This document shows positions 1 through 64,000 of a stretch of DNA of 64,000 nucleotides, one piece after another. A program made the position numbers and the translations under genes. The first letter of the stretch is position 1. Every line of letters starts with the position of its first letter. The stretch covers positions 4,763,501 through 4,827,500 of the forward strand of contig NZ_CP019426.1 in NCBI RefSeq assembly GCF_009834515.1. Direction: 5' to 3'. The notes under the pieces are model-generated. The model ran no database searches. It was not told where the DNA came from and saw only the letters and a program-made list of their open reading frames with translations. This stretch comes from Pseudomonas sp. R84. GTDB lineage: Bacteria; Pseudomonadota; Gammaproteobacteria; Pseudomonadales; Pseudomonadaceae.

Positions 1-82
1 CGTCGCGTTGGCCAACTGGTTGATTACCTTTGGCCGCTTGCTTTGGCGCCGACTGGTCATCAAAACCGCAGCGGTGATCTAG
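1..82 (+). CDS. C-terminal end of an unidentified protein (partial)
   Basis: An open frame enters from the left edge and stops at TAG (80-82), giving 26 residues that end in IKTAAVI. The visible tail is rich in Leu, Ile, Trp and Arg, like the end of a transmembrane helix followed by a basic cytoplasmic segment. Nothing identifies the family, and its start lies outside the window. It could be chance, but the frame uses ordinary Pseudomonas codons and stops about 80 bp before the next gene. Confidence 0.4.
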   Translation, partial: VALANWLITFGRLLWRRLVIKTAAVI

Positions 83-164
83 ACCGTTCGTCGTTCATCA
101 GGCACCAATCCGATCAGAGGGCAGACCAACGACAGGTAAGGATTCCAATCACTGGAGAAGCCCT

Positions 165-506
165 ATGATCCCGTCAAGGTTGACCGCTTTCGTATTCAGC
201 GCCCTGCTCTGCCCTGCGGTGTTCGCCGCATCCGCCACCGCTGCGGGCACCGGCCCTACCGATCCGACCCCGCCACGCGCCCCCGCCATCAACAGTGCCC
301 CCGGCATGAATACCGATGGCTCCGGCGTGCCTTTGATCAATCAGCCTCCCGCCACCGGCACCGATCCGCGCACGCAGGGCAGTGACCCGGGCAGGCAGGG
401 CGGCATGAATACCCCCGACGCCCCCGCCACGCCAGACAACGCGGGCCCCGGCGTCGGCTCGAAAACCACCACCGGTGGCTCCGGTTCCGAAGGCTCCGGT
501 CAGTAG
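165..506 (+). CDS. Small secreted Pro/Gly-rich hypothetical protein
   Basis: This 113-residue protein begins with a Sec-type signal peptide (basic SR at residues 4-5, hydrophobic stretch 8-22, Ala-rich cleavage region near 20-27). The rest is low-complexity sequence dominated by Pro, Gly, Thr, Asp and Asn, with no Cys, and ends in a Gly/Ser-rich tail. A GGAG ribosome site lies just upstream of the ATG. I do not recognise a family. It is probably an intrinsically disordered periplasmic or secreted protein. The following two small genes run in the same direction and may be co-transcribed. Confidence 0.7.
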   Translation: MIPSRLTAFVFSALLCPAVFAASATAAGTGPTDPTPPRAPAINSAPGMNTDGSGVPLINQPPATGTDPRTQGSDPGRQGGMNTPDAPATPDNAGPGVGSKTTTGGSGSEGSGQ

Positions 507-550
507 TTCGCCGACGCGAGCGTCCTGTTCAACCCAATGAAGAGGTAACC

Positions 551-808
551 ATGAACGTCGATAAAAACCTGGAAAAAGAAGTCCTCACCCGCCTGCTGCA
601 CGCTCATCCGAGTGGACTGGGCAAGGAGGTGCTGGACAATTACCGGGGCGAGAAGGTCGTGGCCAGCGCCCTCGCCGCTTTGCAGGATCGTGGACTGATT
701 CACCACGGGCATGTGACCTGCAACGAGGCTGGCGAACATTCGTTGAACCTGCCGATCAAGCTCAGTGCCGCTGGCGTTGAGGCCGCGCGCAAGCTGGATC
801 TGCAGTAA
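551..808 (+). CDS. Small hypothetical protein, winged-helix-like
   Basis: This is an 85-residue cytoplasmic protein with a strong GAGGTAA ribosome site before the ATG. Its pattern of N-terminal helices (EKEVLTRLLHAHP), a central 'ALAALQDRGLIHHGHV' segment and a C-terminal 'LSAAGVEAARKL' helix resembles small winged-helix proteins, in which a recognition helix is followed by a beta wing. DNA binding is only an inference. It lies 44 bp after the secreted protein gene and 63 bp before the next gene on the same strand. Confidence 0.7.
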   Translation: MNVDKNLEKEVLTRLLHAHPSGLGKEVLDNYRGEKVVASALAALQDRGLIHHGHVTCNEAGEHSLNLPIKLSAAGVEAARKLDLQ

Positions 809-871
809 TCCAGGGGCCGCTCGCTGCCGATGCGGCGGGCGGCCGGATCTGCACACAAGAGGAGAAACCCC

Positions 872-1252
872 ATGCCTCGTGGAAGCAAAGACAAATACAC
901 CACCGAGCAAAAGCGCAAAGCCGAGCACATCGAAGACAGCTACGAAAAGAAAGGCCTGTCGAAAGATGACGCCGAGGCGCGGGCCTGGGCGACGGTGAAC
1001 AAGCAATCGGGCGGTGGCGAAAAATCCGGCGGTTCCGGGCGCATAAAACCGGCGAGTGCCAAGGCTGAGGATCGTAAAGAGTCATCGCGGCGGGCGGTGG
1101 CCAGTCGCGAGGGGCATTCGCGTAATAGCAAAGCGTCGAAGGATACGCAGACAGTCGATAGCTTGATGAAGGAGGCCCGGGCGAAGCAGATTCCGGGGCG
1201 GTCTTCGATGCGCAAGCAGGAGTTGATCGAGGCATTGCGCAAGGCCGGCTAA
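872..1252 (+). CDS. Small basic protein with C-terminal Rho_N/SAP-like helix pair
   Basis: The 126-residue product is strongly charged. The N-terminal half (KDKYTTEQKRKAEHIEDSYE) resembles the short basic proteins annotated as plasmid-stabilisation-like in Pseudomonas. A Gly/Ser/Lys linker follows. The C-terminal 35 residues (TVDSLMKEARAKQIPG...KQELIEAL) look like the Rho termination factor N-terminal or SAP-type helix-extended-loop-helix nucleic-acid-binding fold. The ATG at 872 is chosen over an in-frame ATG at 830 because GAGGAGAAACCCC directly precedes it. Nucleic-acid binding is inferred; partners are unknown. Confidence 0.75.
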   Translation: MPRGSKDKYTTEQKRKAEHIEDSYEKKGLSKDDAEARAWATVNKQSGGGEKSGGSGRIKPASAKAEDRKESSRRAVASREGHSRNSKASKDTQTVDSLMKEARAKQIPGRSSMRKQELIEALRKAG

Positions 1253-1269
1253 GTTTGTGTGAGGCTAAA

Positions 1270-1355
1270 GGCCCCTTCGCGAGCAGGCTCGCTCCCACAT
1301 TAAATTTATGTCGATCACAAATCACCTGTGGGAGCGAGCCTGCTCGCGAAAGCGG
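1270..1355. repeat. REP pair (REPIN) between convergent genes
   Basis: Two inverted copies of the core GCGAGCAGGCTCGCTCCCAC (about 1278-1299 and 1328-1349) flank a short AT-rich loop. This is the REP doublet form (REPIN) widespread between genes in P. fluorescens. It lies between converging genes, where the palindrome may also act as a transcription end. Confidence 0.85.
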
Positions 1356-1359
1356 TAGA

Positions 1360-2289
1360 TCAAGCGCCGCCGGACTCGCGGATAAACGCATCCACCTCTG
1401 CCGCCCCCGGCGAAGTAGCCGGCCCCCAGCGCGTCACTGCGATAGCCGCTGCCGCATTCGCCCGGCGAGCCGCTTCATGGGCAGACAAACCCTGCGCCAG
1501 TCCGGCAACAAACACGCCAGCATGGGCATCACCAGCGCCATTGCTGTCTACCGCTTTCACCGCAAACCCGGGCACATGCCGACGCTCATCGCGCTGATGA
1601 ATCCAGCAGCCCTGCGGCCCGTCACGCACCACCATCAGCACCTCTTTGGGCAGATATTCAGCGAGTCGATCCAGCGCCACGCCAATATCTTCAGCACCGG
1701 TAAACCGCAACGCTTCAACACTGTTGCTGGTCCACACATCGATGCGCGGCAGCAACGCCTGCATCATCGGCGAGTCCGGCGACTCGACCAACGGGCCCGG
1801 ATCGAACACAACATTGATCGAGCTCGGTAGTGCCAATGTCCAATCGAGCAATGCCTGCGCTTTGCCTTCGTGGAGCAGGCTGTAGCCGCTGAGATAAACG
1901 TAATCACCCGCCTCGGCCGCGACGCTGTTCAGATCTTCTTCGGTCACCTCACCTTCAGCGCCGATATAGGAAATGAAACTGCGCTCCGCCGACGCATCGG
2001 TCAGCGCCACACATAAACCGGTGTCCTTCTGCGCGGGTTCGGTGATGCCGATGTGAATCCCCTCGGCGTTCATCGCCTGCCGCGCCAGATCACCGAAACG
2101 CCCAGTGCCATGGCGACCGAGATACACCACCGGCAGGCCGTTACGCACCGCTGCCGCCATCACATTGAACCCGCCACCGGCTTCGAAACCGGCAGACTGC
2201 GCCAGCACGTCACCGCCTATCTGCGGCAGTTTATCCACGGCCATGACCAGGTCGATGATGACCTGGCCGGTGTGCAACATCTTAGGCAT
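1360..2289 (-). CDS. PfkB-family carbohydrate/nucleoside kinase
   Basis: This 309-residue kinase has the ribokinase fold. The N-terminal substrate lid carries GGD at 25-27 and GGGFNVMAAA at about 38-47, and the C-terminal signature DSNGAGDAHAG (248-258) carries the catalytic base Asp254 and the anion hole. It should transfer the ATP phosphate to a sugar or nucleoside hydroxyl; the exact substrate cannot be read. The ATG at 2289 is preferred over 2295 because GAGA lies 6 bases before it. The start overlaps the end of the permease gene by 8 bases, so the pair is translationally coupled. With an NCS1 permease and an ADP-ribosylglycohydrolase-like gene it suggests import, glycosidic cleavage and phosphorylation of a nucleoside-like compound. 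Confidence 0.9.
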   Translation of the reverse strand: MPKMLHTGQVIIDLVMAVDKLPQIGGDVLAQSAGFEAGGGFNVMAAAVRNGLPVVYLGRHGTGRFGDLARQAMNAEGIHIGITEPAQKDTGLCVALTDASAERSFISYIGAEGEVTEEDLNSVAAEAGDYVYLSGYSLLHEGKAQALLDWTLALPSSINVVFDPGPLVESPDSPMMQALLPRIDVWTSNSVEALRFTGAEDIGVALDRLAEYLPKEVLMVVRDGPQGCWIHQRDERRHVPGFAVKAVDSNGAGDAHAGVFVAGLAQGLSAHEAARRANAAAAIAVTRWGPATSPGAAEVDAFIRESGGA

Positions 2290-3748
2290 GTGCATTCTCG
2301 GTTTGCGCGGCACGGCGATCTTTCGCCCCGCCCAATACAAAGTAAATCCCACCAGCGACGACGAAGGTCACGATCCAGCCGAGGCCGTTGTGGCCCAGCC
2401 ACGAGTCGGACAGGAAGCCCTTGAACCAGACGTTCTCGGCAGTGGTGCCGATGGTGGTAAAGCTGAAGCCGAGGACGATGGCAATCGCCCACGCGCCGAA
2501 TGCACGCCATTCGATACCGCCACGATACCAATAGGCGCTGCTCGGGCTGACGTCGAGCAGATCTGTCGGGCTGTAGTAGTGACGGTGAATCAGATCAACG
2601 ACGAAGATCCCGACCCACGCGGTGATCGGCACGGCAAGCAGGGAAATGAAGGTAATGAACGGACCGTAGAAGCTGTCGGCGATCAGCATGAAGTAGATCG
2701 AACCGGCGAAGATCGCGACGATATCGACCACCACCGCGTAGACGCGTTTGACCTTGAGGCCGAGGGTCAATGTGGTCAAACCGGCGGAATACACCGACAG
2801 GTTGTTCGACAGCAGCAGGCCACCGAATGCGGTGATCAGGTACGGCACCGCCATCCAGGTTGGCAGCATGTCGCGGATTGCCACGATCGGGTCAGTCGCC
2901 GAGGCCAGGTCGTTGTTGCCCACCGACAGCAGACCGCCAAGAGTGATCAGCAGTACCAGCGGAATGCCCGCACCAAACGCAGCAGACGCAACCAGACGCA
3001 CAGCCTTGACGCTGCGATGCTGATAGCGCGACATGTCGGCGCCAGCGTTGGCCCAACCGATGCCGGTGCCCGCAGCCATGGTGCCGATGCCGATGATCAT
3101 TGCGCTCATCGGCGCGGGCGTGGCGTTGAATACCGCGCTCCAGTCGATGGTCGCGCAGAGGAAACCACCGACCAGAATGTTCAGCGCACCGAAGACGTAG
3201 GTCGCCCACTTCTGAATCACCAGCAAGGTCGCATGGCCGAGGCCGGACACCGACAAGGTCAGCAGGACGAAAATCGCGATGAAGATCAGCGTCAGCACCG
3301 GCGCACTTTTCGCTTCCACCGGCGAGCCGAACAGAATCGAGCACAGCGACAACAGCACGAATGCGGCAGTGGTGGTGTTGACGGTTTCCCAACCCAGGCG
3401 CGACATCAGCGAGACCAGTGTCGGGCCGATGTTACCGCGCACGCCGAAGATCGCCCGCGACAAGGTTAGGCTCGGCGCGCGGCCACGGCGACCGGCAATC
3501 GAGATGATCCCGACCACCGCAAACGAACCGGCCGCGCCGATGATTGCGACGATGATCGCCTGCCAGATGGCCAACCCGCGAAATGCGACCAGCGTGGCGC
3601 CCAGCGGCAGACCGAGGATGGAGATGTTGGCGGCGAACCAGACCCAGAACAGTTGCAGCGGATGACCGTTGCACTCGGCTTCCGGCACCGGTTCGATGCC
3701 GCGGGTTTCCAGTTGCCCGGCGCTTTGCCCGGCGTTTGATGAACTCAT
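2282..3748 (-). CDS. NCS1-family cytosine/purine permease
   Basis: This 488-residue inner-membrane protein has about twelve hydrophobic segments and the NCS1 (CodB-like) pattern, including a polar N-terminus (PVPEAECNGHPLQLFWVWF), the GRRGRAPSLTLSRA segment and GWANAGADMSRY in the middle. The family imports nucleobases, hydantoins or related compounds with Na+ or H+. The ATG at 3748 is chosen because AGGAGCATCTTC precedes it; the open frame extends to 3802 without another good start. It is separated from the upstream hydrolase gene by a REP pair. The partners point to a nucleoside or nucleobase-type substrate, but the specificity is not visible. Confidence 0.9.
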   Translation of the reverse strand: MSSSNAGQSAGQLETRGIEPVPEAECNGHPLQLFWVWFAANISILGLPLGATLVAFRGLAIWQAIIVAIIGAAGSFAVVGIISIAGRRGRAPSLTLSRAIFGVRGNIGPTLVSLMSRLGWETVNTTTAAFVLLSLCSILFGSPVEAKSAPVLTLIFIAIFVLLTLSVSGLGHATLLVIQKWATYVFGALNILVGGFLCATIDWSAVFNATPAPMSAMIIGIGTMAAGTGIGWANAGADMSRYQHRSVKAVRLVASAAFGAGIPLVLLITLGGLLSVGNNDLASATDPIVAIRDMLPTWMAVPYLITAFGGLLLSNNLSVYSAGLTTLTLGLKVKRVYAVVVDIVAIFAGSIYFMLIADSFYGPFITFISLLAVPITAWVGIFVVDLIHRHYYSPTDLLDVSPSSAYWYRGGIEWRAFGAWAIAIVLGFSFTTIGTTAENVWFKGFLSDSWLGHNGLGWIVTFVVAGGIYFVLGGAKDRRAAQTENAHA

Positions 3749-3872
3749 GAAGATGCTCCTGTTTGCCTTTTTTGTGGTTGTGGCAATGATGCAAAACGAC
3801 AAGACTTCCCGGCCGTCCTCGGCCTGTCTGCGCGATCCATTGCGGGTTGAAAATTCGAAATTTGCGGTGCGG

Positions 3873-3940
3873 CCTTCGCGAGCAGGCTCGCTCCCACAGG
3901 TACCGTGTAATCCCTGTGGGAGCGAGCCTGCTCGCGAAGA
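3873..3940. repeat. REP pair (REPIN)
   Basis: Two inverted copies of the core GCGAGCAGGCTCGCTCCCAC face each other across about 14 bases. It sits inside a set of four same-strand genes, between the hydrolase stop and the permease start, so it could reduce read-through or stabilise the mRNA end. Confidence 0.85.
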
Positions 3941-3951
3941 CGTCAGCCCAA

Positions 3952-4950
3952 TCAGCGCAAAGCCAACAGCCCCTGCACTAACGGCTCAAGCTCCAGATGA
4001 TTAACGGCCTTAACCGTCTCGACCATCTCGGCAGGCCAGCTCTCAAGACCCAGGCAGGCCCCAAGCATTGCGCCAAGAATCGCCGCGATGGTGTCAGTGT
4101 CACCGCCAAGACCGGCGGCCATGCACAACGCATCAAACGCGCTCATCTCACCCACCGCGACTTGCTGCGCCAGCGCGAACGACACCACCACCGACTCCTG
4201 CGAGGCCACCGAAGTGCCGATCACGTCGTAGAGCAGATCCGCCAGCAATGCCTTGTCGCTATCGACACTGATGGTGCGCGCCCAACTGATGCGCGAGGCA
4301 ATGCGCCCACCGGCCACCCAGTGCCCATGCGTTTCCGCTTGTTGAGCGATTTGCTGACCAAGGTTCAGTGCCTCGCCCAGGTCCATGCCATTGATGCCGG
4401 CAGACACCACCGCCGCCACCGCTGCCGCACTGGAAATCCCCAGCGTGGTGTTGTGCGTGACCTGGCAAGCCTGCACCACCGCCGCAATAAAGCGTTGAGG
4501 ATCGGCAACATCTGCCGCGATTCCCACCGGCGTAATGCGCATCGCCGCACCGTTGGTGGTGCCATAGCGTCCGGCCTCTTCCGGCGAATGCCCGGCAAGG
4601 ATCATTTCGATCGCGCGTTTGGTCGACGGCCCGAGCAAGTCCTGCGAGCCTTTGGCCTGCATCTCGGCTTCCCACTCGATCAGGCGTTGCGCGAGGATTG
4701 CCGGTTCGATGCGGCCCTTTCCTTCTACCAACAACTCGCCGACCAGAATCGCCTGTTCGGTGTCGTCGGTAATCGAGCCTTTGGGCATGTTCGCGGCGAT
4801 TGGTTGCAGCGGCCCGGCGTCCTGCAAATCGGTGATCGTGCCGAAACGGGTCTTGATCGTTTCGCGGTTCAGCGATTGCGTCGGCATGCCCAGCGCATCA
4901 CCGAGGGCCAGGCCATAGAAAGCGCCGAGGGCACGGTTGAACGCGGTCAT
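3952..4950 (-). CDS. ADP-ribosylglycohydrolase (DraG/ARH) family protein
   Basis: This 332-residue protein has the dinuclear Mg/Mn site motifs of the family: GDALG (17-21), TDDT (61-64), NGAAMR (133-138) and GGDTDT (282-287). Known members cleave ADP-ribose from proteins or from small molecules. No nitrogenase gene is present, so control of dinitrogenase reductase is not implied. Co-operonic permease and sugar kinase genes suggest that it splits an N-glycosidic bond in an imported metabolite. Its ATG overlaps the stop of the gntR gene (ATGA), which indicates coupled expression. Confidence 0.88.
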   Translation of the reverse strand: MTAFNRALGAFYGLALGDALGMPTQSLNRETIKTRFGTITDLQDAGPLQPIAANMPKGSITDDTEQAILVGELLVEGKGRIEPAILAQRLIEWEAEMQAKGSQDLLGPSTKRAIEMILAGHSPEEAGRYGTTNGAAMRITPVGIAADVADPQRFIAAVVQACQVTHNTTLGISSAAAVAAVVSAGINGMDLGEALNLGQQIAQQAETHGHWVAGGRIASRISWARTISVDSDKALLADLLYDVIGTSVASQESVVVSFALAQQVAVGEMSAFDALCMAAGLGGDTDTIAAILGAMLGACLGLESWPAEMVETVKAVNHLELEPLVQGLLALR

Positions 4951-5660
4951 TTCGATTCTCCAAATTGCAGGTGCAGACGGAAATGCACCGGGTCGAGCAA
5001 ACTTTCCACCTGTTCCATGAAGCGGTTCTGCCGGTCGTAGGTGGTGCGCAGCGCTTTGAGGAATACCGTGCCTTCAGGCCGGCCAAGCAATGCGGCGTCT
5101 TCGGCATTCAGCGGTTCGGCGCCGATCCATTGATCGCCGCGCTCGCCGATGTAGCCGTAGGCGGCCAGGGTGATGGTCAGGGAATTGTCGATCAGGCCGA
5201 CGCGCGGCAGGCTTTCCAGGCCGCCGGTCGCCGGCATCAAAGAGCGTTCGAGGGACACCAGCGTGCCTTCGCTGGAACGGCGGCGACGGTCGAGGGTGAT
5301 GAATTGATCGGTACCAAAACGCGCCAGCAGATCGGGCCGGGTCACGGCTTCCAGACGCAACACTTCGGTATTGATCATCGCCCCGCTGTCGGCCAAGGCC
5401 TGCGCCCAGCCGCTGCGCTGGTCGAGGGCGACACCGTCGAAGGTGACGATGGAGCCGACGCCGCTTTGCGTGGCGATGTAATTGCGCCGTTTCAATTCGG
5501 CCAGCGCTTCGCGCAGCGTTCCTCGGCTGACGTTGAATTCTTGAGCCAACTGATGCTCGCCGGGCAACAGAAAGCCGTCCTCCATGAGGCCGCTTTCGAT
5601 GCGCCGGACGAGCTCGTCGACCACCCGTTGTTTCTTGTCAAATCGTACCTGTCTAATCAT
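4947..5660 (-). CDS. GntR-family transcriptional regulator with UTRA domain
   Basis: The 237-residue regulator has an N-terminal winged helix-turn-helix (about 8-70, with LPGEHQLAQEFNVSRGTLRE) and a C-terminal UTRA ligand-binding domain of the HutC subfamily (about 90-235). It is first in the operon and overlaps the hydrolase start by 4 bases, so it probably controls its own operon in response to a substrate-derived ligand. The ATG at 5660 is preferred to an in-frame TTG at 5666. No clear inverted repeat operator was recognised just upstream. Confidence 0.9.
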   Translation of the reverse strand: MIRQVRFDKKQRVVDELVRRIESGLMEDGFLLPGEHQLAQEFNVSRGTLREALAELKRRNYIATQSGVGSIVTFDGVALDQRSGWAQALADSGAMINTEVLRLEAVTRPDLLARFGTDQFITLDRRRRSSEGTLVSLERSLMPATGGLESLPRVGLIDNSLTITLAAYGYIGERGDQWIGAEPLNAEDAALLGRPEGTVFLKALRTTYDRQNRFMEQVESLLDPVHFRLHLQFGESK

Positions 5661-5735
5661 GTACAAATTGATACCCGAAACGGGTGTGGGCGGGCAAGGA
5701 ATATTTAGGGAGAGTGACGAAAGGCGGGAGAATCA

Positions 5736-5905
5736 AAAGCCCCTCACCCTAGCCCTCTCCCGGAGGGAGAGGGGACTGATCGAGGTGTTTATTCGAATTA
5801 CATCGACCTGAAATATCAAGTCGAACTCAGGTTTGAAAAGCTAGGAGATCTGCTCCCTTTCCCCCTCTCCCTCTGGGAGAGGGCTTGGGGTGAGGGGCTC
5901 TTGAT
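5736..5905. repeat. MITE-like interspersed palindromic repeat, copy 1
   Basis: The element starts and ends with inverted G/C-rich arms (CCCCTCACCCTAGCCCTCTC on the left, GAGAGGGCTTGGGGTGAGGGG on the right in reverse orientation). Each arm holds a smaller palindrome (CTCTCCC...GGGAGAG). The AT-richer middle contains ACATCGACCTGAAATATCAA. A related copy, inverted, lies at about 33668-33862. There is no coding capacity. It sits between the gntR operon promoter and the end of araH. Confidence 0.75.
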
Positions 5906-5906
5906 T

Positions 5907-6878
5907 CTAGCGTTGCTTCAGACGGTCAATCACGACGGCCAACAGAAGGATCGAACCACGGATAACGTATTGGTAGAACGTGTCGATATTCTTCAAGTTC
6001 ATCGCATTCTCAATAATCGCCAGAATCAACACCCCGGCAATCACATGCCGAATCATGCCGATCCCGCCGCTCAACGACACCCCGCCCAACACACAAGCAG
6101 AGATCACCGTCAGCTCAAACCCCTGACCAATCATCGGCTGCCCCGAGGTCATCCGCGAAGCCAGAATCACCCCGGCCAGCGCACCAATCACACCATGCAC
6201 GGCAAAGATAATGATCTTGGTCCGATCAACGTTCACACCTGCCAGCAATGCTGCTTCCTGGTTGCCACCGATGGCCATGGTGTTGCGCCCGTAGGTGGTG
6301 TAATTCAGCAGCCAGCCAAAAAACAGAAAGCAGACGATGGTGATCAGAATCGGCACCGGCACGCCGAACAACTGGCCGTTACCAAACACGAAGAACGATT
6401 CCTGCGACACACCCACCGCTTTGCCATTGGCAAAAATGTACGCCAGACCACGAACGATCTGCATGGTCGCCAACGTCGTGATCAAGGCATTAACGCGCAA
6501 CTTGGCGATCACAATGCCGTTGATCAGCCCGACAATCAGACCCATCACCAACGCTGCACTGACACCGAGAAACACGCTGTTGGTGTCGCGCATCACCACC
6601 GCCGCAACCACTCCGGCGCAGGCAATCACCGAGCCGACCGACAGGTCGAAATGACCCGACGCCAGGCAATACAACATCGTGCACGCCGCGATGCCGGTGG
6701 TGGAAATCGCCAAGCCCAGGCCACGCATGTTCAGCGGCGAAAGGAAGTTGTCGATCAGCAGCGTACAGGCAACGAAGATGCCCACAGCCGCCAGCAACAT
6801 GACCCAGTCATCAAGGAAGCGACGCATGTCCAACGGTTTGCGCTCTTTGGGCAGGGTTTCGTTTTGGGTTGTCATCAT
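5907..6878 (-). CDS. araH: L-arabinose-type ABC transporter permease AraH
   Basis: The 323-residue integral membrane protein has eight to ten hydrophobic segments and matches E. coli AraH in recognisable blocks: CLASGHFDLSVGSVIACAGV, INALITTLATMQIVRGLAY-like and ASRMTSGQPM. It forms the channel of a CUT2 (ribose/arabinose/galactose) importer with the AraG ATPase and AraF binding protein encoded upstream. The ATG at 6878 follows GAGGTGAC; a GTG at 6884 is possible. The intergenic gap to araG is only 9 bases. Arabinose is the best guess; related pentoses or galactose are possible. Confidence 0.9.
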   Translation of the reverse strand: MMTTQNETLPKERKPLDMRRFLDDWVMLLAAVGIFVACTLLIDNFLSPLNMRGLGLAISTTGIAACTMLYCLASGHFDLSVGSVIACAGVVAAVVMRDTNSVFLGVSAALVMGLIVGLINGIVIAKLRVNALITTLATMQIVRGLAYIFANGKAVGVSQESFFVFGNGQLFGVPVPILITIVCFLFFGWLLNYTTYGRNTMAIGGNQEAALLAGVNVDRTKIIIFAVHGVIGALAGVILASRMTSGQPMIGQGFELTVISACVLGGVSLSGGIGMIRHVIAGVLILAIIENAMNLKNIDTFYQYVIRGSILLLAVVIDRLKQR

Positions 6879-6887
6879 AGTCACCTC

Positions 6888-8432
6888 TCAGTTCGCCACG
6901 CCGTCAGCGCGGTGGCGCGGCAAAGCCAGTTGCAGCAGGTTGGATTCATTGGCCTGATCGCGGCCGATTTCGCCGCGCAGGGCGCCTTCGCAGAGCACCA
7001 GAATGCGGTCGGAAATGCCCATCACTTCCATCAGGTCGCTGGACACCACGATCACCGAAATACCCTCGGCGGCGAGGTTATGGATGATCTGGTAGATCTC
7101 AGCCTTGGCGCCGATGTCGATGCCGCGAGTCGGTTCGTCGAGCAGCAGGACTTTCATCGGCATCGACAGCCAGCGACCGAGAATGGCCTTCTGCTGATTG
7201 CCGCCGGAAAGGAACTTGATCTGCTGGCCGGCGTGTGGGGTTTTCACTTTCAGCGCTTTGATCTGTTTGTCGGCATTACCCTTTTCCCACAGACCGCGAA
7301 TCAGGCAACCGAGGCCGGAGTTGGCCCCGCGCGCACTGATGTTGATGTTCTCGGCAACGCTGGCCAGCGGGATGATGCCTTCCTTCTTGCGATCCTCGGG
7401 ACAGAGCAGAATCCCGGCAGCAATCGCATCGCGCGGTGAGCGCAATTTAAGTTCGTGACCACGCAGTTCCAGGCGGCCGGCGGTGTTGCGCTCAAGACCA
7501 CTGAGCAGGCGAAACAGCTCGGTGCGCCCTGCCCCGACCAGTCCGAACAAACCGAGGATTTCACCTTTGTGCGCTTCGAAACTGATCGGCTCGCGCAGGC
7601 CCGGGCCGAGCAGGCCGGTGACCTTCAGCGCGACGGCGCCGCGTGGACGATGGCGATAATCGTAGATGTCCTGAATGTCGCGGCCGACCATGCAGGTCAC
7701 CAGTTGATCGTGGGTCAACTGGCTCATGTCATCGAAGGTGCGCACATAGCGACCGTCCTTGAACACCGTCACCGCGTCGCAGATGCGGAACACTTCTTCC
7801 ATGCGATGGGAAACATAGAGGACGACTTTGCCCTCGTCGCGCAGGCGACCGATGATCGCCATCAAGCGGTCGATCTCGCGGGCCGAGAGGCTGCTGGTCG
7901 GTTCGTCGAAAGCGATGACGTGAGCACCACGGGACAGCGCTTTGGCGATTTCCACCAGTTGCCGCTGACCGAGGGACAGGCGTCCTACCTTGGTTTGCGG
8001 GTCGATTTCGTCGGCCAGGCCTTTCAGGCAATTCAATGCTTGCTGGCGTAGCGCACCGCGATTGATCAAACCGAAACTGGCCGGCAGATGGCCGAGGAAC
8101 AGGTTTTCAGCGACGGTCATTTCCGGCACCAGATGCAGCTCCTGGTGAATCACCGCGACTCCGCTACCGATGCTGTCGGCGGTCGACTTGAACGCCATGG
8201 TCTGCTCGCCGATCTGCAACTCGCCGCTGCTCGGAATGTAAGCGCCGCCGAGGATTTTCAACAGAGTAGATTTGCCGGCGCCGTTCTCGCCCATCAAGGC
8301 ATGAACCTGGCCCGGATGCGCGACGAAGCTGATCGCGTCCAGCGCTTTCACACCGGGAAAGGTTTTACCAATCCCGCTGAAGCGCAGGCTGCCGCTGGCG
8401 CTGTGTTGTTGTGTCTGTACTTGCGCGTGCAT
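6888..8432 (-). CDS. araG: Sugar ABC transporter ATP-binding protein AraG
   Basis: This is a 514-residue tandem ATPase. The first nucleotide-binding domain has Walker A GENGAGKST (48-56), signature LSLGQ and Walker B VIAFDEPTSS. The second has the degenerate loop GLVGAGRTEL and the signature LSGGNQQK. The block VIHQELHLVPEMTVAENLFL is almost the same as in E. coli AraG, which separates it from RbsA and MglA. It energises import with AraH and AraF. The gene lies 53 bases after araF. Confidence 0.93.
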   Translation of the reverse strand: MHAQVQTQQHSASGSLRFSGIGKTFPGVKALDAISFVAHPGQVHALMGENGAGKSTLLKILGGAYIPSSGELQIGEQTMAFKSTADSIGSGVAVIHQELHLVPEMTVAENLFLGHLPASFGLINRGALRQQALNCLKGLADEIDPQTKVGRLSLGQRQLVEIAKALSRGAHVIAFDEPTSSLSAREIDRLMAIIGRLRDEGKVVLYVSHRMEEVFRICDAVTVFKDGRYVRTFDDMSQLTHDQLVTCMVGRDIQDIYDYRHRPRGAVALKVTGLLGPGLREPISFEAHKGEILGLFGLVGAGRTELFRLLSGLERNTAGRLELRGHELKLRSPRDAIAAGILLCPEDRKKEGIIPLASVAENINISARGANSGLGCLIRGLWEKGNADKQIKALKVKTPHAGQQIKFLSGGNQQKAILGRWLSMPMKVLLLDEPTRGIDIGAKAEIYQIIHNLAAEGISVIVVSSDLMEVMGISDRILVLCEGALRGEIGRDQANESNLLQLALPRHRADGVAN

Positions 8433-8485
8433 AAAGCCACCTCTTCACACCAAAAAACGGCCCGGCAACCCGGGCCGTCGCGGCA

Positions 8486-9490
8486 TCAGTTCCACAAGCC
8501 GATTTTTTCCAGCTCTTGCTTGAAGTTCTCGCGGGTGATCAGGGTGACGTCGTCCATCGCGGTATACTTCGGCGGTTCTTTGCCGGTGGTCACCCACTCG
8601 TACATCATCTCGGCAGTCTTGTAGCCTTCGATGTGCGGGCTTGGCAGCATCGAGCCGAAGAAGCCGCTGTTCGGCTTTTTCAGTTCGCCGATGGCGTCGG
8701 TGCCGTTGATGCCGATGCCGATCACGTTGGTTGCGGCAAAACCGGCCGCTTCGGTGGCGCGTACGCCGCCGAGCACAGTGTTGTCGTTCATGCCGCCGAT
8801 GATCAGGTTTTTTGCCGCGCTCGGCAGTTTCACCAGCGCCGAGTTGGTCGCGTCCATGCTGCCCGGTACGTCGAGGGTTTTCAGCGCGGCGAACAGAATG
8901 TGATCCTTCGGCATGCCGGCGTCTTCGAGGGATTTCACCGAGCCGTCGGTGCGTTTCTTGCCGGTGTCGAGTTCGTTGTAGGTGTTGACCACCGCGTAGG
9001 TGTCTTTCCAGTCCCAGTTGCGTTTCTTCGCTTCGGCGACCATGGCGTTGCCCTGCTTCTGGCCGACTTCGAACGCGGCCATGCCGAGGTACGGCACGTC
9101 TTCCATGAACTTGCCGTTGGCGTCGACGAAACGGTCGTCGACGGCAATCACTTTCAGGTCATTGAGCTTGGCTTTGGCCATGATCGCCGGACCGAGCGAG
9201 ACATCCGGCGGGCAGATCACGAAACCCTTGGCGCCGTTGGCGGCAAGGCTGTCGATCGCCGAGAGGGTTTTCTCGCCGTCCGGCACGGCGATCTTGATCA
9301 GTTCGAAGCCCTTGTCCTTGGCGGCTTTCTCGGCGAAGGCCCACTCGGTCTGGAACCACGGTTCTTCAGCCTGCTTGACCAGAAAGCCGATTTTCACGGT
9401 GTCGGCAGCGAGCAGCGCACTGCTCAGGCTGAACGCGGTAACCGCCAGGGCGGTACTGCACAGGGTACGAATCCCGAAACGACGTTTCAT
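8486..9490 (-). CDS. araF: Periplasmic L-arabinose-binding protein AraF
   Basis: The 334-residue product has a Sec signal peptide (MKRRF..., hydrophobic to about residue 25, cleavage near ALLAAD at 29-30) and a type I periplasmic-binding fold. KIGFLVKQAEEPWFQTEW at the mature N-terminus and the TYNELDTGKKRTDG block are typical of AraF. It delivers the sugar to AraGH. The ATG at 9490 follows AAGGAGTCAGCTT; the frame is open to 9553 but that start has no ribosome site. The gene has its own promoter with the putative FCD-regulator motif in the spacer (9569-9596). Confidence 0.93.
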   Translation of the reverse strand: MKRRFGIRTLCSTALAVTAFSLSSALLAADTVKIGFLVKQAEEPWFQTEWAFAEKAAKDKGFELIKIAVPDGEKTLSAIDSLAANGAKGFVICPPDVSLGPAIMAKAKLNDLKVIAVDDRFVDANGKFMEDVPYLGMAAFEVGQKQGNAMVAEAKKRNWDWKDTYAVVNTYNELDTGKKRTDGSVKSLEDAGMPKDHILFAALKTLDVPGSMDATNSALVKLPSAAKNLIIGGMNDNTVLGGVRATEAAGFAATNVIGIGINGTDAIGELKKPNSGFFGSMLPSPHIEGYKTAEMMYEWVTTGKEPPKYTAMDDVTLITRENFKQELEKIGLWN

Positions 9491-9568
9491 AAGCTGACTC
9501 CTTGTTATTTTTTTTGAGCAATGTTTGAAAAGCGTTAAAGCGTGTTCCTGCAAAATCTTCTGACAATA

Positions 9569-9596
9569 GTCATATCGTATGATGATTGGATTGCAA
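9569..9596 (-). promoter_or_regulatory. araF promoter with regulator motif in spacer
   Basis: Read on the minus strand, a -35-like TTGCAA (9591-9596) and a -10-like TATGAC (9569-9574) are separated by 16 bases. AATCATCATACGAT (9574-9587) fills most of the spacer. The same 14 bases occur in the promoter of the FCD regulator gene (12481-12494). A protein bound here would compete with RNA polymerase, which fits repression relieved by a pentose-derived ligand. The -10 match is moderate. Confidence 0.6.
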
Positions 9597-9626
9597 ACGG
9601 ATTTATCCGCGTGAAAGCCACTGCGC

Positions 9627-10445
9627 TCAGTCGTGGTACATCACCGAGCGCCCACCATCGATGGTGATGCATGAAGCATTGATGAAAGGCGCTTCATCAC
9701 TGGCCAGAAATACGGCGGTCATCGCCACTTCAAGCGGCTGACCGATGCGCTTCGGCGGGTGCAGATCGAAGGCGCGCTGACGTTCGGCATGCGGATCGGC
9801 GAAACCGTTCCAGTAATCGACGTTCAATTGGGTTTCGATGTAGCCCGGGGCGATGGCGTTGACGCGGATGCCCTTCGCGGCGTACTCGATGCCGAGTGCG
9901 CGAGTAAGGCCGAGCAAACCGTGCTTGGCCACAGGGTACGGGAAGCAGCCAGGAATGATGTGACTGGAATGGGTCGATGCGATGTTGATGATGCTGCCAA
10001 CGCCCTGCTCGATCATCTGCGGCAGCACCGCTTTGCAGCCGAACCAGGCGCCGTCCAGATCGATGGCGAAACAACGACGCCAGTCTTCTTCGGTCATCTC
10101 CAGCGGATCGCGGAACACGTTGACCCCGGCGCAGTTGACCAGCACGTCGATGCGTCCGTGCAGTTCAACAGCGCGTTTGGCCATGGCATGCAGATCAGAC
10201 TGATGCGAGACATCGGCCTTCAGCGCCTGCACGTCATAGCCTTGCCCACGCCAGTGCGCGGCAACCTGCTCGACTTTCTCAGCCTGGATATCGCTGATCA
10301 CCAGTTTCGCTTGCTGCGAGGCGAAGGCAGCGACGATGGCTTCGCCGATGCCTTGCGCAGCACCGGTCAGCAGCACGACCTTGTTTTTCAGACGCTCGCC
10401 CTCCGGCGGCGCGGGCACCGGCGGCAGGGAAAGGGGTTCAGCCAT
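9627..10445 (-). CDS. SDR dehydrogenase, probably L-arabinose/D-galactose 1-dehydrogenase
   Basis: This 272-residue Rossmann-fold enzyme has the cofactor motif TGAAQGIG (27-34), NCAG (104-107), catalytic Ser157 and YxxxK at Tyr170/Lys174. Between a lactonase gene and a pentose importer it most likely oxidises the imported sugar at C1 to the lactone, the first step of the non-phosphorylative arabinose route; other sugars or sugar acids remain possible. A short Pro-rich N-terminal extension (residues 1-18) precedes the fold. The start overlaps the end of a 54-codon upstream ORF, and an intrinsic terminator lies about 30 bases before the start, so expression may depend on translation of that ORF. 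Confidence 0.85.
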   Translation of the reverse strand: MAEPLSLPPVPAPPEGERLKNKVVLLTGAAQGIGEAIVAAFASQQAKLVISDIQAEKVEQVAAHWRGQGYDVQALKADVSHQSDLHAMAKRAVELHGRIDVLVNCAGVNVFRDPLEMTEEDWRRCFAIDLDGAWFGCKAVLPQMIEQGVGSIINIASTHSSHIIPGCFPYPVAKHGLLGLTRALGIEYAAKGIRVNAIAPGYIETQLNVDYWNGFADPHAERQRAFDLHPPKRIGQPLEVAMTAVFLASDEAPFINASCITIDGGRSVMYHD

Positions 10446-10602
10446 GGATCAGGACTCCTGTTTCGCAGGCACAAAAAAACCGGGCATCTGCCGATGTCCG
10501 GTCTGGAAGGCGGTTTGAACGAAACAGGCAGGCGCCGCCGACGGCATCGAGCCGTTGCGAGACGCGGACTCCACGCGGGAGTGCGATAGACATTCGCTGC
10601 AT
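10438..10602 (-). CDS. Candidate leader peptide ORF (54 aa) overlapping the SDR start
   Basis: An ATG at 10602 with AGGTGAAG before it opens a 54-codon frame starting MQRMSIALPRGVRV and ending ETGVLIHG. It runs through an intrinsic terminator hairpin (10473-10501), whose T tract encodes Phe-Phe, and stops at TGA inside the SDR coding start (ATGGCTGA overlap). The peptide has no recognised family. The arrangement suggests translation-dependent read-through of the terminator or translational coupling to the SDR gene. It could be non-functional; codon bias cannot settle this in so short a frame. Confidence 0.45.
   Translation of the reverse strand: MQRMSIALPRGVRVSQRLDAVGGACLFRSNRLPDRTSADARFFCACETGVLIHG
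10473..10501 (-). terminator. Intrinsic terminator/attenuator before the SDR gene
   Basis: On the minus strand CCGGACATC and GATGCCCGG pair (one mismatch) around a GGCA loop and are followed by seven T residues. The hairpin lies 27 bases upstream of the SDR start, inside the candidate leader ORF and downstream of a plausible promoter, as expected for an attenuator. Confidence 0.7.
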
Positions 10603-10656
10603 CACTTCACCTGTTTTGTTCTTTTTAAGTGTGAGTGCGTGTTACTGCTGGAGTCG

Positions 10657-10686
10657 ACTATAAACCCGACCGCCAAATAATCTCAA
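10657..10686 (-). promoter_or_regulatory. Predicted sigma70 promoter for leader-SDR transcript
   Basis: On the minus strand TTGAGA (10681-10686) and TATAGT (10657-10662) are 18 bases apart. This predicts a start near 10650 and a leader of roughly 50 bases before the short ORF. An exact palindrome lies just upstream (10700-10716). Confidence 0.5.
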
Positions 10687-10699
10687 TATATAATTTTGC

Positions 10700-10716
10700 A
10701 TCCCATATTCTGGGAT
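10700..10716. promoter_or_regulatory. Perfect 6-bp-arm palindrome upstream of SDR promoter
   Basis: ATCCCATATTCTGGGAT has arms ATCCCA/TGGGAT around TATTC. It ends one base before the lactonase stop codon and begins 13 bases upstream of the predicted -35 box. The position suits an activator or repressor operator. It differs from the 14-bp motif shared by the araF and regulator promoters, so another regulator may be involved. It has no T tract and is unlikely to be a terminator. Confidence 0.5.
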
Positions 10717-11592
10717 TTAATCCGCAAAGCGCGTACAGAGTTTTCCTGCGACATCCACGCGCATCGACAGTACCGCGCCATCCAATGGATGGTTGTGCGG
10801 ACTCTGGGCGCTGGTGATGAACAAGGTTTTCAGGTCTTCACCGCCGAATACACAACTGGTCGGGCGGCTGACCGGCAGATCGATTCTGCGATCAACTTTG
10901 CCATCGGGCGTCAGCCGCAGCAGGCAACTGCCATCCCAGCGGGCATTCCAGATGTAGCCTTCGGCATCCATTGCTGAACCGTCCGGGCCACCCTGCTGAT
11001 CGGGGCCGTACCAGACTTGTGCAGCATCGAGATTGCCGTCGGTGTGGATGAAAAAACGGTGCAGCGTGCTGTCGAGACTGTCACCGAACAGCAACGTGGT
11101 GCCGTCATCACTCCACAACAGCGTGTTGGGAATACCCAGGCCGCGCAACAACGGCGTCACACGTTTATCCGGATCGATCCGGAACAGACCACCGGAACGA
11201 CGGGTGATCGGCAGATCTTCGCCCTGTTCGCCGATGTTGTTTTGCATGGTGCCGAGCCACAGACGACCTTGGCCATCGCAACGCGCTTCGTTGGGACGAT
11301 TGCCGGGCTGCGGGTCGGCAACGCAGAACAGCGTCAGGCGTGGTTCGAGGCCCGGGGAGTCGAGATCGAGACGGTAGACGCCGCTGCTCAGGGTCACCAA
11401 GGCATCGCCGCTGGCGCAGGGGATGAACGCGGAGATGTGCTCGGGCATTTGCCAGATCTGTACGTTCTGGCCGATCAGGCGCAGGGCCTGTTTGCCGGCT
11501 ATATCGACCCAGTACAGCGTCTGGGTTGGCGCGTCCCAGAACGGGCCTTCACCGAGTTGGGCGCGGTGTTGGGTCAGGGCGGTCCACGGCAT
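10717..11592 (-). CDS. SMP-30/gluconolactonase-family sugar lactonase
   Basis: The 291-residue protein is a six-bladed propeller of the SMP-30/LRE family. Visible family motifs are LGEGPFWDAPTQTLYWVDI with the metal ligand Glu (residue 14 region), RPNEARCDGQGRLWLGTM, LLWSDDGTTLLFGDS and GGPDGSAMDAEGYIWNARW. It should hydrolyse an aldonolactone, here probably L-arabinono- or galactonolactone produced by the neighbouring SDR enzyme. GGAG lies upstream of the ATG. The gene is separated from the SDR gene by a promoter region, so the two may be controlled separately. Confidence 0.9.
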   Translation of the reverse strand: MPWTALTQHRAQLGEGPFWDAPTQTLYWVDIAGKQALRLIGQNVQIWQMPEHISAFIPCASGDALVTLSSGVYRLDLDSPGLEPRLTLFCVADPQPGNRPNEARCDGQGRLWLGTMQNNIGEQGEDLPITRRSGGLFRIDPDKRVTPLLRGLGIPNTLLWSDDGTTLLFGDSLDSTLHRFFIHTDGNLDAAQVWYGPDQQGGPDGSAMDAEGYIWNARWDGSCLLRLTPDGKVDRRIDLPVSRPTSCVFGGEDLKTLFITSAQSPHNHPLDGAVLSMRVDVAGKLCTRFAD

Positions 11593-11620
11593 ATAACGGT
11601 CTCCATTGTTCTTGTTTTTA

Positions 11621-11711
11621 CTGTAGGAGTGAGCCTGCTCGCGATGGCGTAGTGTCAGTTGACGTCAATGCGACTGATCTACCGCTATCGCGAGCAGGCT
11701 CACTCCTACAG
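11621..11711. repeat. REP pair (REPIN), 'CACTCCTACA' variant
   Basis: Inverted copies of TGTAGGAGTGAGCCTGCTCGCGA and its complement flank about 40 bases. This is the second REP subtype of the window (GTAGGAGTGAG rather than GTGGGAGCGAG). It lies between the regulator stop and the lactonase start. Confidence 0.85.
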
Positions 11712-11726
11712 GGGATTTCGGTGTAT

Positions 11727-12443
11727 TCAGCTGGCTTTTTTGTCGGCCATGACTTTCGGGTAAAAGCGCTTTATTGCCAGATCCGCGTTGTCGATCAGGG
11801 TCATGCATGCCCACACCCCGCGCGCAGAATCGCGGGCAGCAATGGCGTCGGCCATATCTTTGTGGATTGGTAACGTGCGGCGCAGTTCATCCGGGTCGGC
11901 TGCAGAAACTTCAAATGACACTGCGAGCAATGCGCCGAGCGCAGGGACCATTTGTTCAATGAATTGATTGTGGCTGGCGGCGAGGATGCATTCGTGGAAG
12001 ACCTGATCGGCGCGGTTGTAATCGATGCCGCTGTCGACCGCGCGCTCAAGGGCGTTATAGGCCAGTTGCACCGCTTCGATCTGTTCCAGGGTCGCGCGCT
12101 CGCAAGCCCAGCGCACGGCCATGGGTTCGATGGTGCGGCGCAGGTCGAGCAAGTCATCGACGAAGTTTTCCGGCAAGCCATTGCGCGACAGCCAACCGAC
12201 CACTTGCGGATCGAACAGGTTCCAGCGCCGCACCGGCAATACGCGGGTGCCGACTTTCGGCCCGACTTCGAGCATGCCTTTGGCGACGAGGGTTTTGATC
12301 GCTTCGCGGATGACCGTACGGCTGACCCCGAGCTGTTCGCCCAGATCGGCCTCGACCTTGATGGTCTGCCCGGGTTTGACCTGGCCAGCGGCGATCCAGC
12401 TGCCCAGCCAGTCAACGGTCGACGCATGAAAGCTGCTGGACAT
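11727..12443 (-). CDS. GntR-family regulator with FCD domain
   Basis: This 238-residue regulator has an N-terminal winged helix (about 15-80, including EQLGVSRTVIREAIKTLVAKGM) and an all-helical FCD ligand-binding domain (about 95-225) with the Asp/His metal-site spacing typical of FadR-type sugar-acid regulators. It most likely controls the adjacent lactonase, SDR and araFGH genes. Its promoter carries the same 14-bp motif as that of araF, consistent with autoregulation. The ATG at 12443 is preferred over a GTG at 12449 because GAGGTG precedes it closely. Confidence 0.9.
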   Translation of the reverse strand: MSSSFHASTVDWLGSWIAAGQVKPGQTIKVEADLGEQLGVSRTVIREAIKTLVAKGMLEVGPKVGTRVLPVRRWNLFDPQVVGWLSRNGLPENFVDDLLDLRRTIEPMAVRWACERATLEQIEAVQLAYNALERAVDSGIDYNRADQVFHECILAASHNQFIEQMVPALGALLAVSFEVSAADPDELRRTLPIHKDMADAIAARDSARGVWACMTLIDNADLAIKRFYPKVMADKKAS

Positions 12444-12475
12444 GGACACCTCAAAGCGGATCGCGATGGGTGATC

Positions 12476-12504
12476 AAGCTAATCATCATACGATTGCGCG
12501 TCAA
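12476..12504 (-). promoter_or_regulatory. Promoter of FCD regulator with embedded 14-bp motif
   Basis: On the minus strand TTGACG (12499-12504) and TAGCTT (12476-12481) are 17 bases apart, with ATCGTATGATGATT (12481-12494) in the spacer. The identical 14 bases, in opposite orientation relative to transcription, lie in the araF promoter. ATC...GAT half-sites give a near-palindromic core (8 of 10 positions). Confidence 0.6.
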
Positions 12505-12533
12505 TAAGGATTTACTGCAGGAACACAAATCAG

Positions 12534-12624
12534 TGTAGGAGTGAGCCTGCTCGCGATAGCGGTATGTCAGTCACCATAAGTATTGACTGATCCACCGCTA
12601 TCGCGAGCAGGCTCACTCCTACAA
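12534..12624. repeat. REP pair (REPIN), 'CACTCCTACA' variant
   Basis: GTGTAGGAGTGAGCCTGCTC and its inverted copy are separated by about 45 bases that include further complementary arms (GCGATAGCGGT / ACCGCTATCGC). It lies between the FCD regulator promoter and the stop of the DUF1285 gene. Confidence 0.85.
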
Positions 12625-12635
12625 GGGGTTGTGTT

Positions 12636-13196
12636 TCAGGGTTCTAGGCCGATGCGGAAGAACTCGCCGCCGCTCCACACACCAAGCCAGCGCTGGCCGT
12701 CGATTTCGCGGCTGACCGCCAGCTCCACCAGTTGATAGAACACATTGCGGTGGATCAGCGCTTCAAGGTTGGTACGCACATGCACGTAGGGCGCCGGCTC
12801 TTGGGTCGCCGGATCAATTTCGACGCGGATCGGATGCTCTAGCCCGGCCTCGGCGGTTTCTTCGACATTGGTGGTGAAGCGCAACAGCTGCGCCTCCCCT
12901 TCGCCTTCAACCTCGACCGCAATTGCCACAAACGGCGCATCGTCGACTTTGATCCCGACCTTCTCGACCGGGGTGATCAGAAAATAGTCATCGCCATCGC
13001 GGCGCATGATCGTCGAGAACAGCTTGACCATCGGTTTGCGCCCGATCGGCGTACCCAGGTAATACCAGGTGCCATCGCGGGCGATGCGCATGTCGATGTC
13101 GCCGCAGAAGTCCGGGTTCCACAAGTGCACCGGCGGCAAGCCTTTGGTTTTCGGGATCTGTCCCAACAGGTCATTGGCTTTTTGCGGGCCACTCAT
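12636..13196 (-). CDS. DUF1285-domain protein
   Basis: The 186-residue soluble protein matches the DUF1285 family along its whole length. Conserved-looking segments are [39 protein letters not shown] and [19 protein letters not shown]. The family is known from structures but its role is not established. The gene starts 15 bases after the lipoprotein gene and follows AAGGAGAACGCC, so the two form an operon. No catalytic residue can be assigned. Confidence 0.85.
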
Positions 13197-13211
13197 GGCG
13201 TTCTCCTTGAA

Positions 13212-13817
13212 TTATTGGTCGCCGACTCCCAACAGACTGCGCGCGTACTGCGCCAGCGGCGGGCCGATCAGGTCTTCGGGCTTGCTGTCGTGGAACGTCA
13301 GTAAACCGCCACGACTCTTGATCCGTGCAGTATCAATCAAATACTGGGTGCTGGTCTCGATCAACATGATCTGAATCACGCCGCCGTCGATGCCGAGGCG
13401 ATCGACCGCTTCTTCATCCAGCCACTCATCGGAATTGCCGATGCGGTCGTCAGCCTTGGCGAAACGCGTGTACAGCAGGTAGTGCGCACCGGCATCGCGA
13501 GCTTCGCCCATCGCCTGATCAAGGCCTTCTGGCGCACGCGCGCGGCGGACCATCGGGAAGTATTCGACGAAGCCCTTGAAGGCCTCTTCAGCCACTACGT
13601 TCGGGCGCGGGTAGGAACCACCCGGCGGCGCGAAGGCACCCTGGGCGATGTAGATAAATGAGTCCGGCTGAATGCGGAAGTTATTCACGCGGCGGCTGTC
13701 GCTGTGATCCAGCAAGCCCGCGTCGCTCATCTGATAGCGAGTGCCTTCGGCCATATCGCTGACAGTCATACAGCCGCCAAGCGCCAAAACGGCCAGCAGC
13801 AAAACCAGGCTACGCAT
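13212..13817 (-). CDS. DUF4823-type lipoprotein
   Basis: The 201-residue protein starts with a lipoprotein signal peptide (MRSLVLLLAVLALGGC, lipobox LGGC with Cys16). It continues with a globular domain typical of the DUF4823 lipoproteins of Pseudomonas (DSFIYIAQGAF, DAGAHYLLYTRF, GVIQIMLIETSTQYLIDTAR). Residue 17 is Met rather than Asp, so outer-membrane sorting is expected. Function is unknown. It is first in a two-gene operon with the DUF1285 gene. Confidence 0.85.
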   Translation of the reverse strand: MRSLVLLLAVLALGGCMTVSDMAEGTRYQMSDAGLLDHSDSRRVNNFRIQPDSFIYIAQGAFAPPGGSYPRPNVVAEEAFKGFVEYFPMVRRARAPEGLDQAMGEARDAGAHYLLYTRFAKADDRIGNSDEWLDEEAVDRLGIDGGVIQIMLIETSTQYLIDTARIKSRGGLLTFHDSKPEDLIGPPLAQYARSLLGVGDQ

Positions 13818-13911
13818 CCTATTCCTCCAGAGGCCGGTGACGGAAAACCGGCGAATGGCCGTTGGATGCAGCTTTTGCGCCAGCTCAAGAAATTTGTTGA
13901 TGGTTAAATCG

Positions 13912-13981
13912 TATTCGCGAGCAGGCTCGCTCCCACAGGGGAATACATCCCAAGGTGGGAGCGAGCCTGCTCGCGAAAGCG
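13912..13981. repeat. REP pair (REPIN)
   Basis: Inverted TTCGCGAGCAGGCTCGCTCC copies are separated by about 20 bases, just after the moaA stop codon. It may mark the 3' end of the moaA transcript. Confidence 0.85.
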
Positions 13982-13986
13982 GTTGT

Positions 13987-14955
13987 TCAGCCGCCGATGA
14001 TTTTCATGACGGTAGCGCCGCCAGAGAACGCCACTTCCTGCTTGTCCCCCAACGCCTTGACCAGCAAACGCTGGAGCGCCGGCAACGCCTGATGGCGCGG
14101 CTTGTCGAGCAGATCACCGACATAGTGGCGGTTACTCGACGACAGGCAGCCATGCAGCCAACCGGTCGACGACAAGCGCAAGCGCGAGCAGGTCCGGCAG
14201 AACGGCACGCTTTCGTTGGCGATCACACCAAAGTTGCCTAAACCGGGAATTGCGTAACGCACGGCCGTAGCGTCCACTGGTGCGTCGGTTTGCGCGTACT
14301 CATAACGCTCGCCAATCAGCGCCAGCAGCTGTTGCAGGCTGACGAACTGTTGCAGGAACGCATTATTGTCCTTGGCCAGATGGCCCATGCGCATCAACTC
14401 GATGAAGCGCAATTCGTATCCGCGTTCCAGGCAGTAATCCAGCAGCGGCATGACTTGATCAAGGTTCTGCCCGCGCAACGGCACCATGTTGACCTTGATC
14501 TTCATCCCCGCCGCTTTCGCCTGATCCATGCCGTCGAGCACAGTGGCCAGATCGCCGCCACGGGCGATGCTGCGAAAGGCGCTGGCGTCGAGGGTATCGA
14601 GGGACACGTTGATCCGGCGCAGACCCGCATCCACCAGCAGTGGGAGTTTTTTCGCCAGGAGTTGACCGTTGGTGGTCAGGCTGATGTCGTCCAGGCCCAT
14701 CTTGCCGACGGCGCTCATGAACGATTCGAGTTTGGGGCTGACCAGCGGCTCGCCGCCGGTGATGCGCAGCCGTTCGATGCCGGCGGCTTCGATCAGATAC
14801 GCCACGCCGCGGGCCATGGCTTCGGCCGACAGTTCATCCTGCGCAGCCACCAACCGCTTGCCGTTGGGCACGCAGTAGGTACACGCGTAATTGCAGGCTG
14901 AGGTCAGACTGATCCGCAAATTGCGAAAACGCCTGCCTTGTCGGTCAACGATCAT
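13987..14955 (-). CDS. moaA: GTP 3',8-cyclase MoaA
   Basis: MoaA is a radical-SAM enzyme that starts molybdenum cofactor synthesis from GTP, with MoaC. The N-terminal cluster ligands are C21, C25 and C28 (CNYACTYC), the SAM-binding ITGGEPL segment follows, and the C-terminal second cluster is CRTC plus a Cys 14 residues later. The protein ends in Gly-Gly, as required for activity. The start at 14955 follows GGAGTGATC and gives 322 residues, normal for the family; the frame is open to 15000. The cofactor is needed by the molybdenum hydroxylase encoded at 35.4-38.2 kb. Confidence 0.95.
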   Translation of the reverse strand: MIVDRQGRRFRNLRISLTSACNYACTYCVPNGKRLVAAQDELSAEAMARGVAYLIEAAGIERLRITGGEPLVSPKLESFMSAVGKMGLDDISLTTNGQLLAKKLPLLVDAGLRRINVSLDTLDASAFRSIARGGDLATVLDGMDQAKAAGMKIKVNMVPLRGQNLDQVMPLLDYCLERGYELRFIELMRMGHLAKDNNAFLQQFVSLQQLLALIGERYEYAQTDAPVDATAVRYAIPGLGNFGVIANESVPFCRTCSRLRLSSTGWLHGCLSSSNRHYVGDLLDKPRHQALPALQRLLVKALGDKQEVAFSGGATVMKIIGG

Positions 14956-15092
14956 GATCACTCCGGCGAAAGAATTTCGAGCCGCTAAAACTTGACTCAC
15001 AAATCAAGTTTTAGCAAGCCCTATGCCTGAGTATATTCCTGCGGTACTGCGACATGTAGCGAAATCATGGCGCAATAAGGCAACTGAATGGT

Positions 15093-15731
15093 TCAGCTGC
15101 TTGGGATTTCCGGATCGCGCTTGCGCTTGTTGCCCATGCGCACGCCGATGTCCATCAGGAACTGGAAGAAACCTTCCTGATCTTCCAGCACATTGCTCCA
15201 GAACGGCGAGTGATACAGCGCCACAGCGCCGTGCACCAGCGCCCAGGCTGCGCAGTAGTGGAAGTACGGCGGCACGTCTTCGAGTTTGCCTTCGCTGATG
15301 CGGCCCTTGATCAACAAGGTCAGGCGTTCGAAGTTCGAGGCACGGATCTTGTGCAGCTCCTCGACCATCTCCGGCACCTGATTGCCCTTGACCACCTTCT
15401 CTTCGAGGCGGTCGAACAGGCGATAGCGCTGCGGGTCGCGCATGCGGAATTCGAAGTAGGCGCGGGACAGCGCTTCCTTGTCCTTGTCGACATCGGCCGA
15501 ATGCAGCAGCTCGTTCAAATCGCGCTCGTAATCAAGCATCAGGCGCAGATAGATCTCGGCCTTGGATTTGAAGTGCTTGTAGATCGTGCCTTTGCCGATA
15601 CCCACGGCATCAGCAATCATCTCGACGGTGACACTGTCTTCACCCTGGTCGAGGAACAGCTTGAGCGCGGTATCGAGAATTTCTTGCTCGCGGCGACGAA
15701 ACTCACGGACCTTACGAGGTTCTTTGTGCAT
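15093..15731 (-). CDS. TetR/AcrR-family transcriptional regulator
   Basis: The 212-residue regulator has an N-terminal helix-turn-helix (residues 14-60: EILDTALKLFLDQG..., VEMIADAVGIGKGTIYKHF) and a helical ligand-binding domain. I recall an orthologue in the same place in P. aeruginosa (PA2957), upstream of the rgsA-tatD region. The ligand is unknown. The gene stands alone, with a 350-base gap carrying an sRNA on its upstream side. Confidence 0.9.
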   Translation of the reverse strand: MHKEPRKVREFRRREQEILDTALKLFLDQGEDSVTVEMIADAVGIGKGTIYKHFKSKAEIYLRLMLDYERDLNELLHSADVDKDKEALSRAYFEFRMRDPQRYRLFDRLEEKVVKGNQVPEMVEELHKIRASNFERLTLLIKGRISEGKLEDVPPYFHYCAAWALVHGAVALYHSPFWSNVLEDQEGFFQFLMDIGVRMGNKRKRDPEIPSS

Positions 15732-15945
15732 AAGAAAAGGTCTGAAGGGTCAAAATTCGAAGCCGCGTATTATGCCTAACTTGCGCAAAAATGCACGGAT
15801 CATCCGACCATATCTGTGTTTCTTGTTCATTTTGAGAACGTTTTGGGCGCAATGAGAACTCAACTGAAGCGAACGTATTCCAAATTTGTTTAAAAACCCC
15901 GACCGGCTCACTGGACTGCACGCCAGACTGATCAATACTTGAACT

Positions 15946-16062
15946 GTCGGGCGACATCTCCCCCAAGTGTCGCGCCGATAAAGGTACCAAGGGACCGCGT
16001 GCCTTTGTTTTACTCCTAATGGTCTTAACCCGGATTCACCCCCCAGAACCCGGGTTTTTTTT
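15946..16062 (+). ncRNA. rgsA: Probable small RNA RgsA (P16)
   Basis: The 350-base gap between tetR and tatD has no convincing gene but ends with a rho-independent terminator on the plus strand: AACCCGG (16027-16033) pairs with CCGGGTT (16050-16056), followed by eight T. Known Pseudomonas RgsA is about 120 nt, RpoS- and Gac-dependent, and lies next to tatD. The -10-like CAATACT at about 15933-15939 suits a stationary-phase sigma factor and predicts a start near 15946. The ends are estimates. Identity rests on position, length and terminator, plus a GC-balanced conserved-looking core (GTCGGGCGACATCTCCCCC). Confidence 0.65.
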
Positions 16063-16082
16063 GCCTGCGATTTGGCCATCGG

Positions 16083-16874
16083 CTACAGGGCAGATTTAAC
16101 ACTCGCCAGCGGGAACAGACGCTTGAAGTTCTCGGTGGTCTGCTCGGCAAAACGCTCGTAGTTTTCACCGCGCAACATCGCCAGGAATTCCGCCACCTCG
16201 CGCACGTATTGCGGCAGGTTGGGCTTGCCGCGATAGGGAATCGGCGCCAGATACGGTGAATCGGTTTCCACCAGCAGACGATCCGCCGGGACCTTGCTCG
16301 CGACATCGCGCAACGCATCGGCATTACGGAAGGTGACGATGCCCGACAGGGAAATGTAATAACCCATGTCCAGTGCAGCTTTGGCCATGTCCCAGTCTTC
16401 GGTAAAACAATGCAGCACACCGGCCTGCGGCAAGGCTGCTTCACGCAGCAGCTCAAGAGTGTCGGCGCGGGCGCCACGGGTGTGGATGATCACCGGTTTG
16501 CCAGTCTGCTGCGCCGCTTGCAGGTGCAGACGAAACGACGCCTGCTGCAGCTCAGCGGCTTCCGGTTCGTAGTGATAGTCGAGGCCGGTCTCACCGATCG
16601 CCACCACTTTCGGGTGATTGAGTTCGTGCAGCAGCCAGTCCAGCGCAGGCGCCGCGCCGGGTTGCACATCCAGCGGATGAACGCCGACCGAACAATCGAC
16701 ATCGTCATAACGCTCAGCCAGAGCTTTGACGTCGGCGGCGTTGTCAGCACTCACGCCGATGCACAGGAAGTGCCCTACTCCGCGCTCACGGGCCGCATCG
16801 AGTGCAGCACTCAGCGAGCCGTCGTGGGCGGCGAGGTCGAGGCGATCAAGGTGACAATGGGAATCTACGAGCAT
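16083..16874 (-). CDS. tatD: TatD-family metal-dependent hydrolase
   Basis: The 263-residue TIM-barrel protein has all TatD metal-site motifs: DSHCHLDRLD (4-13), GVHPLD, GETGLDYHY, VIIHTRGA, LHCFTED and VETDSPYLAP. The family has 3'-5' DNase and related activities. It is last in the holB-pilZ-tatD end of the large minus-strand cluster, 15 bases after pilZ. No strong ribosome site precedes the ATG. Confidence 0.93.
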   Translation of the reverse strand: MLVDSHCHLDRLDLAAHDGSLSAALDAARERGVGHFLCIGVSADNAADVKALAERYDDVDCSVGVHPLDVQPGAAPALDWLLHELNHPKVVAIGETGLDYHYEPEAAELQQASFRLHLQAAQQTGKPVIIHTRGARADTLELLREAALPQAGVLHCFTEDWDMAKAALDMGYYISLSGIVTFRNADALRDVASKVPADRLLVETDSPYLAPIPYRGKPNLPQYVREVAEFLAMLRGENYERFAEQTTENFKRLFPLASVKSAL

Positions 16875-16888
16875 AAAAAGACGGCTAC

Positions 16889-17245
16889 TTACATCGTATG
16901 AGTGGGACGGTCGGATTTAAGCGCTCCGGCCAGATGGGTTTCAATGCGACTGCGCGCGGTGTTGTCGCCGTCGTTGAACTGCACGCCGACACCGGCCGCG
17001 CGATTGCCTTGCGCCCCTTTCGGGGTGATCCACGCGACCTTGCCGGCCACCGGGATCTTCTCGGCCTCATCCATCAGGTTGAGCAGCATGAACACCTCGT
17101 CGCCCAACTTGTAACTTTTGTTGGTCGGGATGAACAGGCCACCGTTCTTGATGAATGGCATGTAGGCGGCGTAGAGCACCGACTTGTCCTTGATGGTCAG
17201 GGACAAAATGCCGTTGCGCGGCCCCGGGCTGACAGGTTCATTCAT
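16889..17245 (-). CDS. pilZ: PilZ protein (type IV pilus assembly, atypical PilZ domain)
   Basis: The 118-residue protein is close to P. aeruginosa PilZ along its length (LYAAYMPF, LGDEVF, VAGKVAWITPKGAQGNRAAG, C-terminal PTHTM). It lacks the RxxxR and D/NxSxxG c-di-GMP-binding motifs, like the founding PilZ, and acts in type IV pilus biogenesis through protein contacts. The ATG at 17245 follows GGAGGTCAAC; an upstream GTG at 17257 is less likely. It lies between holB and tatD. Confidence 0.92.
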   Translation of the reverse strand: MNEPVSPGPRNGILSLTIKDKSVLYAAYMPFIKNGGLFIPTNKSYKLGDEVFMLLNLMDEAEKIPVAGKVAWITPKGAQGNRAAGVGVQFNDGDNTARSRIETHLAGALKSDRPTHTM

Positions 17246-17287
17246 GTTGACCTCCACTACTGATGTTCAGAGTCTAGGTACACATTC

Positions 17288-18905
<1,618 letters not shown>

Positions 18906-18915
18906 TTAATCAACG

Positions 18916-20088
18916 TCATTGCGTGTTTTGTGGTTCGGCTTCTGGAGTCGGCGCTGGCGCCTGTGGTGCAACTTGTGGCAACGACTCCGGCGCTGTATCC
19001 GGAGATGTTGCAGGAATCGCATCCTCGACAGCGGGAGCTGCTTCAGGCGTTGTCGCCGGCGCAGGGCTGGAGCGGTAATCCGTACGACGCTTGAGCTGAT
19101 ACTCACGCACCGCATTGTTATGGGCATCGAGATCGTCAGAGAACACATGACTGCCGTCACCACGCGCAACAAAGTACAGGCTGGTGCCGTCCACCGGGTT
19201 CAGTGCCGCGTGAATCGCTTCGCGGCCAACCATCGCGATCGGCGTCGGCGGCAAGCCGGGGATCACGTAAGTGTTATACGCCGTCGGCTCTTTCAGATGT
19301 GCACGGGTCAACTTGCCGGTGTAGCGATCGCCCAGACCATAGATGACGGTCGGATCGGTCTGCAACTGCATGCCCAGGGCCATGCGACGCACGAAGACAC
19401 CGGCAATCTGCCCACGCTCCTGCGGCACGCCGGTTTCCTTCTCGACCAGCGACGCCATGATCAGCGCTTGATAGGGTTCGGTGTACGGCACATCGGCAGA
19501 ACGACTTTCCCACTCTTTCGCCAGCACTTCATCGAGGCGGTCAAAGGCTTTCTTCAGCAACTCGGCATCAGACATGCCACGCACGAAGCGGTAGGTATCG
19601 GGGAAGAACCGGCCTTCCGGAAACAGACCTTTATGGCCGATTTTGGCCATGACATCGCTGTCACTCAAACCGTTGAGGGTCTGCTCGACCTTGTCATCCT
19701 TGGCCAACGCGGCGCGCACTTGATGGAAATTCCAGCCCTCGACCAGCGTCAGGCTGTACTGCACCACTTCGCCACGCTTCCACAAGTCGATCAGACCGTT
19801 GACGGTCATACCCGGCTGCATGCGGTATTCGCCGCTGTGGATCGGTGTACCGGCGAGGTTGAAGCGCCAATAGACACGTAGCCAGAACGCGTCCTTGATG
19901 ACGCCATCGGTTTCGAGGGAAAGGAACGTACGGGTCGGAGTGGAGCCTTTCGGCACATCCAGCAGTTCTTCCTGCGTGATGTTCAGAGGCTGTTCCAGTG
20001 CAGAGTGAATCTTCCAGGCGCTGGCGCCCATCAACAGCCCTGCCAGAACCAGTCCGGTTTCCAGCAGCAGCAAAAGTTTACGTCTCAC
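18916..20088 (-). CDS. mltG: Endolytic murein transglycosylase MltG
   Basis: MltG cleaves nascent peptidoglycan strands at the inner membrane. The 390-residue protein has a single N-terminal membrane anchor (about 5-24), a LysM-like region and the YceG domain with the catalytic Glu in ASLVEKETGVPQERG. The last ~50 residues are a Pro/Ala/Glu low-complexity tail (SSPAPATTPEAAPAVEDAIP...), longer than I remember for PAO1. It starts 3 bases after pabC. Confidence 0.92.
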   Translation of the reverse strand: MRRKLLLLLETGLVLAGLLMGASAWKIHSALEQPLNITQEELLDVPKGSTPTRTFLSLETDGVIKDAFWLRVYWRFNLAGTPIHSGEYRMQPGMTVNGLIDLWKRGEVVQYSLTLVEGWNFHQVRAALAKDDKVEQTLNGLSDSDVMAKIGHKGLFPEGRFFPDTYRFVRGMSDAELLKKAFDRLDEVLAKEWESRSADVPYTEPYQALIMASLVEKETGVPQERGQIAGVFVRRMALGMQLQTDPTVIYGLGDRYTGKLTRAHLKEPTAYNTYVIPGLPPTPIAMVGREAIHAALNPVDGTSLYFVARGDGSHVFSDDLDAHNNAVREYQLKRRTDYRSSPAPATTPEAAPAVEDAIPATSPDTAPESLPQVAPQAPAPTPEAEPQNTQ

Positions 20089-20091
20089 AAA

Positions 20092-20907
20092 TCAGGCATC
20101 CAGTAGGGCGCGGGCAATGGTTTGCAGTTTACGGGTGAGCGGGCCAACCGGCCAGCTCAGTGCAGCACAGGCGCGTACCGGCCAGACGCCATACACGCTG
20201 TTGCAGACAAACACTTCATCGGCCCATTGCAGCTGTTCGAGGCTGATGTCGGCGATCTGCGTGGGAATGGCCAGTGACTCGGCCTGAAACAATATTTCGG
20301 CGCGCATCACACCGGCGACGCCACAGCGCTTCAGGTCCGGTGTGATCAGCACACCGTCACGCACCAGAAACAGATTACTGAACACACCCTCGATCACTCG
20401 ACCGACCTGATCAAGCATCAAGCCCTCGGCGTGCTCGCTGTCCTGCCATTCGGCACGGGCGAGAACCTGTTCAAGGCGATTGAGGTGTTTGAGTCCGGCG
20501 AGTAACGGCTGCTTGGCCAGGCGGGTGCTGCACGGGAACAGGCGAACGCCTTGTTCAGCATGCACAGCAGGATAAGCCGCTGGAGGATTGCCTTGCAGAA
20601 TGCGGCGGCCCGGCGCCGTCGGGTCGGGCGCATAACCGCGCAAACCGTCGCCACGGGTGAGGATGAGCTTGAGCACGCCCTCGCCCATCGCTGCCGCATA
20701 GCTCAGCAGCTCGTGACGGATCAGCTCGATATCCGCCGCAATGGCCAGACGCGAGCAGCCATCGGCCAGGCGCGTCAGGTGTCGATCCAGCAGGATCGGC
20801 TGGCCCCTACGCACGGCGATGGTCTCGAACAGACCGTCGCCGTAAGCCAGGCCGCGATCTTTCAGCGACAGAGTGTCAGCCGGTTGACCGTCGACCCAGC
20901 TGTCCAT
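20092..20907 (-). CDS. pabC: Aminodeoxychorismate lyase
   Basis: PabC makes 4-aminobenzoate for folate from aminodeoxychorismate. The 271-residue fold-type IV PLP enzyme starts with WVDGQPADTLSLKDRGLAYGDGLFET and has the catalytic Lys in LAKQPLLAGLKHLNRLEQVLA and the EGVFSNLF phosphate-site segment. It overlaps the fabF stop by one base and is followed by mltG, the standard arrangement in gamma-proteobacteria. Confidence 0.93.
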   Translation of the reverse strand: MDSWVDGQPADTLSLKDRGLAYGDGLFETIAVRRGQPILLDRHLTRLADGCSRLAIAADIELIRHELLSYAAAMGEGVLKLILTRGDGLRGYAPDPTAPGRRILQGNPPAAYPAVHAEQGVRLFPCSTRLAKQPLLAGLKHLNRLEQVLARAEWQDSEHAEGLMLDQVGRVIEGVFSNLFLVRDGVLITPDLKRCGVAGVMRAEILFQAESLAIPTQIADISLEQLQWADEVFVCNSVYGVWPVRACAALSWPVGPLTRKLQTIARALLDA

Positions 20908-22151
20908 CAGCCTGCGAACCGGCGGAACGCCAAGGTGCCGTTGGTGCCGCCAAAACCGAAGGAGTTGGACAGCACGACATCGATGTCCATGTTGCGCGCA
21001 GTGTGCGGCACGAAATCGAGATCGCAGCCTTCATCCGGCTCATCGAGGTTGATGGTCGGCGGTGCCACTTGGCTGTTGATCGCAAGAACGCTGAAGATCG
21101 CTTCAACCGCGCCCGCCGCACCTAACAGGTGACCGGTCATCGATTTGGTCGAGCTCACTGCCAGTTTGTAGGCGTGATCACCGAACACGGTCTTGATCGC
21201 ATTGGCTTCGGCGAGGTCGCCGGCCGAAGTCGAAGTACCGTGAGCGTTGATGTATTGCACTTGATCGGCGTTGATCTTCGCATCGCGCAGCGCGTTGGTG
21301 ATGCAGCGTGCTGCACCGGCGCCGTCGGCAGGTGGCGAGGTCATGTGGAACGCGTCGCCACTGGTGCCAAAGCCGATGAGTTCAGCATAGATGGTCGCGC
21401 CGCGCGCCTTGGCGTGTTCCAGCTCTTCGAGAACCAGTGCACCGGCACCGTCGGACAGGACGAAACCATCACGGCCCTTATCCCATGGACGGCTGGCGCG
21501 GGTCGGTTCGTCATTGCGGGTCGACAGCGCACGGGACGCGCCGAAGCCACCCATGCCCAGACCGCATGCGGCCATTTCGGCACCGCCGGCAATCATCACG
21601 TCGGCTTCGTCGTACATGATGTTGCGTGCCGCCATGCCGATGCAGTGCGTACCGGTGGTACATGCAGTGGCGATGGCGTAGTTAGGTCCCTGTGCCCCCA
21701 GGTGGATGGACAGGAAACCGGAAATCATATTGATGATCGAGCCTGGCACGAAGAATGGCGAGATTCGACGCGGGCCCGTCTCATGCAGAGTACGGCTGGT
21801 TTCTTCGATATTGGTCAGACCGCCGATCCCCGAACCCATGGCCACGCCAATGCGTTCACGGTTGGCGTCAGTGACTTCCAGACCGGCGTTGCGCACGGCT
21901 TGAAAGCCTGCGGCGAGGCCGTACTGAATGAACAGGTCGAGCTTGCGCGCTTCCTTGACCGACAGGTATTCCTCGACATTGAAGCCCTTTACCGAGCCGC
22001 CAAAGCGGGTGGAATAGGCAGAAAGGTCGGTGTGTTCGATCAGACCAATGCCACTGCGGCCAGCCAGAATGCCCTGCCAACTGCTCGGCACATCCGTGCC
22101 CAGTGGCGACAACATACCCATACCGGTGACTACGACGCGTCTACGCGACAC
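20907..22151 (-). CDS. fabF: Beta-ketoacyl-ACP synthase II
   Basis: FabF extends acyl-ACP chains in fatty-acid synthesis. The catalytic triad is in [12 protein letters not shown] (Cys), [11 protein letters not shown] (His) and [11 protein letters not shown] (His). A GTG start at 22151 is chosen because AAGGAGAGTGCT precedes it and it gives the usual 414 residues beginning [11 protein letters not shown]; the frame is open to 22187. It lies downstream of acpP beyond a hairpin terminator, so part of the acpP transcript probably ends first. Confidence 0.95.
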
Positions 22152-22198
22152 AGCACTCTCCTTTTTCAAATGACGACGACTTTGCATCAGGCCTAAAG

Positions 22199-22233
22199 AA
22201 AAAACCGCACGCCATGATGGCAGTGCGGTTTTT
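22199..22233 (-). terminator. Terminator between acpP and fabF
   Basis: CCGCAC and GTGCGG arms (22205-22210, 22223-22228) with A/T tracts on both sides form a hairpin that ends in T residues when read on the minus strand. It probably causes partial termination after acpP, which needs far more product than fabF. Confidence 0.75.
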
Positions 22234-22262
22234 CCATGACAGCAAACAACGATTACAAGCTA

Positions 22263-22499
22263 TTACGCCTGATGGTTGGTAACGTAATCGATTGCAGCTT
22301 GTACAGTAGTGATCTTCTCAGCTTCTTCGTCAGGGATTTCGGTCTCGAATTCCTCTTCCAGAGCCATCACCAGCTCAACGGTGTCAAGGGAGTCGGCACC
22401 CAGGTCTTCTACGAAGGAAGCGGTGTTAACCACTTCTTCTTCTTTAACACCCAGTTGCTCGGCAACGATTTTCTTGACGCGCTCTTCGATGGTGCTCAT
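22263..22499 (-). CDS. acpP: Acyl carrier protein
   Basis: The 78-residue acidic protein carries the phosphopantetheine site GADSLDT with Ser37 and begins [17 protein letters not shown], the standard housekeeping ACP. It is the central carrier of fatty-acid synthesis and a donor for lipid A and phospholipids. AGGAGTGAAAACAAGGT precedes the ATG. A ~195-base leader region lies upstream. Confidence 0.97.
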
Positions 22500-22567
22500 A
22501 CCTTGTTTTCACTCCTAATGGACAAATTCAGGCAGCTGGCCAGTGGGTAAGTGTATAGAAAGACTTT

Positions 22568-22587
22568 TCAGTTTTTCAACTGAAAGC
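22568..22587 (-). promoter_or_regulatory. GAAA-loop hairpin in the acpP leader
   Basis: On the minus strand TTTCAGTT and AACTGAAA form an exact 8-bp stem closed by a GAAA tetraloop, about 70 bases upstream of the acpP start in the 195-base fabG-acpP gap. A GNRA-capped stem could protect the 5' end of an abundant mRNA; this is inference. The rest of the gap is AT-rich, with no small ORF that I would support. Confidence 0.45.
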
Positions 22588-22695
22588 TTCACTCCTCAAA
22601 CCCTGCAGCCCTCTGCCTATAAATAGATTGCAGCTTTATAACGGATTTTAGACAGCTCGTATGACATTTTTTTGAAGCAATCCGTCACATTTTAC

Positions 22696-23439
22696 TTACA
22701 TGTACATCCCACCGTTCACCGGGATTGTAGCCCCAGTGACGTATGCCGCACCGTCGGATGCAAGAAAAGCGACCACAGACGCGATCTCTTGAGCTTGTCC
22801 CAGACGACCCAGCGGAATCTGCGTCTGCAAGGCTTCACGCTGTGCTTCAGGCAGCTCGCGCGTCATATCGGTGTCGATAAACCCTGGAGTTACCGAGTTG
22901 ACCGTAATCGAACGCGAACCGACTTCACGCGCCATTGCACGGCTGAAACCTTCCAGACCGGCCTTGGCGGCTGCATAGTTTACTTGGCCTGCGTTGCCCA
23001 TGGCACCCACCACCGAGCCAATACTGATAATTCGCCCCCAACGCGCCTTGGTCATGCCGCGCAGAACGCCCTTGGACAGGCGGAATAGACTGTTCAGATT
23101 GGTATCGATCACGTCGTACCACTCATCGTCTTTCATGCGCATCATCAGGTTATCGCGGGTGATGCCGGCATTATTGACCAGGATCGCCACTGGCGCACCG
23201 AACTGTTCCTGAATGCTCGCCAGTACTGCGCTGACCGATTCATCGCTGGTAACGTTCAGCTCAAGGCCAGTGCCCTGAATACCGTTTTCCTTCAGGGTTG
23301 CCGCAATGCGCTCAGCGCCCGAAGCGGAAGTCGCGGTGCCAACAACGATGGCGCCCTGACGACCCAGTTCCAGTGCGATAGCCTGGCCGATACCGCGGCT
23401 TGCACCGGTGACCAGTGCAACTTTACCTTGCAGACTCAT
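22696..23439 (-). CDS. fabG: 3-oxoacyl-ACP reductase FabG
   Basis: The 247-residue SDR enzyme uses NADPH to reduce 3-oxoacyl-ACP. TGASRGIG (12-19), NNAG, catalytic Ser in ISIGSVVG and YAAAKAG are present, and the protein ends in VNGGMYM as typical FabG does. The ATG at 23439 follows AGGAGAAACTTG. It lies between fabD (16 bases) and acpP. Confidence 0.96.
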   Translation of the reverse strand: MSLQGKVALVTGASRGIGQAIALELGRQGAIVVGTATSASGAERIAATLKENGIQGTGLELNVTSDESVSAVLASIQEQFGAPVAILVNNAGITRDNLMMRMKDDEWYDVIDTNLNSLFRLSKGVLRGMTKARWGRIISIGSVVGAMGNAGQVNYAAAKAGLEGFSRAMAREVGSRSITVNSVTPGFIDTDMTRELPEAQREALQTQIPLGRLGQAQEIASVVAFLASDGAAYVTGATIPVNGGMYM

Positions 23440-23455
23440 GCAAGTTTCTCCTGAT

Positions 23456-24394
23456 TCAGGCTTGCGCTGCACGAGCGGCAGCGAAAGCGTCTGGGGTATT
23501 GAGGTTGGATGTCGCGACGCCTTCGGCGCAACGCTTGTTCAGACCGGCCAGGACTTTGCCCGGGCCGCATTCGACCAGATTGGTCGCGCCCTTGGCGGCC
23601 AGAGTCTGTACCGACTCGACCCAGCGCACTGGCTTGTACAGTTGTTCGAGCAGGTCACGCTTGAGGGTTTCCAGATCGGCCGGCACTTGCGCGCTGACGT
23701 TCTGTACGACCGGGATCTGCGGCGCCTGCCAGTCGATGGCGGCAATGGATTCGGCGAAGCGTTCGGCTGCCGGGCGCATCAGCTCGCAGTGCGATGGCAC
23801 GCTCACTGGCAACGGCATGGCGCGTTTGGCACCACGGGCCTTGCAGCCTTCAATGGCCCGCTCAACGGCTGCCTTGGCACCGGCAATCACCACCTGACCT
23901 GGCGAGTTGAAGTTGACGGCACTGACCACGTCACCTTGCGCAGCTTCAGCGCAGGCCGCCAGCACGTCAGCGTCTTCCAGACCGAGGATGGCAGCCATAC
24001 CACCCTGCCCGGCCGGAACCGCTTCCTGCATCAGTTGACCACGGCGCTCAACGAGCTTCACCGCGTCAGCCAGTGTCAGGCTGCCAGCAGCGACCAACGC
24101 GCTGTATTCACCCAGGCTGTGACCGGCAACGAAAGCCGGACGCGCACCACCTTCAGACAGCCACAGACGCCACAGGGCGATCGAAGCGGTCAGAATGGCA
24201 GGTTGGGTTTTATCGGTTTGATTGAGCAGCTCTTCCGGGCCCTGCTGGGTCAGCGCCCACAGGTCATAGCCCAGAGCCTCAGAAGCTTCTTTGAACGTTT
24301 CGAGGATCGACGGATATTCCGCGCCCAGCTCGGCCAACATGCCGAGGGACTGCGAACCCTGTCCTGGAAAGACGAATGCGAGGGAAGCAGACAT
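23456..24394 (-). CDS. fabD: Malonyl-CoA:ACP transacylase
   Basis: The enzyme loads malonyl groups on ACP. The nucleophile Ser93 is in GHSLGEYSAL (91-100), with the N-terminal FPGQGSQ oxyanion segment and the His in SVPSHCELM. The start at 24394 gives 312 residues; the frame is open to 24451 without a better ribosome site. No fabH lies between plsX and fabD, unlike in E. coli; Pseudomonas keeps its initiating synthases elsewhere. Confidence 0.96.
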   Translation of the reverse strand: MSASLAFVFPGQGSQSLGMLAELGAEYPSILETFKEASEALGYDLWALTQQGPEELLNQTDKTQPAILTASIALWRLWLSEGGARPAFVAGHSLGEYSALVAAGSLTLADAVKLVERRGQLMQEAVPAGQGGMAAILGLEDADVLAACAEAAQGDVVSAVNFNSPGQVVIAGAKAAVERAIEGCKARGAKRAMPLPVSVPSHCELMRPAAERFAESIAAIDWQAPQIPVVQNVSAQVPADLETLKRDLLEQLYKPVRWVESVQTLAAKGATNLVECGPGKVLAGLNKRCAEGVATSNLNTPDAFAAARAAQA

Positions 24395-24517
24395 GTAACA
24401 AGCCCCTAATGATCTTGTCGTCGGAAAATGACGCCCCGCTGGGGGACGCAAGAAACTGACAGTTGGATGGCCCTTTGAACCGGGCGGTCACATTTAAGCA
24501 TTGTCCGACGAAAACGC

Positions 24518-25528
24518 CTAAGACAACAGATCCTCCAGACGACCGTGGAGGCGCTCAGGCAGATTCTCCTGAATCTCGATCAGCGCCCGCTGAATCGCAC
24601 TCTGAAAGCCCTGCACCCCGGCCGAACCGTGACTTTTCACGACGATGCCCTGCAAACCGAGAAAGCTCGCGCCGTTATGTCGCGCTGGCGCCAGATCCGC
24701 CTGCAAGCGCTTCATCAATGGCAGCGCCAAGGCACCGACCACACGGGAAGCGACGTTCTTTTTGAACAACGCCTCGATACGCACCGCGATCATCGTCGCC
24801 AGACCTTCGCTGGACTTGAGCAGGATGTTGCCAACGAAACCGTCACACACCACGACATCGGCCTCGCCACGATACAAACCGTCGCCTTCGATGAAGCCGA
24901 TATAGTTGATACCGCGAGCAGCCTGCAACAGCGTCGCAGCGAGTTTGACCTGCTGATTGCCCTTGATGTCTTCGGTTCCGATGTTCAACAGCGCGACGCG
25001 TGGGCGATGAATACCCAGCGTCTGCGCCGCCACCGAGCCCATTACCGCAAACTGCAGCAGATGCTCGGCACTGCAATCGACGTTGGCGCCCAGATCGAGC
25101 AACTGGCAATAACCCTTCTGCGTCGGAATCGCGGCAACCATCGCCGGACGATCAATACCGGGTAACGTCTTCAGCACAAAACGCGACAGCGCCATCAGCG
25201 CACCGGTATTACCGGCACTGACACACGCCTGAGCCTTGCCGTCACGCACCAGTTCGAGAGCGACACGCATCGACGAATCCGGCTTGCCACGCAACGCCTG
25301 GGTCGGTTTTTCGTCCATGGTGATGACTTCGCTGGCCGCAACAATCGTCAGGCGCGCGCGATCGGCAGCCGATTGGCCGTTGAGCAATTCTTCAAGAAGG
25401 GAGGGTTGACCGACGAGGGTCAGGTGCAGCGAGGGCGTAGCAGACAGGCAAGCAAGGCTGGCCTGAACAATGCTGCGGGGACCGAAGTCCCCGCCCATTG
25501 CGTCAATCGCGATGACCTGAGCGGACAA
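24518..25528 (-). CDS. plsX: Phosphate acyltransferase PlsX
   Basis: PlsX makes acyl-phosphate from acyl-ACP for phospholipid synthesis. The 336-residue protein begins [12 protein letters not shown], the family hallmark, and has [25 protein letters not shown] and [15 protein letters not shown]. It starts 4 bases after rpmF and belongs to the yceD-rpmF-plsX operon. Confidence 0.95.
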
Positions 25529-25532
25529 GTGA

Positions 25533-25715
25533 TTACTCGTCAGCGCCCTTGTCGATCACTTTACGGCCACGGTATACGCCTTCTGGCGATACGTGGTGAC
25601 GCAGGTGAACTTCACCAGTGGTTTTTTCTACAGACAGGGTGCTAGCCTCGAGAGCGTCGTGCGAACGGCGCATGTCACGGGCAGAGCGGGATTTTTTGTT
25701 CTGCTGAACAGCCAT
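25533..25715 (-). CDS. rpmF: 50S ribosomal protein L32
   Basis: The 60-residue basic protein has the L32 start [20 protein letters not shown] and the later [11 protein letters not shown] segment. It lacks the four zinc-binding cysteines found in the C+ form, as usual in gamma-proteobacteria. It sits between yceD and plsX in the conserved order. Confidence 0.96.
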
Positions 25716-25728
25716 AATTGATTAACTC

Positions 25729-26256
25729 CTAAACGTTTGGGTCACGCTTTAACTGCGCCAATACACTGAACGGGTTGGACCGCGTTGACTCGTCCTCGCT
25801 CGGTTCGGGCTCATCGAGACCCGCCGGCTGCTGGCATTCTTCCGGATGATGAGCAGGCACAATGGGCAAGGCGAGCAGAAGCTCCTCCTCGACCAGTGAC
25901 TGCAGATCCAATGGATCTTCGCCCAGTTCCAGCACGTCATAACCTTTCGGCAACGACTGGGTATTCGCACCCTCTTTCACCACAGCATAACTGCATTCGC
26001 TGTGGATCGGCAGGGTGACCAGCTCAAGACAACGCTGGCAAACCATTTTGACCTCGGTGTCGATAAAGCTGTGAATTACCACAGATTTACGTTCATCTCG
26101 TTCAAAAACGAATTTCGCCTGCACCGTACCGACATTGTCGGAAAGCGGGTCGCAGAGTCTCTCCAAATCGGCCAGCAGCATTTCACCTTGAAGGGTGGTG
26201 CCACGATCAGCCAATTTGCGCGGGTCAACGTGAGGTGGAATCGGGTCATTCAACAT
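25729..26256 (-). CDS. yceD: YceD (DUF177) protein, ribosome-related
   Basis: The 175-residue acidic protein has the DUF177 core with a CxxC pair in MVCQRCLELVTLP and an acidic C-terminus (EPSEDEST). The family is linked with 23S rRNA levels and nearly always precedes rpmF. The start at 26256 is set by the strong promoter at 26266-26293, which rules out the upstream in-frame ATG at 26280. It leaves almost no 5' untranslated region. Confidence 0.9.
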   Translation of the reverse strand: MLNDPIPPHVDPRKLADRGTTLQGEMLLADLERLCDPLSDNVGTVQAKFVFERDERKSVVIHSFIDTEVKMVCQRCLELVTLPIHSECSYAVVKEGANTQSLPKGYDVLELGEDPLDLQSLVEEELLLALPIVPAHHPEECQQPAGLDEPEPSEDESTRSNPFSVLAQLKRDPNV

Positions 26257-26265
26257 AGGCGCAGC

Positions 26266-26293
26266 ATTATAGGGATGCACCCACCCATGTCAA
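26266..26293 (-). promoter_or_regulatory. Consensus sigma70 promoter for yceD-rpmF-plsX
   Basis: On the minus strand a perfect TTGACA (26288-26293) and a perfect TATAAT (26266-26271) are separated by 16 bases. The expected transcription start is at about 26258-26260, only 2-4 bases before the yceD ATG, so the mRNA would be leaderless or nearly so. This is the strongest-looking promoter in the window. Confidence 0.8.
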
Positions 26294-26361
26294 AGGAAAT
26301 TGTGCCCTGTCCGTCACTTGCGTGCCTCCGCTAGAATTCGCATCTGCCTCAGGAGACGCGA

Positions 26362-26940
26362 ATGCTGCCTTTATTACTCGCTTCAAGCTCGACATATCGT
26401 CGCGAATTGCTCGCCCGCCTGCACCTGCCGTTCGTCTGCAGCTCGCCGGATATCGATGAAAGCCACCGCCCAGATGAATCAGCGATCGAACTGGTCAAAC
26501 GCCTCGCCGAACAAAAAGCCCGGGCATTGGCCGACAGCCACCCCGCTCATCTGATTATCGGTTCGGACCAGGTCGCCGTGCTCGGCGAGCAGATTATCGG
26601 CAAGCCGCATACTTTCGAAAAGGCTCGCGAACAATTGATGGCCGCCAGTGGCGCCAGCGTGACCTTCCTGACCGGCCTGGCCCTGCTTAACAGCAAAACC
26701 GGGCAATGCCAGGTCGACTGCGTGCCGTTCACCGTACACATGCGCACACTGGATCAGGCGCGCATAGAACGTTACTTGCGCATTGAACAACCTTACGACT
26801 GCGCAGGCAGCTTCAAGGCGGAAGGCCTTGGCGTGAGCCTGTTTCAGTCCACCCAAGGCCCTGACGCCACCAGCCTGATCGGCCTGCCACTGATTCGCCT
26901 GATCGACATGCTGCTGATCGAAGGCGTGCAGATCCCGTAA
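26362..26940 (+). CDS. yceF: Maf-family nucleotide pyrophosphatase (YceF type)
   Basis: The 192-residue enzyme removes pyrophosphate from modified or non-canonical nucleotides; the YceF branch acts on 7-methyl-GTP. It starts PLLLASSSTYRRELLARLHL, the Maf phosphate-binding segment, and has SDQVAVL, GKPHTFEKAREQL and YDCAGSFKAEGLG. The gene is divergent from yceD. A short ribosome site, AGGAGACGCG, precedes the ATG. Confidence 0.92.
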   Translation: MLPLLLASSSTYRRELLARLHLPFVCSSPDIDESHRPDESAIELVKRLAEQKARALADSHPAHLIIGSDQVAVLGEQIIGKPHTFEKAREQLMAASGASVTFLTGLALLNSKTGQCQVDCVPFTVHMRTLDQARIERYLRIEQPYDCAGSFKAEGLGVSLFQSTQGPDATSLIGLPLIRLIDMLLIEGVQIP

Positions 26941-26942
26941 AG

Positions 26943-27011
26943 CAAAAGATCGCAGCCTGCGGCACCCCCTACACCGATCTGTGTAGGAGCTGCCGCAGGC
27001 TGCGATCTTTG
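26943..27011. repeat. Inverted repeat 'AAAGATCGCAGCCTGCGGCA', convergent-gene terminator
   Basis: AAAAGATCGCAGCCTGCGGCA and its inverted copy flank a loop containing a second pair (CCTACA / TGTAGG). The same family occurs at 52566-52645. It lies between the convergent maf and sppA genes and forms a long hairpin that probably ends both transcripts. It is a second class of interspersed repeat, distinct from the REP core. Confidence 0.8.
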
Positions 27012-27025
27012 ATCTTTACAACGAA

Positions 27026-28015
27026 TCAGCGCAACGAAGGCCCGTGGAACCCCATCCACATCGCCAACTGCTCAGCGACACTGGCACCGAGCTTCTTCGA
27101 GAAGCGATCGAACGGCGATTCCTGAACGGTGAAGTCCACCAGCTCCTTCTCGCCAATCACATCCCGCGCCACCGAACTGGCATTGCCCAGACCATCAATC
27201 AATCCCAGCGGCAGCGCCTGCTCGCCCGACCAGACCAACCCAGAGAACAGCTCTGGATGATCCTTGTCTTTCAGACGATCACCACGCCCCTGCTTGACGC
27301 TGTTGATGAACTGCTTGTGCGTCGTATCGAGCACGCTCTGCCAGAACGCTGTCTCTTCAGGCTTTTGCGGCTGGAACGGATCAAGGAACGACTTATGCTC
27401 GCCCGAGGTGTACGTACGACGCTCGACGCCAAGTTTCTCCATGGTGCCGACAAAACCGTAACCGGCCGCCGTCACACCAATCGAACCGACCAGACTCGCC
27501 TTGTCGGCGTAAATCTGATCCGCCGCACTGGCGATGTAATAAGCACCGGACGCACCCAGATCGGAAATCACCGCATACACCTTGATCTCCGGGTGCAGGC
27601 CGCGCAGACGCTTGATCTCGTCATACACATAACCCGACTGCACCGGACTGCCGCCCGGGCTGTTGATCCGCAGGATCACGCCCTTGACCTTCTTGTCCTC
27701 GAACGCCGCGCGCAGGCTGCCGACGATGTTGTCGGCGCTGGCCGGCTCTTTGTCGGCGATCATGCCGGTGACGTCGATCAGCGCGGTGTAGTTCGGTCCG
27801 CGCGCGGCGCTTTTTTCCATGTCCATCAGCGGCGTGAACAAAATCAGCGCAACAAACAGATAAACAAATGTCAGCAGCTTGAAGAAGATCCCCCAACGCC
27901 GCGAACGACGCTGCTCTTGCACACCGGCGAGCAGGGTCTTTTCCAACAGCTTCCAGCTTTTCTCGTCACCGCCGTCGGCACTTGCCTTGGCCGGTGCTTT
28001 CCATTCGTCGGTCAT
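27026..28015 (-). CDS. sppA: Signal peptide peptidase SppA (S49 family)
   Basis: The 329-residue inner-membrane serine protease has one membrane segment (about 48-68, FFKLLTFVYLFVALILFTPL) and a periplasmic Clp-like domain. The catalytic Ser is in DLGASGAYYIASAAD and the Lys lies in the following ADKASLVGSIGV segment. It is the short, single-domain form. It degrades cleaved signal peptides. A GTG at 28024 is an alternative start. Confidence 0.92.
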   Translation of the reverse strand: MTDEWKAPAKASADGGDEKSWKLLEKTLLAGVQEQRRSRRWGIFFKLLTFVYLFVALILFTPLMDMEKSAARGPNYTALIDVTGMIADKEPASADNIVGSLRAAFEDKKVKGVILRINSPGGSPVQSGYVYDEIKRLRGLHPEIKVYAVISDLGASGAYYIASAADQIYADKASLVGSIGVTAAGYGFVGTMEKLGVERRTYTSGEHKSFLDPFQPQKPEETAFWQSVLDTTHKQFINSVKQGRGDRLKDKDHPELFSGLVWSGEQALPLGLIDGLGNASSVARDVIGEKELVDFTVQESPFDRFSKKLGASVAEQLAMWMGFHGPSLR

Positions 28016-28039
28016 GCCATCCACCCCAGCAAAAACGTA

Positions 28040-28702
28040 TTAAGCCTGCTGCCCCAGCCAGGCATGCAATTCAGAAAAACGGTCGATCGACAGACGTGGC
28101 TCGAACTGCTGCAGCGATTCGATCGATTGCGCGCCATAACTGACCGCGACCGAATCCATCCCCGCGTTACGCGCCATCAGCAGATCGAAGGACGAATCAC
28201 CAACCATCAGCGCCTGCTGCGGACGCACACCACAATGCGCAAGGATCTGCTCCAGCATCAGAGGGTGCGGTTTGCTGGCAGTTTCATCGGCAGCGCGGGT
28301 GATATCGAAATAATCTTCCCAGCCATTGGCCTTGAGCACCCGATCCAGGCCGCGACGATTTTTGCCGGTGGCGACAGCGAGGTGATAGCCCTGCTCACGA
28401 AACGACGCCATCGACTCGACTACCCCTTCGAACAACGGCGAAGGCACGGCCTCTGCAGCGATGTAGTGATCGGCGTAATACTCGCGAAACAAGGTCATTT
28501 CGGCATCGCTGATCTCGGGGTACAACGTGCGAATCGCCTCGGGCAAGCCCAGACCGATAATGCCTTTGACGGCAAAATCATCACGCAACTCGAAACCGGA
28601 GCGCCCGGATGCAGAGTGCATCGCCTCGACGATCCGATGGATGGAATCGGCCAGCGTGCCGTCCCAATCGAAAATCAGCAGCTTGTAATCAGATGGGCGC
28701 AC
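28040..28702 (-). CDS. HAD-family phosphatase (phosphoglycolate phosphatase-like)
   Basis: The 220-residue HAD hydrolase has motif [11 protein letters not shown] (11-20), a cap domain, the Lys of motif III near [11 protein letters not shown] and motif [17 protein letters not shown]. The family removes phosphate from small metabolites; the substrate here is not known. The start overlaps the rluC stop by 14 bases, so it is coupled to rluC, as in P. aeruginosa. Confidence 0.9.
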
Positions 28703-29648
28703 TCAATCGCTCCACGGTCTTGGCCCACATTTCATCGACCGGTGCCTGCAAGGTCAGCTTGCCACCATCGGGCAGCGGCACGGTCAGCATGTAAGCGTGC
28801 AGGAACAGGCGCTTACCGCCCAGATCACGGATTTCCTTGGTGAAATCCTCATCGCCGTACTTGCTGTCGCCAGCGATGCAATGGCCAGCATGCAAGGTGT
28901 GCACGCGAATCTGGTGGGTACGACCGGTAACCGGTTTAGCCTCGACCATGGTGGCAAAATCACCGAAACGGCGCAGCACCTTGAACATGGTCAGGGCTTC
29001 TTTGCCTTCTTCGTTGACTTCAACCATGCGCTCGCCGGAACGCAGATTGCTCTTGAGCAACGGCGCACTGACTTTCTTGATCGAGGTCGCCCAGTTGCCA
29101 CGCACCAGCGCCATGTAGCGCTTGTCGACGCCATCGCCGCGCAATTGCTCGTGCAAGTGGCGCAACATGCTGCGCTTTTTCGCGATCATCAGCAGGCCGG
29201 AGGTATCACGATCGAGACGGTGTACCAATTCCAGCTCTTTGGCATCGGGACGCAACTGACGAAAGGCTTCGATCACCCCGAAGTTCAAGCCACTACCGCC
29301 GTGAACCGCAATGCCGGCGGGCTTATTGATCACGATCAGGGCTTTGTCTTCGAAGACAATCGAAGCTTCCAGGCGCTGCAACAGACCCTGTGCCAGCGGC
29401 ACCGGCTCATCGCGCTCAGGCACGCGAACCGGCGGCACGCGCACGATATCGCCAGCCTGCAGCTTGTATTCGGGCTTGATCCGACCTTTGTTCACACGCA
29501 CTTCGCCTTTGCGCAAAATGCGGTAAATCAAGGTCTTGGGCACGCCTTTGAGCCGAGCGAGGAGGAAATTGTCGATTCGTTGGCCGGCATACTCCGGCGA
29601 GACTTCAAGCAATTGAACGCCTGGAGTCGAAGGGGCAGTAGTTGTCAT
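28689..29648 (-). CDS. rluC: 23S rRNA pseudouridine synthase RluC
   Basis: The 319-residue enzyme modifies 23S rRNA (positions 955, 2504 and 2580 in E. coli). It has an N-terminal S4 RNA-binding domain (about 20-75) and the catalytic motif HRLDRDTSG with Asp146. The ATG at 29648 gives the normal length; the frame continues to 29903 but overlaps the rne promoter region. It is divergent from rne, as in E. coli. Confidence 0.94.
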
Positions 29649-29676
29649 GCCGCGGATGATAACAATTTTTATGGAA

Positions 29677-29705
29677 TTGAAGCACTTAATCATTACTGCT
29701 ATAGT
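29677..29705 (+). promoter_or_regulatory. Predicted rne promoter
   Basis: TTGAAG (29677-29682) and TATAGT (29700-29705) are 17 bases apart, in the rluC-rne divergent region. They predict transcription from about 29712 and an rne 5' untranslated region of about 636 nt. Confidence 0.55.
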
Positions 29706-29711
29706 CGCGAA

Positions 29712-30347
29712 CGCCGCCAAAAGCGGCCTGGACAGAGGAACCACGGTCAAAAACCGGCCCTGACCAACGCAATTCACCAGGACGCGAGGCCGTCCTACGG
29801 GGCTTTCGCTACGTAACGGTGGAGTTTGCAGTTGTAACAAGCGCAGGTGACATGAGGCCTGAATTACACCGCCGAGCGGAGTTTTTACTCGCCTGGCAGG
29901 CACACATTCAAGGCCAGTTCACAAAGTGCAGTCAGCTGCAGATGACCCCGAGCGAATGCTTCGGAAACAACGCCTGAATTAGCCATGATGCGTGACCTCC
30001 CCTTTCGGAGCTCACGGTAAATGCCAACCCGCTGCGGATTCTGCGCGCGGCAGCACCCGAATTATCAGGGATACGTGTAGGGTGGAGATGCACAACCGCT
30101 GGACTGTGTAGCAATAGGCTTTATCAAGACGCTTCATCTCGTCCACAGCCGCTGGTTGATTCCTCCTCCTGACTGAGTGCTTAAGTAGCCACAGCAAGCA
30201 GGACGCGTACGTCGCTATATCGGCCCAATTGGCCGCATATCGCTGGACACGGGAATGGCCAACCACTCCCGACGCACCTGACACCGACCGTGAGAAGTCG
30301 TGTGTGCCGAACGCCGTTTCCGGCAGCCCGGAAACCGACGGTACTAC
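29712..30347 (+). promoter_or_regulatory. Long rne 5' untranslated region (autoregulatory; rne-II-like)
   Basis: No convincing gene lies in the 700 bases before rne. RNase E mRNAs carry long structured leaders through which the enzyme limits its own synthesis, and a Pseudomonas-specific leader motif (rne-II) is known. Visible structure includes GCCGCCAAAAGCGGC near 29715-29729 and the hairpin at 30316-30335. I cannot mark the exact limits of the rne-II motif by eye. Short ORFs in either strand here look random. Confidence 0.65.
30316..30335 (+). promoter_or_regulatory. Perfect hairpin just before the rne start codon
   Basis: GTTTCCGG and CCGGAAAC pair exactly around a CAGC loop and end 12 bases before the ATG. 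No Shine-Dalgarno sequence is visible between it and the start, so the hairpin occupies the normal ribosome-binding position. It may limit or direct initiation. Confidence 0.6.
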
Positions 30348-33300
30348 ATGAAAAGAATGCTGATTAACGCAACTCAACCCGAAGAGTTGCGTGTTGCACT
30401 GGTAGATGGCCAACGCCTCTACGACCTGGACATCGAATCCGGTGCACGCGAGCAGAAGAAGGCCAACATCTATAAAGGCCGCATCACTCGCATCGAACCA
30501 AGCCTTGAGGCTGCCTTTGTCGATTTCGGCTCCGAGCGCCACGGCTTCCTGCCCCTCAAAGAAATCTCCCGCGAATACTTCAAGAAAGCTCCTGAAGGCC
30601 GCGTCAACATCAAGGACGTCCTGAGCGAAGGCCAGGAAGTCATCGTTCAGGTCGAAAAAGAAGAACGTGGCAACAAGGGCGCAGCCCTGACCACCTTCAT
30701 CAGCCTGGCCGGTCGTTACCTCGTGCTGATGCCGAACAACCCGCGTGCCGGCGGCATCTCCCGTCGCATCGAAGGCGAAGAGCGCAACGAACTGCGTGAA
30801 GCGCTGAACGGCCTGGTTGCACCGGCCGACATGGGTCTGATCGTGCGCACTGCCGGCCTGGGCCGCAGCAGCGAAGAAATGCAGTGGGACCTCGACTACC
30901 TGCTGCAACTGTGGACCGCCATCAAAGAAGCCTCGCTGGATCGCTCCGCGCCTTTCCTGATCTACCAGGAAAGCAACGTGATCATCCGCGCGATCCGCGA
31001 TTACCTGCGCCAGGACATCGGCGAAGTGCTGATCGACAGCGTTGAAGCCCAGGACGAAGCCCTGACCTTCATCCGCCAGGTGATGCCGCAGTACGCCAGC
31101 AAGATCAAGCTGTACGAAGACAGCGTGCCGCTGTTCAACCGTTTCCAGATCGAAAGCCAGATCGAGACCGCTTTCCAGCGCGTCGTTGAACTGCCTTCCG
31201 GCGGCTCCATCGTCATCGATCCGACCGAAGCCCTGGTGTCCATCGACATCAACTCGGCGCGCGCCACCAAAGGCAGCGACATCGAAGAAACCGCTCTGCA
31301 GACCAACCTTGAAGCCGCCGAAGAAATCGCCCGTCAGTTGCGCCTGCGCGACATCGGCGGCCTGATCGTCATCGACTTCATCGACATGACCCCTGCCAAG
31401 AACCAGCGCGCCGTGGAAGAGAAAGTCCGCGAATGCCTGGAAGCCGACCGTGCTCGCGTGCAGATCGGCCGCATCTCGCGCTTCGGCCTGCTGGAAATGT
31501 CCCGTCAGCGCCTGCGTCCGTCGCTGGGCGAAAGCAGCGGCATCGTCTGCCCGCGTTGCAACGGCACCGGCATCATCCGCGACGTTGAATCGCTGTCGCT
31601 GGCGATCCTGCGCCTGATCGAAGAAGAAGCTCTGAAAGACCGCACTGCCGAAGTGCGCGCTCAGGTGCCAATCCCGGTCGCCGCGTTCCTGCTCAACGAA
31701 AAACGCAACTCGATCACCAAGATCGAACTGCGCACCCGTGCCCGCATCATCATTCTGCCGAACGACCACCTCGAAACCCCGCATTTCGAAGTTCAGCGTC
31801 TGCGTGACGACAGCCCGGAAGCCGCGACCAACCAGTCCAGCTACGAAATCGCTGCTGCCGCTGCTGAAGTCGAAGAAGTTCAGCCAGCCGCTGCGACCCG
31901 CACCCTGGTTCGCCAGGAAGCAGCCGTTAAAACTGCACCGGCCCGTGCCAACGCTCCGGTTCCGACCGAAGCCGCCGCGCCTGCCGCTCCAGCACCGGCC
32001 CCGGTTACCGCGCCAGAGCCAAGCCTGTTCAAAGGCCTGGTGAAATCGCTGGTCAGCCTGTTCGCCACCAAAGAAGAGCCAGCCGCTCCGGTTGTGGTTG
32101 AAAAACCAGCCGCCGAACGTCCGGCCCGCAACGAAGAGCGTCGCAACGGTCGTCAGCAGAGCCGCAACCGTAACGGTCGCCGCGATGAAGAACGCAAGCC
32201 GCGCGAAGAACGTGCCCCACGTGAAGAACGTGCCCCACGTGAAGAACGTGCGCCACGCGAAGAGCGCGCGCCACGTGAAGCCCGTGAAGTCCGCGAGCCT
32301 CGTGAAGCCCGTACCGAAGCGCCAGTTGCCCGTGAAGAACGCGCTCCTCGTGCTCCGCGTGAAGAACGTGCTCCACGTGCACCGCGTGAAGACCGCAAGC
32401 CACGTGGCGAGCGTGAAGAACGTGTACGTGAACTGCGCGAGCCTCTGGACGCCACTCCAGTGGCTGAAGCTACCGCAGCCGTTGTCGCTGAAGAGCGTCC
32501 GGCCCGTCAGCCACGTGAAGAACGCGCACCGCGTCCGCCGCGTGAAGAGCGTCAGCCACGCGCCGAACAGGCCGCTGCTGCCGTCGCTGAAGAAGAAGTG
32601 AACAGCAACGAAGAGCAACTGCCGGAAGACGGTTCGGAGAACGCCGAAGGCGATCGTCCACGTCGTCGTTCGCGCGGTCAGCGTCGTCGCAGCAACCGTC
32701 GTGAGCGTCAGCGTGATGCCAACGGTAACGTGATAGAAGGTTCGGAAGAATCCGAAGCCGGCGAAAACGCTGAAGAGCCAAGCACCGCCGATCTGGCCGC
32801 AGGCCTGGCTGTTACCGCAGCCGTTGCCAGCACCGTGATCAGTGCTCCGGCGGAAGCCCAAGCCCACGAGCAAGCTGAACTCGCCACCGCCACTGTGCAG
32901 GAAACTGCTCCAGTGGAAGCGCCAGTTGTTGAAGCGACTACGCCAGTGGAAGTGATTGCTGCTCCGGAAGTCGAAGTGGCACCGGTTCAGGAAACCCTGC
33001 CTCAGGTAGAGCCAGCTCCAGCCGTGGTTGCCGAGCCGGTGGTTGAAACCGTCGCTGAAACCGTGACCGAAACCGTGCGTGAAGTTCGCGAAGAGCAGAC
33101 CGCTTTCAACTGGGTCGCCGAGCCGGCTGTTGCTGAAACACCAGCGCCAGTGGTTGAGGCACCGGTTGTTGAAGCGCCAGTGTTCGAAACCCCGGTGGTT
33201 GAAGCTCCTGTGGTTGAAGAGAGCAAAGTTGCCGAGCCAGTGGTCGTTGCTGAACCAGCACCGGTTGTCGAAGCACCTGTCGTTGCCGAAGCGCCAGCTC

Positions 33301-33593
33301 CAGTGGTTGAAGCACCGGCTCCGGTCAGCGCCCTGACACCAAGCGGCCGCGCGCCGAACGACCCACGTGAAGTGCGTCGTCGCAAGCGTGAAGAAGAGCG
33401 TCTGCAGAAGGAAGCCGAACTGGCTGCCGCTGCTGCTCCGGTTGCTGAAGTGGTCGAGGCAGCGCCTGCCCCGGTCGCTGAAGAAGCGGTTGTCGAAGCG
33501 GTGATCGCTGAAGCACCACGCTCCGTTCAGGACGCGGTCGAGCAGCACCAGGAAGCCGAGGAAAAAGAACACGAGCCTAAACCACTCGTGTAA
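30348..33593 (+). CDS. rne: Ribonuclease E
   Basis: The 1081-residue endonuclease is the core of the RNA degradosome. The catalytic half starts [21 protein letters not shown], with an S1 domain at about 35-125, a DNase I-like region whose Mg-binding Asp residues lie in SIDINSAR (~300) and VIDFIDM (~343), and the zinc-link CPRC at about 401-404. The C-terminal half from ~510 is disordered, with an Arg-rich segment that has tandem REERAP repeats (~618-645), [18 protein letters not shown] (~765) and Val/Glu/Pro/Ala repeats to the end. The ATG at 30348 is the family start. Transcription ends at the hairpin at 33613. Confidence 0.96.
32203..32281 (+). repeat. 18-bp tandem repeat inside rne
   Basis: About four consecutive units of GAAGAACGTGCCCCACGT encode REERAP-type hexapeptides. 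The first units are identical and the later ones carry silent changes. The segment belongs to the RNA-binding, disordered tail and is a likely site of length variation between strains. Confidence 0.8.
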
Positions 33594-33612
33594 TTTCCAA
33601 AGCCAATAAAGA

Positions 33613-33646
33613 GCCCCGCCCGGTGAAAACCTGGCGGGGCTTTTTT
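33613..33646 (+). terminator. Intrinsic terminator of rne
   Basis: GCCCCGCC (33613-33620) pairs exactly with GGCGGGGC (33633-33640) and is followed by TTTTTT. It lies 20 bases after the rne stop codon. Confidence 0.9.
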
Positions 33647-33667
33647 ATGCCTCGATTTTTTGTGGTG

Positions 33668-33862
33668 GACTCTAGATCCAACCCCCTCGCCCCCAGCCTT
33701 TTCACCAAGGGACGAGGGGGAAAGGGCGCCGATTTGCGCGGTTTTCAGATATTGAGTTCAACTGGATATTTCAGGTCGATGTACCTCGAAAGAACACCTA
33801 GATCAGTCCCCTCTCCCTCTGGGCGGTCCGACGTTTCGGGAGGGCTAGGGTGAGGGGCTCTT
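33668..33862. repeat. MITE-like interspersed palindromic repeat, copy 2
   Basis: The right arm (GGGAGGGCTAGGGTGAGGGGCT, reaching 33862) and the interior (ATTTCAGGTCGATGTACCTCGA) match the inverted form of the repeat at 5736-5905. The left arm (CCCCCTCGCCCCCAGCC) has diverged. In the right arm GGGCGGTCCGACGTTTCGGGAGG replaces the plain palindrome of copy 1. Nothing else is seen in the 286 bases between the rne terminator and the mocA-like gene. Confidence 0.7.
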
Positions 33863-33879
33863 AGGAATTTACGCAGCTC

Positions 33880-34476
33880 TCAAGACGAAGCAAAAACCAA
33901 AGCCTCAGGCACATCGATATCCCAAAGCACTCCAGGATCATCCACCGCCACTTCCACCAACCTGCCCTGCTTGAACAACGGCCGAGCCCCTCGATCGCCA
34001 CTCAAAGCCTGCAACCCCGCACCAAACGAACGCCCAAACCCCACTGGATGGCCAAACTCGCCATCCTGCACCGGCACGCTCACCGCATCGTCGGCAATCG
34101 CCGCAACGACTCGTTCAATACTCGACGGCAAGATAAACGGCATATCCCCCAACACAATCAACCAGCCATCCGCCTCCGGGCACGCCGCGACGCCAGCGGC
34201 AATGCTGTCACCCATTCCGGTCGATTCGATCGAGACCACCTCACAGCCGTAAGCCTGGGCCATGCGCATTGCCTGCGGCCGCGCCTCAGTCGTCACCATG
34301 ACGCGCTTATCAAGACCGGCCGGCAGATTCACCAACACCTGCTCGATCACCGAACGCACCGCACCATCACGCCCGGTGCAGTCCGCCAGCAACTTGTCCT
34401 TGTCCGCACCCGCCACCTGGCGAAAGCGACTGCCCTCGCCCGCTGCCAGCACAATCACTGCAATGGATCGACTCAT
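33880..34476 (-). CDS. MobA/MocA-like nucleotidyltransferase
   Basis: The 198-residue protein has the NTP-transferase start VIVLAAGEGSRF (7-18) and the VLGDMPF metal-site motif typical of MocA/MobA-type enzymes. It probably converts molybdopterin cofactor to the cytosine dinucleotide form used by xanthine-oxidase-family enzymes, here the IorAB-type oxidoreductase of the same operon. Its ATG overlaps the xdhC stop by 4 bases. Choice of CTP over GTP is inferred from context. Confidence 0.85.
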   Translation of the reverse strand: MSRSIAVIVLAAGEGSRFRQVAGADKDKLLADCTGRDGAVRSVIEQVLVNLPAGLDKRVMVTTEARPQAMRMAQAYGCEVVSIESTGMGDSIAAGVAACPEADGWLIVLGDMPFILPSSIERVVAAIADDAVSVPVQDGEFGHPVGFGRSFGAGLQALSGDRGARPLFKQGRLVEVAVDDPGVLWDIDVPEALVFASS

Positions 34477-35453
34477 GCGCCCTCCAGTGTTTTCTTCTGC
34501 TTCAACTCGACACCGTTCTTGATCGCGACGATTTCTGCCAACAAGGACAAGGCAATTTCCGCCGGTGAATGACTGCCGATGTGCAGACCGATCGGCCCGT
34601 GCAGTCGATCGATCGCCTGTACCGACAAGCCTAGCTGAGCGAGATTCTCCCGACGCTTCTGACTGTTGACCCGAGAGCCGAGCGCGCCAACATAGAAGGC
34701 TGGCGAATCCAGCGCCGTGAGCAACGCCATATCATCCAGACGCGGATCATGAGTCAGCGCGACAATCGCCGTGCGCTCATCGGTCTGGATGCTCAGCACC
34801 GCGTCATCCGGCATGCCCGGGACGAAACGCCCGTGGTGCTCTTCCCAACCGTAGACAAACTCGGTACGCGGATCGCAAATCAGCACCTCGAAATCCAGCA
34901 GCCGCGCCATGTCCGCGACGTAGCGCGACAACTGTCCGGCGCCGATCAACAACAATCGCCAACGCGGGCCGTAGATGGCTCGCAGGTTTTTGCCGTCGAA
35001 CGCCAGCGAATCAGACTTGCTCGCCGCCGACAGCAACACTTCACCGGTTTCAATGTTCAGCTCACGGGCGACGATCTCGTGCGCTTCACAACGCGCGAGC
35101 AATTCGGCAACCCACGCAGGATCGCCAACCCGCTCTCCGGTCAGGCGCAACGTACCGCCACAAGGCAATCCGAAGCGCGCCGCCTCCTCTCGCGTGACGC
35201 CATAAGTGATCAACTGCACCGGCGGCCCATCGCTGGCGATGCGGCCGTCGTGCAAACGGGCAATCAAGTCATCCTCGACGCACCCGCCCGACACCGAACC
35301 GATCACCACGCCATCCTCGCGCAACGCCAACATCGCGCCGGGAGCGCGAGGCGCCGTGCCCCAGGTCTGCACCACGCTGAACAGCACCACCCGCTGTCCC
35401 GCGCGGCGCCACTCAAGGACGCTGCGCAGGACGTTGAGGTCGACGCTGTCCAT
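34473..35453 (-). CDS. XdhC-family molybdenum hydroxylase maturation protein
   Basis: The 326-residue protein has the XdhC N-terminal domain (TWGTAPRAPGAMLALREDG, GSVSGGCVEDDLIA) and a C-terminal Rossmann domain (RLLLIGAGQLSRYVADMA). XdhC proteins bind molybdenum cofactor, help its sulfuration and insert it in the large subunit. The ATG at 35453 overlaps the TAA of the large-subunit gene (TAATG), so translation is coupled. The frame is open far upstream but only inside the previous gene. Confidence 0.9.
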   Translation of the reverse strand: MDSVDLNVLRSVLEWRRAGQRVVLFSVVQTWGTAPRAPGAMLALREDGVVIGSVSGGCVEDDLIARLHDGRIASDGPPVQLITYGVTREEAARFGLPCGGTLRLTGERVGDPAWVAELLARCEAHEIVARELNIETGEVLLSAASKSDSLAFDGKNLRAIYGPRWRLLLIGAGQLSRYVADMARLLDFEVLICDPRTEFVYGWEEHHGRFVPGMPDDAVLSIQTDERTAIVALTHDPRLDDMALLTALDSPAFYVGALGSRVNSQKRRENLAQLGLSVQAIDRLHGPIGLHIGSHSPAEIALSLLAEIVAIKNGVELKQKKTLEGA

Positions 35454-37774
35454 TACGCCTCTGCCTTCTGCCAGCCCTGCAACTGATAGCGCACCGGCAG
35501 GTTGCGAATACGCTTGCCGGTGGCGGCGAAAATCGCGTTGCACAGCGCCGGGGCAATCGGCGGTACGCCCGGTTCGCCGACACCGCCCAACGGCACGTCG
35601 CCCGGTGGCGTTACCAGATGCACGGCAACTTCCTTCGGCGCCAGCGACATGCGCGCCACTTCGTACATATGGAAGTTGTCCTGCTGGACCTTGCCGTCCT
35701 TGAAGCTGATTTCGCCCAGTACTGCGTTGCCCAAGCCCATCACGCAAGCGCCTTCGAACTGCGAGCGAATACGTTCAGGGTTGATCTGCGGCCCGCAATC
35801 CACGGCAATGTCGGCCTTATGCACGATCAGCGTGCCATCGTCCTTGACCTCGACTTCGATCACCGCCGCCACATAGGTGACGAAGCTGTAATGCACCGCC
35901 AGACCGAGACCACGCCCCTTCGGCAGTTTGCGCCCCCAACCGGCAGCTTTCGCGGCGGTTTCCAGCACGGCGCGCATGCGTCCGGTATCGATCGGATAAC
36001 GCTCGGGAGACTCACCGTAGTTCCACTCTTCGCTCAAGGTACGCGGGTCGATCTGCCGATCCGCACCGAGCAGTTTGATCTGGTACTTGAGCGGATCTTC
36101 GCCGGCCTTGTGCGCCAACTCATCGACGAAGCTCTGAATTGCGAAACCATGGGGAATGTTCGACACCGAGCGATACCAGCCGACTCGCGTGTGCACGGTG
36201 GCTTCGGGGTTTTCCAGGCGCACGTTAGGAATGGCGTAGGCCATGTTGGTGAAACCCATGCCCAGTTCGAACGCGGCTTCATGGTTCATCCCCGGCGCGA
36301 ACAGCGCGGTGATGCTCGGTGCCACGGTGCGATGCAGCCAACCGGACGGCATGCCGTCCTTGCCCACGCCCGCCTTTAGATACTCGGCGGACACGGTGTG
36401 GAAATAGGAGTTGTGGATGTCATCTTCACGCGTCCACTGCACCCGCACTGCTTTACCGGGAAACTCCTTGGCGAGGATCGCCGCCTCAACAACGAAGTCC
36501 GGCTTGGATTTGCGCCCGAAACCGCCGCCGAGCAGTGTGACATTAAAGGTGACATTGTCGAACGGCAGACCAAGGCGCTCGCCGATTCGTTCGCGGGTAA
36601 CTTGCGGCGCCTGACTTGGCGCCCATGCCTCGCAAACCCCGTCCTGGTAACGGGCGATGGCGACCATCGGTTCCATCGGCGCCTGCGCCAGATGCGGCAG
36701 ATAGTAAGAAGCTTCAAGGGTGCTGGCCGCGCCACTCAACGCCTTGTCGATATCGCCAGTGTTGCTCACCACTTTGCCGGGTTTCAGCGAGGCGGCTTCG
36801 AGTTCCTTGCGATAGGCAATCGAGTCGTAACTGGCATTCGGGCCATCGTCCCACTCGATTTTCAAAGCTTCGCGGCCCTTGATCGCTGCCCAGGTATTGC
36901 TGGCCACGACAGCCACGCCGCCTAACGGCTGAAATTCCGAAGGCAGCGGACGCCCTTCAATCTGCATCACTTTGAGCACGCCGGGGACTTTCAGCGCCGC
37001 GCTGTCGTCCAGCGATTTGACCTTGCCGCCGTAAACTGCCGGGCGCGCGATGGTCGCGTACAACATGCCGTCGAAATGCACGTCAGCACCGTACACCGCA
37101 CGACCATTGACGATGTCGTCACCGTCGATGGCCTTGGTGCCTTCTTTGCCAATGTAGCGAAATTCCGATGGCTGCTTGAGGCGCAGGCTGTCACGCGCCG
37201 GTACTGCCAATGCGCTGGCCGCGGCGGCGAGTTCGCCATAGCCCAGCTCACGGCCGGACGGTTTGTGAATGATTTTATGCAACTGCGCGTGACATTCGCC
37301 GACCGGCACTTTCCACTGCGCAGCGGCAGCTTGCTCGAGCATGGTCCGCGCCGCCGCGCCACAACGCCGCATCGGTTCGTACCAGTGACGCATGCTGCGC
37401 GAACCGTCGGTGTCCTGGTTGCCGAAGCGCACCTCATCACCCGGCGCCTGCTGCACTTTGACGTGCGCCCAATCGGCTTCCAGCTCATCAGCGACGACCA
37501 TAGTCAGACTGGTACGCACGCCCTGGCCCATTTCCGAACGGTTGCACACCACGGTGACCGTGCCGTCAGCGGCGATGCTGACGTAGACCTTCGGATCATC
37601 GATCCAGCCATTGGGCATGCCATCGGCGCCGAACTGTTTCGGCTTGTCCTCGGCCAACGCATCCTGCCAGCCCCAGCTGGCGGCCAGCACCAGTGCACCG
37701 GTAGCGCCGACGCCTTTGAGGAAACCACGACGGCTGAGATTGCTCAGGGCGAAATCATTCGGAAGGCGACTCAT
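35453..37774 (-). CDS. Molybdopterin-binding large subunit, IorB/aldehyde oxidoreductase type
   Basis: The 773-residue protein has a Tat signal (SRRGFLKG at 14-21, then a hydrophobic stretch ending near ALA at 40-42) and the duplicated large-subunit domains of isoquinoline 1-oxidoreductase-like enzymes (GQGVRTSLTMVVADELEADW, LLGGGFGRKSKPDFVVEAA, GVGEPGVPPIAPALCNAIF with the catalytic Glu). It should hydroxylate an N-heterocycle or oxidise an aldehyde in the periplasm. It pairs with the 2Fe-2S subunit. No cytochrome acceptor gene follows, unlike in many such operons. Confidence 0.88.
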   Translation of the reverse strand: MSRLPNDFALSNLSRRGFLKGVGATGALVLAASWGWQDALAEDKPKQFGADGMPNGWIDDPKVYVSIAADGTVTVVCNRSEMGQGVRTSLTMVVADELEADWAHVKVQQAPGDEVRFGNQDTDGSRSMRHWYEPMRRCGAAARTMLEQAAAAQWKVPVGECHAQLHKIIHKPSGRELGYGELAAAASALAVPARDSLRLKQPSEFRYIGKEGTKAIDGDDIVNGRAVYGADVHFDGMLYATIARPAVYGGKVKSLDDSAALKVPGVLKVMQIEGRPLPSEFQPLGGVAVVASNTWAAIKGREALKIEWDDGPNASYDSIAYRKELEAASLKPGKVVSNTGDIDKALSGAASTLEASYYLPHLAQAPMEPMVAIARYQDGVCEAWAPSQAPQVTRERIGERLGLPFDNVTFNVTLLGGGFGRKSKPDFVVEAAILAKEFPGKAVRVQWTREDDIHNSYFHTVSAEYLKAGVGKDGMPSGWLHRTVAPSITALFAPGMNHEAAFELGMGFTNMAYAIPNVRLENPEATVHTRVGWYRSVSNIPHGFAIQSFVDELAHKAGEDPLKYQIKLLGADRQIDPRTLSEEWNYGESPERYPIDTGRMRAVLETAAKAAGWGRKLPKGRGLGLAVHYSFVTYVAAVIEVEVKDDGTLIVHKADIAVDCGPQINPERIRSQFEGACVMGLGNAVLGEISFKDGKVQQDNFHMYEVARMSLAPKEVAVHLVTPPGDVPLGGVGEPGVPPIAPALCNAIFAATGKRIRNLPVRYQLQGWQKAEA

Positions 37775-38241
37775 GCCTTGGCCTCCTTCAAGTGAGTGGA
37801 AGCCTGACGAATAGCGGTTTTGATCCGGTTATAGGTGCCGCAACGGCAAATGTTGCCGACCATGGCTTCTTCGATCTGCTCGTCGCTCGGATTCGGGTTG
37901 GTCTTGAGCAACGCCGTGGCCGACATGATCTGCCCACCCTGACAGAAACCGCATTGAGCCACAGCACTGTCGAGCCAGGCTTGCTGGACCACCTGCCCGA
38001 CCGGGTCAGCATGAAGATTATCGATGGTAGTAACGTTCTGCCCGACCACCGAGCCAATCGGCGTGATGCAACTGCGCGCCGGCAAGCCATCGATGTGAAT
38101 GGTGCAGGCGCCACACAGGCCCATGCCGCAGCCGAATTTGGTGCCGTTGTAACCAGCAACATCGCGAATAGCCCAGAGCAGCGGCATGTCTTCCGTGACA
38201 TCAAGTGAATGGTCTTGGCCATTGAGTTTCAGGGTAATCAT
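37771..38241 (-). CDS. 2Fe-2S small subunit, IorA type
   Basis: The 156-residue subunit has the plant-type cluster ligands C38, C43, C46 and C58 (CGMGLCGAC) and the second cluster C97, C100, C132 and C134 (CGFC...CRC), the full set for xanthine-oxidase-family small subunits. It passes electrons from the molybdenum centre of the large subunit. It is first in the four-gene operon and overlaps the large subunit by 4 bases. The ATG at 38241 gives the canonical start MITLKLNG, but no strong ribosome site is seen. Confidence 0.92.
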   Translation of the reverse strand: MITLKLNGQDHSLDVTEDMPLLWAIRDVAGYNGTKFGCGMGLCGACTIHIDGLPARSCITPIGSVVGQNVTTIDNLHADPVGQVVQQAWLDSAVAQCGFCQGGQIMSATALLKTNPNPSDEQIEEAMVGNICRCGTYNRIKTAIRQASTHLKEAKA

Positions 38242-38427
38242 GGGCACGCCCGCATATTTTTAGTGGTTATCGGGTCGAGCAATCTGCCGCCGTTGAATCG
38301 GCGGTGGTTCACGCAGATCGACTCAGGCTAATCAGGCTCTCTTGTGCCGACGCGAACGTCTGCACCGGGCCTTTTGTGAAGCAAATGACGGTTATCGTTA
38401 GCTCGCTAAGTTAACCCAACATTAACG

Positions 38428-38454
38428 AAAAAGCCCTGCTGAGACAGGGCTTTT
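38428..38454 (-). terminator. Terminator after the kdsB-ptp-murB operon
   Basis: AGCCCTG and CAGGGCT pair around a short loop with A and T tracts on both sides, so it can work in both directions. Read on the minus strand it lies downstream of murB and isolates it from the molybdenum hydroxylase operon. Confidence 0.8.
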
Positions 38455-38457
38455 CAG

Positions 38458-38556
38458 TTACGAGCTTTTAGCTACAAGCTGCAAGTAAAAGCAGTAGCTG
38501 GCTCACCATCAAGATTGTAGCTTGCCGCTAAAAACTTGAAGCTCGCAGCTGCACTA
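38458..38556. repeat. Imperfect palindromic repeat 'AGCTACAAGCTGCAAG' type
   Basis: The segment has GAGCTTTTAGCTACAAGCTGC on one side and an imperfect inverted counterpart (TGTAGCTTGCCGCTAAAAACT, GAAGCTCGCAGCTGC) on the other. Repeats of this wording are common between Pseudomonas genes. The remaining bases of the 312-base iorA-murB gap (38242-38427) show no gene. Confidence 0.6.
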
Positions 38557-39573
38557 ATAGCGATTGGGCTCCATTTCCAGCTCGACATTGAAACGTTCGG
38601 CAATGTCTTTCTGGATGCGTTGCGCCAGATCGAGCAGTTGCAGCCCGGTTGCCGCGCCGTAGTTGACCAGCACCAACGCCTGCAATTTATGCACGCCGGC
38701 ATCTGCCTCACGGAAACCTTTCCAGCCAGCGCGCTCGATCAACCAGCCCGCGGCCAGTTTCATCTGCCCGTCCGGTTGCGAGTAGGCGACCACATCCGGA
38801 TGCTGCGCTTTGATCTGCGCGACGATGGCCGCCGACACCAGCGGATTCTTGAAGAAACTGCCGGCATTGCCGAGCACTGCCGGGTCTGGCAGTTTTTCAC
38901 TGCGGATGCTGCAAATCGCGCGGCTGACATCGGTCGGCGTCGGCTGCTCGATACCTTGCTCGGTCAGGCGCTGGCGCACCGGGCCGTATTCCAGATGCAG
39001 ATGTGCAACGCGATTGAGCGCGAAGCGCACCCGCAAAATCAGCCAACGTCCCGGCTGCTGCTTAAACAGACTGTCGCGGTAGGCAAAGTTGCATTCTTCT
39101 AGAGTGAAGTCGCGCAACTCGCCGGTCTGACGATCCAGCGCGGTGAGGCCGGCGAACACATCCTTGATCTCGACACCGTAAGCGCCAATGTTCTGCATCG
39201 GCGCAGCGCCGACAGTGCCGGGAATCAGACTGAGGTTTTCCAGTCCGGAAAAGCCCAGCGCCAGTGTGTGTTGGACAAACGGATGCCACGGCTCGCCCGC
39301 TTCAGCCTCAATCACCACGCGGTTGCCGTCATCACTGATGACGCGGATCCCGCGCGTTGCCATGCGCAGCACCAGCGCCGGAATATCAGCGGTCAGCAGC
39401 AAGTTACTGCCACCGCCAATCACCAGCAACGGCACGTCGTGCGCCGTGGCATACGCCAGCGCTTCACGGACATCGGCATCGCTGCGGGCTTCGGCGAACA
39501 GTTGCGCACGAACATCCACGCCAAAACTGTTGAACGACTTCAGGGAAACCTGCGGTTGCACCTGCAAACTCAT
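38554..39573 (-). CDS. murB: UDP-N-acetylenolpyruvoylglucosamine reductase
   Basis: MurB makes UDP-MurNAc for peptidoglycan, using FAD and NADPH. The 339-residue type I enzyme has the FAD-binding segment LLVIGGGSNLLLTADIP, the GTVGAAPMQNIGAYG loop and the catalytic Ser in GNAGSFFKNP. It overlaps the phosphatase gene by 4 bases. It is last in its operon. Confidence 0.95.
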   Translation of the reverse strand: MSLQVQPQVSLKSFNSFGVDVRAQLFAEARSDADVREALAYATAHDVPLLVIGGGSNLLLTADIPALVLRMATRGIRVISDDGNRVVIEAEAGEPWHPFVQHTLALGFSGLENLSLIPGTVGAAPMQNIGAYGVEIKDVFAGLTALDRQTGELRDFTLEECNFAYRDSLFKQQPGRWLILRVRFALNRVAHLHLEYGPVRQRLTEQGIEQPTPTDVSRAICSIRSEKLPDPAVLGNAGSFFKNPLVSAAIVAQIKAQHPDVVAYSQPDGQMKLAAGWLIERAGWKGFREADAGVHKLQALVLVNYGAATGLQLLDLAQRIQKDIAERFNVELEMEPNRY

Positions 39574-40034
39574 AACCGGCCCTTCACTTCGATCAACAAC
39601 TGGTCACACGCGGCTTCGATCAGATCCAGCACCTGCTCGAAACCCTGATCGCCGTCGTAATACGGATCCGGCACTTCATCGACCACACCGGCATAACGAC
39701 GCAGAAACAGATCCAGCTCTGCTTTACCGGTAGACGGTTGCAATGCCTTGAGGTTGCGCAGGTTGCTGTTGTCCATCGCCAGAATCAGATCGTAACTGGC
39801 GAAATCGGCACGACTGACCTGTTGCGCGCGTTGCGCCGACAGGTCATAGCCGCGCACTTTGGCCGCAGCCTGGCTGCGTTTGTCCGGCGGGTTGCCGACG
39901 TGCCAGTCACCGGTGCCGGCGGAGGCCACTTCGACCTGATCCGCCAGCCCTTCTTCACGCAGTTTGTACCGCAACACGCCTTCAGCCGTGGGCGAACGGC
40001 AAATGTTGCCCAGGCACACAAACAGAACGCGCAT
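39570..40034 (-). CDS. Low-molecular-weight protein tyrosine phosphatase
   Basis: The 154-residue enzyme has the active-site loop CLGNICRS with Cys7 and Arg13 and the general acid Asp in VPDPYYDGD. It may dephosphorylate a bacterial tyrosine kinase or a metabolite; no such kinase is in the window. It lies between kdsB and murB with overlaps at both ends, an arrangement I recall from P. aeruginosa. Confidence 0.92.
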   Translation of the reverse strand: MRVLFVCLGNICRSPTAEGVLRYKLREEGLADQVEVASAGTGDWHVGNPPDKRSQAAAKVRGYDLSAQRAQQVSRADFASYDLILAMDNSNLRNLKALQPSTGKAELDLFLRRYAGVVDEVPDPYYDGDQGFEQVLDLIEAACDQLLIEVKGRL

Positions 40035-40798
40035 CAGGCCCCCAGCAGGCGACGAACGCGCTCGAGGTCTTCAACCGTGTCGACGCCGGTTGGCGGCGCG
40101 ATCAGCGCATCGGCGACATGAATCCGCACGCCGTGCCACAGGGCACGCAGTTGCTCGAGGGATTCAGTGTTTTCCAGCCAGCACGGGCCCCAGCTCACGA
40201 AGTCATGAAGGAAACCGGCGCGGTAGGCGTAAATGCCGATGTGACGACGGTATGGCACGCCTTCAGGCAATTGCTCGCGGCTCTTGGCGAACGCGTCGCG
40301 TGCCCACGGCAGCGTCGCGCGGCTGAAGGTCAGCGCCAGACCGTTGAGGTCGCTGACGACCTTGACCACGTTCGGATTGAACAAGGTTTCCACGTCCTCA
40401 ATCGGCTCGGCCAGCGTGGCCATGCGCGCTTCAGTGTGGGCGGCCAGATTGGCGGCAACCTGATCGATCACGCTCGGCGGGATCAGCGGCTCGTCACCCT
40501 GCACATTGACCACTATCGCGTCGGGTTCAAGGCCCAGTTTCGCCGCGACTTCGGCCAGACGATCGGTGCCGGAATTGTGATCTTCACGGGTCAGCACGAC
40601 TTCGGCGCCAAAGGCCTTGCAGGCCTCGACGATGCGCGCATCGTCAGTCGCAACCACCACGCGGGAGGCGCTGCTTTTGCTCGCCTGTTCCCAGACGTGC
40701 TGGATCATCGGCTTGCCGGCGATGTCCAGCAGCGGCTTGCCCGGCAAGCGGGTCGAGGCGAAACGCGACGGGATGACAACGGTGAAGGCGGTGGTCAT
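40034..40798 (-). CDS. kdsB: 3-deoxy-manno-octulosonate cytidylyltransferase
   Basis: KdsB activates Kdo with CTP for lipopolysaccharide core synthesis. The 254-residue enzyme begins [22 protein letters not shown] and has [19 protein letters not shown] and [13 protein letters not shown]. It overlaps the trm112-like gene by 4 bases and belongs with lpxK to the LPS part of this cluster. Confidence 0.95.
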
Positions 40799-40980
40799 TT
40801 ATCCAGACGCTCGTCAGTGGTCAGGGTACGGGCTTCGCTTTCGAGCATCACCGGGATGCCGTCGCGGATCGGGTAGGCCAGGCCGGCGCCCTTGCTGATC
40901 AACTCGGTCTTGTCGGCGCTGAGCTTGAGCGGGCCTTTGCAGATCGGGCACGCGAGGATGTCGAGCAATTTGGTGTCCAT
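40795..40980 (-). CDS. Trm112-family small protein (YcaR)
   Basis: The 61-residue protein begins [20 protein letters not shown]; the CPxC pair is the zinc-ribbon half seen in YcaR/UPF0434 proteins. Family members act as small partners, for example of methyltransferases, but the bacterial role is not settled. The ATG at 40980 is preferred to the one at 40986 because AGGGA lies at a better distance. Confidence 0.9.
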
Positions 40981-41001
40981 GAACATTCCCTGATAAATGA
41001 G

Positions 41002-42012
41002 TTAAGGCAAAAGCCGATCGGGCAACAGGCGCATCAGCTGAGTGTCGAACCAGGCCATGAAGGCCGGCGACGGCACAGCATCGACCGCCAGATACCACCA
41101 ATCGGCAGCAGCGAAGGCACGGCACTTCACCGCGTCCTTTTCGGTCATCACCAACGGCAATGACGGTGTGAAATTCAACGCCTGCACGCTGTATTCGGCG
41201 TGGTCGGCAAACGCATGGGGGATTGCTCGCCAGTCTAGCGCTTCGAGGGTATTGAAGAAACGTTGCGGATTGCCGATCCCGGCGACGGCGTGCACGGCCT
41301 GGCCAGCGGGAAAGTGGTCAAGGGGTTTACGCTCCCCGCTGCGCAGGTTGACCAGTGCAGTCGGTTGCAGACGGAAAGCGAAACCGTCGTCACGGTCTTC
41401 AGTCGCACCATTGAACAGCACACCATCAACACTTTGCAGACGTTCGATCGGTTCGCGCAACGGCCCGGCAGGCAGGCAACGCTTGTTGCCGAGGCCACGA
41501 GCGGCGTCGATCAGCACCAGCTCCAGATCACGCGCCAGGCGGTAATGCTGCATGCCGTCGTCGGAGAGGATCAGATCCAGCGGCTCATTGGCGAGCAAGG
41601 CTTTGACGGCGGCGCTGCGATCGGGGTCGATCATCAGCGGCACACCTGTGCGCTGGACGATCAACAACGGTTCATCACCGGCAATGTCCGCGGTTTGCTC
41701 GGCCTCAACGCGCCATGGCAGTTGCGGCGGTTTGGCACCGTAGCCACGGCTGACCACGCCGACGCGCAAACCGCTACGCCGGCAATGTTCGATCAACCAC
41801 AGAATCATCGGCGTCTTGCCGGTGCCACCCACGGTGATGTTGCCGACCACGATCAACGGCACGGGCGATTGATAGATCTCACCCTCACCGCTGAGAAAGC
41901 GCTGACGCTTGTTGATCACCACACGGCGATACAACATTTCCAGCGGCCGCAGCAGCGCCAGGGCCGGGTGCCCCTGATACCACGCGGCGAGAAAGCGATC
42001 GGACAGGCTCAT
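41002..42012 (-). CDS. lpxK: Tetraacyldisaccharide 4'-kinase
   Basis: LpxK adds the 4'-phosphate of lipid A at the inner membrane. The 336-residue enzyme has an N-terminal hydrophobic segment and the P-loop [11 protein letters not shown] (about 58-68), then the [11 protein letters not shown] motif with the catalytic Asp. It overlaps the exbD-like stop by one base. Confidence 0.95.
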
Positions 42013-42440
42013 CAGGATTTGGGCGCCGCCTCGACCGTGGTCATGCGCAGATGGCTGAAACCGAGCTTGCCGGCCGCGTCCATGGCGGTGATCACGGATT
42101 GATGCTGAGTCTTGCCGTCAGCACTGATCGACAACGGCATGTTGGTGTCGCCGTTGGACTCTTTCTGCATGGCTTCCATCAGGGTCGCCAGATCATTTTT
42201 CGGCAGAATCTTGTTGTTCACCGAAAAAACGCCTTCGGCGCTGATAGCCACGTCGATCTGCTTGAGCTGCTGATCTTCGGCCGGTGACCCGCTGACCGCT
42301 TCCGGCAGGTCGACGCGCAACTGGGTTTCACGGGTAAACGTGGTGGTCACGACGAAAAACAGCAGCAGAATGAACACCACGTCGATCAGCGACGCGAGGT
42401 TGATATCGATGGTTTCCCGAGGCTTGCGACGGAATTTCAC
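42012..42440 (-). CDS. ExbD/TolR-family transport protein
   Basis: The 142-residue protein has a short cytoplasmic N-terminus, one membrane helix ([19 protein letters not shown], about 16-34) with the conserved proton-path Asp, and a periplasmic domain. With the ExbB/TolQ-like neighbour it forms a proton-driven motor. Linkage to lpxK and comEC rather than to tonB or pal suggests an envelope task different from the classical Ton and Tol systems. Confidence 0.88.
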
Positions 42441-43072
42441 GCGCGGCCCTCGGCCAGGTCGACGTCACGATCGCCCTGCACCACTTCAACCAGTTTGATC
42501 GCTTCCTGTTCCATGCCCACCACCAGCTCATCGATACGGCGTTGCAGGAACCGGTGGAAGAACACCGCCGGAATACCGACCATCAGGCCTGCCGCAGTGG
42601 TGATCAATGCTTTGGAAATACCACCGGCCAATACCGAGGCGTTGGTGGTCATGCCTGAGCCAGTGAAGGCACTGAAAATGTCGATCATGCCTAACACGGT
42701 GCCCAGCAGACCGAGCAACGGCGACATGGCGGCAATCGTGCCCAGCGCATTAACGTAGCGCTCGAGTTCGTGAATGACCCGGGCGGCGGCCTCTTCAATG
42801 CACTCTTTCATGATCTCGCGACCATGCTTGGAGTTGGCCAGACCGGCAGCGAGGATTTCCCCCAGCGGCGAATTGGCGCGCAATTCCTTGAGTTTTTCTT
42901 TATTGAGCTGCTTGTCCTTGATCCAGACCCAGACCTGGCCCAGCAGATGCTCGGGGGTGACGCGACTGGCGCGCAGGGTCCACAGGCGTTCGGCGACGAT
43001 CGCCATGGCCGCGATGGAGCTCAGAATGATCGGCAACATCATCCAGCCGCCGGATTTGACCAATTCCCACAC
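42437..43072 (-). CDS. MotA/TolQ/ExbB-family proton channel protein
   Basis: The 211-residue protein has three membrane segments (about 12-33, 112-135 and 160-182) and the family core LGTVLGMIDIFSAF...GGISKALITTAAGLMVGIPA. The GTG at 43072 (VWELVKSGGWMMLPIIL) is chosen because GAGGGG precedes it and the length is typical; the frame extends to 43177 with poor sequence. It overlaps the exbD-like gene by 4 bases. Confidence 0.88.
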   Translation of the reverse strand: MWELVKSGGWMMLPIILSSIAAMAIVAERLWTLRASRVTPEHLLGQVWVWIKDKQLNKEKLKELRANSPLGEILAAGLANSKHGREIMKECIEEAAARVIHELERYVNALGTIAAMSPLLGLLGTVLGMIDIFSAFTGSGMTTNASVLAGGISKALITTAAGLMVGIPAVFFHRFLQRRIDELVVGMEQEAIKLVEVVQGDRDVDLAEGRA

Positions 43073-43173
43073 AGTGACAGTCCCCTCGAAAAAGTGCGCC
43101 ACTTTACCATACCGATTCACGATTAAGACCCGCCGCCCCGACGACCGTGATGTGCCATCCATGCTGGCACCGA

Positions 43174-45408
43174 TCAACGGGCGAGCGCAGGCGTATCACG
43201 CCAGAAACGCCGCTGATGACGCATCGTCCACGGCGGTTTGAAGCGGCCCAGTTGCAGATGAATGGCGCCCTGTTCGGCGCTGTCGTAAATGCGCAGGCCT
43301 TGTTTGCGATAACGCGCCAGTACGGTCGGATGTGGATGGCCGAAAGAGTTGCCCTGTCCGCGAGAAATCAACACGGCTTCAGGTTGCAGCACCTTGAGCA
43401 GCGCCATTGACGATGAACTGCGGCTGCCATGGTGAGGCGATTGCAGCCATTGCGTCGGGACCGCCAGTGGACTGTCGAGTAATACGCGTTCGGCGTGGGT
43501 GTCGATATCGCCGGTCAGCAACAGGCGCTCGCCATTGGCCTCGATCTGCAACACGCAGGAACGCTGATTGCTGTCGCCGGCGTCCGCCCACTGCCAGAGT
43601 TGAAAACGCACGCCGTCCCACTGCCATTGCCGGCCGCTTTCGCAGGCCTCGGCGCTCAACTGCGCGGGCAGCCCCGCCGGGTCGCCGCTGATCACTTGAT
43701 CGACGGTCAAACCACGAGTGATCGCCAAAGCACCGCCAGCGTGATCGGCGTCCGCATGGCTAAGCAGCATCAGATCAAGGTTTCTCACGCTGAGTTTGCG
43801 CAATGCAGGCAGCACCACCCGCTCACCGAGATCGAAATCGCCAAAGCGTGGCCCCGCGTCATACAGCAGCGCGTGATGACGCGTGCGGATCAGGATGGCC
43901 AGGCCTTGGCCGACATCGAGTTGCCAGATCTCGGCCAGCCCTTCATCCAGACGCTCGCGGGGTGGCACGACCAGCAGCAATAGCAATGGCCAGCCCAGTG
44001 CACGCATCGGCACGCCGCGCGGCAACAGCAACAACACGGCGCCGAGGCCGCCAATGGCCCAGACCCAAGTGGGTACCGAGGGTGCGATCCACGCCGGCCA
44101 ATGCCCGGCAATCATTGCCAGCGCGCGAAACAGTACGTCGATCAAACCGCCGGCCAGCCACAGCAGGCCGGCGCCAACATAAGGGACAGGCAACAACACC
44201 GTCCCCAGTAGCGCTGGCGGTAACACCACCAGACTGACCCAGGGCACTGCGAGCAGATTGGCCAGCGGCCCGCTGAGACTGACCGGCAGGTTCAGTGCCA
44301 GCAAAACCGGGCACAAACCAATCGCAATCAACCATTGCGCCCGCGTCCAGGTCTGCCACCAGCGCCACGGACCCAAACGACCGCCAAAGGTGAAAATCAA
44401 CACCGCCACCGCCGCAAACGACAGCCACAAACCCGGACGCAAACTGGCGAGCGGATCCAGCAACAGCACACCATTGAACGCCAGCAGCAACGGCCACCAT
44501 GCCCCCAGATGGCGAAAGCGCAGGCGCCACAACAGCACCAGCCCGACCATCACGCAGGCCCGCTGCACCGGCACATCGAACCCGGCAAGCAGCCCATAAC
44601 CAAACGCTGCCGCGAACGCCAGCCCACAGGCCCATGGCAGCCACGGCCAACGCAATGGCCACAGGCCAAATCGCGCCAACCCTGCGACCAGCCAATACAT
44701 CACCGCCGCCAGCAAGCCGATGTGCTGACCGGAAATCACCAACAAGTGCACGGTGCCGGTGTCCTGCAAAATCTGCCAATCCTCACGACTGAGCCCGGAC
44801 CCATCGCCCAACACCAACGCGGCCAGAGCACCGGTCCGACCGTGCGCATCCACTGCAAGCAGGCGCTGACGAATGCTGTCGCGCCAGGCCCAACGCGCTT
44901 CGCTCAGGCGTTGACCGTCCTTGATCGTGCCCGTCGCACCGACGCGTTGCGCCAGCAGCCAAGCCTCGTAATCGAACGCATCCGGATTGAGCAAACCAGC
45001 GGGGCGCTTGAGTTTGACTGCCAATCGCCAGCGCTCGCCACTGTTGACCGGCGGCCCGGCGTACCAGGCGAGGCGCATCAGCGATGGCAGCTTTTCATGA
45101 CGCGAGCGCGCATCCGCCAACTCGAAACGCACCACACCCTCGGCGCTCTGCGGCAAGCCGATGACCCGTCCTTCGAGCCAGCGGGTTTCGCCATCCAGTT
45201 CAGTCGGCAAACGATCATTCAACGCCCACTGCGCGCTGACACAGGACCACGTAAAACCCAACAGCAAAAACGCCAACGGATAGCTGCGAAACGGCAGCAG
45301 CATCAAAGCAGCCACCGGCAGCAACAGCATCAACCAGACCGGCGGTAATGCCGGCATAAAAACCGGGGCCAGCAGACCAACTGCCAGCGCCATCATCCCT
45401 GTGCGCAT
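43174..45408 (-). CDS. comEC: ComEC/Rec2-family DNA internalisation protein
   Basis: The 744-residue protein has an N-terminal membrane region, an OB-like periplasmic domain with DUF4131 character, the competence core helices (GDGSGLSREDWQILQDTGTVHLLVISGQH) and a C-terminal metallo-beta-lactamase domain with SHADADHAGG and SPHHGSRSSSS. It is the likely channel for single-stranded DNA uptake in transformation. The ATG at 45408 follows AAGGACGGGCTT. Confidence 0.92.
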   Translation of the reverse strand: MRTGMMALAVGLLAPVFMPALPPVWLMLLLPVAALMLLPFRSYPLAFLLLGFTWSCVSAQWALNDRLPTELDGETRWLEGRVIGLPQSAEGVVRFELADARSRHEKLPSLMRLAWYAGPPVNSGERWRLAVKLKRPAGLLNPDAFDYEAWLLAQRVGATGTIKDGQRLSEARWAWRDSIRQRLLAVDAHGRTGALAALVLGDGSGLSREDWQILQDTGTVHLLVISGQHIGLLAAVMYWLVAGLARFGLWPLRWPWLPWACGLAFAAAFGYGLLAGFDVPVQRACVMVGLVLLWRLRFRHLGAWWPLLLAFNGVLLLDPLASLRPGLWLSFAAVAVLIFTFGGRLGPWRWWQTWTRAQWLIAIGLCPVLLALNLPVSLSGPLANLLAVPWVSLVVLPPALLGTVLLPVPYVGAGLLWLAGGLIDVLFRALAMIAGHWPAWIAPSVPTWVWAIGGLGAVLLLLPRGVPMRALGWPLLLLLVVPPRERLDEGLAEIWQLDVGQGLAILIRTRHHALLYDAGPRFGDFDLGERVVLPALRKLSVRNLDLMLLSHADADHAGGALAITRGLTVDQVISGDPAGLPAQLSAEACESGRQWQWDGVRFQLWQWADAGDSNQRSCVLQIEANGERLLLTGDIDTHAERVLLDSPLAVPTQWLQSPHHGSRSSSSMALLKVLQPEAVLISRGQGNSFGHPHPTVLARYRKQGLRIYDSAEQGAIHLQLGRFKPPWTMRHQRRFWRDTPALAR

Positions 45409-45544
45409 AAGCCCGTCCTTGAGAGTCCCGCACTTAGGCATAGCGGGTGTCGGGCACAGGCGTCGTCAACAATTGTCACAAAGTCTGAATGGGCGCTTCG
45501 TAGAATCCAGACATACTTGCCGCCTTAACCGACCGAGAAGCCTT

Positions 45545-46063
45545 ATGCCCCGGCGCTTATTCAAACGTTACATGCCCGACCCGACGAGCATCAGGGAACA
45601 CAAATCCTTACGCTTTCTCGGCAAGTTGCTGCATGACCCGAATCTCTGGCACCTCAATCGCCACTCGGTCGCCCGGGCGATGGCGGTCGGCCTGTTTGCT
45701 GCGTTCCTGCCGATTCCGGCGCAGATGCTGGTGGCCGCCGCCCTCGCCGTCATGGTGCGGGGGAACATGCCGATTGCGGTCAGCCTGGTGTGGCTGACCA
45801 ATCCGATCACCATGCCGGCGGTGTTCTTCTGTACGTATCAGGCTGGGGCGTTTTTGATGGACGTGCCTGCCCGGCATCTTCCGGATGAGCTGACCTGGGA
45901 ATGGATCAGCGGCGAGTTGTCGACGTTGTGGCAGCCGTTCTTGCTCGGTTCGGTAGTGGTAGGGCTGGTGCTTGGCGCCCTCGCCTATTGCCTGGTGATG
46001 ATGTATTGGCGTTGGTGGGTCGCGCGGCAATGGGCGCGGCGCAAGAAAAGCCGCATGCGCTGA
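45545..46063 (+). CDS. DUF2062 membrane protein
   Basis: The 172-residue protein has a basic N-terminus and three hydrophobic segments (about 46-68, 75-97 and 124-150). NRHSVARAMAVGLFAAFLPIPAQM and TNPITMPAVFF are typical of DUF2062. Function is unknown. It is divergent from comEC, the order I recall for PA2984-PA2985. A terminator hairpin follows the stop. Confidence 0.88.
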   Translation: MPRRLFKRYMPDPTSIREHKSLRFLGKLLHDPNLWHLNRHSVARAMAVGLFAAFLPIPAQMLVAAALAVMVRGNMPIAVSLVWLTNPITMPAVFFCTYQAGAFLMDVPARHLPDELTWEWISGELSTLWQPFLLGSVVVGLVLGALAYCLVMMYWRWWVARQWARRKKSRMR

Positions 46064-46067
46064 ATGC

Positions 46068-46097
46068 AAAACGGCCTCCGCAGTGGGAGGCCGTTTT
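46068..46097 (+). terminator. Intrinsic terminator after the DUF2062 gene
   Basis: AAAACGGCCTCC and GGGAGGCCGTTTT pair around GCAGT and end in T residues. The hairpin lies 5 bases after the stop codon. Confidence 0.88.
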
Positions 46098-46120
46098 GAT
46101 TTGTGGCGTCTGGATTGGCC

Positions 46121-46188
46121 CTATCGCGAGCAGGCTCACTCCTACATTGGAATGCGTTCCCCTGTAGGAGTGAGCCTGCTCGCGATGG
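46121..46188. repeat. REP pair (REPIN), 'CACTCCTACA' variant
   Basis: ATCGCGAGCAGGCTCACTCC and its inverted copy are separated by about 18 bases, between the convergent DUF2062 and ABC permease genes. It marks the boundary between the two conserved blocks of the window. Confidence 0.85.
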
Positions 46189-46206
46189 CCACGACTCGGT
46201 CTGGAG

Positions 46207-46986
46207 TCAGGTACGCATCCCGCGCCCACTCACCAGCAACCGTGCACAACCGAGATACAGCACCACCGTCGCCACCAGCATAAAGGTGATCGCAATGCCG
46301 ATCTTGATATCTGACACACCGAGAATGCCGTAACGGAAGGCGTTGACCATGTGCAACACCGGGTTGGCCAGCGACACGGTTTGCCAGAATGGCGGCAGCA
46401 GCGTGATCGAATAGAACACCCCACCCAGATAGGTCAGCGGCGTCAGCACAAAGGTCGGGATGATTGAAATATCATCGAAGTTGCGCGCAAACACCGCATT
46501 GATGAAGCCCAGCAGCGAGAAGATCGTTGCTGTCAGTACCACCACGAGAATAGTCACACCGAGGTGATGCACCTGCAAATGAGTGAAGAACAGCGACAGA
46601 ATCGTCACGATCACGCCGACCATCAGGCCACGCAACACCCCACCAATGGTGAAGCCGATCAGAATCGTGTGCGGCGACACCGGCGAGACCATCAGCTCTT
46701 CGATGGAGCGCTGGAACTTGCTGCCGAAGAAACTCGAGACGACATTGCCGTAGGAGTTGGTAATCACCGACATCATGATCAGCCCCGGCACGATGTACTC
46801 CATGTAGGTGAAGCCACCCATGTCGCCGATCTGCCGGCCGATCAGATTACCGAAGATCACAAAGTACAGAACCATAGTGATCGCTGGCGGCAGCAGGGTC
46901 TGCGGCCAGATCCGCGTGAAACGTTTGACCTCGCGGTAAACAATGGTCTGCAGCGCGACGAGGTTGGGACGGAATTCGGAACTCAT
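46207..46986 (-). CDS. ABC-2 type transporter permease (YadH-like)
   Basis: The 259-residue permease has six hydrophobic segments and the ABC-2 signature RSIEELMVSPVSPHTILIGF. It pairs with the ATPase encoded upstream (4-base overlap), forming an exporter of the YadGH type. The substrate is unknown. Confidence 0.9.
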   Translation of the reverse strand: MSSEFRPNLVALQTIVYREVKRFTRIWPQTLLPPAITMVLYFVIFGNLIGRQIGDMGGFTYMEYIVPGLIMMSVITNSYGNVVSSFFGSKFQRSIEELMVSPVSPHTILIGFTIGGVLRGLMVGVIVTILSLFFTHLQVHHLGVTILVVVLTATIFSLLGFINAVFARNFDDISIIPTFVLTPLTYLGGVFYSITLLPPFWQTVSLANPVLHMVNAFRYGILGVSDIKIGIAITFMLVATVVLYLGCARLLVSGRGMRT

Positions 46987-47915
46987 ACCGCCACCTTCGA
47001 CAGATTTTTCTCCACCAGGGACACGAACAGCTCCTCGAGGCGATTGGTTTTGTTACGCAGGCTCAATACTTCGATGTTCTGCTGCGCCAACTGGGTGAAC
47101 AACGCCGTGATGCCCATGGATTTGTCGACCTGGACTTCCAGGGTATGGCTGTCGATCAACCGCGCCGGATAGCCGAGCAATTGCGGCGCGACGCTCAAGT
47201 CGTTTTTCAGGTCCAGCAAGAAGGTTTCCACGTGCAGCTGGCCGAGCAATTGTTTCATGCTGGTGTTTTCGACGATGGTGCCGTGGTCGATGATGCCGAT
47301 GTTGCGGCACAACTGCTCAGCCTCTTCCAGATAGTGCGTGGTGAGGATGATGGTGATGCCTTTCTGGTTCAGTTCGGTGAGGAACGTCCACATCGACCGG
47401 CGCAGCTCGATATCGACGCCTGCGGTCGGTTCATCGAGGATCAGCAGACGTGGTTCATGGACCAGCGCACGGGCGATCATCAAACGGCGCTTCATGCCGC
47501 CGGACAACGACCGCGACGGCACGTCGCGCTTGTCCCACAGGCCCAGTTGAGTGAGGTACTGCTCGGCGCGTTCCTTGGCGATTTTCGCTGGAATGCCGTA
47601 GTAACCGGCCTGGGTCACGACGATGTCGAAAGTCTTTTCGAACTGATTGAAGTTGAATTCCTGGGGCACCACGCCGATCGAGCGCTTGAGCTGCGCAGGA
47701 TTTTTGTCGAGGTCGTGACCGAAGATATTCACCGTGCCGCTGGTCTTGTTGACCAGGGTCGAGAGTATGCCGATGGTCGTGGATTTGCCGGCACCGTTGG
47801 GGCCGAGCAAGGCGAAAAAGTCACCTTCGGCGACGTCCAGATCGATACCACTCAAGGCCTGGAACCCGTTGCCGTAGGTTTTGGTTAGCTGCCGGATGGA
47901 CAGAGCGGAACTCAT
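46983..47915 (-). CDS. ABC transporter ATP-binding protein (YadG-like)
   Basis: The 310-residue ATPase has Walker A GPNGAGKST (about 39-47), signature LSGGMKRRL, Walker B LLILDEPTAGVD and the H-loop TTHYLEEAEQL, followed by a ~70-residue C-terminal domain. The start at 47915 begins MSSALSIRQLTKTYGNG; no strong ribosome site is seen and an in-frame ATG at 47933 is possible. It drives the partner permease. Confidence 0.9.
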   Translation of the reverse strand: MSSALSIRQLTKTYGNGFQALSGIDLDVAEGDFFALLGPNGAGKSTTIGILSTLVNKTSGTVNIFGHDLDKNPAQLKRSIGVVPQEFNFNQFEKTFDIVVTQAGYYGIPAKIAKERAEQYLTQLGLWDKRDVPSRSLSGGMKRRLMIARALVHEPRLLILDEPTAGVDIELRRSMWTFLTELNQKGITIILTTHYLEEAEQLCRNIGIIDHGTIVENTSMKQLLGQLHVETFLLDLKNDLSVAPQLLGYPARLIDSHTLEVQVDKSMGITALFTQLAQQNIEVLSLRNKTNRLEELFVSLVEKNLSKVAV

Positions 47916-48038
47916 ATCTGATTTACGCACCATTGAAGGAAAAAAGGAGACGGCGGCGAAAGATCGAACCGCAGCGCAAGTGCGCAATGGTGCTTGCCGC
48001 CGCCGTACAAGTACAGTCAAGTGTGTCGATAGTAGGTA

Positions 48039-48662
48039 TTAAGTCAACGCGGTCATGACTGCTTTCTGGTAGGCCGGACGCTGCTTCAGGCGCTCGTACC
48101 AAGCCTGCACATGCGCTTGCGGGGCGCGTTCGATGGGCATCTCGAACCAGGCATAAATGAAACTGCCGAGCGGGATATCGCCCATGCCGATGTCTTGGCC
48201 GGAAAGATACGGTTGGCTGGCCAACGCCTCGTCGGCCATGCTCAGCAACTCGCTGCATTCCTTGATCGCGGCGTTGATCGCTGGCCAGTCCTGCTTGTCC
48301 GCCGGGGTGCGCAAGACGCCCCAGAACACCGTGCGGAATGGCCCGGCAAAACTCGACGTGGTCCAGTCCATCCACTTGTCGGCGATGGCGCGGGCTTGCG
48401 GATCGGCCGGATACCAAGCGCTATCAGGCGCATGCTTGGCCAGCAGATAACGCACGATGGCGTTGGATTCCCACAGCACGAAACCGTCGTCTTCGATCAC
48501 TGGCACCCGCCCGTTCGGGTTCATCGCCCGATACTCGGGTGTGTCGACCACGCCGAATGCGCCGCCGGCATCGATTGCCTCGTAGGCCAGGCCGAGCTCC
48601 TCGGCGGCCCACAATGGCTTCCTGACATTCGATGAGTTTTTCCGTCCCCAGATCTTCAGCAT
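48039..48662 (-). CDS. Glutathione S-transferase family protein
   Basis: The 207-residue protein has the thioredoxin-like N-terminal domain (MLKIWGRKNSSNVRKPLWAA, with SSN at the glutathione-activating position) and the cis-Pro loop VPVIEDDGFVLWESNAI, then a helical C-terminal domain. It resembles theta/zeta-type bacterial GSTs. The natural substrate is not known. I recall a GST at this place in P. aeruginosa (PA2813). Confidence 0.9.
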   Translation of the reverse strand: MLKIWGRKNSSNVRKPLWAAEELGLAYEAIDAGGAFGVVDTPEYRAMNPNGRVPVIEDDGFVLWESNAIVRYLLAKHAPDSAWYPADPQARAIADKWMDWTTSSFAGPFRTVFWGVLRTPADKQDWPAINAAIKECSELLSMADEALASQPYLSGQDIGMGDIPLGSFIYAWFEMPIERAPQAHVQAWYERLKQRPAYQKAVMTALT

Positions 48663-48705
48663 GACCGCCTCTTTGCAAATGCGTGGGCAGGCAGCATACG
48701 CCGGA

Positions 48706-49365
48706 TCAGACGCGGCTCAAATCACTCTGCATATCGCCCAGCAGTTGCGGCTGCTCATCAGTGAACAGATGCGGATAGCACTTTTGCAGATGTTCGAAGA
48801 AGAAGGTTTCCGGTACATCGGCGAATTGTCCGTGATCGACCAGATACTCCATCAACTGTGCACCGTCGCGGTTGAACGGGTGGAAAACGCTGTCGTTGAT
48901 GCCGTCGAACTCCAGTGGCGCGACGTTGAACAGCTCGCAGAGCTTCTGGTTGAACGCCGGGGTGGCTTTGACCCAGCGATCATTGAGAAAAAACTCGGTG
49001 TAGCCGTGCATGGCGAACATGTCGCTTTTCAATAACTCGAGCAGACGCGGGGTCGACAGGTGATTTTTCACATCGGCCAGGCCGATCCGCGCCGCGATTC
49101 CGCAATGCCGCGCGCAGCCCGCCAGCAGCGTGGCTTTCGGTACGCAATAACTCTCCGCCGTCGCCAATGCATAACTGCCACACAAAGTCTGCGGATCACG
49201 GCTGAAGGTGTAAGGGTTGTAGCGCACCGCCTCACGTACTGCGTAATAAAGATTGATCGCCTGCTCAAGCGGATCGCGGCTGGCGCCCCGATGCTGTTCG
49301 GCGAACTCCACCACCGCCGGGTGGTCACTATCGATGAAGCGGCCGGGGCTCAGATACTCGTGCAT
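48706..49365 (-). CDS. Transglutaminase-like domain protein
   Basis: The 219-residue protein has the transglutaminase core: a catalytic Cys in SYCVPKATLLAGCARHCGIA and the His in MHGYTEFFLNDRWVKATP. Bacterial members are often proteases or amidases rather than crosslinkers. The ATG at 49365 follows AGGAGATTGTCGTC and gives the compact domain; the open frame to 49530 has no good start. It is divergent from fadE. Confidence 0.88.
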   Translation of the reverse strand: MHEYLSPGRFIDSDHPAVVEFAEQHRGASRDPLEQAINLYYAVREAVRYNPYTFSRDPQTLCGSYALATAESYCVPKATLLAGCARHCGIAARIGLADVKNHLSTPRLLELLKSDMFAMHGYTEFFLNDRWVKATPAFNQKLCELFNVAPLEFDGINDSVFHPFNRDGAQLMEYLVDHGQFADVPETFFFEHLQKCYPHLFTDEQPQLLGDMQSDLSRV

Positions 49366-49613
49366 GACGACAATCTCCTGGGTGAGTCCCGAGTCTAGCG
49401 ACAGCTTCAGCACAGAGATAACGACGTTTCGGCCAAACTTGGACGCAAAGACGCGGGATCGGCGAACGATTTCCCACACGTGTTGCCCACCGAACCTACG
49501 AAAACCATCCGGGGTTTCCCACGATTTCAATCACCTTGGTCTGACCACCCGGTTTTACAGATGCCGTCTAAGCTCTGGAGGGTCGATTTGCCTTGGTTCA
49601 CGGAGGACTGAAT

Positions 49614-52061
49614 ATGCTGTTGTTGTGGATACTGGTTTTGATCGTTGGCGTGGCATATCTCGCCCACCGGCGTATTTCGCCTCTGCCCGCGTTGGGCATC
49701 GTTGCCGTCTACTTGCTGGCGATGGGTATTTTCAGTCATGCGCCGGGATGGCTGTTGCTGGTGTTCTGGGTCCTGCTGGCGGTGGTCGCTGCACCGTTGC
49801 TGCTGCCTGACCTGCGCCGCAAGCATTTCACGGCGCCGCTGTTCAACTGGTTTCAGAAAACCCTGCCGCCCATGTCGCAGACCGAACGCGACGCAATCGA
49901 TGCCGGCACTGTCTGGTGGGATGGCGAGCTGTTCAGCGGCCGTCCGGACTGGGACAAACTGCTGGCCTACCCCAAGGTGCAACTGAGCGAAGAAGAACAG
50001 GCCTTCATTGATGGCCCGACTGAAGAACTCTGCGCGATGGTCACTGACTGGCAGATCGGCCAGTCGATGGACTTGCCGCCGGAAGCCTGGGCGCACATCA
50101 AGGAACACGGCTTTTTTGCCCTGATCATTCCGAAAGAATTCGGTGGTAAAGGGTTCTCTGCTTACGCTCACTCGCAAGTGGCAATGAAACTGGCCACACG
50201 CAGCGGTGACCTCGCCTCCACCGTGATGGTGCCGAACTCACTCGGCCCGGCCGAACTGCTGTTGCATTACGGCACCGACAAACAACGCAATCACTACTTG
50301 CCACGCCTGGCCCGTGGCGATGACATCCCGTGCTTCGCCCTCACCGGCCCGCTTGCGGGTTCTGATGCCGGCGCGATGCCCGACACCGGCATCATCTGCA
50401 AAGGTCAGTGGAAAGGTCAGGAAGTCATCGGACTGCGCCTGAACTGGGAAAAGCGTTACATCACTCTTGGCCCCGTGGCCACCCTGCTCGGTCTGGCGTT
50501 CAAGGCGTATGACCCGGAGCACCTGCTCGGTGACAAGGAAGACCTCGGCATCAGTCTCGCACTGATCCCGACCGATACCGCTGGCGTCGAAATCGGTCGC
50601 CGTCACCTACCGTTGGGCGCGGCATTTATGAACGGCCCGAACTCGGGCAAGGACGTGTTCATCCCGCTGGACTTCCTCATCGGCGGTCAGGAAATGCTCG
50701 GCAAGGGCTGGATGATGCTGATGAACTGTCTGTCGGTGGGCCGTTCGATCTCGTTGCCGGCAGTCGGTACCGGGGCAGCCAAATTCACCAGTCTGGTAAC
50801 TGGTCAGTACGCGCAGATTCGTGAACAGTTCAATGTACCGCTGTCGGCCTTCGAAGGTATTCAGGAAGCCATGGCGCGCATCGGCGGCAACGCGTGGATG
50901 ATGGACGCGGCACGGATGCTCACCGCCAACGCAGTGGATCTCGGTGAGAAACCCTCGGTGCTTTCGGCGATCCTCAAGTACCACCTCACCGAGCGCGGCC
51001 GCGAGTGCATCAGCCACGCCATGGACGTGCACGGCGGTAAGGCGATCATCATGGGGCCGAACAACTACCTCGGGCGCAGCTGGAACGGTGCGCCGATCTT
51101 CATCACCGTGGAAGGCGCGAACATTCTTTCGCGCAACCTGATGATCTTCGGTCAGGGCGCGATTCGTTGCCATCCATTCGTGCTGAAGGAAATGGCTCTG
51201 GCGGGTCGTGAGGACAAGGATCAGGCGCTGAAAGAGTTCGATGGTCTGCTGCTCAAACACATTGGTTTCGCTGTGAGCAACGCTGCCAGCACGCTGGTAC
51301 TGAACTTGGGTTTCGGCCACTTCGAGCATGCGCCGGGCGACAAGATCAGTCAGGGTTACTTCCGCGCACTCAACCGTCAGGCAGCGGCGTTTGCCATGCT
51401 CGCCGACTTCAGCATGATGCTGCTCGGCGGCGAACTGAAGCGTCGCGAACGTCTGTCGGCCCGTTTGGGAGATGTGCTGAGCAACCTGTATCTGGCCTCT
51501 GCCGCGCTCAAGCGCTATCACGATCTGGATTCGCCGGCGTACATGGAGCCGCTGTTCCGATGGGCAATGGAAGAAAGTCTCGGCCAGGCGGAACGAGCAA
51601 TGGATGAGTTGCTGCGCAACTTCCCCAACAAGGTGTTCGGCTGCCTGCTGCGCGTCATCGTCTTCCCGTTTGGCCGTCGTCACAAAGGCCCGTCGGACAA
51701 ACTCGGAGCGGAAGTGGCTGGCGTCATTGGTCGCGCCAAGGGCGATCCGGCGCTGGAAGAACTGCTTGCCGGTTGCTATCGCCCACAGTCGGCAGACGAT
51801 GCGGTCGGCGCGCTGCAACACGCCAGCGATCTGCTGAATGCTGCGCAGCCATTACACAAAAAACTGCACACTTCGCTGAAAAGCGGTCAGGTCAAACCGG
51901 TGGCGGGCGAACACGCCATCGATGCAGCACTGGAGGCCGGAGTGTTGCAACCGGTGGAAGCGCAGAGCCTGCGCGATGCCGAAGCAGCGCGACGCAAGGT
52001 GATCGACGTCGATGATTTCGACAAAGAGGAGCTGGCGCTCGCAGAGGGCAAAGTCCGCTGA
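49614..52061 (+). CDS. fadE: Acyl-CoA dehydrogenase FadE
   Basis: The 815-residue enzyme is the large membrane-linked acyl-CoA dehydrogenase of beta-oxidation. It has two N-terminal hydrophobic helices (about 1-20 and 26-65), the acyl-CoA dehydrogenase fold (IPKEFGGKGFSAYAHSQVAM, CFALTGPLAGSDAGAMPDTG, EGIQEAMARIGG, DVHGGKAIIMGPNNYLGR) and a C-terminal DUF1974 extension. The ATG at 49614 follows GGAGGACTGAAT. Confidence 0.95.
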   Translation: MLLLWILVLIVGVAYLAHRRISPLPALGIVAVYLLAMGIFSHAPGWLLLVFWVLLAVVAAPLLLPDLRRKHFTAPLFNWFQKTLPPMSQTERDAIDAGTVWWDGELFSGRPDWDKLLAYPKVQLSEEEQAFIDGPTEELCAMVTDWQIGQSMDLPPEAWAHIKEHGFFALIIPKEFGGKGFSAYAHSQVAMKLATRSGDLASTVMVPNSLGPAELLLHYGTDKQRNHYLPRLARGDDIPCFALTGPLAGSDAGAMPDTGIICKGQWKGQEVIGLRLNWEKRYITLGPVATLLGLAFKAYDPEHLLGDKEDLGISLALIPTDTAGVEIGRRHLPLGAAFMNGPNSGKDVFIPLDFLIGGQEMLGKGWMMLMNCLSVGRSISLPAVGTGAAKFTSLVTGQYAQIREQFNVPLSAFEGIQEAMARIGGNAWMMDAARMLTANAVDLGEKPSVLSAILKYHLTERGRECISHAMDVHGGKAIIMGPNNYLGRSWNGAPIFITVEGANILSRNLMIFGQGAIRCHPFVLKEMALAGREDKDQALKEFDGLLLKHIGFAVSNAASTLVLNLGFGHFEHAPGDKISQGYFRALNRQAAAFAMLADFSMMLLGGELKRRERLSARLGDVLSNLYLASAALKRYHDLDSPAYMEPLFRWAMEESLGQAERAMDELLRNFPNKVFGCLLRVIVFPFGRRHKGPSDKLGAEVAGVIGRAKGDPALEELLAGCYRPQSADDAVGALQHASDLLNAAQPLHKKLHTSLKSGQVKPVAGEHAIDAALEAGVLQPVEAQSLRDAEAARRKVIDVDDFDKEELALAEGKVR

Positions 52062-52135
52062 TCCTGACAACCATGTCCAAGAGGGCGCAGGAGCTTTATA
52101 CTCCCGCGCCCGTTTTGCTCTTGAGGACTTATCTC

Positions 52136-52543
52136 GTGTCCAACGTCGTTGCCGATCATCTTGTTTTACTCGACCACCTGCGCAGCATCCTGGTCGCCGT
52201 AGGTGAGGCCGAACAGGTTCCCGAAGAAAGCCATGCCCTGTTCCTGGAGCGCTTCGACGAACTGCTCGCATCGCTGCCGATCGATCCGATCGAAAGCCAG
52301 TACCTGGGCCAGGACATCCTGACTCAAGTGATTAGCCGTTACCCGCAGATCGCCCACCTGATCCCGCGCGATCTGCTGTGGTTCTTCGCCGGTGACTGCC
52401 TGCACTACCTGTCCGATGAAGAGATCGACCTGTATCAGGCGCTGGAAGAGCGCCGTTACGAAGCTGAACAGAACGACGAACCGTTCGACTGGAATCAGGA
52501 AAAACAGCTGCTGGCGATGTCTGCTCAGGACAGCAAGCACTGA
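52136..52543 (+). CDS. Conserved Pseudomonas small protein (PA2817-like)
   Basis: The 135-residue soluble, acidic protein starts with GTG at 52136 (VSNVVADHLVLLDHLRSILV), preceded by GAGGACTT; an in-frame ATG at 52073 would add an implausible stretch. It contains DILTQVISRYPQIAHLIPRDLLWFFAGDCLHYL and an acidic tail. It looks like a small conserved gamma-proteobacterial family of unknown role. It follows fadE by 74 bases and may be co-transcribed. Confidence 0.85.
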   Translation: MSNVVADHLVLLDHLRSILVAVGEAEQVPEESHALFLERFDELLASLPIDPIESQYLGQDILTQVISRYPQIAHLIPRDLLWFFAGDCLHYLSDEEIDLYQALEERRYEAEQNDEPFDWNQEKQLLAMSAQDSKH

Positions 52544-52565
52544 TTTAACTGTTTGGTTGAAAATC

Positions 52566-52645
52566 AAAAGATCGCAGCCTTCGGCAGCTCCTACAGTGGA
52601 ATCACGCAATCCCCTGTAGGAGCTGCCGTAGGCTGCGATCTTTTG
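52566..52645. repeat. Inverted repeat 'AAAGATCGCAGCC' family, second copy
   Basis: CAAAAGATCGCAGCCTTCGG and its inverted copy enclose an inner pair (GCAGCTCCTACAG / CTGTAGGAGCTGC). It is the same family as 26943-27011 and again lies between convergent genes, where it can act as a two-way terminator. Confidence 0.8.
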
Positions 52646-52653
52646 CTTCTGCG

Positions 52654-53652
52654 TTACAGCAATCCCTCGCTTTCCGGTAATTCATACGCCATGGCTGCGT
52701 TACTCGCACTACCAGACTTGCCCGGCTTGCTCAAAGTCGGCTCTTTCTGCAGACACTCCACCAGATAGTCGATAAACACCCGCAACTTGGGAGGCAGATA
52801 GCGCGTCGGCGAATGCAGCAACCACAGTCCGCCATGGTAGGACGCCAGGAAAGTCCAGTCCGGCAGCACCTGCACAATCAACTTCTGCTCAAGTGCGTAA
52901 CGGGCGGTGAAATACGGCAGGCTGCCGATGCCAATGTGCTGCAACACCGCGCCCAAGCGCACGCCCGTATGATTGGCGGCATAGCGACCACGCACCCCTA
53001 CCGTCACCGCTTTGTTGCCTTTCTTGAATTTCCAGCGCGCATCGCTCGGAGTTTCCCCCAGATAAACACAGCTGTGATTGAGCAAATCATGGGGATGGGT
53101 CGGCGTGCCGTGTTCGGCCAGGTATTGCGGCGTGGCACAGAGCAGGTGGTCGATGGTCAGTAACTGCCGCCCAACCAGCCCGGCCGGGGGGCGATCGGTG
53201 ATGCGAATCGCCAGATCGACATGGTCGTCGATCAAATCGACCTGACGATCTTCCAGCAGCAACTCGACATCGACCTTGGGGTAGCGCCGCAAAAATTCAG
53301 GCATATGCGGATGGATCACGAAGCGACCCACTGCTTTCGGCACGCTGACGCGCACCAGACCTTCCGCTTCATGGGTAAACTGACCACTGATTTCCATCAC
53401 CGATTTGGCCGCGCTGACCATTTCCTGGCAGCGCTTGAACACCTCTTCGCCACCGTCACTCAAACGCAGCTTGCGCGTGGTGCGCTGCAACAACCGCGTG
53501 GCCAAGGCTTTTTCCAGCCGCGAAATACTGCGGCTCACCGCTGAGGGCGATGAGCCCAGTTGCCGAGCGGCTTCAGAGAAGCTGCCGGTCTCCACGACCT
53601 TGACGAAAATCGCCATTTCACCGAGCAGCGGTAGCGGCAGATTGATGCTCAC
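52654..53652 (-). CDS. LysR-family transcriptional regulator
   Basis: The 332-residue regulator has an N-terminal helix-turn-helix (about 10-65, with TGSFSEAARQLGSSPSAVSR) and the periplasmic-binding-like effector domain. The GTG at 53652 is preferred because AAGGA lies 10 bases upstream; a TTG at 53661 is too close to it. It is divergent from the alaX-oxygenase-lysE genes (91-base gap) and most likely regulates them. Its effector could be an amino acid. Confidence 0.9.
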   Translation of the reverse strand: MSINLPLPLLGEMAIFVKVVETGSFSEAARQLGSSPSAVSRSISRLEKALATRLLQRTTRKLRLSDGGEEVFKRCQEMVSAAKSVMEISGQFTHEAEGLVRVSVPKAVGRFVIHPHMPEFLRRYPKVDVELLLEDRQVDLIDDHVDLAIRITDRPPAGLVGRQLLTIDHLLCATPQYLAEHGTPTHPHDLLNHSCVYLGETPSDARWKFKKGNKAVTVGVRGRYAANHTGVRLGAVLQHIGIGSLPYFTARYALEQKLIVQVLPDWTFLASYHGGLWLLHSPTRYLPPKLRVFIDYLVECLQKEPTLSKPGKSGSASNAAMAYELPESEGLL

Positions 53653-53690
53653 AGCGCACAAGTCCTTTGATGTTTGAACGGATTATCACG

Positions 53691-53713
53691 TTATTGCACG
53701 ATTCATATAATAA
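53691..53713. promoter_or_regulatory. Inverted repeat in the LysR/alaX divergent region
   Basis: TTATT (53691-53695) and AATAA (53709-53713) flank 13 bases, in an AT-rich spot midway between the two divergent start codons. The spacing is close to the T-N11-A type sites bound by LysR proteins. It is a weak repeat and only a candidate. Confidence 0.4.
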
Positions 53714-53742
53714 AAAAAGAAACTTTAATAAGGGCATGGAAT

Positions 53743-54369
53743 ATGACGCTTCGCCTCTTTTTCCATAGTGATGACCTCAAGGCCAATGTGGAAGTCCTCG
53801 ACTGCACGCCCCAAGAGCACGAATTCGCCGTGGTATTGCGCGCCACACTGTTTCATCCGCAAGGCGGTGGCCAGCCGTGTGATACCGGCTGGATCGGCGA
53901 AAGCCAGGTAATGCGTGTGGTGCAGGAGCCAGAGCGGATCATTCATTTTGTTGACCGGCCGGTGGCGCTCGGCATGACCTGTATCCGCATCGACGAACAG
54001 CGCCGCCACTTCAACACGCGCATGCATTCAGCCGGTCACCTGATCGGGCATTTCGTTCAAGCACTGGGCTGGACGCCGATCAAGGCGCACCACTGGCCGG
54101 ATGAAGGCCGAGTGCAATTCAAACCCGGCGATGCCGCGCAGGAAGTCGACGCAGAGACCGTTCAATACGGCATTGGCCAGTGGATCGAGCACGATCTGCC
54201 GCGCCTGACCTCACTGCGCGAAGGCGCGCGGGAAATCAGTTTTGGTGACCTGCCCGCCTATGGCTGCGGCGGCACCCATGTACGCAGCCTGAAGGATCTG
54301 GGCACAGTCACGATCGCGTCCCTTTCGCAGAAGAAGGGCACGCTGTCCGTCCACTACCACGTGGATTGA
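53743..54369 (+). CDS. AlaX-type free-standing tRNA editing protein
   Basis: The 208-residue protein is the editing domain of alanyl-tRNA synthetase without the synthetase. It has the GGGQ loop (41-44, FHPQGGGQPCDTG) and the zinc ligands His95 and His99 (HSAGH) and Cys175 and His179 (CGGTH). Known AlaX proteins remove wrongly attached Ser or Gly from tRNA-Ala, and relatives clear other small residues. It is followed by an amino-acid-type oxygenase and a LysE exporter, which suggests a special proofreading task for the local product. Confidence 0.9.
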   Translation: MTLRLFFHSDDLKANVEVLDCTPQEHEFAVVLRATLFHPQGGGQPCDTGWIGESQVMRVVQEPERIIHFVDRPVALGMTCIRIDEQRRHFNTRMHSAGHLIGHFVQALGWTPIKAHHWPDEGRVQFKPGDAAQEVDAETVQYGIGQWIEHDLPRLTSLREGAREISFGDLPAYGCGGTHVRSLKDLGTVTIASLSQKKGTLSVHYHVD

Positions 54370-54374
54370 GCATT

Positions 54375-54428
54375 TCGGACGCTGCCTCACGCAACGTCCG
54401 ACGCCGGGGAACCGCATTCGCAGGTTCC
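54375..54428 (+). promoter_or_regulatory. Two successive hairpins between alaX and the oxygenase gene
   Basis: TCGGACG/CGTCCGA (54375-54381, 54395-54401) and GGAACC/GGTTCC (54408-54413, 54423-54428) are exact inverted repeats in the 88-base gap. Neither has a T tract. They may pause or process the transcript so that the two genes are expressed at different levels. Confidence 0.45.
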
Positions 54429-54457
54429 GTTGACTATCGATAGATGGACCTAAAAAA

Positions 54458-55228
54458 ATGATGCTAGACGTCGAGCGTCTCGATGAGACGTGCATAAAAA
54501 AACTGGCCAACGAAGAAGTCCTCGCCATCCGCGTCAAAGGCTTTTTGCCTGAGCCACTGGCCATTCAGATTGGCGACAAGATTCTCGCTCCAGGCTTTGA
54601 GGGCTACATCAACGCACCGAGCATCGGCCGCATCGGCATGGCGTTTTACGAGGCAGAAAACCAGCCGCTGCTGATCGAGGACTACTTCGATCGCGCCACC
54701 AGCAACATCGCGGAACTGCGCAATCGCTGCGCGCCCTACCCCTCACCGATCGATACCTTGCGCTGCATGCTCGACGAATCCTGGCCGGCTGGCGCACACC
54801 TGGAAAACCTCTACGGCCGCAAAATGTATGTCGGCCTTTCGCGAGTGGTGAAACCAGGCGTGTGCTTCCTCGCCCACCACGACATCTTCGCCAAAGACGC
54901 CCCGGACAGTTTCCAGGCCCGCAGCCTGGAGGCGCAGTTCGCCTGCAACGTCTATCTGAACATGCCGACCGAGGGCGGCGCGCTGCAGATGTGGGACGAC
55001 GACATCAGCCCGGATCAATTCGACGAAATGCGTGGTGACAGCTATGGCATCGAACCGGCGCTGCTCGGCCCTCCCGCCCTCGAAGTCCGGCCACAACCCG
55101 GCGATTTCATCATGTTCAATTCGCGGCGCATGCACTCGGTGACCCCGGGCGTGGCCGATCCGCGCTTGAGCCTTTCCTTTTTTGTCGGCTATCGCGGCAA
55201 TGCTTCACCCCTGACGTACTGGAGCTGA
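54458..55228 (+). CDS. Fe(II)/2-oxoglutarate-dependent oxygenase, amino-acid-modifying type
   Basis: The 256-residue protein has the jelly-roll oxygenase facial triad His140-x-Asp142 (AHHD) with His226 (RRMHSVTPG), and Arg236 (DPRLSLSFF) to hold 2-oxoglutarate. Size and layout remind me of the BesD-type free-amino-acid halogenase/hydroxylase family. In halogenases a Gly replaces the Asp; here the Asp is kept, so hydroxylation is expected. It follows alaX and lies one base before lysE. A second ATG at 54461 is possible. The substrate is not readable; a free amino acid is inferred from the neighbours. Confidence 0.8.
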   Translation: MMLDVERLDETCIKKLANEEVLAIRVKGFLPEPLAIQIGDKILAPGFEGYINAPSIGRIGMAFYEAENQPLLIEDYFDRATSNIAELRNRCAPYPSPIDTLRCMLDESWPAGAHLENLYGRKMYVGLSRVVKPGVCFLAHHDIFAKDAPDSFQARSLEAQFACNVYLNMPTEGGALQMWDDDISPDQFDEMRGDSYGIEPALLGPPALEVRPQPGDFIMFNSRRMHSVTPGVADPRLSLSFFVGYRGNASPLTYWS

Positions 55229-55229
55229 G

Positions 55230-55868
55230 ATGTATTCGAATTATCTGGGCGAGTTTCTGGCGCTGGCTACTATTCACTTTCTGGCCGTGGTTGCTCCCGG
55301 CCCGGACTTCGCGGTCACCATTCGCCAAAGCGTACGCTTCGGCCGACTGGTGGGAATCTGCACGGCGCTGGGGATCGGCGCAGGGATTTCCGTGCACGTG
55401 CTCTACACGCTGTTGGGTGTAGGGGCATTGATGCACACCACCCCGTGGTTGCTGACCGTGGCCAAAGTGGTTGGCGGTGCTTACATTCTGTATCTGGGTG
55501 TCAGCCTGCTGCGCAGCAAGCCAAAGTCAGCCATTGAAGGTGAGAAAACCAGCGAGGAACCGCTGGTTGAGCAAACCCTGTTCAAAGCGTTCAGCACCGG
55601 TTTTCTGACCAATGCGACCAACCCCAAGGCCACGCTGTTTTTCCTGGCCATTTTCACAACGATCATCAGCGCCGAAACACCTCTGCAAATCCAGGCGTTC
55701 TATGGTTTGTGGATGTGTTTTGTGAATGCGCTGTGGTTTGTCGTGGTCGCGCTGTTTTTCTCGAGCAGTCGGGTTCGAGTGCTGTTCATGCGCATGGGGC
55801 ATTGGTTCGAACGCACCATGGGCGTGGTGCTGATTCTGTTTGCCGGGCGCTTGATGCTGTCTTGGTAA
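55230..55868 (+). CDS. LysE/RhtB-family amino-acid exporter
   Basis: The 212-residue protein has five to six membrane segments and the LysE/RhtB start FLAVVAPGPDFAVTIRQSVRFG, plus GAYILYLGVSLLRSK and FLTNATNPKATLFFLAIFTT. Members export amino acids or their derivatives. The ATG lies 1 base after the oxygenase stop, so the two are almost certainly co-translated and the exporter is likely to handle the oxygenase product. Confidence 0.93.
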   Translation: MYSNYLGEFLALATIHFLAVVAPGPDFAVTIRQSVRFGRLVGICTALGIGAGISVHVLYTLLGVGALMHTTPWLLTVAKVVGGAYILYLGVSLLRSKPKSAIEGEKTSEEPLVEQTLFKAFSTGFLTNATNPKATLFFLAIFTTIISAETPLQIQAFYGLWMCFVNALWFVVVALFFSSSRVRVLFMRMGHWFERTMGVVLILFAGRLMLSW

Positions 55869-55883
55869 ACAGACGGAAAACGC

Positions 55884-55919
55884 AAAAAGGCCCGTCGAAT
55901 CGCTTCGACGGGCCTTTTT
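55884..55919. terminator. Bidirectional terminator after lysE
   Basis: AAAAAGGCCCGTCGAA and TTCGACGGGCCTTTTT form a perfect 16-bp hairpin with a TCGC loop, 16 bases after the lysE stop. A and T tracts on both sides allow it to act for lysE and for read-through from the tRNA genes. Confidence 0.92.
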
Positions 55920-55960
55920 CTTCATGACCTGATGGCACAAACACAAATCACGCGCATACA

Positions 55961-55989
55961 AAAACGCCGCTCTGTTGAGCGGCGTTTTT
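55961..55989 (-). terminator. Terminator of the tRNA array
   Basis: AACGCCGCTC and GAGCGGCGTT pair around TGTT. On the minus strand the stem is followed by a T tract, directly downstream of the last tRNA-Gly. Confidence 0.85.
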
Positions 55990-55996
55990 GTGAATA

Positions 55997-56072
<76 letters not shown>

Positions 56073-56074
56073 AA

Positions 56075-56150
56075 TGGCGTCCCCTAGGGGACTCGAACCC
56101 CTGTTACCGCCGTGAAAGGGCGGTGTCCTAGGCCACTAGACGAAGGGGAC
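56075..56150 (-). tRNA. tRNA-Glu (TTC), copy 1
   Basis: The 76-nt gene starts GTCCCCTTCGTCTAGTGG, has anticodon TTC in CCTTTCACG, T-arm GTTCGAGTC and encoded CCA. The acceptor stem GTCCCCT/AGGGGAC is complete. Only two bases separate it from the tRNA-Gly that follows. Confidence 0.97.
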
Positions 56151-56172
56151 ACAGGCTACAACTTTCACTAAT

Positions 56173-56201
56173 AAAAACGCCGCTCACTGAGCGGCGTCTT
56201 T
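56173..56201 (-). terminator. Terminator inside the tRNA array
   Basis: ACGCCGCTC (56177-56185) and GAGCGGCGT (56189-56197) pair around ACT; on the minus strand five T follow. It is almost the same as the final terminator (55961-55989) and lies between pair 2 and pair 1, as if the unit tRNA-Glu/tRNA-Gly/terminator had been duplicated. Confidence 0.8.
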
Positions 56202-56207
56202 AGAATT

Positions 56208-56283
<76 letters not shown>

Positions 56284-56286
56284 AAA

Positions 56287-56362
56287 TGGCGTCCCCTAGG
56301 GGACTCGAACCCCTGTTACCGCCGTGAAAGGGCGGTGTCCTAGGCCACTAGACGAAGGGGAC
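56287..56362 (-). tRNA. tRNA-Glu (TTC), copy 2
   Basis: The sequence appears identical to copy 1 over 76 nt, with anticodon TTC and encoded CCA. It lies 3 bases before tRNA-Gly copy 2. The 104 bases between pair 2 and pair 3 hold no gene. Confidence 0.97.
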
Positions 56363-56466
56363 ACGCTACCCGGAACACATGGTGTGTGTTTCGGTGTCCA
56401 GATCCGCATCCGAAGACTGGGTTCTGGTTTCACTCAGCACCGCCGGAAAGCAGAGCTGTTTAAAAT

Positions 56467-56542
<76 letters not shown>

Positions 56543-56544
56543 AT

Positions 56545-56620
56545 TGGCGTCCCCTAGGGGACTCGAACCCCTGTTACCGCCGTGAAAGGGCGGTGTCCTA
56601 GGCCACTAGACGAAGGGGAC
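56545..56620 (-). tRNA. tRNA-Glu (TTC), copy 3
   Basis: The sequence appears identical to the other two copies, with anticodon TTC and encoded CCA. It is the first gene after the promoter, with about 55 bases of leader. Confidence 0.97.
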
Positions 56621-56681
56621 ACACTACAACATTCACTCCCTGCCGCGCTTCGCTGTGTGCTTTACGCTGCAAGTGGCGCGC

Positions 56682-56710
56682 ATTCTATGGATGGATTGAG
56701 AGGTCGTCAA
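56682..56710 (-). promoter_or_regulatory. Promoter of the tRNA array
   Basis: On the minus strand TTGACG (56705-56710) and TAGAAT (56682-56687) are 17 bases apart and are followed at once by GCGCGCC, the GC-rich discriminator of stringently controlled stable-RNA promoters. An AT-rich stretch just upstream of the -35 box could act as an UP element. Confidence 0.8.
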
Positions 56711-56992
56711 CCCCTTGATATAAATTTATTTAAATCAATGACTTCGACCTGCTTTACGGCGGCAATCAGGCTTTTCCGTCGCCCGACGATTGACGCCTAT
56801 ATTCTGCCACTCGCCAAGACGTTATAGTCCACCGCACAGTGATGGCAATCTGCACCCGCAGCGCCAGCATTCATATAAGCAGCGTGCGGCCGATACAGAT
56901 TGAACCTGCCGATCCAACTCGTCGAGCGGCGCTAGGCGGCTAAATGCCCAGCCACTACACTCGCATGCGAACCCTATAAAGAGGTCTTACCG
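56711..56992. other. Intergenic region upstream of the membrane-anchored protein gene
   Basis: These 282 bases lie between the divergent tRNA promoter and the gene at 56993. The first part is AT-rich (UP-element-like). The end has TATAAA at about 56974-56979 and AAGAGG before the GTG start. I see no gene, repeat or RNA structure that I would support here. Confidence 0.5.
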
Positions 56993-57763
56993 GTGACACC
57001 ACTCATGATCACCCTGCTAGTCATAGCCGGGATCGCAATTCTGATCGCCATTGGCTATATGAACCATGTGGTGGAAAACAACAAACTGGAGAAGGCCCGC
57101 ACCAAGGTCGAGCTTAACGACCGCCTGCGCCGCTGCGGCGAACTGACCGAGACCTTCCCGGGCCAGTTCATGACCCCGGCCCTCAAGCTGCTGCTGACCC
57201 GCCTGGAATTGAACGTCTGCCAGCGCCTGCTGAACCTGGAAAAAACCAGCGCCACCATAAAAGCGCGCATCACCGAACTAAGCGCCCTGGTCGCCCAAGG
57301 CGAATCGATCCCGGTCAACAACCCGCCGGCACCGATCCTGACCGAAGCCAAAGCCAAAGACGTGCGCTTCCTGCTTGAAGCCCTCCACGGCCAGATCACC
57401 CGCGCCGCCCACGACGGCTTCCTGCCGCCGAACGAAGCCAAGCACTGGATCCGCGAAGTCCGCCACATTCTGGTGTTGCTGCACATCGAATTCTTCAACA
57501 ACCTCGGTCAACAGTCCCTGCAACAAAACCAGCCCGGCCAGGCCCGCCTCGCCTTCGAACGCGGCGTGCAATACCTGCGCAAACAGCAGGATCCGCAGAT
57601 GTACGCAGAACAACTGCAATACCTGGAAAAACTGCTGGCCCGCGCCAACGCCCAGGTCATGGACAAGATTGCACCGGTTGAAGGTGAAGAGAACCAACTG
57701 ACTGCCGGCCTAAAAGATGTAGAGGCCGATGCAGACTGGAAGAAGAAAGTGATCTACGACTGA
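56993..57763 (+). CDS. Conserved membrane-anchored protein of unknown function
   Basis: The 256-residue protein has one N-terminal membrane helix (about 5-23, MITLLVIAGIAILIAIGYM) and a long helical cytoplasmic or periplasmic part with TPR-like helices near the C-terminus (QARLAFERGVQYLRKQQDPQ). I recall an orthologue (PA2820) next to the tRNA-Gly/Glu genes of P. aeruginosa. The start is GTG at 56993 with AAGAGG upstream; an ATG at 57005 is possible. Function is unknown. Confidence 0.85.
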   Translation: MTPLMITLLVIAGIAILIAIGYMNHVVENNKLEKARTKVELNDRLRRCGELTETFPGQFMTPALKLLLTRLELNVCQRLLNLEKTSATIKARITELSALVAQGESIPVNNPPAPILTEAKAKDVRFLLEALHGQITRAAHDGFLPPNEAKHWIREVRHILVLLHIEFFNNLGQQSLQQNQPGQARLAFERGVQYLRKQQDPQMYAEQLQYLEKLLARANAQVMDKIAPVEGEENQLTAGLKDVEADADWKKKVIYD

Positions 57764-57782
57764 TCGCAGATGTAGAGAGAGA

Positions 57783-57805
57783 AGCCACCGAGAGGTGGCT
57801 TTTTT
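57783..57805 (+). terminator. Terminator after the membrane-anchored protein gene
   Basis: AGCCACC and GGTGGCT pair around GAGA and are followed by TTTTT, 20 bases after the stop codon. Confidence 0.85.
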
Positions 57806-57847
57806 GTGGGTTCGCGGGAGTGAACACGATAGACACCCGATGGATGC

Positions 57848-58303
57848 GAGGCCGCTTTCGCGAGCAGGCTCGCTCCCACATGGTTTGAGTACATCCGGCA
57901 GAAATGGGGTCGGCTGTCAGGCAGCCTTCGCGAGCAGGCTCACTCCTACAATGGAGTTGAGTACATCTGACAGAGATTGGTCGGCTGTCAGGCCGCCTTC
58001 GCGAGCAGGCTCGCTCCCACATGGTTTGAGTACATCCGGTAGAGATGGGGTTGGCTGTCAGACCGCGATCGCGAGCAGGCTCACTCCTACAATGGAGTTG
58101 AGTACATCTGACAGGGATTGGTCGGCTGTCAGGCCGCCTTCGCGAGCAGGCTCGCTCCCACATGGTTTGAGTACATCCGGTAGAGATGGGGTTGGCTGTC
58201 AGACCGCGATCGCGAGCAGGCTCACTCCTACAATGGAGTTGAGTACATCTGACAGGGATTGGTCGGCTGTCAGGCCGCCTTCGCGAGCAGGCTCGCTCCC
58301 ACA
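57848..58303 (+). repeat. Direct array of seven REP units with a 71-bp period
   Basis: Seven same-direction copies of the REP core start at about 57857, 57927, 57998, 58069, 58140, 58210 and 58281. Two subtypes alternate: odd copies read CAGGCTCGCTCCCACA and even copies read CAGGCTCACTCCTACA. The linkers also alternate (ATGGTTTGAGTACATCCGG and ATGGAGTTGAGTACATCTGA), so the true unit is about 142 bp, and the last two units are almost identical. Open frames through the array in both strands only reflect the repeat and are not genes. Confidence 0.92.
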
Positions 58304-58369
58304 GAAAAGCAAAAGCAAAACAGCGCCCACCTCGCACCGCGTCGCTTCTCACCACTCAACAGGATGAGC

Positions 58370-58719
58370 GTTAGCTCGGCTGCAGCTTTTGATCTGTAAG
58401 GCGACGTCGGAAGGCTGAGTGGAGGGATTGATCCGGGCGTGGGAGCGCAGCGACCGTTTGGCGCAGCCAAACACAGCGAGAGGAGGTGCAGCGAAGCAAA
58501 CCGGAGGCGCTGCGCCCGGATCGATCCCGCAGCGAAGGAACCCCGAGCCCCAGCGAGCGGGCCGTACGTAGGAGCAAGCGTTTTTGGTTACTTTTGAGGC
58601 GTTTGTCAAAAGTGACCCGCCGTAAGGGCGGAACCGCCAGCCGCACCCCCCCCAGCAACGGATATACCCCCAAAAACCCCAAGAGCCTGGCCGGCCCAAA
58701 GGCCGCCAACCCCAAAGCG
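58370..58719. repeat. GC-rich interspersed element
   Basis: The 350 bases between the REP array and the chemoreceptor stop contain GCGCAGCGACC, GGCGCTGCGCCCGG and TTTTTGGTTACTTTTGAGGCG, followed by GTTTGTCAAAAGTGACCCGC and CCGTAAGGGCGG. I recognise this wording from many intergenic regions of Pseudomonas genomes. It contains inverted pairs (TTACTTTTGA / TCAAAAGTGA). The minus-strand frame of 124 codons across it is often annotated as hypothetical but looks like a by-product. Confidence 0.55.
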
Positions 58720-60687
58720 TCAAAGCCGAAAATGCCCAACCATCCCGCGCAACTCACTCCCCAACTGCGCCAGCTCAACACTCGAAGCCGCATTCCCACG
58801 CATCGCGATCGACGACTGATCCGCACTCGCACGAATACTCGTCACACTGCGATTGATCTCCTCCGCGACCGAACTCTGCTCCTCGGCCGCCGCCGCAATC
58901 TGCTGATTCATCTGCTGAATCAACGACACCGCTACCGCAATACTCCCCAGCGCACTCTCGGTCTGCAAAGCATCACTCACCGCCAGCTTCACCAACTCGC
59001 CGCTGCTCTGAATCTGCTGCACCGACGCGTGCGCCGCCGAGCGCAACGCACTCACCAGCCGCTCAATTTCCTCAGTCGATTGCTGCGTACGCCGAGCCAG
59101 TGCACGCACCTCATCGGCCACCACCGCAAAGCCCCTGCCCTGCTCACCGGCCCGTGCTGCCTCGATCGCAGCATTCAGCGCCAATAGATTGGTCTGTTCA
59201 GCGACACTCTTGATCACCCCCAGCACCGTGCCGATATTCTGGATTTCAGCACTGAGGCTTTCGATGCTGGAACTGGCCGACGTCGCCGAATCAGCCAACT
59301 GCTCGATGCGCGCCATGCTCTGGCGCACCACTTGCTGACCACTCTCGACCTTGTCATCTGCCGTCTGCGCGGCCAACGCAGCCTCTTCGGCATTGCGCGC
59401 GACGTCATGCACGGTGGCGGTCATCTGGTTCATCGCCGTGGCGACCTGCTCGGTTTCCTCCTTCTGGCTACTGACCTCAAGGTTGGTCTGCTCGGTGACC
59501 GCCGACAACGATTGCGCCGAACTGGCCAATTGTTCGATCCCAGCCTGCAAGCCGCTGACAATCGTACTCAGCCCCGCCCCCATCTGTTGCATCGCCAGCA
59601 TCAACTGACCGATCTCGTCACGACGGGTCACTTCCACGGTCGCACTCAAGTCGCCGGCGGCAATCTGTTGCGCGACTTGAATCACGCTGCGCAATGGCGC
59701 CACGATCAATCGGGTAATCAACCACGCCGCGAGCAAGCCGACCAACAGCGCCAGCGCCGATGAACCAATGATCAGCAGCGAGTTTTCCTTCAGTTCCGCC
59801 TGCATCGCGCCGTCTTCAGCGACATAAGCCTGATTCACCCGCTCGACCACTTGGTCGGCACGCTGGTGCAATTGCTCGTAGACGGTTTTTTCCTGCGCGA
59901 GCAATCCGGTGTATTCGGCCAGCTTGTCGTTGAAACCTGCAATATGCCCGGACACTTCATTGAGCACGGTGAGGTAACCCTCGTCCTTGACCGTGGTCTT
60001 CAGCTCTTCGGCCTGAGCCTGGGCCTGTGCGGCCTGTTCGATATTGCCCTTGCCGGCACTGTCGGCATCGCCCTTGCGGCTTTGATCCAAACGAATCCGT
60101 GCTTCGTTCATCGCTTGCAGCATCAAGCGCGAAACCTGGCTGACCTGACTGGCCTGCTCGATGAATTGCACCCCGTCCTTGCCCTCGGTGTCCTTCAAGG
60201 TATATGCACCGTCGTCGGCAAGCCCGGCTTGCAATACGTCGAGATTGTTGGCCACACTGGACACCGACCAACTGGCCATTTCCAGTGCCAGATCCTTGGC
60301 TTGAGTCAACGACACAAATTCATCGAACGCCTTGCGATAGGCTCCCAGCGACTGCTGCACATCATTCATGACCGGCCCATTCGCCGCCGACTGCGCCTTG
60401 AGCTGATCAGCCAGCGCAACCAGTTCGTCGACGCCCTTACGTAACGCATCGGCCGTCTTCGGATCGCCTCGCAAGGCATATTCCTGCTCGAGCAGACGCA
60501 CCTTGAGCAGGCCACTGTTGAGCGAGGACATCTGTTTCAGCCCGTCGAAACGCTGACTGATGGTTTGCAGGGACCAGACGCCAATGGCCGCCACCAGCGC
60601 AGTCAAGAGCAAAACCAGCACAAACCCGATACCCAGTTTTTTCGCCATACCGAGGTTGGCAAAACGTCCTTGCATGGCCGAAATCAT
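58720..60687 (-). CDS. Methyl-accepting chemotaxis protein with helical (HBM-type) sensor domain
   Basis: The 655-residue receptor has TM1 (about 18-40), a ~265-residue all-helical periplasmic domain of the helical bimodular type, TM2 (about 303-328), a HAMP domain and the long signalling hairpin with the tip sequence [22 protein letters not shown] receptors such as McpS of P. putida bind organic acids, but the ligand here is unknown. It ends without a CheR-docking pentapeptide. The ATG at 60687 has GGGGGA upstream; 60708 is an alternative. Confidence 0.9.
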
Positions 60688-60797
60688 TGCGCGTAGTCCC
60701 CCTGCCATTGTCAGTAGAGCGAAGAGTCGCAACGGCCACTCACCCGCACAAGTCTCTGGCGTCGGAATAATGGCAAAAAGCTACGCCCGCGTCGTTT

Positions 60798-62198
60798 TCA
60801 GAACACTTGAGGTCGATCCGAACCGGTGTGGCGGAAAAACTGCCGAGCGCGTGGATCGCATGCATAGGCAACGTTGATGCGCAGCCAGTCGCCCGACTCA
60901 CCACTGGGACTGAACGCGTCAGGCGCTGACAGCAACACGCCGCAGCGTTGAGCGTGTCGACGCACTCGAACCTGATCGGTCATGCGCGAGCGCGCCCAAA
61001 TGAAAAGCCCACCCGCAGGTTTGCCGAACACCTCCCAATCCGCGTCCTCGAGCGCCTGCAGCGCGGCGGCGCGATCGGCATTCAAACGTTGGCGCTGACG
61101 CTGCACCAGTTTGCGGTAAGCGCCACTGCCCATCAGACTGGCCAGCACCGCTTCGGAAAACCTCGACACCCCCAAACCACTGATCATCTTGACCTGCGCC
61201 AGACGCCTGACGACTTCGCTGTCGGCGCAGACGAACCCGACCCGCAACGAGCTGCTCAGCGTCTTTGAAAAGCTGCCCACGTAAATGACGCGCCCCTCAT
61301 GGTCCTGCGCCGCCAGTCGTGTGCCGTTGTCCGTATGCAAGTCCGCATAGACGTCGTCTTCAATCACGCGCAAATCGTAAGTCTTGCTCAGTTGCAGGAT
61401 GCGTTGCGCAACGCTCGGCGACAGGCAAGTGCCGGTAGGATTGTGATGATGGCTGTTGATGAACAATGCGCCGGGGCGAAACTGTTGCAGCACAGCCTCC
61501 AGCGCTTCGATATCCGGCCCGTTCGGGGTACGACGCACCTCGAGCATGTGCACGCCATGCAGACGCAGTAGATCAAACAGCGGCGCGTAACCGGGCGTTT
61601 CGACCACCACGCAGTCTCCAGACTTGAACAATGTACGCACGATCAGATCCAGCGCATGGCTGGCACCGCAGGTACTCAGCAACTGCGCTTTGCGTGCCTC
61701 GATATTGAGCAGCTTCAGGCGCTTGACGATCTGCTCGCGCAACGCTGGAAGCCCAAAGGGTGTGCTGTAGTTGAACAGACTGGCCATATCGGTGCGCGCC
61801 ACCTCGCGCAGCGCATAGCTGAGGTCGTCAGGCTCGCGCCAGCTTTGCGGCAGACCACCTGCACCCAGCTTCAAACCACCAGCCGTCTCGCACACTGCAT
61901 CGCACCAGGCATACCGCCCTCCGAATAGCGCCAGTTCATCCTCTGCGCCCAGTGTCGACGGCGAGGCGGCGACAATGAACCCAGTGCCTTGGCATGTGCT
62001 TAGAACGCCCTGCGATACCAGCCGCTCACAGGCCTCGACCACACACGACTGGCTGAGCAGATTACCCCGGGCGATTTGCCTCACGGAGGGCAAACGAGTG
62101 GCCGGCGGTACGTCATTTTGCAGGATCCACTCCGTCAGTCCGTCAACAATCTGCTGCACGACCGGCACCATTGCCTGTCGATCAATTCTCAATTCCAT
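60798..62198 (-). CDS. MocR-type regulator: GntR helix-turn-helix fused to a PLP aminotransferase domain
   Basis: The 466-residue protein has an N-terminal winged helix (about 5-75, LPSVRQIARGNLLSQSCVVEACERLVSQG) and a fold-type I aminotransferase-like domain with the PLP Lys in YVGSFSKTLSSSLRVGF and the Asp in RVIEDDVYADL. Such proteins are regulators of amine, vitamin B6 or amino-acid genes, often those next to them. The neighbours are a chemoreceptor and an SDR gene. The ATG at 62198 gives the normal length. Confidence 0.9.
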   Translation of the reverse strand: MELRIDRQAMVPVVQQIVDGLTEWILQNDVPPATRLPSVRQIARGNLLSQSCVVEACERLVSQGVLSTCQGTGFIVAASPSTLGAEDELALFGGRYAWCDAVCETAGGLKLGAGGLPQSWREPDDLSYALREVARTDMASLFNYSTPFGLPALREQIVKRLKLLNIEARKAQLLSTCGASHALDLIVRTLFKSGDCVVVETPGYAPLFDLLRLHGVHMLEVRRTPNGPDIEALEAVLQQFRPGALFINSHHHNPTGTCLSPSVAQRILQLSKTYDLRVIEDDVYADLHTDNGTRLAAQDHEGRVIYVGSFSKTLSSSLRVGFVCADSEVVRRLAQVKMISGLGVSRFSEAVLASLMGSGAYRKLVQRQRQRLNADRAAALQALEDADWEVFGKPAGGLFIWARSRMTDQVRVRRHAQRCGVLLSAPDAFSPSGESGDWLRINVAYACDPRARQFFRHTGSDRPQVF

Positions 62199-62344
62199 GA
62201 GCAAGCAAACTCCTGTCCGTTTTGCTGGCGGCAGTAAATCACAGCCGCGCCGGACAGGCTGTGCGACAACGCCGCCAAAAGCGACCGTTCTAACCGTTTG
62301 ATACACATTGTTTAAGGGGCTTCACGGAACTGACCGTGATCCAC

Positions 62345-62369
62345 AAAAAAGCCCGCAACGAATGCGGGC
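62345..62369 (-). terminator. Terminator after the second SDR gene
   Basis: GCCCGCA and TGCGGGC pair around ACGAA. On the minus strand six T follow the stem, 20 bases after the SDR stop codon. Confidence 0.88.
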
Positions 62370-62388
62370 TGTTCTGATTGCGCTTTGC

Positions 62389-63150
62389 TCAGAATGCGGT
62401 GACGCCGCCATCCACTGCCAGAGAGTGGCCTGTGGTGAAGGCGGCACCGTCGCTGCACAGGTACAACACGGCACTGGCAATTTCCTCGACCTTGCCGATG
62501 CGACCCACCGGGTGCATCGCGTTGGCGAATTCGCCTTTCTTCGGGTCAGCCTCATAAGCGCGGCGGAACATGTCGGTATCGATCACCGCCGGACACACAG
62601 CGTTGACGCGGATTTTCTTCTTCGCGTACTCAATGGCTGCCGATTTGGTCAAGCCAATCACCGCATGCTTCGACGCCGCGTAAATGCTCATCTTCGGCGC
62701 CGCGCCCAGCCCCGCCACCGACGCAGTATTGACGATTGCCCCGCCCCCCTGCGCCAGCAACAAGGGCAGTTGATACTTCATGCACAGCCAGACGCCTTTG
62801 ACGTTGACCCCCATGATCGCGTCGAACTCATCCATCGAGCCTTCAGCCAGTTTGCCTTTTTCGATTTCGATACCGGCATTATTGAAGGCGTAGTCCAGAC
62901 GGCCGTAGGCATTGATCACCTCGTCCATCAGATTCTTCACTTCGCTTTCGACGGTCACGTTGCAACGCACGAAGGTCGCTTCGCCGCCAGCGGTACGAAT
63001 CAGCGCGACGGTGCCCTCGCCCCCTGCTGCGTCCAGGTCGGCGACCACCACTTTCAGGCCTTCGGCGGCGAACGCCTGCGCGGTTGCACGGCCGATGCCG
63101 TTGGCCGCGCCAGTGACTACGGCAACCTGACCGGAAAACGTCATGCTCAT
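62389..63150 (-). CDS. SDR-family oxidoreductase
   Basis: The 253-residue classical SDR has TGAANGIG (13-20), the Asp after beta-2 (VVADLD) that favours NAD+, NNAGIE, a Ser in VNTASVAGLG and YAASKHA. It resembles glucose/ribitol-type dehydrogenases; the substrate is unknown. The ATG at 63150 follows GAGGACATAACA. It is divergent from the MDR reductase gene and ends at an intrinsic terminator. Confidence 0.9.
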   Translation of the reverse strand: MSMTFSGQVAVVTGAANGIGRATAQAFAAEGLKVVVADLDAAGGEGTVALIRTAGGEATFVRCNVTVESEVKNLMDEVINAYGRLDYAFNNAGIEIEKGKLAEGSMDEFDAIMGVNVKGVWLCMKYQLPLLLAQGGGAIVNTASVAGLGAAPKMSIYAASKHAVIGLTKSAAIEYAKKKIRVNAVCPAVIDTDMFRRAYEADPKKGEFANAMHPVGRIGKVEEIASAVLYLCSDGAAFTTGHSLAVDGGVTAF

Positions 63151-63387
63151 TGTTATGTCCTCGAAGGGATAGCTGCAGGGAATTTGTAGCTTCGCAGCAT
63201 AGTCATTGAGATCTGCCGCGCGTCAGCACTATCCAATGGCTGTTTATGCGCCCATGCATGGCAGTGATAAAACCGCGCTGGTGACTATCACTGCACTGGA
63301 TCGGCGTGCATTCGCCGCGTCAGCCAACCTTGCGCCAATGCCGCCTAGGGTCTATCAACAAGGCTTCATTCCGTTCGAGTGCCTGCC

Positions 63388-64000
63388 ATGACCAACCAGA
63401 CCAATCGTCAGTTCCTGCTCGCCAAACGCCCGGTGGGTGCGGCCAACCGCGAGACCTTCACTTATCAGGAAGTACCGGTCGGAGAACCGGCGGCGGGCCA
63501 GATTCTGGTCAAGAACGAATACCTGTCCCTCGACCCGGCCATGCGTGGCTGGATGAACGAAGGCAAGTCCTACATCCCGCCGGTCGGTATCGGCGAAGTC
63601 ATGCGTGCGCTGGGCGTGGGTAAAGTCATCGCGTCTAACAATCCGGGCTTCGCGGTCGGGGACTACGTCAACGGAGCCATTGGCGTGCAGGATTATTTCC
63701 TCGGTGAGCCAAGAGGTTTCTACAAGGTCGATCCGAAACTGGCACCGCTGCCGGTGTATTTGTCGGCACTGGGCATGACAGGCATGACCGCCTACTTCGC
63801 CCTGCTGGATGTCGGTGCACCGAAGGCCGGTGACACCGTGGTGTTGTCCGGCGCAGCCGGAGCGGTGGGCAGCATTGCCGGGCAGATCGCCAAGATCAAA
63901 GGTTGCCGTGTGGTCGGCATTGCCGGCGGCGCCGACAAGTGCAAATTCCTCATCGACGAATTGGGCTTTGACGGGGCCATCGACTACAAGTCCGAAGATG
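63388..64000 (+). CDS. Zinc-independent MDR NADPH reductase (CurA-like), 3' end outside window
   Basis: The first 204 residues are visible. They start MTNQTNRQFLLAKRPVG, with the LSLDPAMRGWM block and the nucleotide-binding AAGAVGSIAGQIAK typical of the leukotriene B4 dehydrogenase/CurA branch of medium-chain reductases. No zinc ligands are seen. Members reduce alpha,beta-unsaturated ketones or aldehydes with NADPH. The family length is about 335-345 residues, so roughly 40% is missing at the right edge. Confidence 0.92.
   Translation, partial: MTNQTNRQFLLAKRPVGAANRETFTYQEVPVGEPAAGQILVKNEYLSLDPAMRGWMNEGKSYIPPVGIGEVMRALGVGKVIASNNPGFAVGDYVNGAIGVQDYFLGEPRGFYKVDPKLAPLPVYLSALGMTGMTAYFALLDVGAPKAGDTVVLSGAAGAVGSIAGQIAKIKGCRVVGIAGGADKCKFLIDELGFDGAIDYKSED

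Follow-up and report, generated by a model that had tools for sequence, protein, structure and literature searches.

The DNA examined in this work, hereafter the window, is a stretch of 64,000 nucleotides from Pseudomonas sp. R84, and positions 52654-55868 of it hold four genes, all of them open reading frames. A LysR-type regulator is encoded on the minus strand (52654..53661; PF00126, 72.1 bits; PF03466, 130.8 bits), its start being likely GTG 53652 or TTG 53661. Divergently from it, on the plus strand, run the genes for an AlaX-type tRNA-editing protein of 208 amino acids (aa) (53743..54369), a 256 aa 2OG-Fe(II) oxygenase of the hydroxylase type (54458..55228; PF13640, 38.1 bits against a cut-off of 27) and a 212 aa LysE/RhtB-type amino acid exporter (55230..55868; PF01810, 126.5 bits against a cut-off of 25.6). 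An earlier sequence-only reading of this DNA had described four intact genes, with alaX, oxygenase and lysE co-directional, LysR divergent and the last two genes one base apart; our analyses confirm this layout, including the 1 base that separates the oxygenase stop codon from lysE. The three co-directional genes and the divergent LysR gene are conserved together, the catalytic motifs are intact and the folds are clear.

The most likely start of the AlaX protein is the ATG at 53743, and a start at 53674 was set aside because relatives share the Met-Thr start found at the former position. The protein has the characteristics of its family (viz. the zinc ligands HxxxH and CxxxH, the GGGQ loop, the AlaX-M fold and the absence of a synthetase core), and its structural model displays the full AlaX-M fold, at 24-25% identity to solved AlaX-M structures. 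Against the AlaX-M equivalog model NF040865 it scores 68.8 bits, which is below the cut-off of 300, and six other AlaX proteins from such clusters score 57-93 bits. It differs from the AlaX-M trans-editing proteins in that its gene shares an operon with those for amino acid chemistry and export. The exporter is assigned to the LysE family through PF01810; its best NCBIfam model, TIGR00949 (homoserine/threonine efflux), gives 153.5 bits, below the cut-off of 183.95, and hence it is not assigned to RhtB.

The oxygenase exceeds the Pfam cut-off for PF13640 and contains the HxD...H facial triad and the 2OG-binding arginine of this hydroxylase family, residues H140, D142, H226 and R236 being invariant in 35 sequences. 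The HxD motif also occurs within the expected stretch in 23 of 23 family rows, as an unaligned pattern. By fold, its nearest neighbors are WelO5 and 3w20, an N-substituted L-amino acid dioxygenase (so named in the entry itself; presumably SadA), at 17-18% identity. WelO5 has Gly166, which we take to stand in place of the hydroxylase aspartate, whereas the protein from the window retains the Asp ligand of HxD and thus lacks the defining feature of a WelO5-type halogenase; entry 5iqu is, by its title, the G166D variant of WelO5. A halogenase assignment is therefore rejected on the invariance of Asp142, and the ligands, as read from sequence, point to a hydroxylase. Against the HilA model NF041274 the oxygenase scores 22.4 bits over residues 132-255 (cut-off 500), a sign of weak kinship. 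The earlier description of this enzyme as acting on amino acids, by hydroxylation or halogenation, stands as kinship only, through the WelO5/3w20 fold, the weak HilA match and the LysE-type exporter beside it, and its halogenation part falls.

A survey of gene neighborhoods for alaX-oxygenase pairs, which the sequence-only reading had proposed, found the association to be conserved within Pseudomonas and to recur in other taxa and gene orders. A close relative of the oxygenase is present in 43 of 199 sampled Pseudomonas genomes, and in all 43 an AlaX match lies 60-110 bp away; in one of these (G034) the AlaX gene next to the intact oxygenase carries a frameshift, either real or due to a sequencing error. 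The order and orientation LysR-AlaX-oxygenase-LysE are the same in 110 of 110 opened Pseudomonas loci, which comprise 80 named loci (the best 80 of 151 confirmed) and 30 from the genus sample, including that of the window, and it is in these 110 that the presence of LysE beside the oxygenase was checked. Pseudomonas genomes share ancestry, and hence a Fisher p value for the AlaX-oxygenase linkage overstates the independence of these observations.

Outside the genus, the intact trio is found in five loci (L120, L123, L146, L124, and L139). The sequence of the L120 oxygenase is identical to that of a protein from Acidihalobacter, Xenorhabdus is the source of L123 and L146, L124 is from another genus of the Pseudomonadaceae, and in L139 the trio is carried by a mobilizable Acinetobacter plasmid of 6,362 bp. 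Pairs in the reversed order, oxygenase-AlaX, are present in Caballeronia, Undibacterium, Embleya and two further genomes (L121, L144/L172, L141, L211, and L210), the pair in L210 being followed by an MFS gene. Among 14 oxygenase-bearing plasmid records, 7 have AlaX next to this gene, representing about five independent cases. The linkage in 43 of 43 genomes, the 110 uniform loci and the recurrence in other taxa and on plasmids lead us to reject a random co-occurrence of these genes. The oxygenase of the two Photobacterium records is split between reading frames. One scan of viral contigs with query A1 yielded 25 pattern matches and 0 relatives, and a blastn search of 20,395 E. coli records with positions 53743-55868 gave no DNA match at the ~65-70% DNA identity that such a search needs, below which a diverged copy would escape.

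AlaX relatives also accompany a different type of iron enzyme. Three loci (L168, L206, and L212) contain an adenylation domain, a SyrB2-type chlorinating enzyme, an AlaX relative, an EamA/DMT exporter and a hydrolase; these SyrB2/CytC3-type halogenase clusters likewise pair an AlaX relative with an exporter. The chlorinating enzyme belongs to another Fe/2OG family (PhyH) and works with an adenylation domain, whereas the window has neither.

The closest known logic to that proposed for this gene set is that of FthB and FthC, a trans-editing deacylase and an exporter that are encoded with the biosynthesis of 4-fluorothreonine, a threonine-like toxic amino acid, in the producers Streptomyces cattleya and Streptomyces sp. 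MA37 (PMC7408626; PMC7162832). These proteins already provide self-protection by tRNA editing, and the earlier remark that such a device would be unusual is thus tempered. The likeness is one of gene content only (a likely biosynthetic enzyme, a tRNA-editing protein and an exporter in one locus): the biosynthetic enzyme is a transaldolase there and an Fe/2OG hydroxylase here, the hosts differ, and FthB is described in a review as ProXp-ST1-related with an INS-superfamily fold, in contrast to the AlaX-M fold of the protein in the window (PMC11295145). S. cattleya itself encodes an AlaX relative (L209), whose tested neighbors are LysE (PF01810) and a methyltransferase (PF04072), and within 14.6 kb inspected by eye neither a transaldolase nor EamA was recognised. 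We do not claim this protein as FthB, since its neighbors differ and FthB is placed in another superfamily in the review (PMC11295145). A second comparison is offered by the Hil operon of Pantoea ananatis (HilA/HilB) and the IDO operon of Bacillus, in which a PF13640 dioxygenase acts on free L-isoleucine; the window shares with them this dioxygenase family, the LysR regulator (of Hil) and the exporter that some members of these operons have (PMC3684760). The Hil exporter is RhtA and that of the window is LysE, and neither the four genes nor the single neighbor tested on each flank gives a Pfam match to the hilB (PF10014) or hilP partners. The main text of that paper mentions neither AlaX nor tRNA (0 occurrences of each word; PMC3684760), and no description of AlaX beside an oxygenase or halogenase was found in the open-licence literature, covered mostly as titles and abstract openings.

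We regard it as fairly probable that the locus is a compact operon for production and immunity, whose hydroxy amino acid product is made, exported and edited off tRNA by AlaX. The oxygenase would hydroxylate a free proteinogenic amino acid or a close derivative of one, and an aminoacyl-tRNA synthetase would mistake the product for its own substrate. LysE would export the product, AlaX would deacylate the mischarged tRNA and so prevent self-poisoning, and LysR would activate the set, its signal being probably the product or a precursor of it. In genomes that have lost the oxygenase, the retained AlaX and/or LysE may serve as immunity to product made by neighbors.

Genomes without the oxygenase occur at the same site in Pseudomonas, where gene content is nested: the oxygenase occurs only with AlaX and LysE genes, and otherwise AlaX with LysE, AlaX, or LysE is found. 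LysR and AlaX without the oxygenase are present in 40 genomes (LysR adjoining AlaX in 40 of 40), 5 of which also have LysE, and two genomes retain LysR-LysE. The sequence-only reading had taken the locus for an accessory insert between core genes; its flanks are a PA2817-family gene (52073-52543) and an array of tRNA-Gly/Glu genes (55997-56620), and the site looks long established and eroded by recurrent loss, not newly inserted. An alternative is that the set serves detoxification: a toxic amino acid of foreign origin would be sensed by LysR, inactivated by the oxygenase, pumped out by LysE and cleared from tRNA by AlaX, nothing being made for export. Loci that combine AlaX with a regulator and an amino acid exporter but lack the oxygenase are indeed common (viz. 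LysR-AlaX-LysE in L155, L163, L194, L199, L201, and L215, AraC-AlaX-LysE in L165 and L166, and AraC-AlaX-AzlC in L171), and carriage on a tiny mobilizable plasmid fits resistance as well as production. However, the restriction of the oxygenase to loci with AlaX and LysE genes in the 110 opened Pseudomonas loci (one AlaX frameshifted) better fits an enzyme needing protection than an optional detoxifier, and AlaX relatives also occur in biosynthetic-looking clusters with a chlorinating enzyme and an adenylation domain. Hence, we consider detoxification rather unlikely.

AlaX remains under purifying selection in the absence of the oxygenase, its dN/dS by pairwise counts being 0.138 (34 sequences measured) vs. 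0.100 with the oxygenase; in the five-member group with LysE and without the oxygenase the median is 0.339, from only 4 usable pairs, too few for interpretation. Relaxed selection on AlaX was dropped as a sign of dependence on the oxygenase, since the rise is slight and LysR rises as well (0.060 vs. 0.035). LysR-AlaX without the oxygenase is also found in Klebsiella, Chimaeribacter, and Xenorhabdus, and this distribution, together with the purifying selection, indicates that AlaX also has a function independent of the oxygenase, a point against the simple production-and-immunity reading. That function might be ordinary proofreading of Ser/Gly-tRNA(Ala), with a regulator shared for a stress or nutrient reason and an oxygenase acting on another substrate (a peptide, a cyclodipeptide or other metabolite). 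The full AlaX-M fold agrees with this explanation, as do some distant relatives of the oxygenase. No AlaX match lies near those at 28-37% identity (13 Pseudomonas loci) or ~30% identity (four Xenorhabdus loci), and among these relatives two are in NRPS clusters and one (L125, the sole Pseudomonas locus tested for such a synthase) adjoins a marginal cyclodipeptide-synthase match of 28.4 bits (cut-off 27), so that the substrates of the wider oxygenase family are not limited to free amino acids. A cyclodipeptide synthase at 8332-9042 of the Xenorhabdus locus L175 is unsupported, this gene matching only DUF5023 at 23.4 bits, below the cut-off of that model. An incidental pairing would not, however, be expected to recur in both gene orders in Gammaproteobacteria, Betaproteobacteria, and an actinomycete, or to be paralleled by the pairing of AlaX with a different Fe/2OG enzyme, and we judge ordinary proofreading improbable. 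The production-and-immunity reading is also weakened by X. bovienii (L173), in which the oxygenase and LysE have no adjacent AlaX, though another AlaX is encoded elsewhere in the genome.

It is very hard to credit that the substrate of the oxygenase is an aminoacyl group attached to tRNA, with AlaX as a biosynthetic hydrolase that frees the product rather than a guard. SyrB2-type enzymes do modify amino acids tethered to a carrier, a hydrolase is required to detach such a product and AlaX is by family a tRNA ester hydrolase, but the oxygenase fold is closest to 3w20 and WelO5 (carrier-protein-independent according to Pfam), an alpha/beta hydrolase is present in addition to AlaX in the chlorinating clusters L168 and L212, and AlaX persists without the oxygenase.

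Extending the production-and-immunity reading, we suggest, with rather less than even confidence, that AlaX-family editing domains may form a recurrent class of bacterial self-immunity proteins guarding bacteria that make hydroxylated or chlorinated amino acids (with two Fe/2OG families and LysE, EamA or MFS exporters). These domains would be spread by plasmids and would persist as orphan immunity after loss of the producing enzyme, in the manner of toxin immunity genes, and the product of the present locus would be a diffusible mistranslation weapon. If this is true, the combination of an Fe/2OG enzyme, AlaX and an exporter would provide a genome-mining rule for toxic amino acids not yet known, the stand-alone AlaX genes of many bacteria would be explained in part, and translation proofreading would serve as immunity in competition among bacteria.

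In the gap between the AlaX and oxygenase genes lies a hairpin of 8 pairs, of which just 1 is changed on both sides, too weak a signal for interpretation. A pattern scan identified a promoter-like element in the LysR-AlaX gap, on the plus strand (53683..53711; TTATCA, 17 nt, TATAAT), a pattern with 3 matches in the region vs. 1.5 expected in shuffles. Among 18 chosen loci that were aligned, the -10-like element varies (TATAAT, TATACT, CATAAT, AGAAT) and the -35-like TTATCA is kept in all 18, with the oxygenase present or absent.

The locus occupies positions 52654-55868 of the window, in a 6.6-Mb Pseudomonas genome, and its layout is the one described in the sequence-only reading: genes for an AlaX-type protein (53743-54369), a 2OG-Fe(II) oxygenase (54458-55228) and a LysE-type exporter (55230-55868) run rightward, the last two one base apart, and a leftward gene for a LysR-type regulator diverges from them. 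The locus is flanked on one side by a PA2817-family gene (52073-52543) and on the other, directly downstream of lysE, by three tandem tRNA-Gly(GCC)/tRNA-Glu(TTC) pairs (55997-56620); elsewhere, two, one or none of these pairs lie near the site (15 loci scanned). A short stem of 8 pairs, with weak covariation, is predicted in the AlaX-oxygenase gap (54370-54457) in 14 Pseudomonas loci. At 57657-58367, open frames overlap on both strands and peptide motifs are repeated; this region is perhaps a non-coding repeat array.

The reading proposed here starts from the observed order and conserved linkage of the genes, from their intact motifs and folds, and from nested gene content at one site. From what is known of these families, the oxygenase would hydroxylate a free amino acid, the LysE-type protein would export the product, the AlaX-type protein would deacylate mischarged tRNA and the LysR-type protein would control the gene set; a beta-hydroxy product, we would guess, fits an editing site that evolved for serine. 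Excerpts of published accounts describe deacylation and export by FthB/FthC as protecting 4-fluorothreonine makers (PMC7408626, PMC7162832), FthB as ProXp-ST1-related, in a review that also covers AlaX specificities (PMC11295145), and the Hil operon as combining a LysR regulator and exporters with a PF13640 dioxygenase that acts on amino acids (PMC3684760). As far as these excerpts go, the studied locus has its editing and export logic in common with FthB/FthC, and its LysR regulator, PF13640-type dioxygenase and export logic in common with the Hil operon; it unites the two logics, but with a putative guard of the AlaX family.

The linkage of these genes is conserved within Pseudomonas. The related-locus search confirmed 151 stretches, the best 80 of which were examined; in these and 30 loci from a genus sample (the window's own among the 30), the order and strands of LysR, AlaX, oxygenase and LysE are kept without exception (110/110). 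An oxygenase-family match is present in 100/398 genomes of the genus sample, the 106 matches comprising 80 of the close kind (at least 442 bits) and 26 weaker paralogues (at most 208 bits). The neighbourhood survey for alaX-oxygenase pairs suggested by the sequence-only reading bore out the pairing: among 199 Pseudomonas genomes searched for AlaX, a close oxygenase is present in 43, each with an AlaX match 60-110 bp away, while 42 have AlaX (at least 235 bits) without it and 114 have neither. The significance of this co-occurrence (Fisher p 3.8e-20) is inflated by common ancestry, and one ancestry is common to most of the Pseudomonas counts. LysE presence was scored in opened loci only. In one of the 43 genomes (G034) a frameshifted AlaX, either real or an error, adjoins an intact oxygenase.

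All 42 genomes with AlaX and without the close oxygenase were opened. In forty, the same PA2817 site still carries LysR and AlaX and gives no oxygenase match; five of these (L155, L163, L194, L199, and L201) also have LysE, and in one of the forty (L202) the AlaX match ends at residue 183. Additional AlaX copies are broken in L167, L169, and L170. In the remaining two (L165 and L166) AlaX is at another site, accompanied by an AraC regulator and a distinct LysE. The Pseudomonas loci L165:6545-8789, L166:5882-8157 and L171:6110-8734 combine AlaX with a regulator of the AraC type and a LysE or AzlC amino acid exporter, and lack an oxygenase. In 20 AlaX-less genomes searched for LysR at E 1e-60, the gene was absent from 17; two have LysR at 84% identity and LysE at 76%, with neither AlaX nor oxygenase beside LysR, and one has a LysR match at 53% with two internal stops. 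A quick LysR tree (66 rows) requires 7 changes of oxygenase state. Four oxygenase-less branches (L155; L154+L156+L157; L152; L153) nest within the oxygenase-bearing clade and are read as probable oxygenase losses, on a tree that leaves 31/63 inner branches open because their support is weak. AlaX without oxygenase is under purifying selection (median dN/dS 0.138, 34 sequences; 0.100 with oxygenase, 70 sequences), and LysR gives 0.060 without versus 0.035 with oxygenase. AlaX clearly has a use without the oxygenase.

The oxygenase was also sought beyond Pseudomonas. At E 1e-40 or better it was found in 4/369 class, 4/398 phylum and 3/293 order genomes, all three counts taking in the window's own, in 1/119 of the Xenorhabdus family sample and, at 1e-30, in 7/30 of the genus Xenorhabdus. 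Five genomes outside Pseudomonas (G660, G1036, G1094, G1509, and G1530) have a full close oxygenase, four of them within an AlaX-oxygenase-LysE trio; the exception, X. bovienii (L173), pairs the oxygenase with LysE and has no adjacent AlaX, its sole AlaX match adjoining an EamA gene elsewhere. In G1506 a deletion joins AlaX residues 1-41 to oxygenase residues 141-256, with LysE whole. More distant oxygenases have AlaX directly downstream in G693 (L121) and G1183 (L172); none was found beside that of G401, near 13 Pseudomonas paralogues (L125-L137; 28-37% identity, 15-16 kb per locus) or near four Xenorhabdus relatives (L148-L151; about 30% identity, short loci). NRPS clusters also use the wider oxygenase family: two AlaX-less Pseudomonas paralogues of about 35% identity (L130:2008-7926, L131:6162-13011) adjoin NRPS genes whose domains are of the adenylation, condensation, carrier and reductase types, and L131 has an EamA gene as well. 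Another (L125:6858-8387) has a neighbouring gene that scores marginally as a cyclodipeptide synthase (28.4 bits over 27).

The oxygenase may alternatively destroy a foreign toxic amino acid. The protective genes, however, are found without the oxygenase and the oxygenase hardly without them, a gene-content pattern that favours production of an altered amino acid over such destruction. Counting against production with a guard are the usefulness of AlaX alone, the G034 frameshift, X. bovienii and the NRPS-cluster relatives.

The oxygenase is also present on 14 plasmid records, seven with adjoining AlaX (viz. two from Photobacterium, and one each from Acinetobacter johnsonii, Achromobacter, Caballeronia, Undibacterium, and Embleya). 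The Photobacterium records are one strain, with the oxygenase split between frames in both, and those filed under A. johnsonii and Achromobacter xylosoxidans (NZ_CP068209.1, NZ_CP068212.1), both 6,362 bp, are likely one plasmid, judged by equal length; the seven amount to some five independent cases. The 6,362-bp plasmid of A. johnsonii (L139) is typed mobilizable and carries alaX, oxygenase, lysE, mobC, an integrase-core fragment and further frames, and in Embleya an MFS transporter follows the oxygenase-AlaX pair. AlaX is on 29 plasmid records, and 16 of these regions were inspected. Among the settings that lack this oxygenase are LysR-AlaX in Chimaeribacter and Klebsiella, LysR-AlaX-LysE in A. 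johnsonii (15 kb), LysR-AlaX-MFS in Ewingella, AraC-AlaX-RidA in Cupriavidus, one context common to Pantoea and A. venetianus, a Salmonella chlorinating cluster, and S. cattleya, where a gene for LysE lies 1.6 kb upstream. LysR-AlaX pairs without oxygenase lie near ispH/lspA/ileS in a Klebsiella record (L216:3979-5630) and in Xenorhabdus (L207:5687-7415, neighbours assigned by eye).

Three loci met incidentally, from which no rate is implied, have an AlaX relative flanked by a SyrB2-type enzyme on one side and an EamA/DMT transporter on the other, in clusters that further encode an adenylation domain and a hydrolase of the alpha/beta type: Pseudomonas L168:4048-9155, Xenorhabdus L206:276-5356, with the adenylation gene broken into two frames, and Salmonella plasmid L212:3122-8201, typed conjugative. 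The L168 and L206 enzymes exceed the TIGR01762 chlorinating-enzyme cut-off (E about 1e-133), and that of L168 matches SyrB2 (2fct) at E 2e-132 with an identical WHQAD stretch; the L212 enzyme is chlorinating by record name and PhyH by Pfam. The L212 AlaX, with no Pfam match, was identified from its resemblance to the L206 protein (56% identity). These AlaX and SyrB2-type clusters are an independent analogue of the studied locus.
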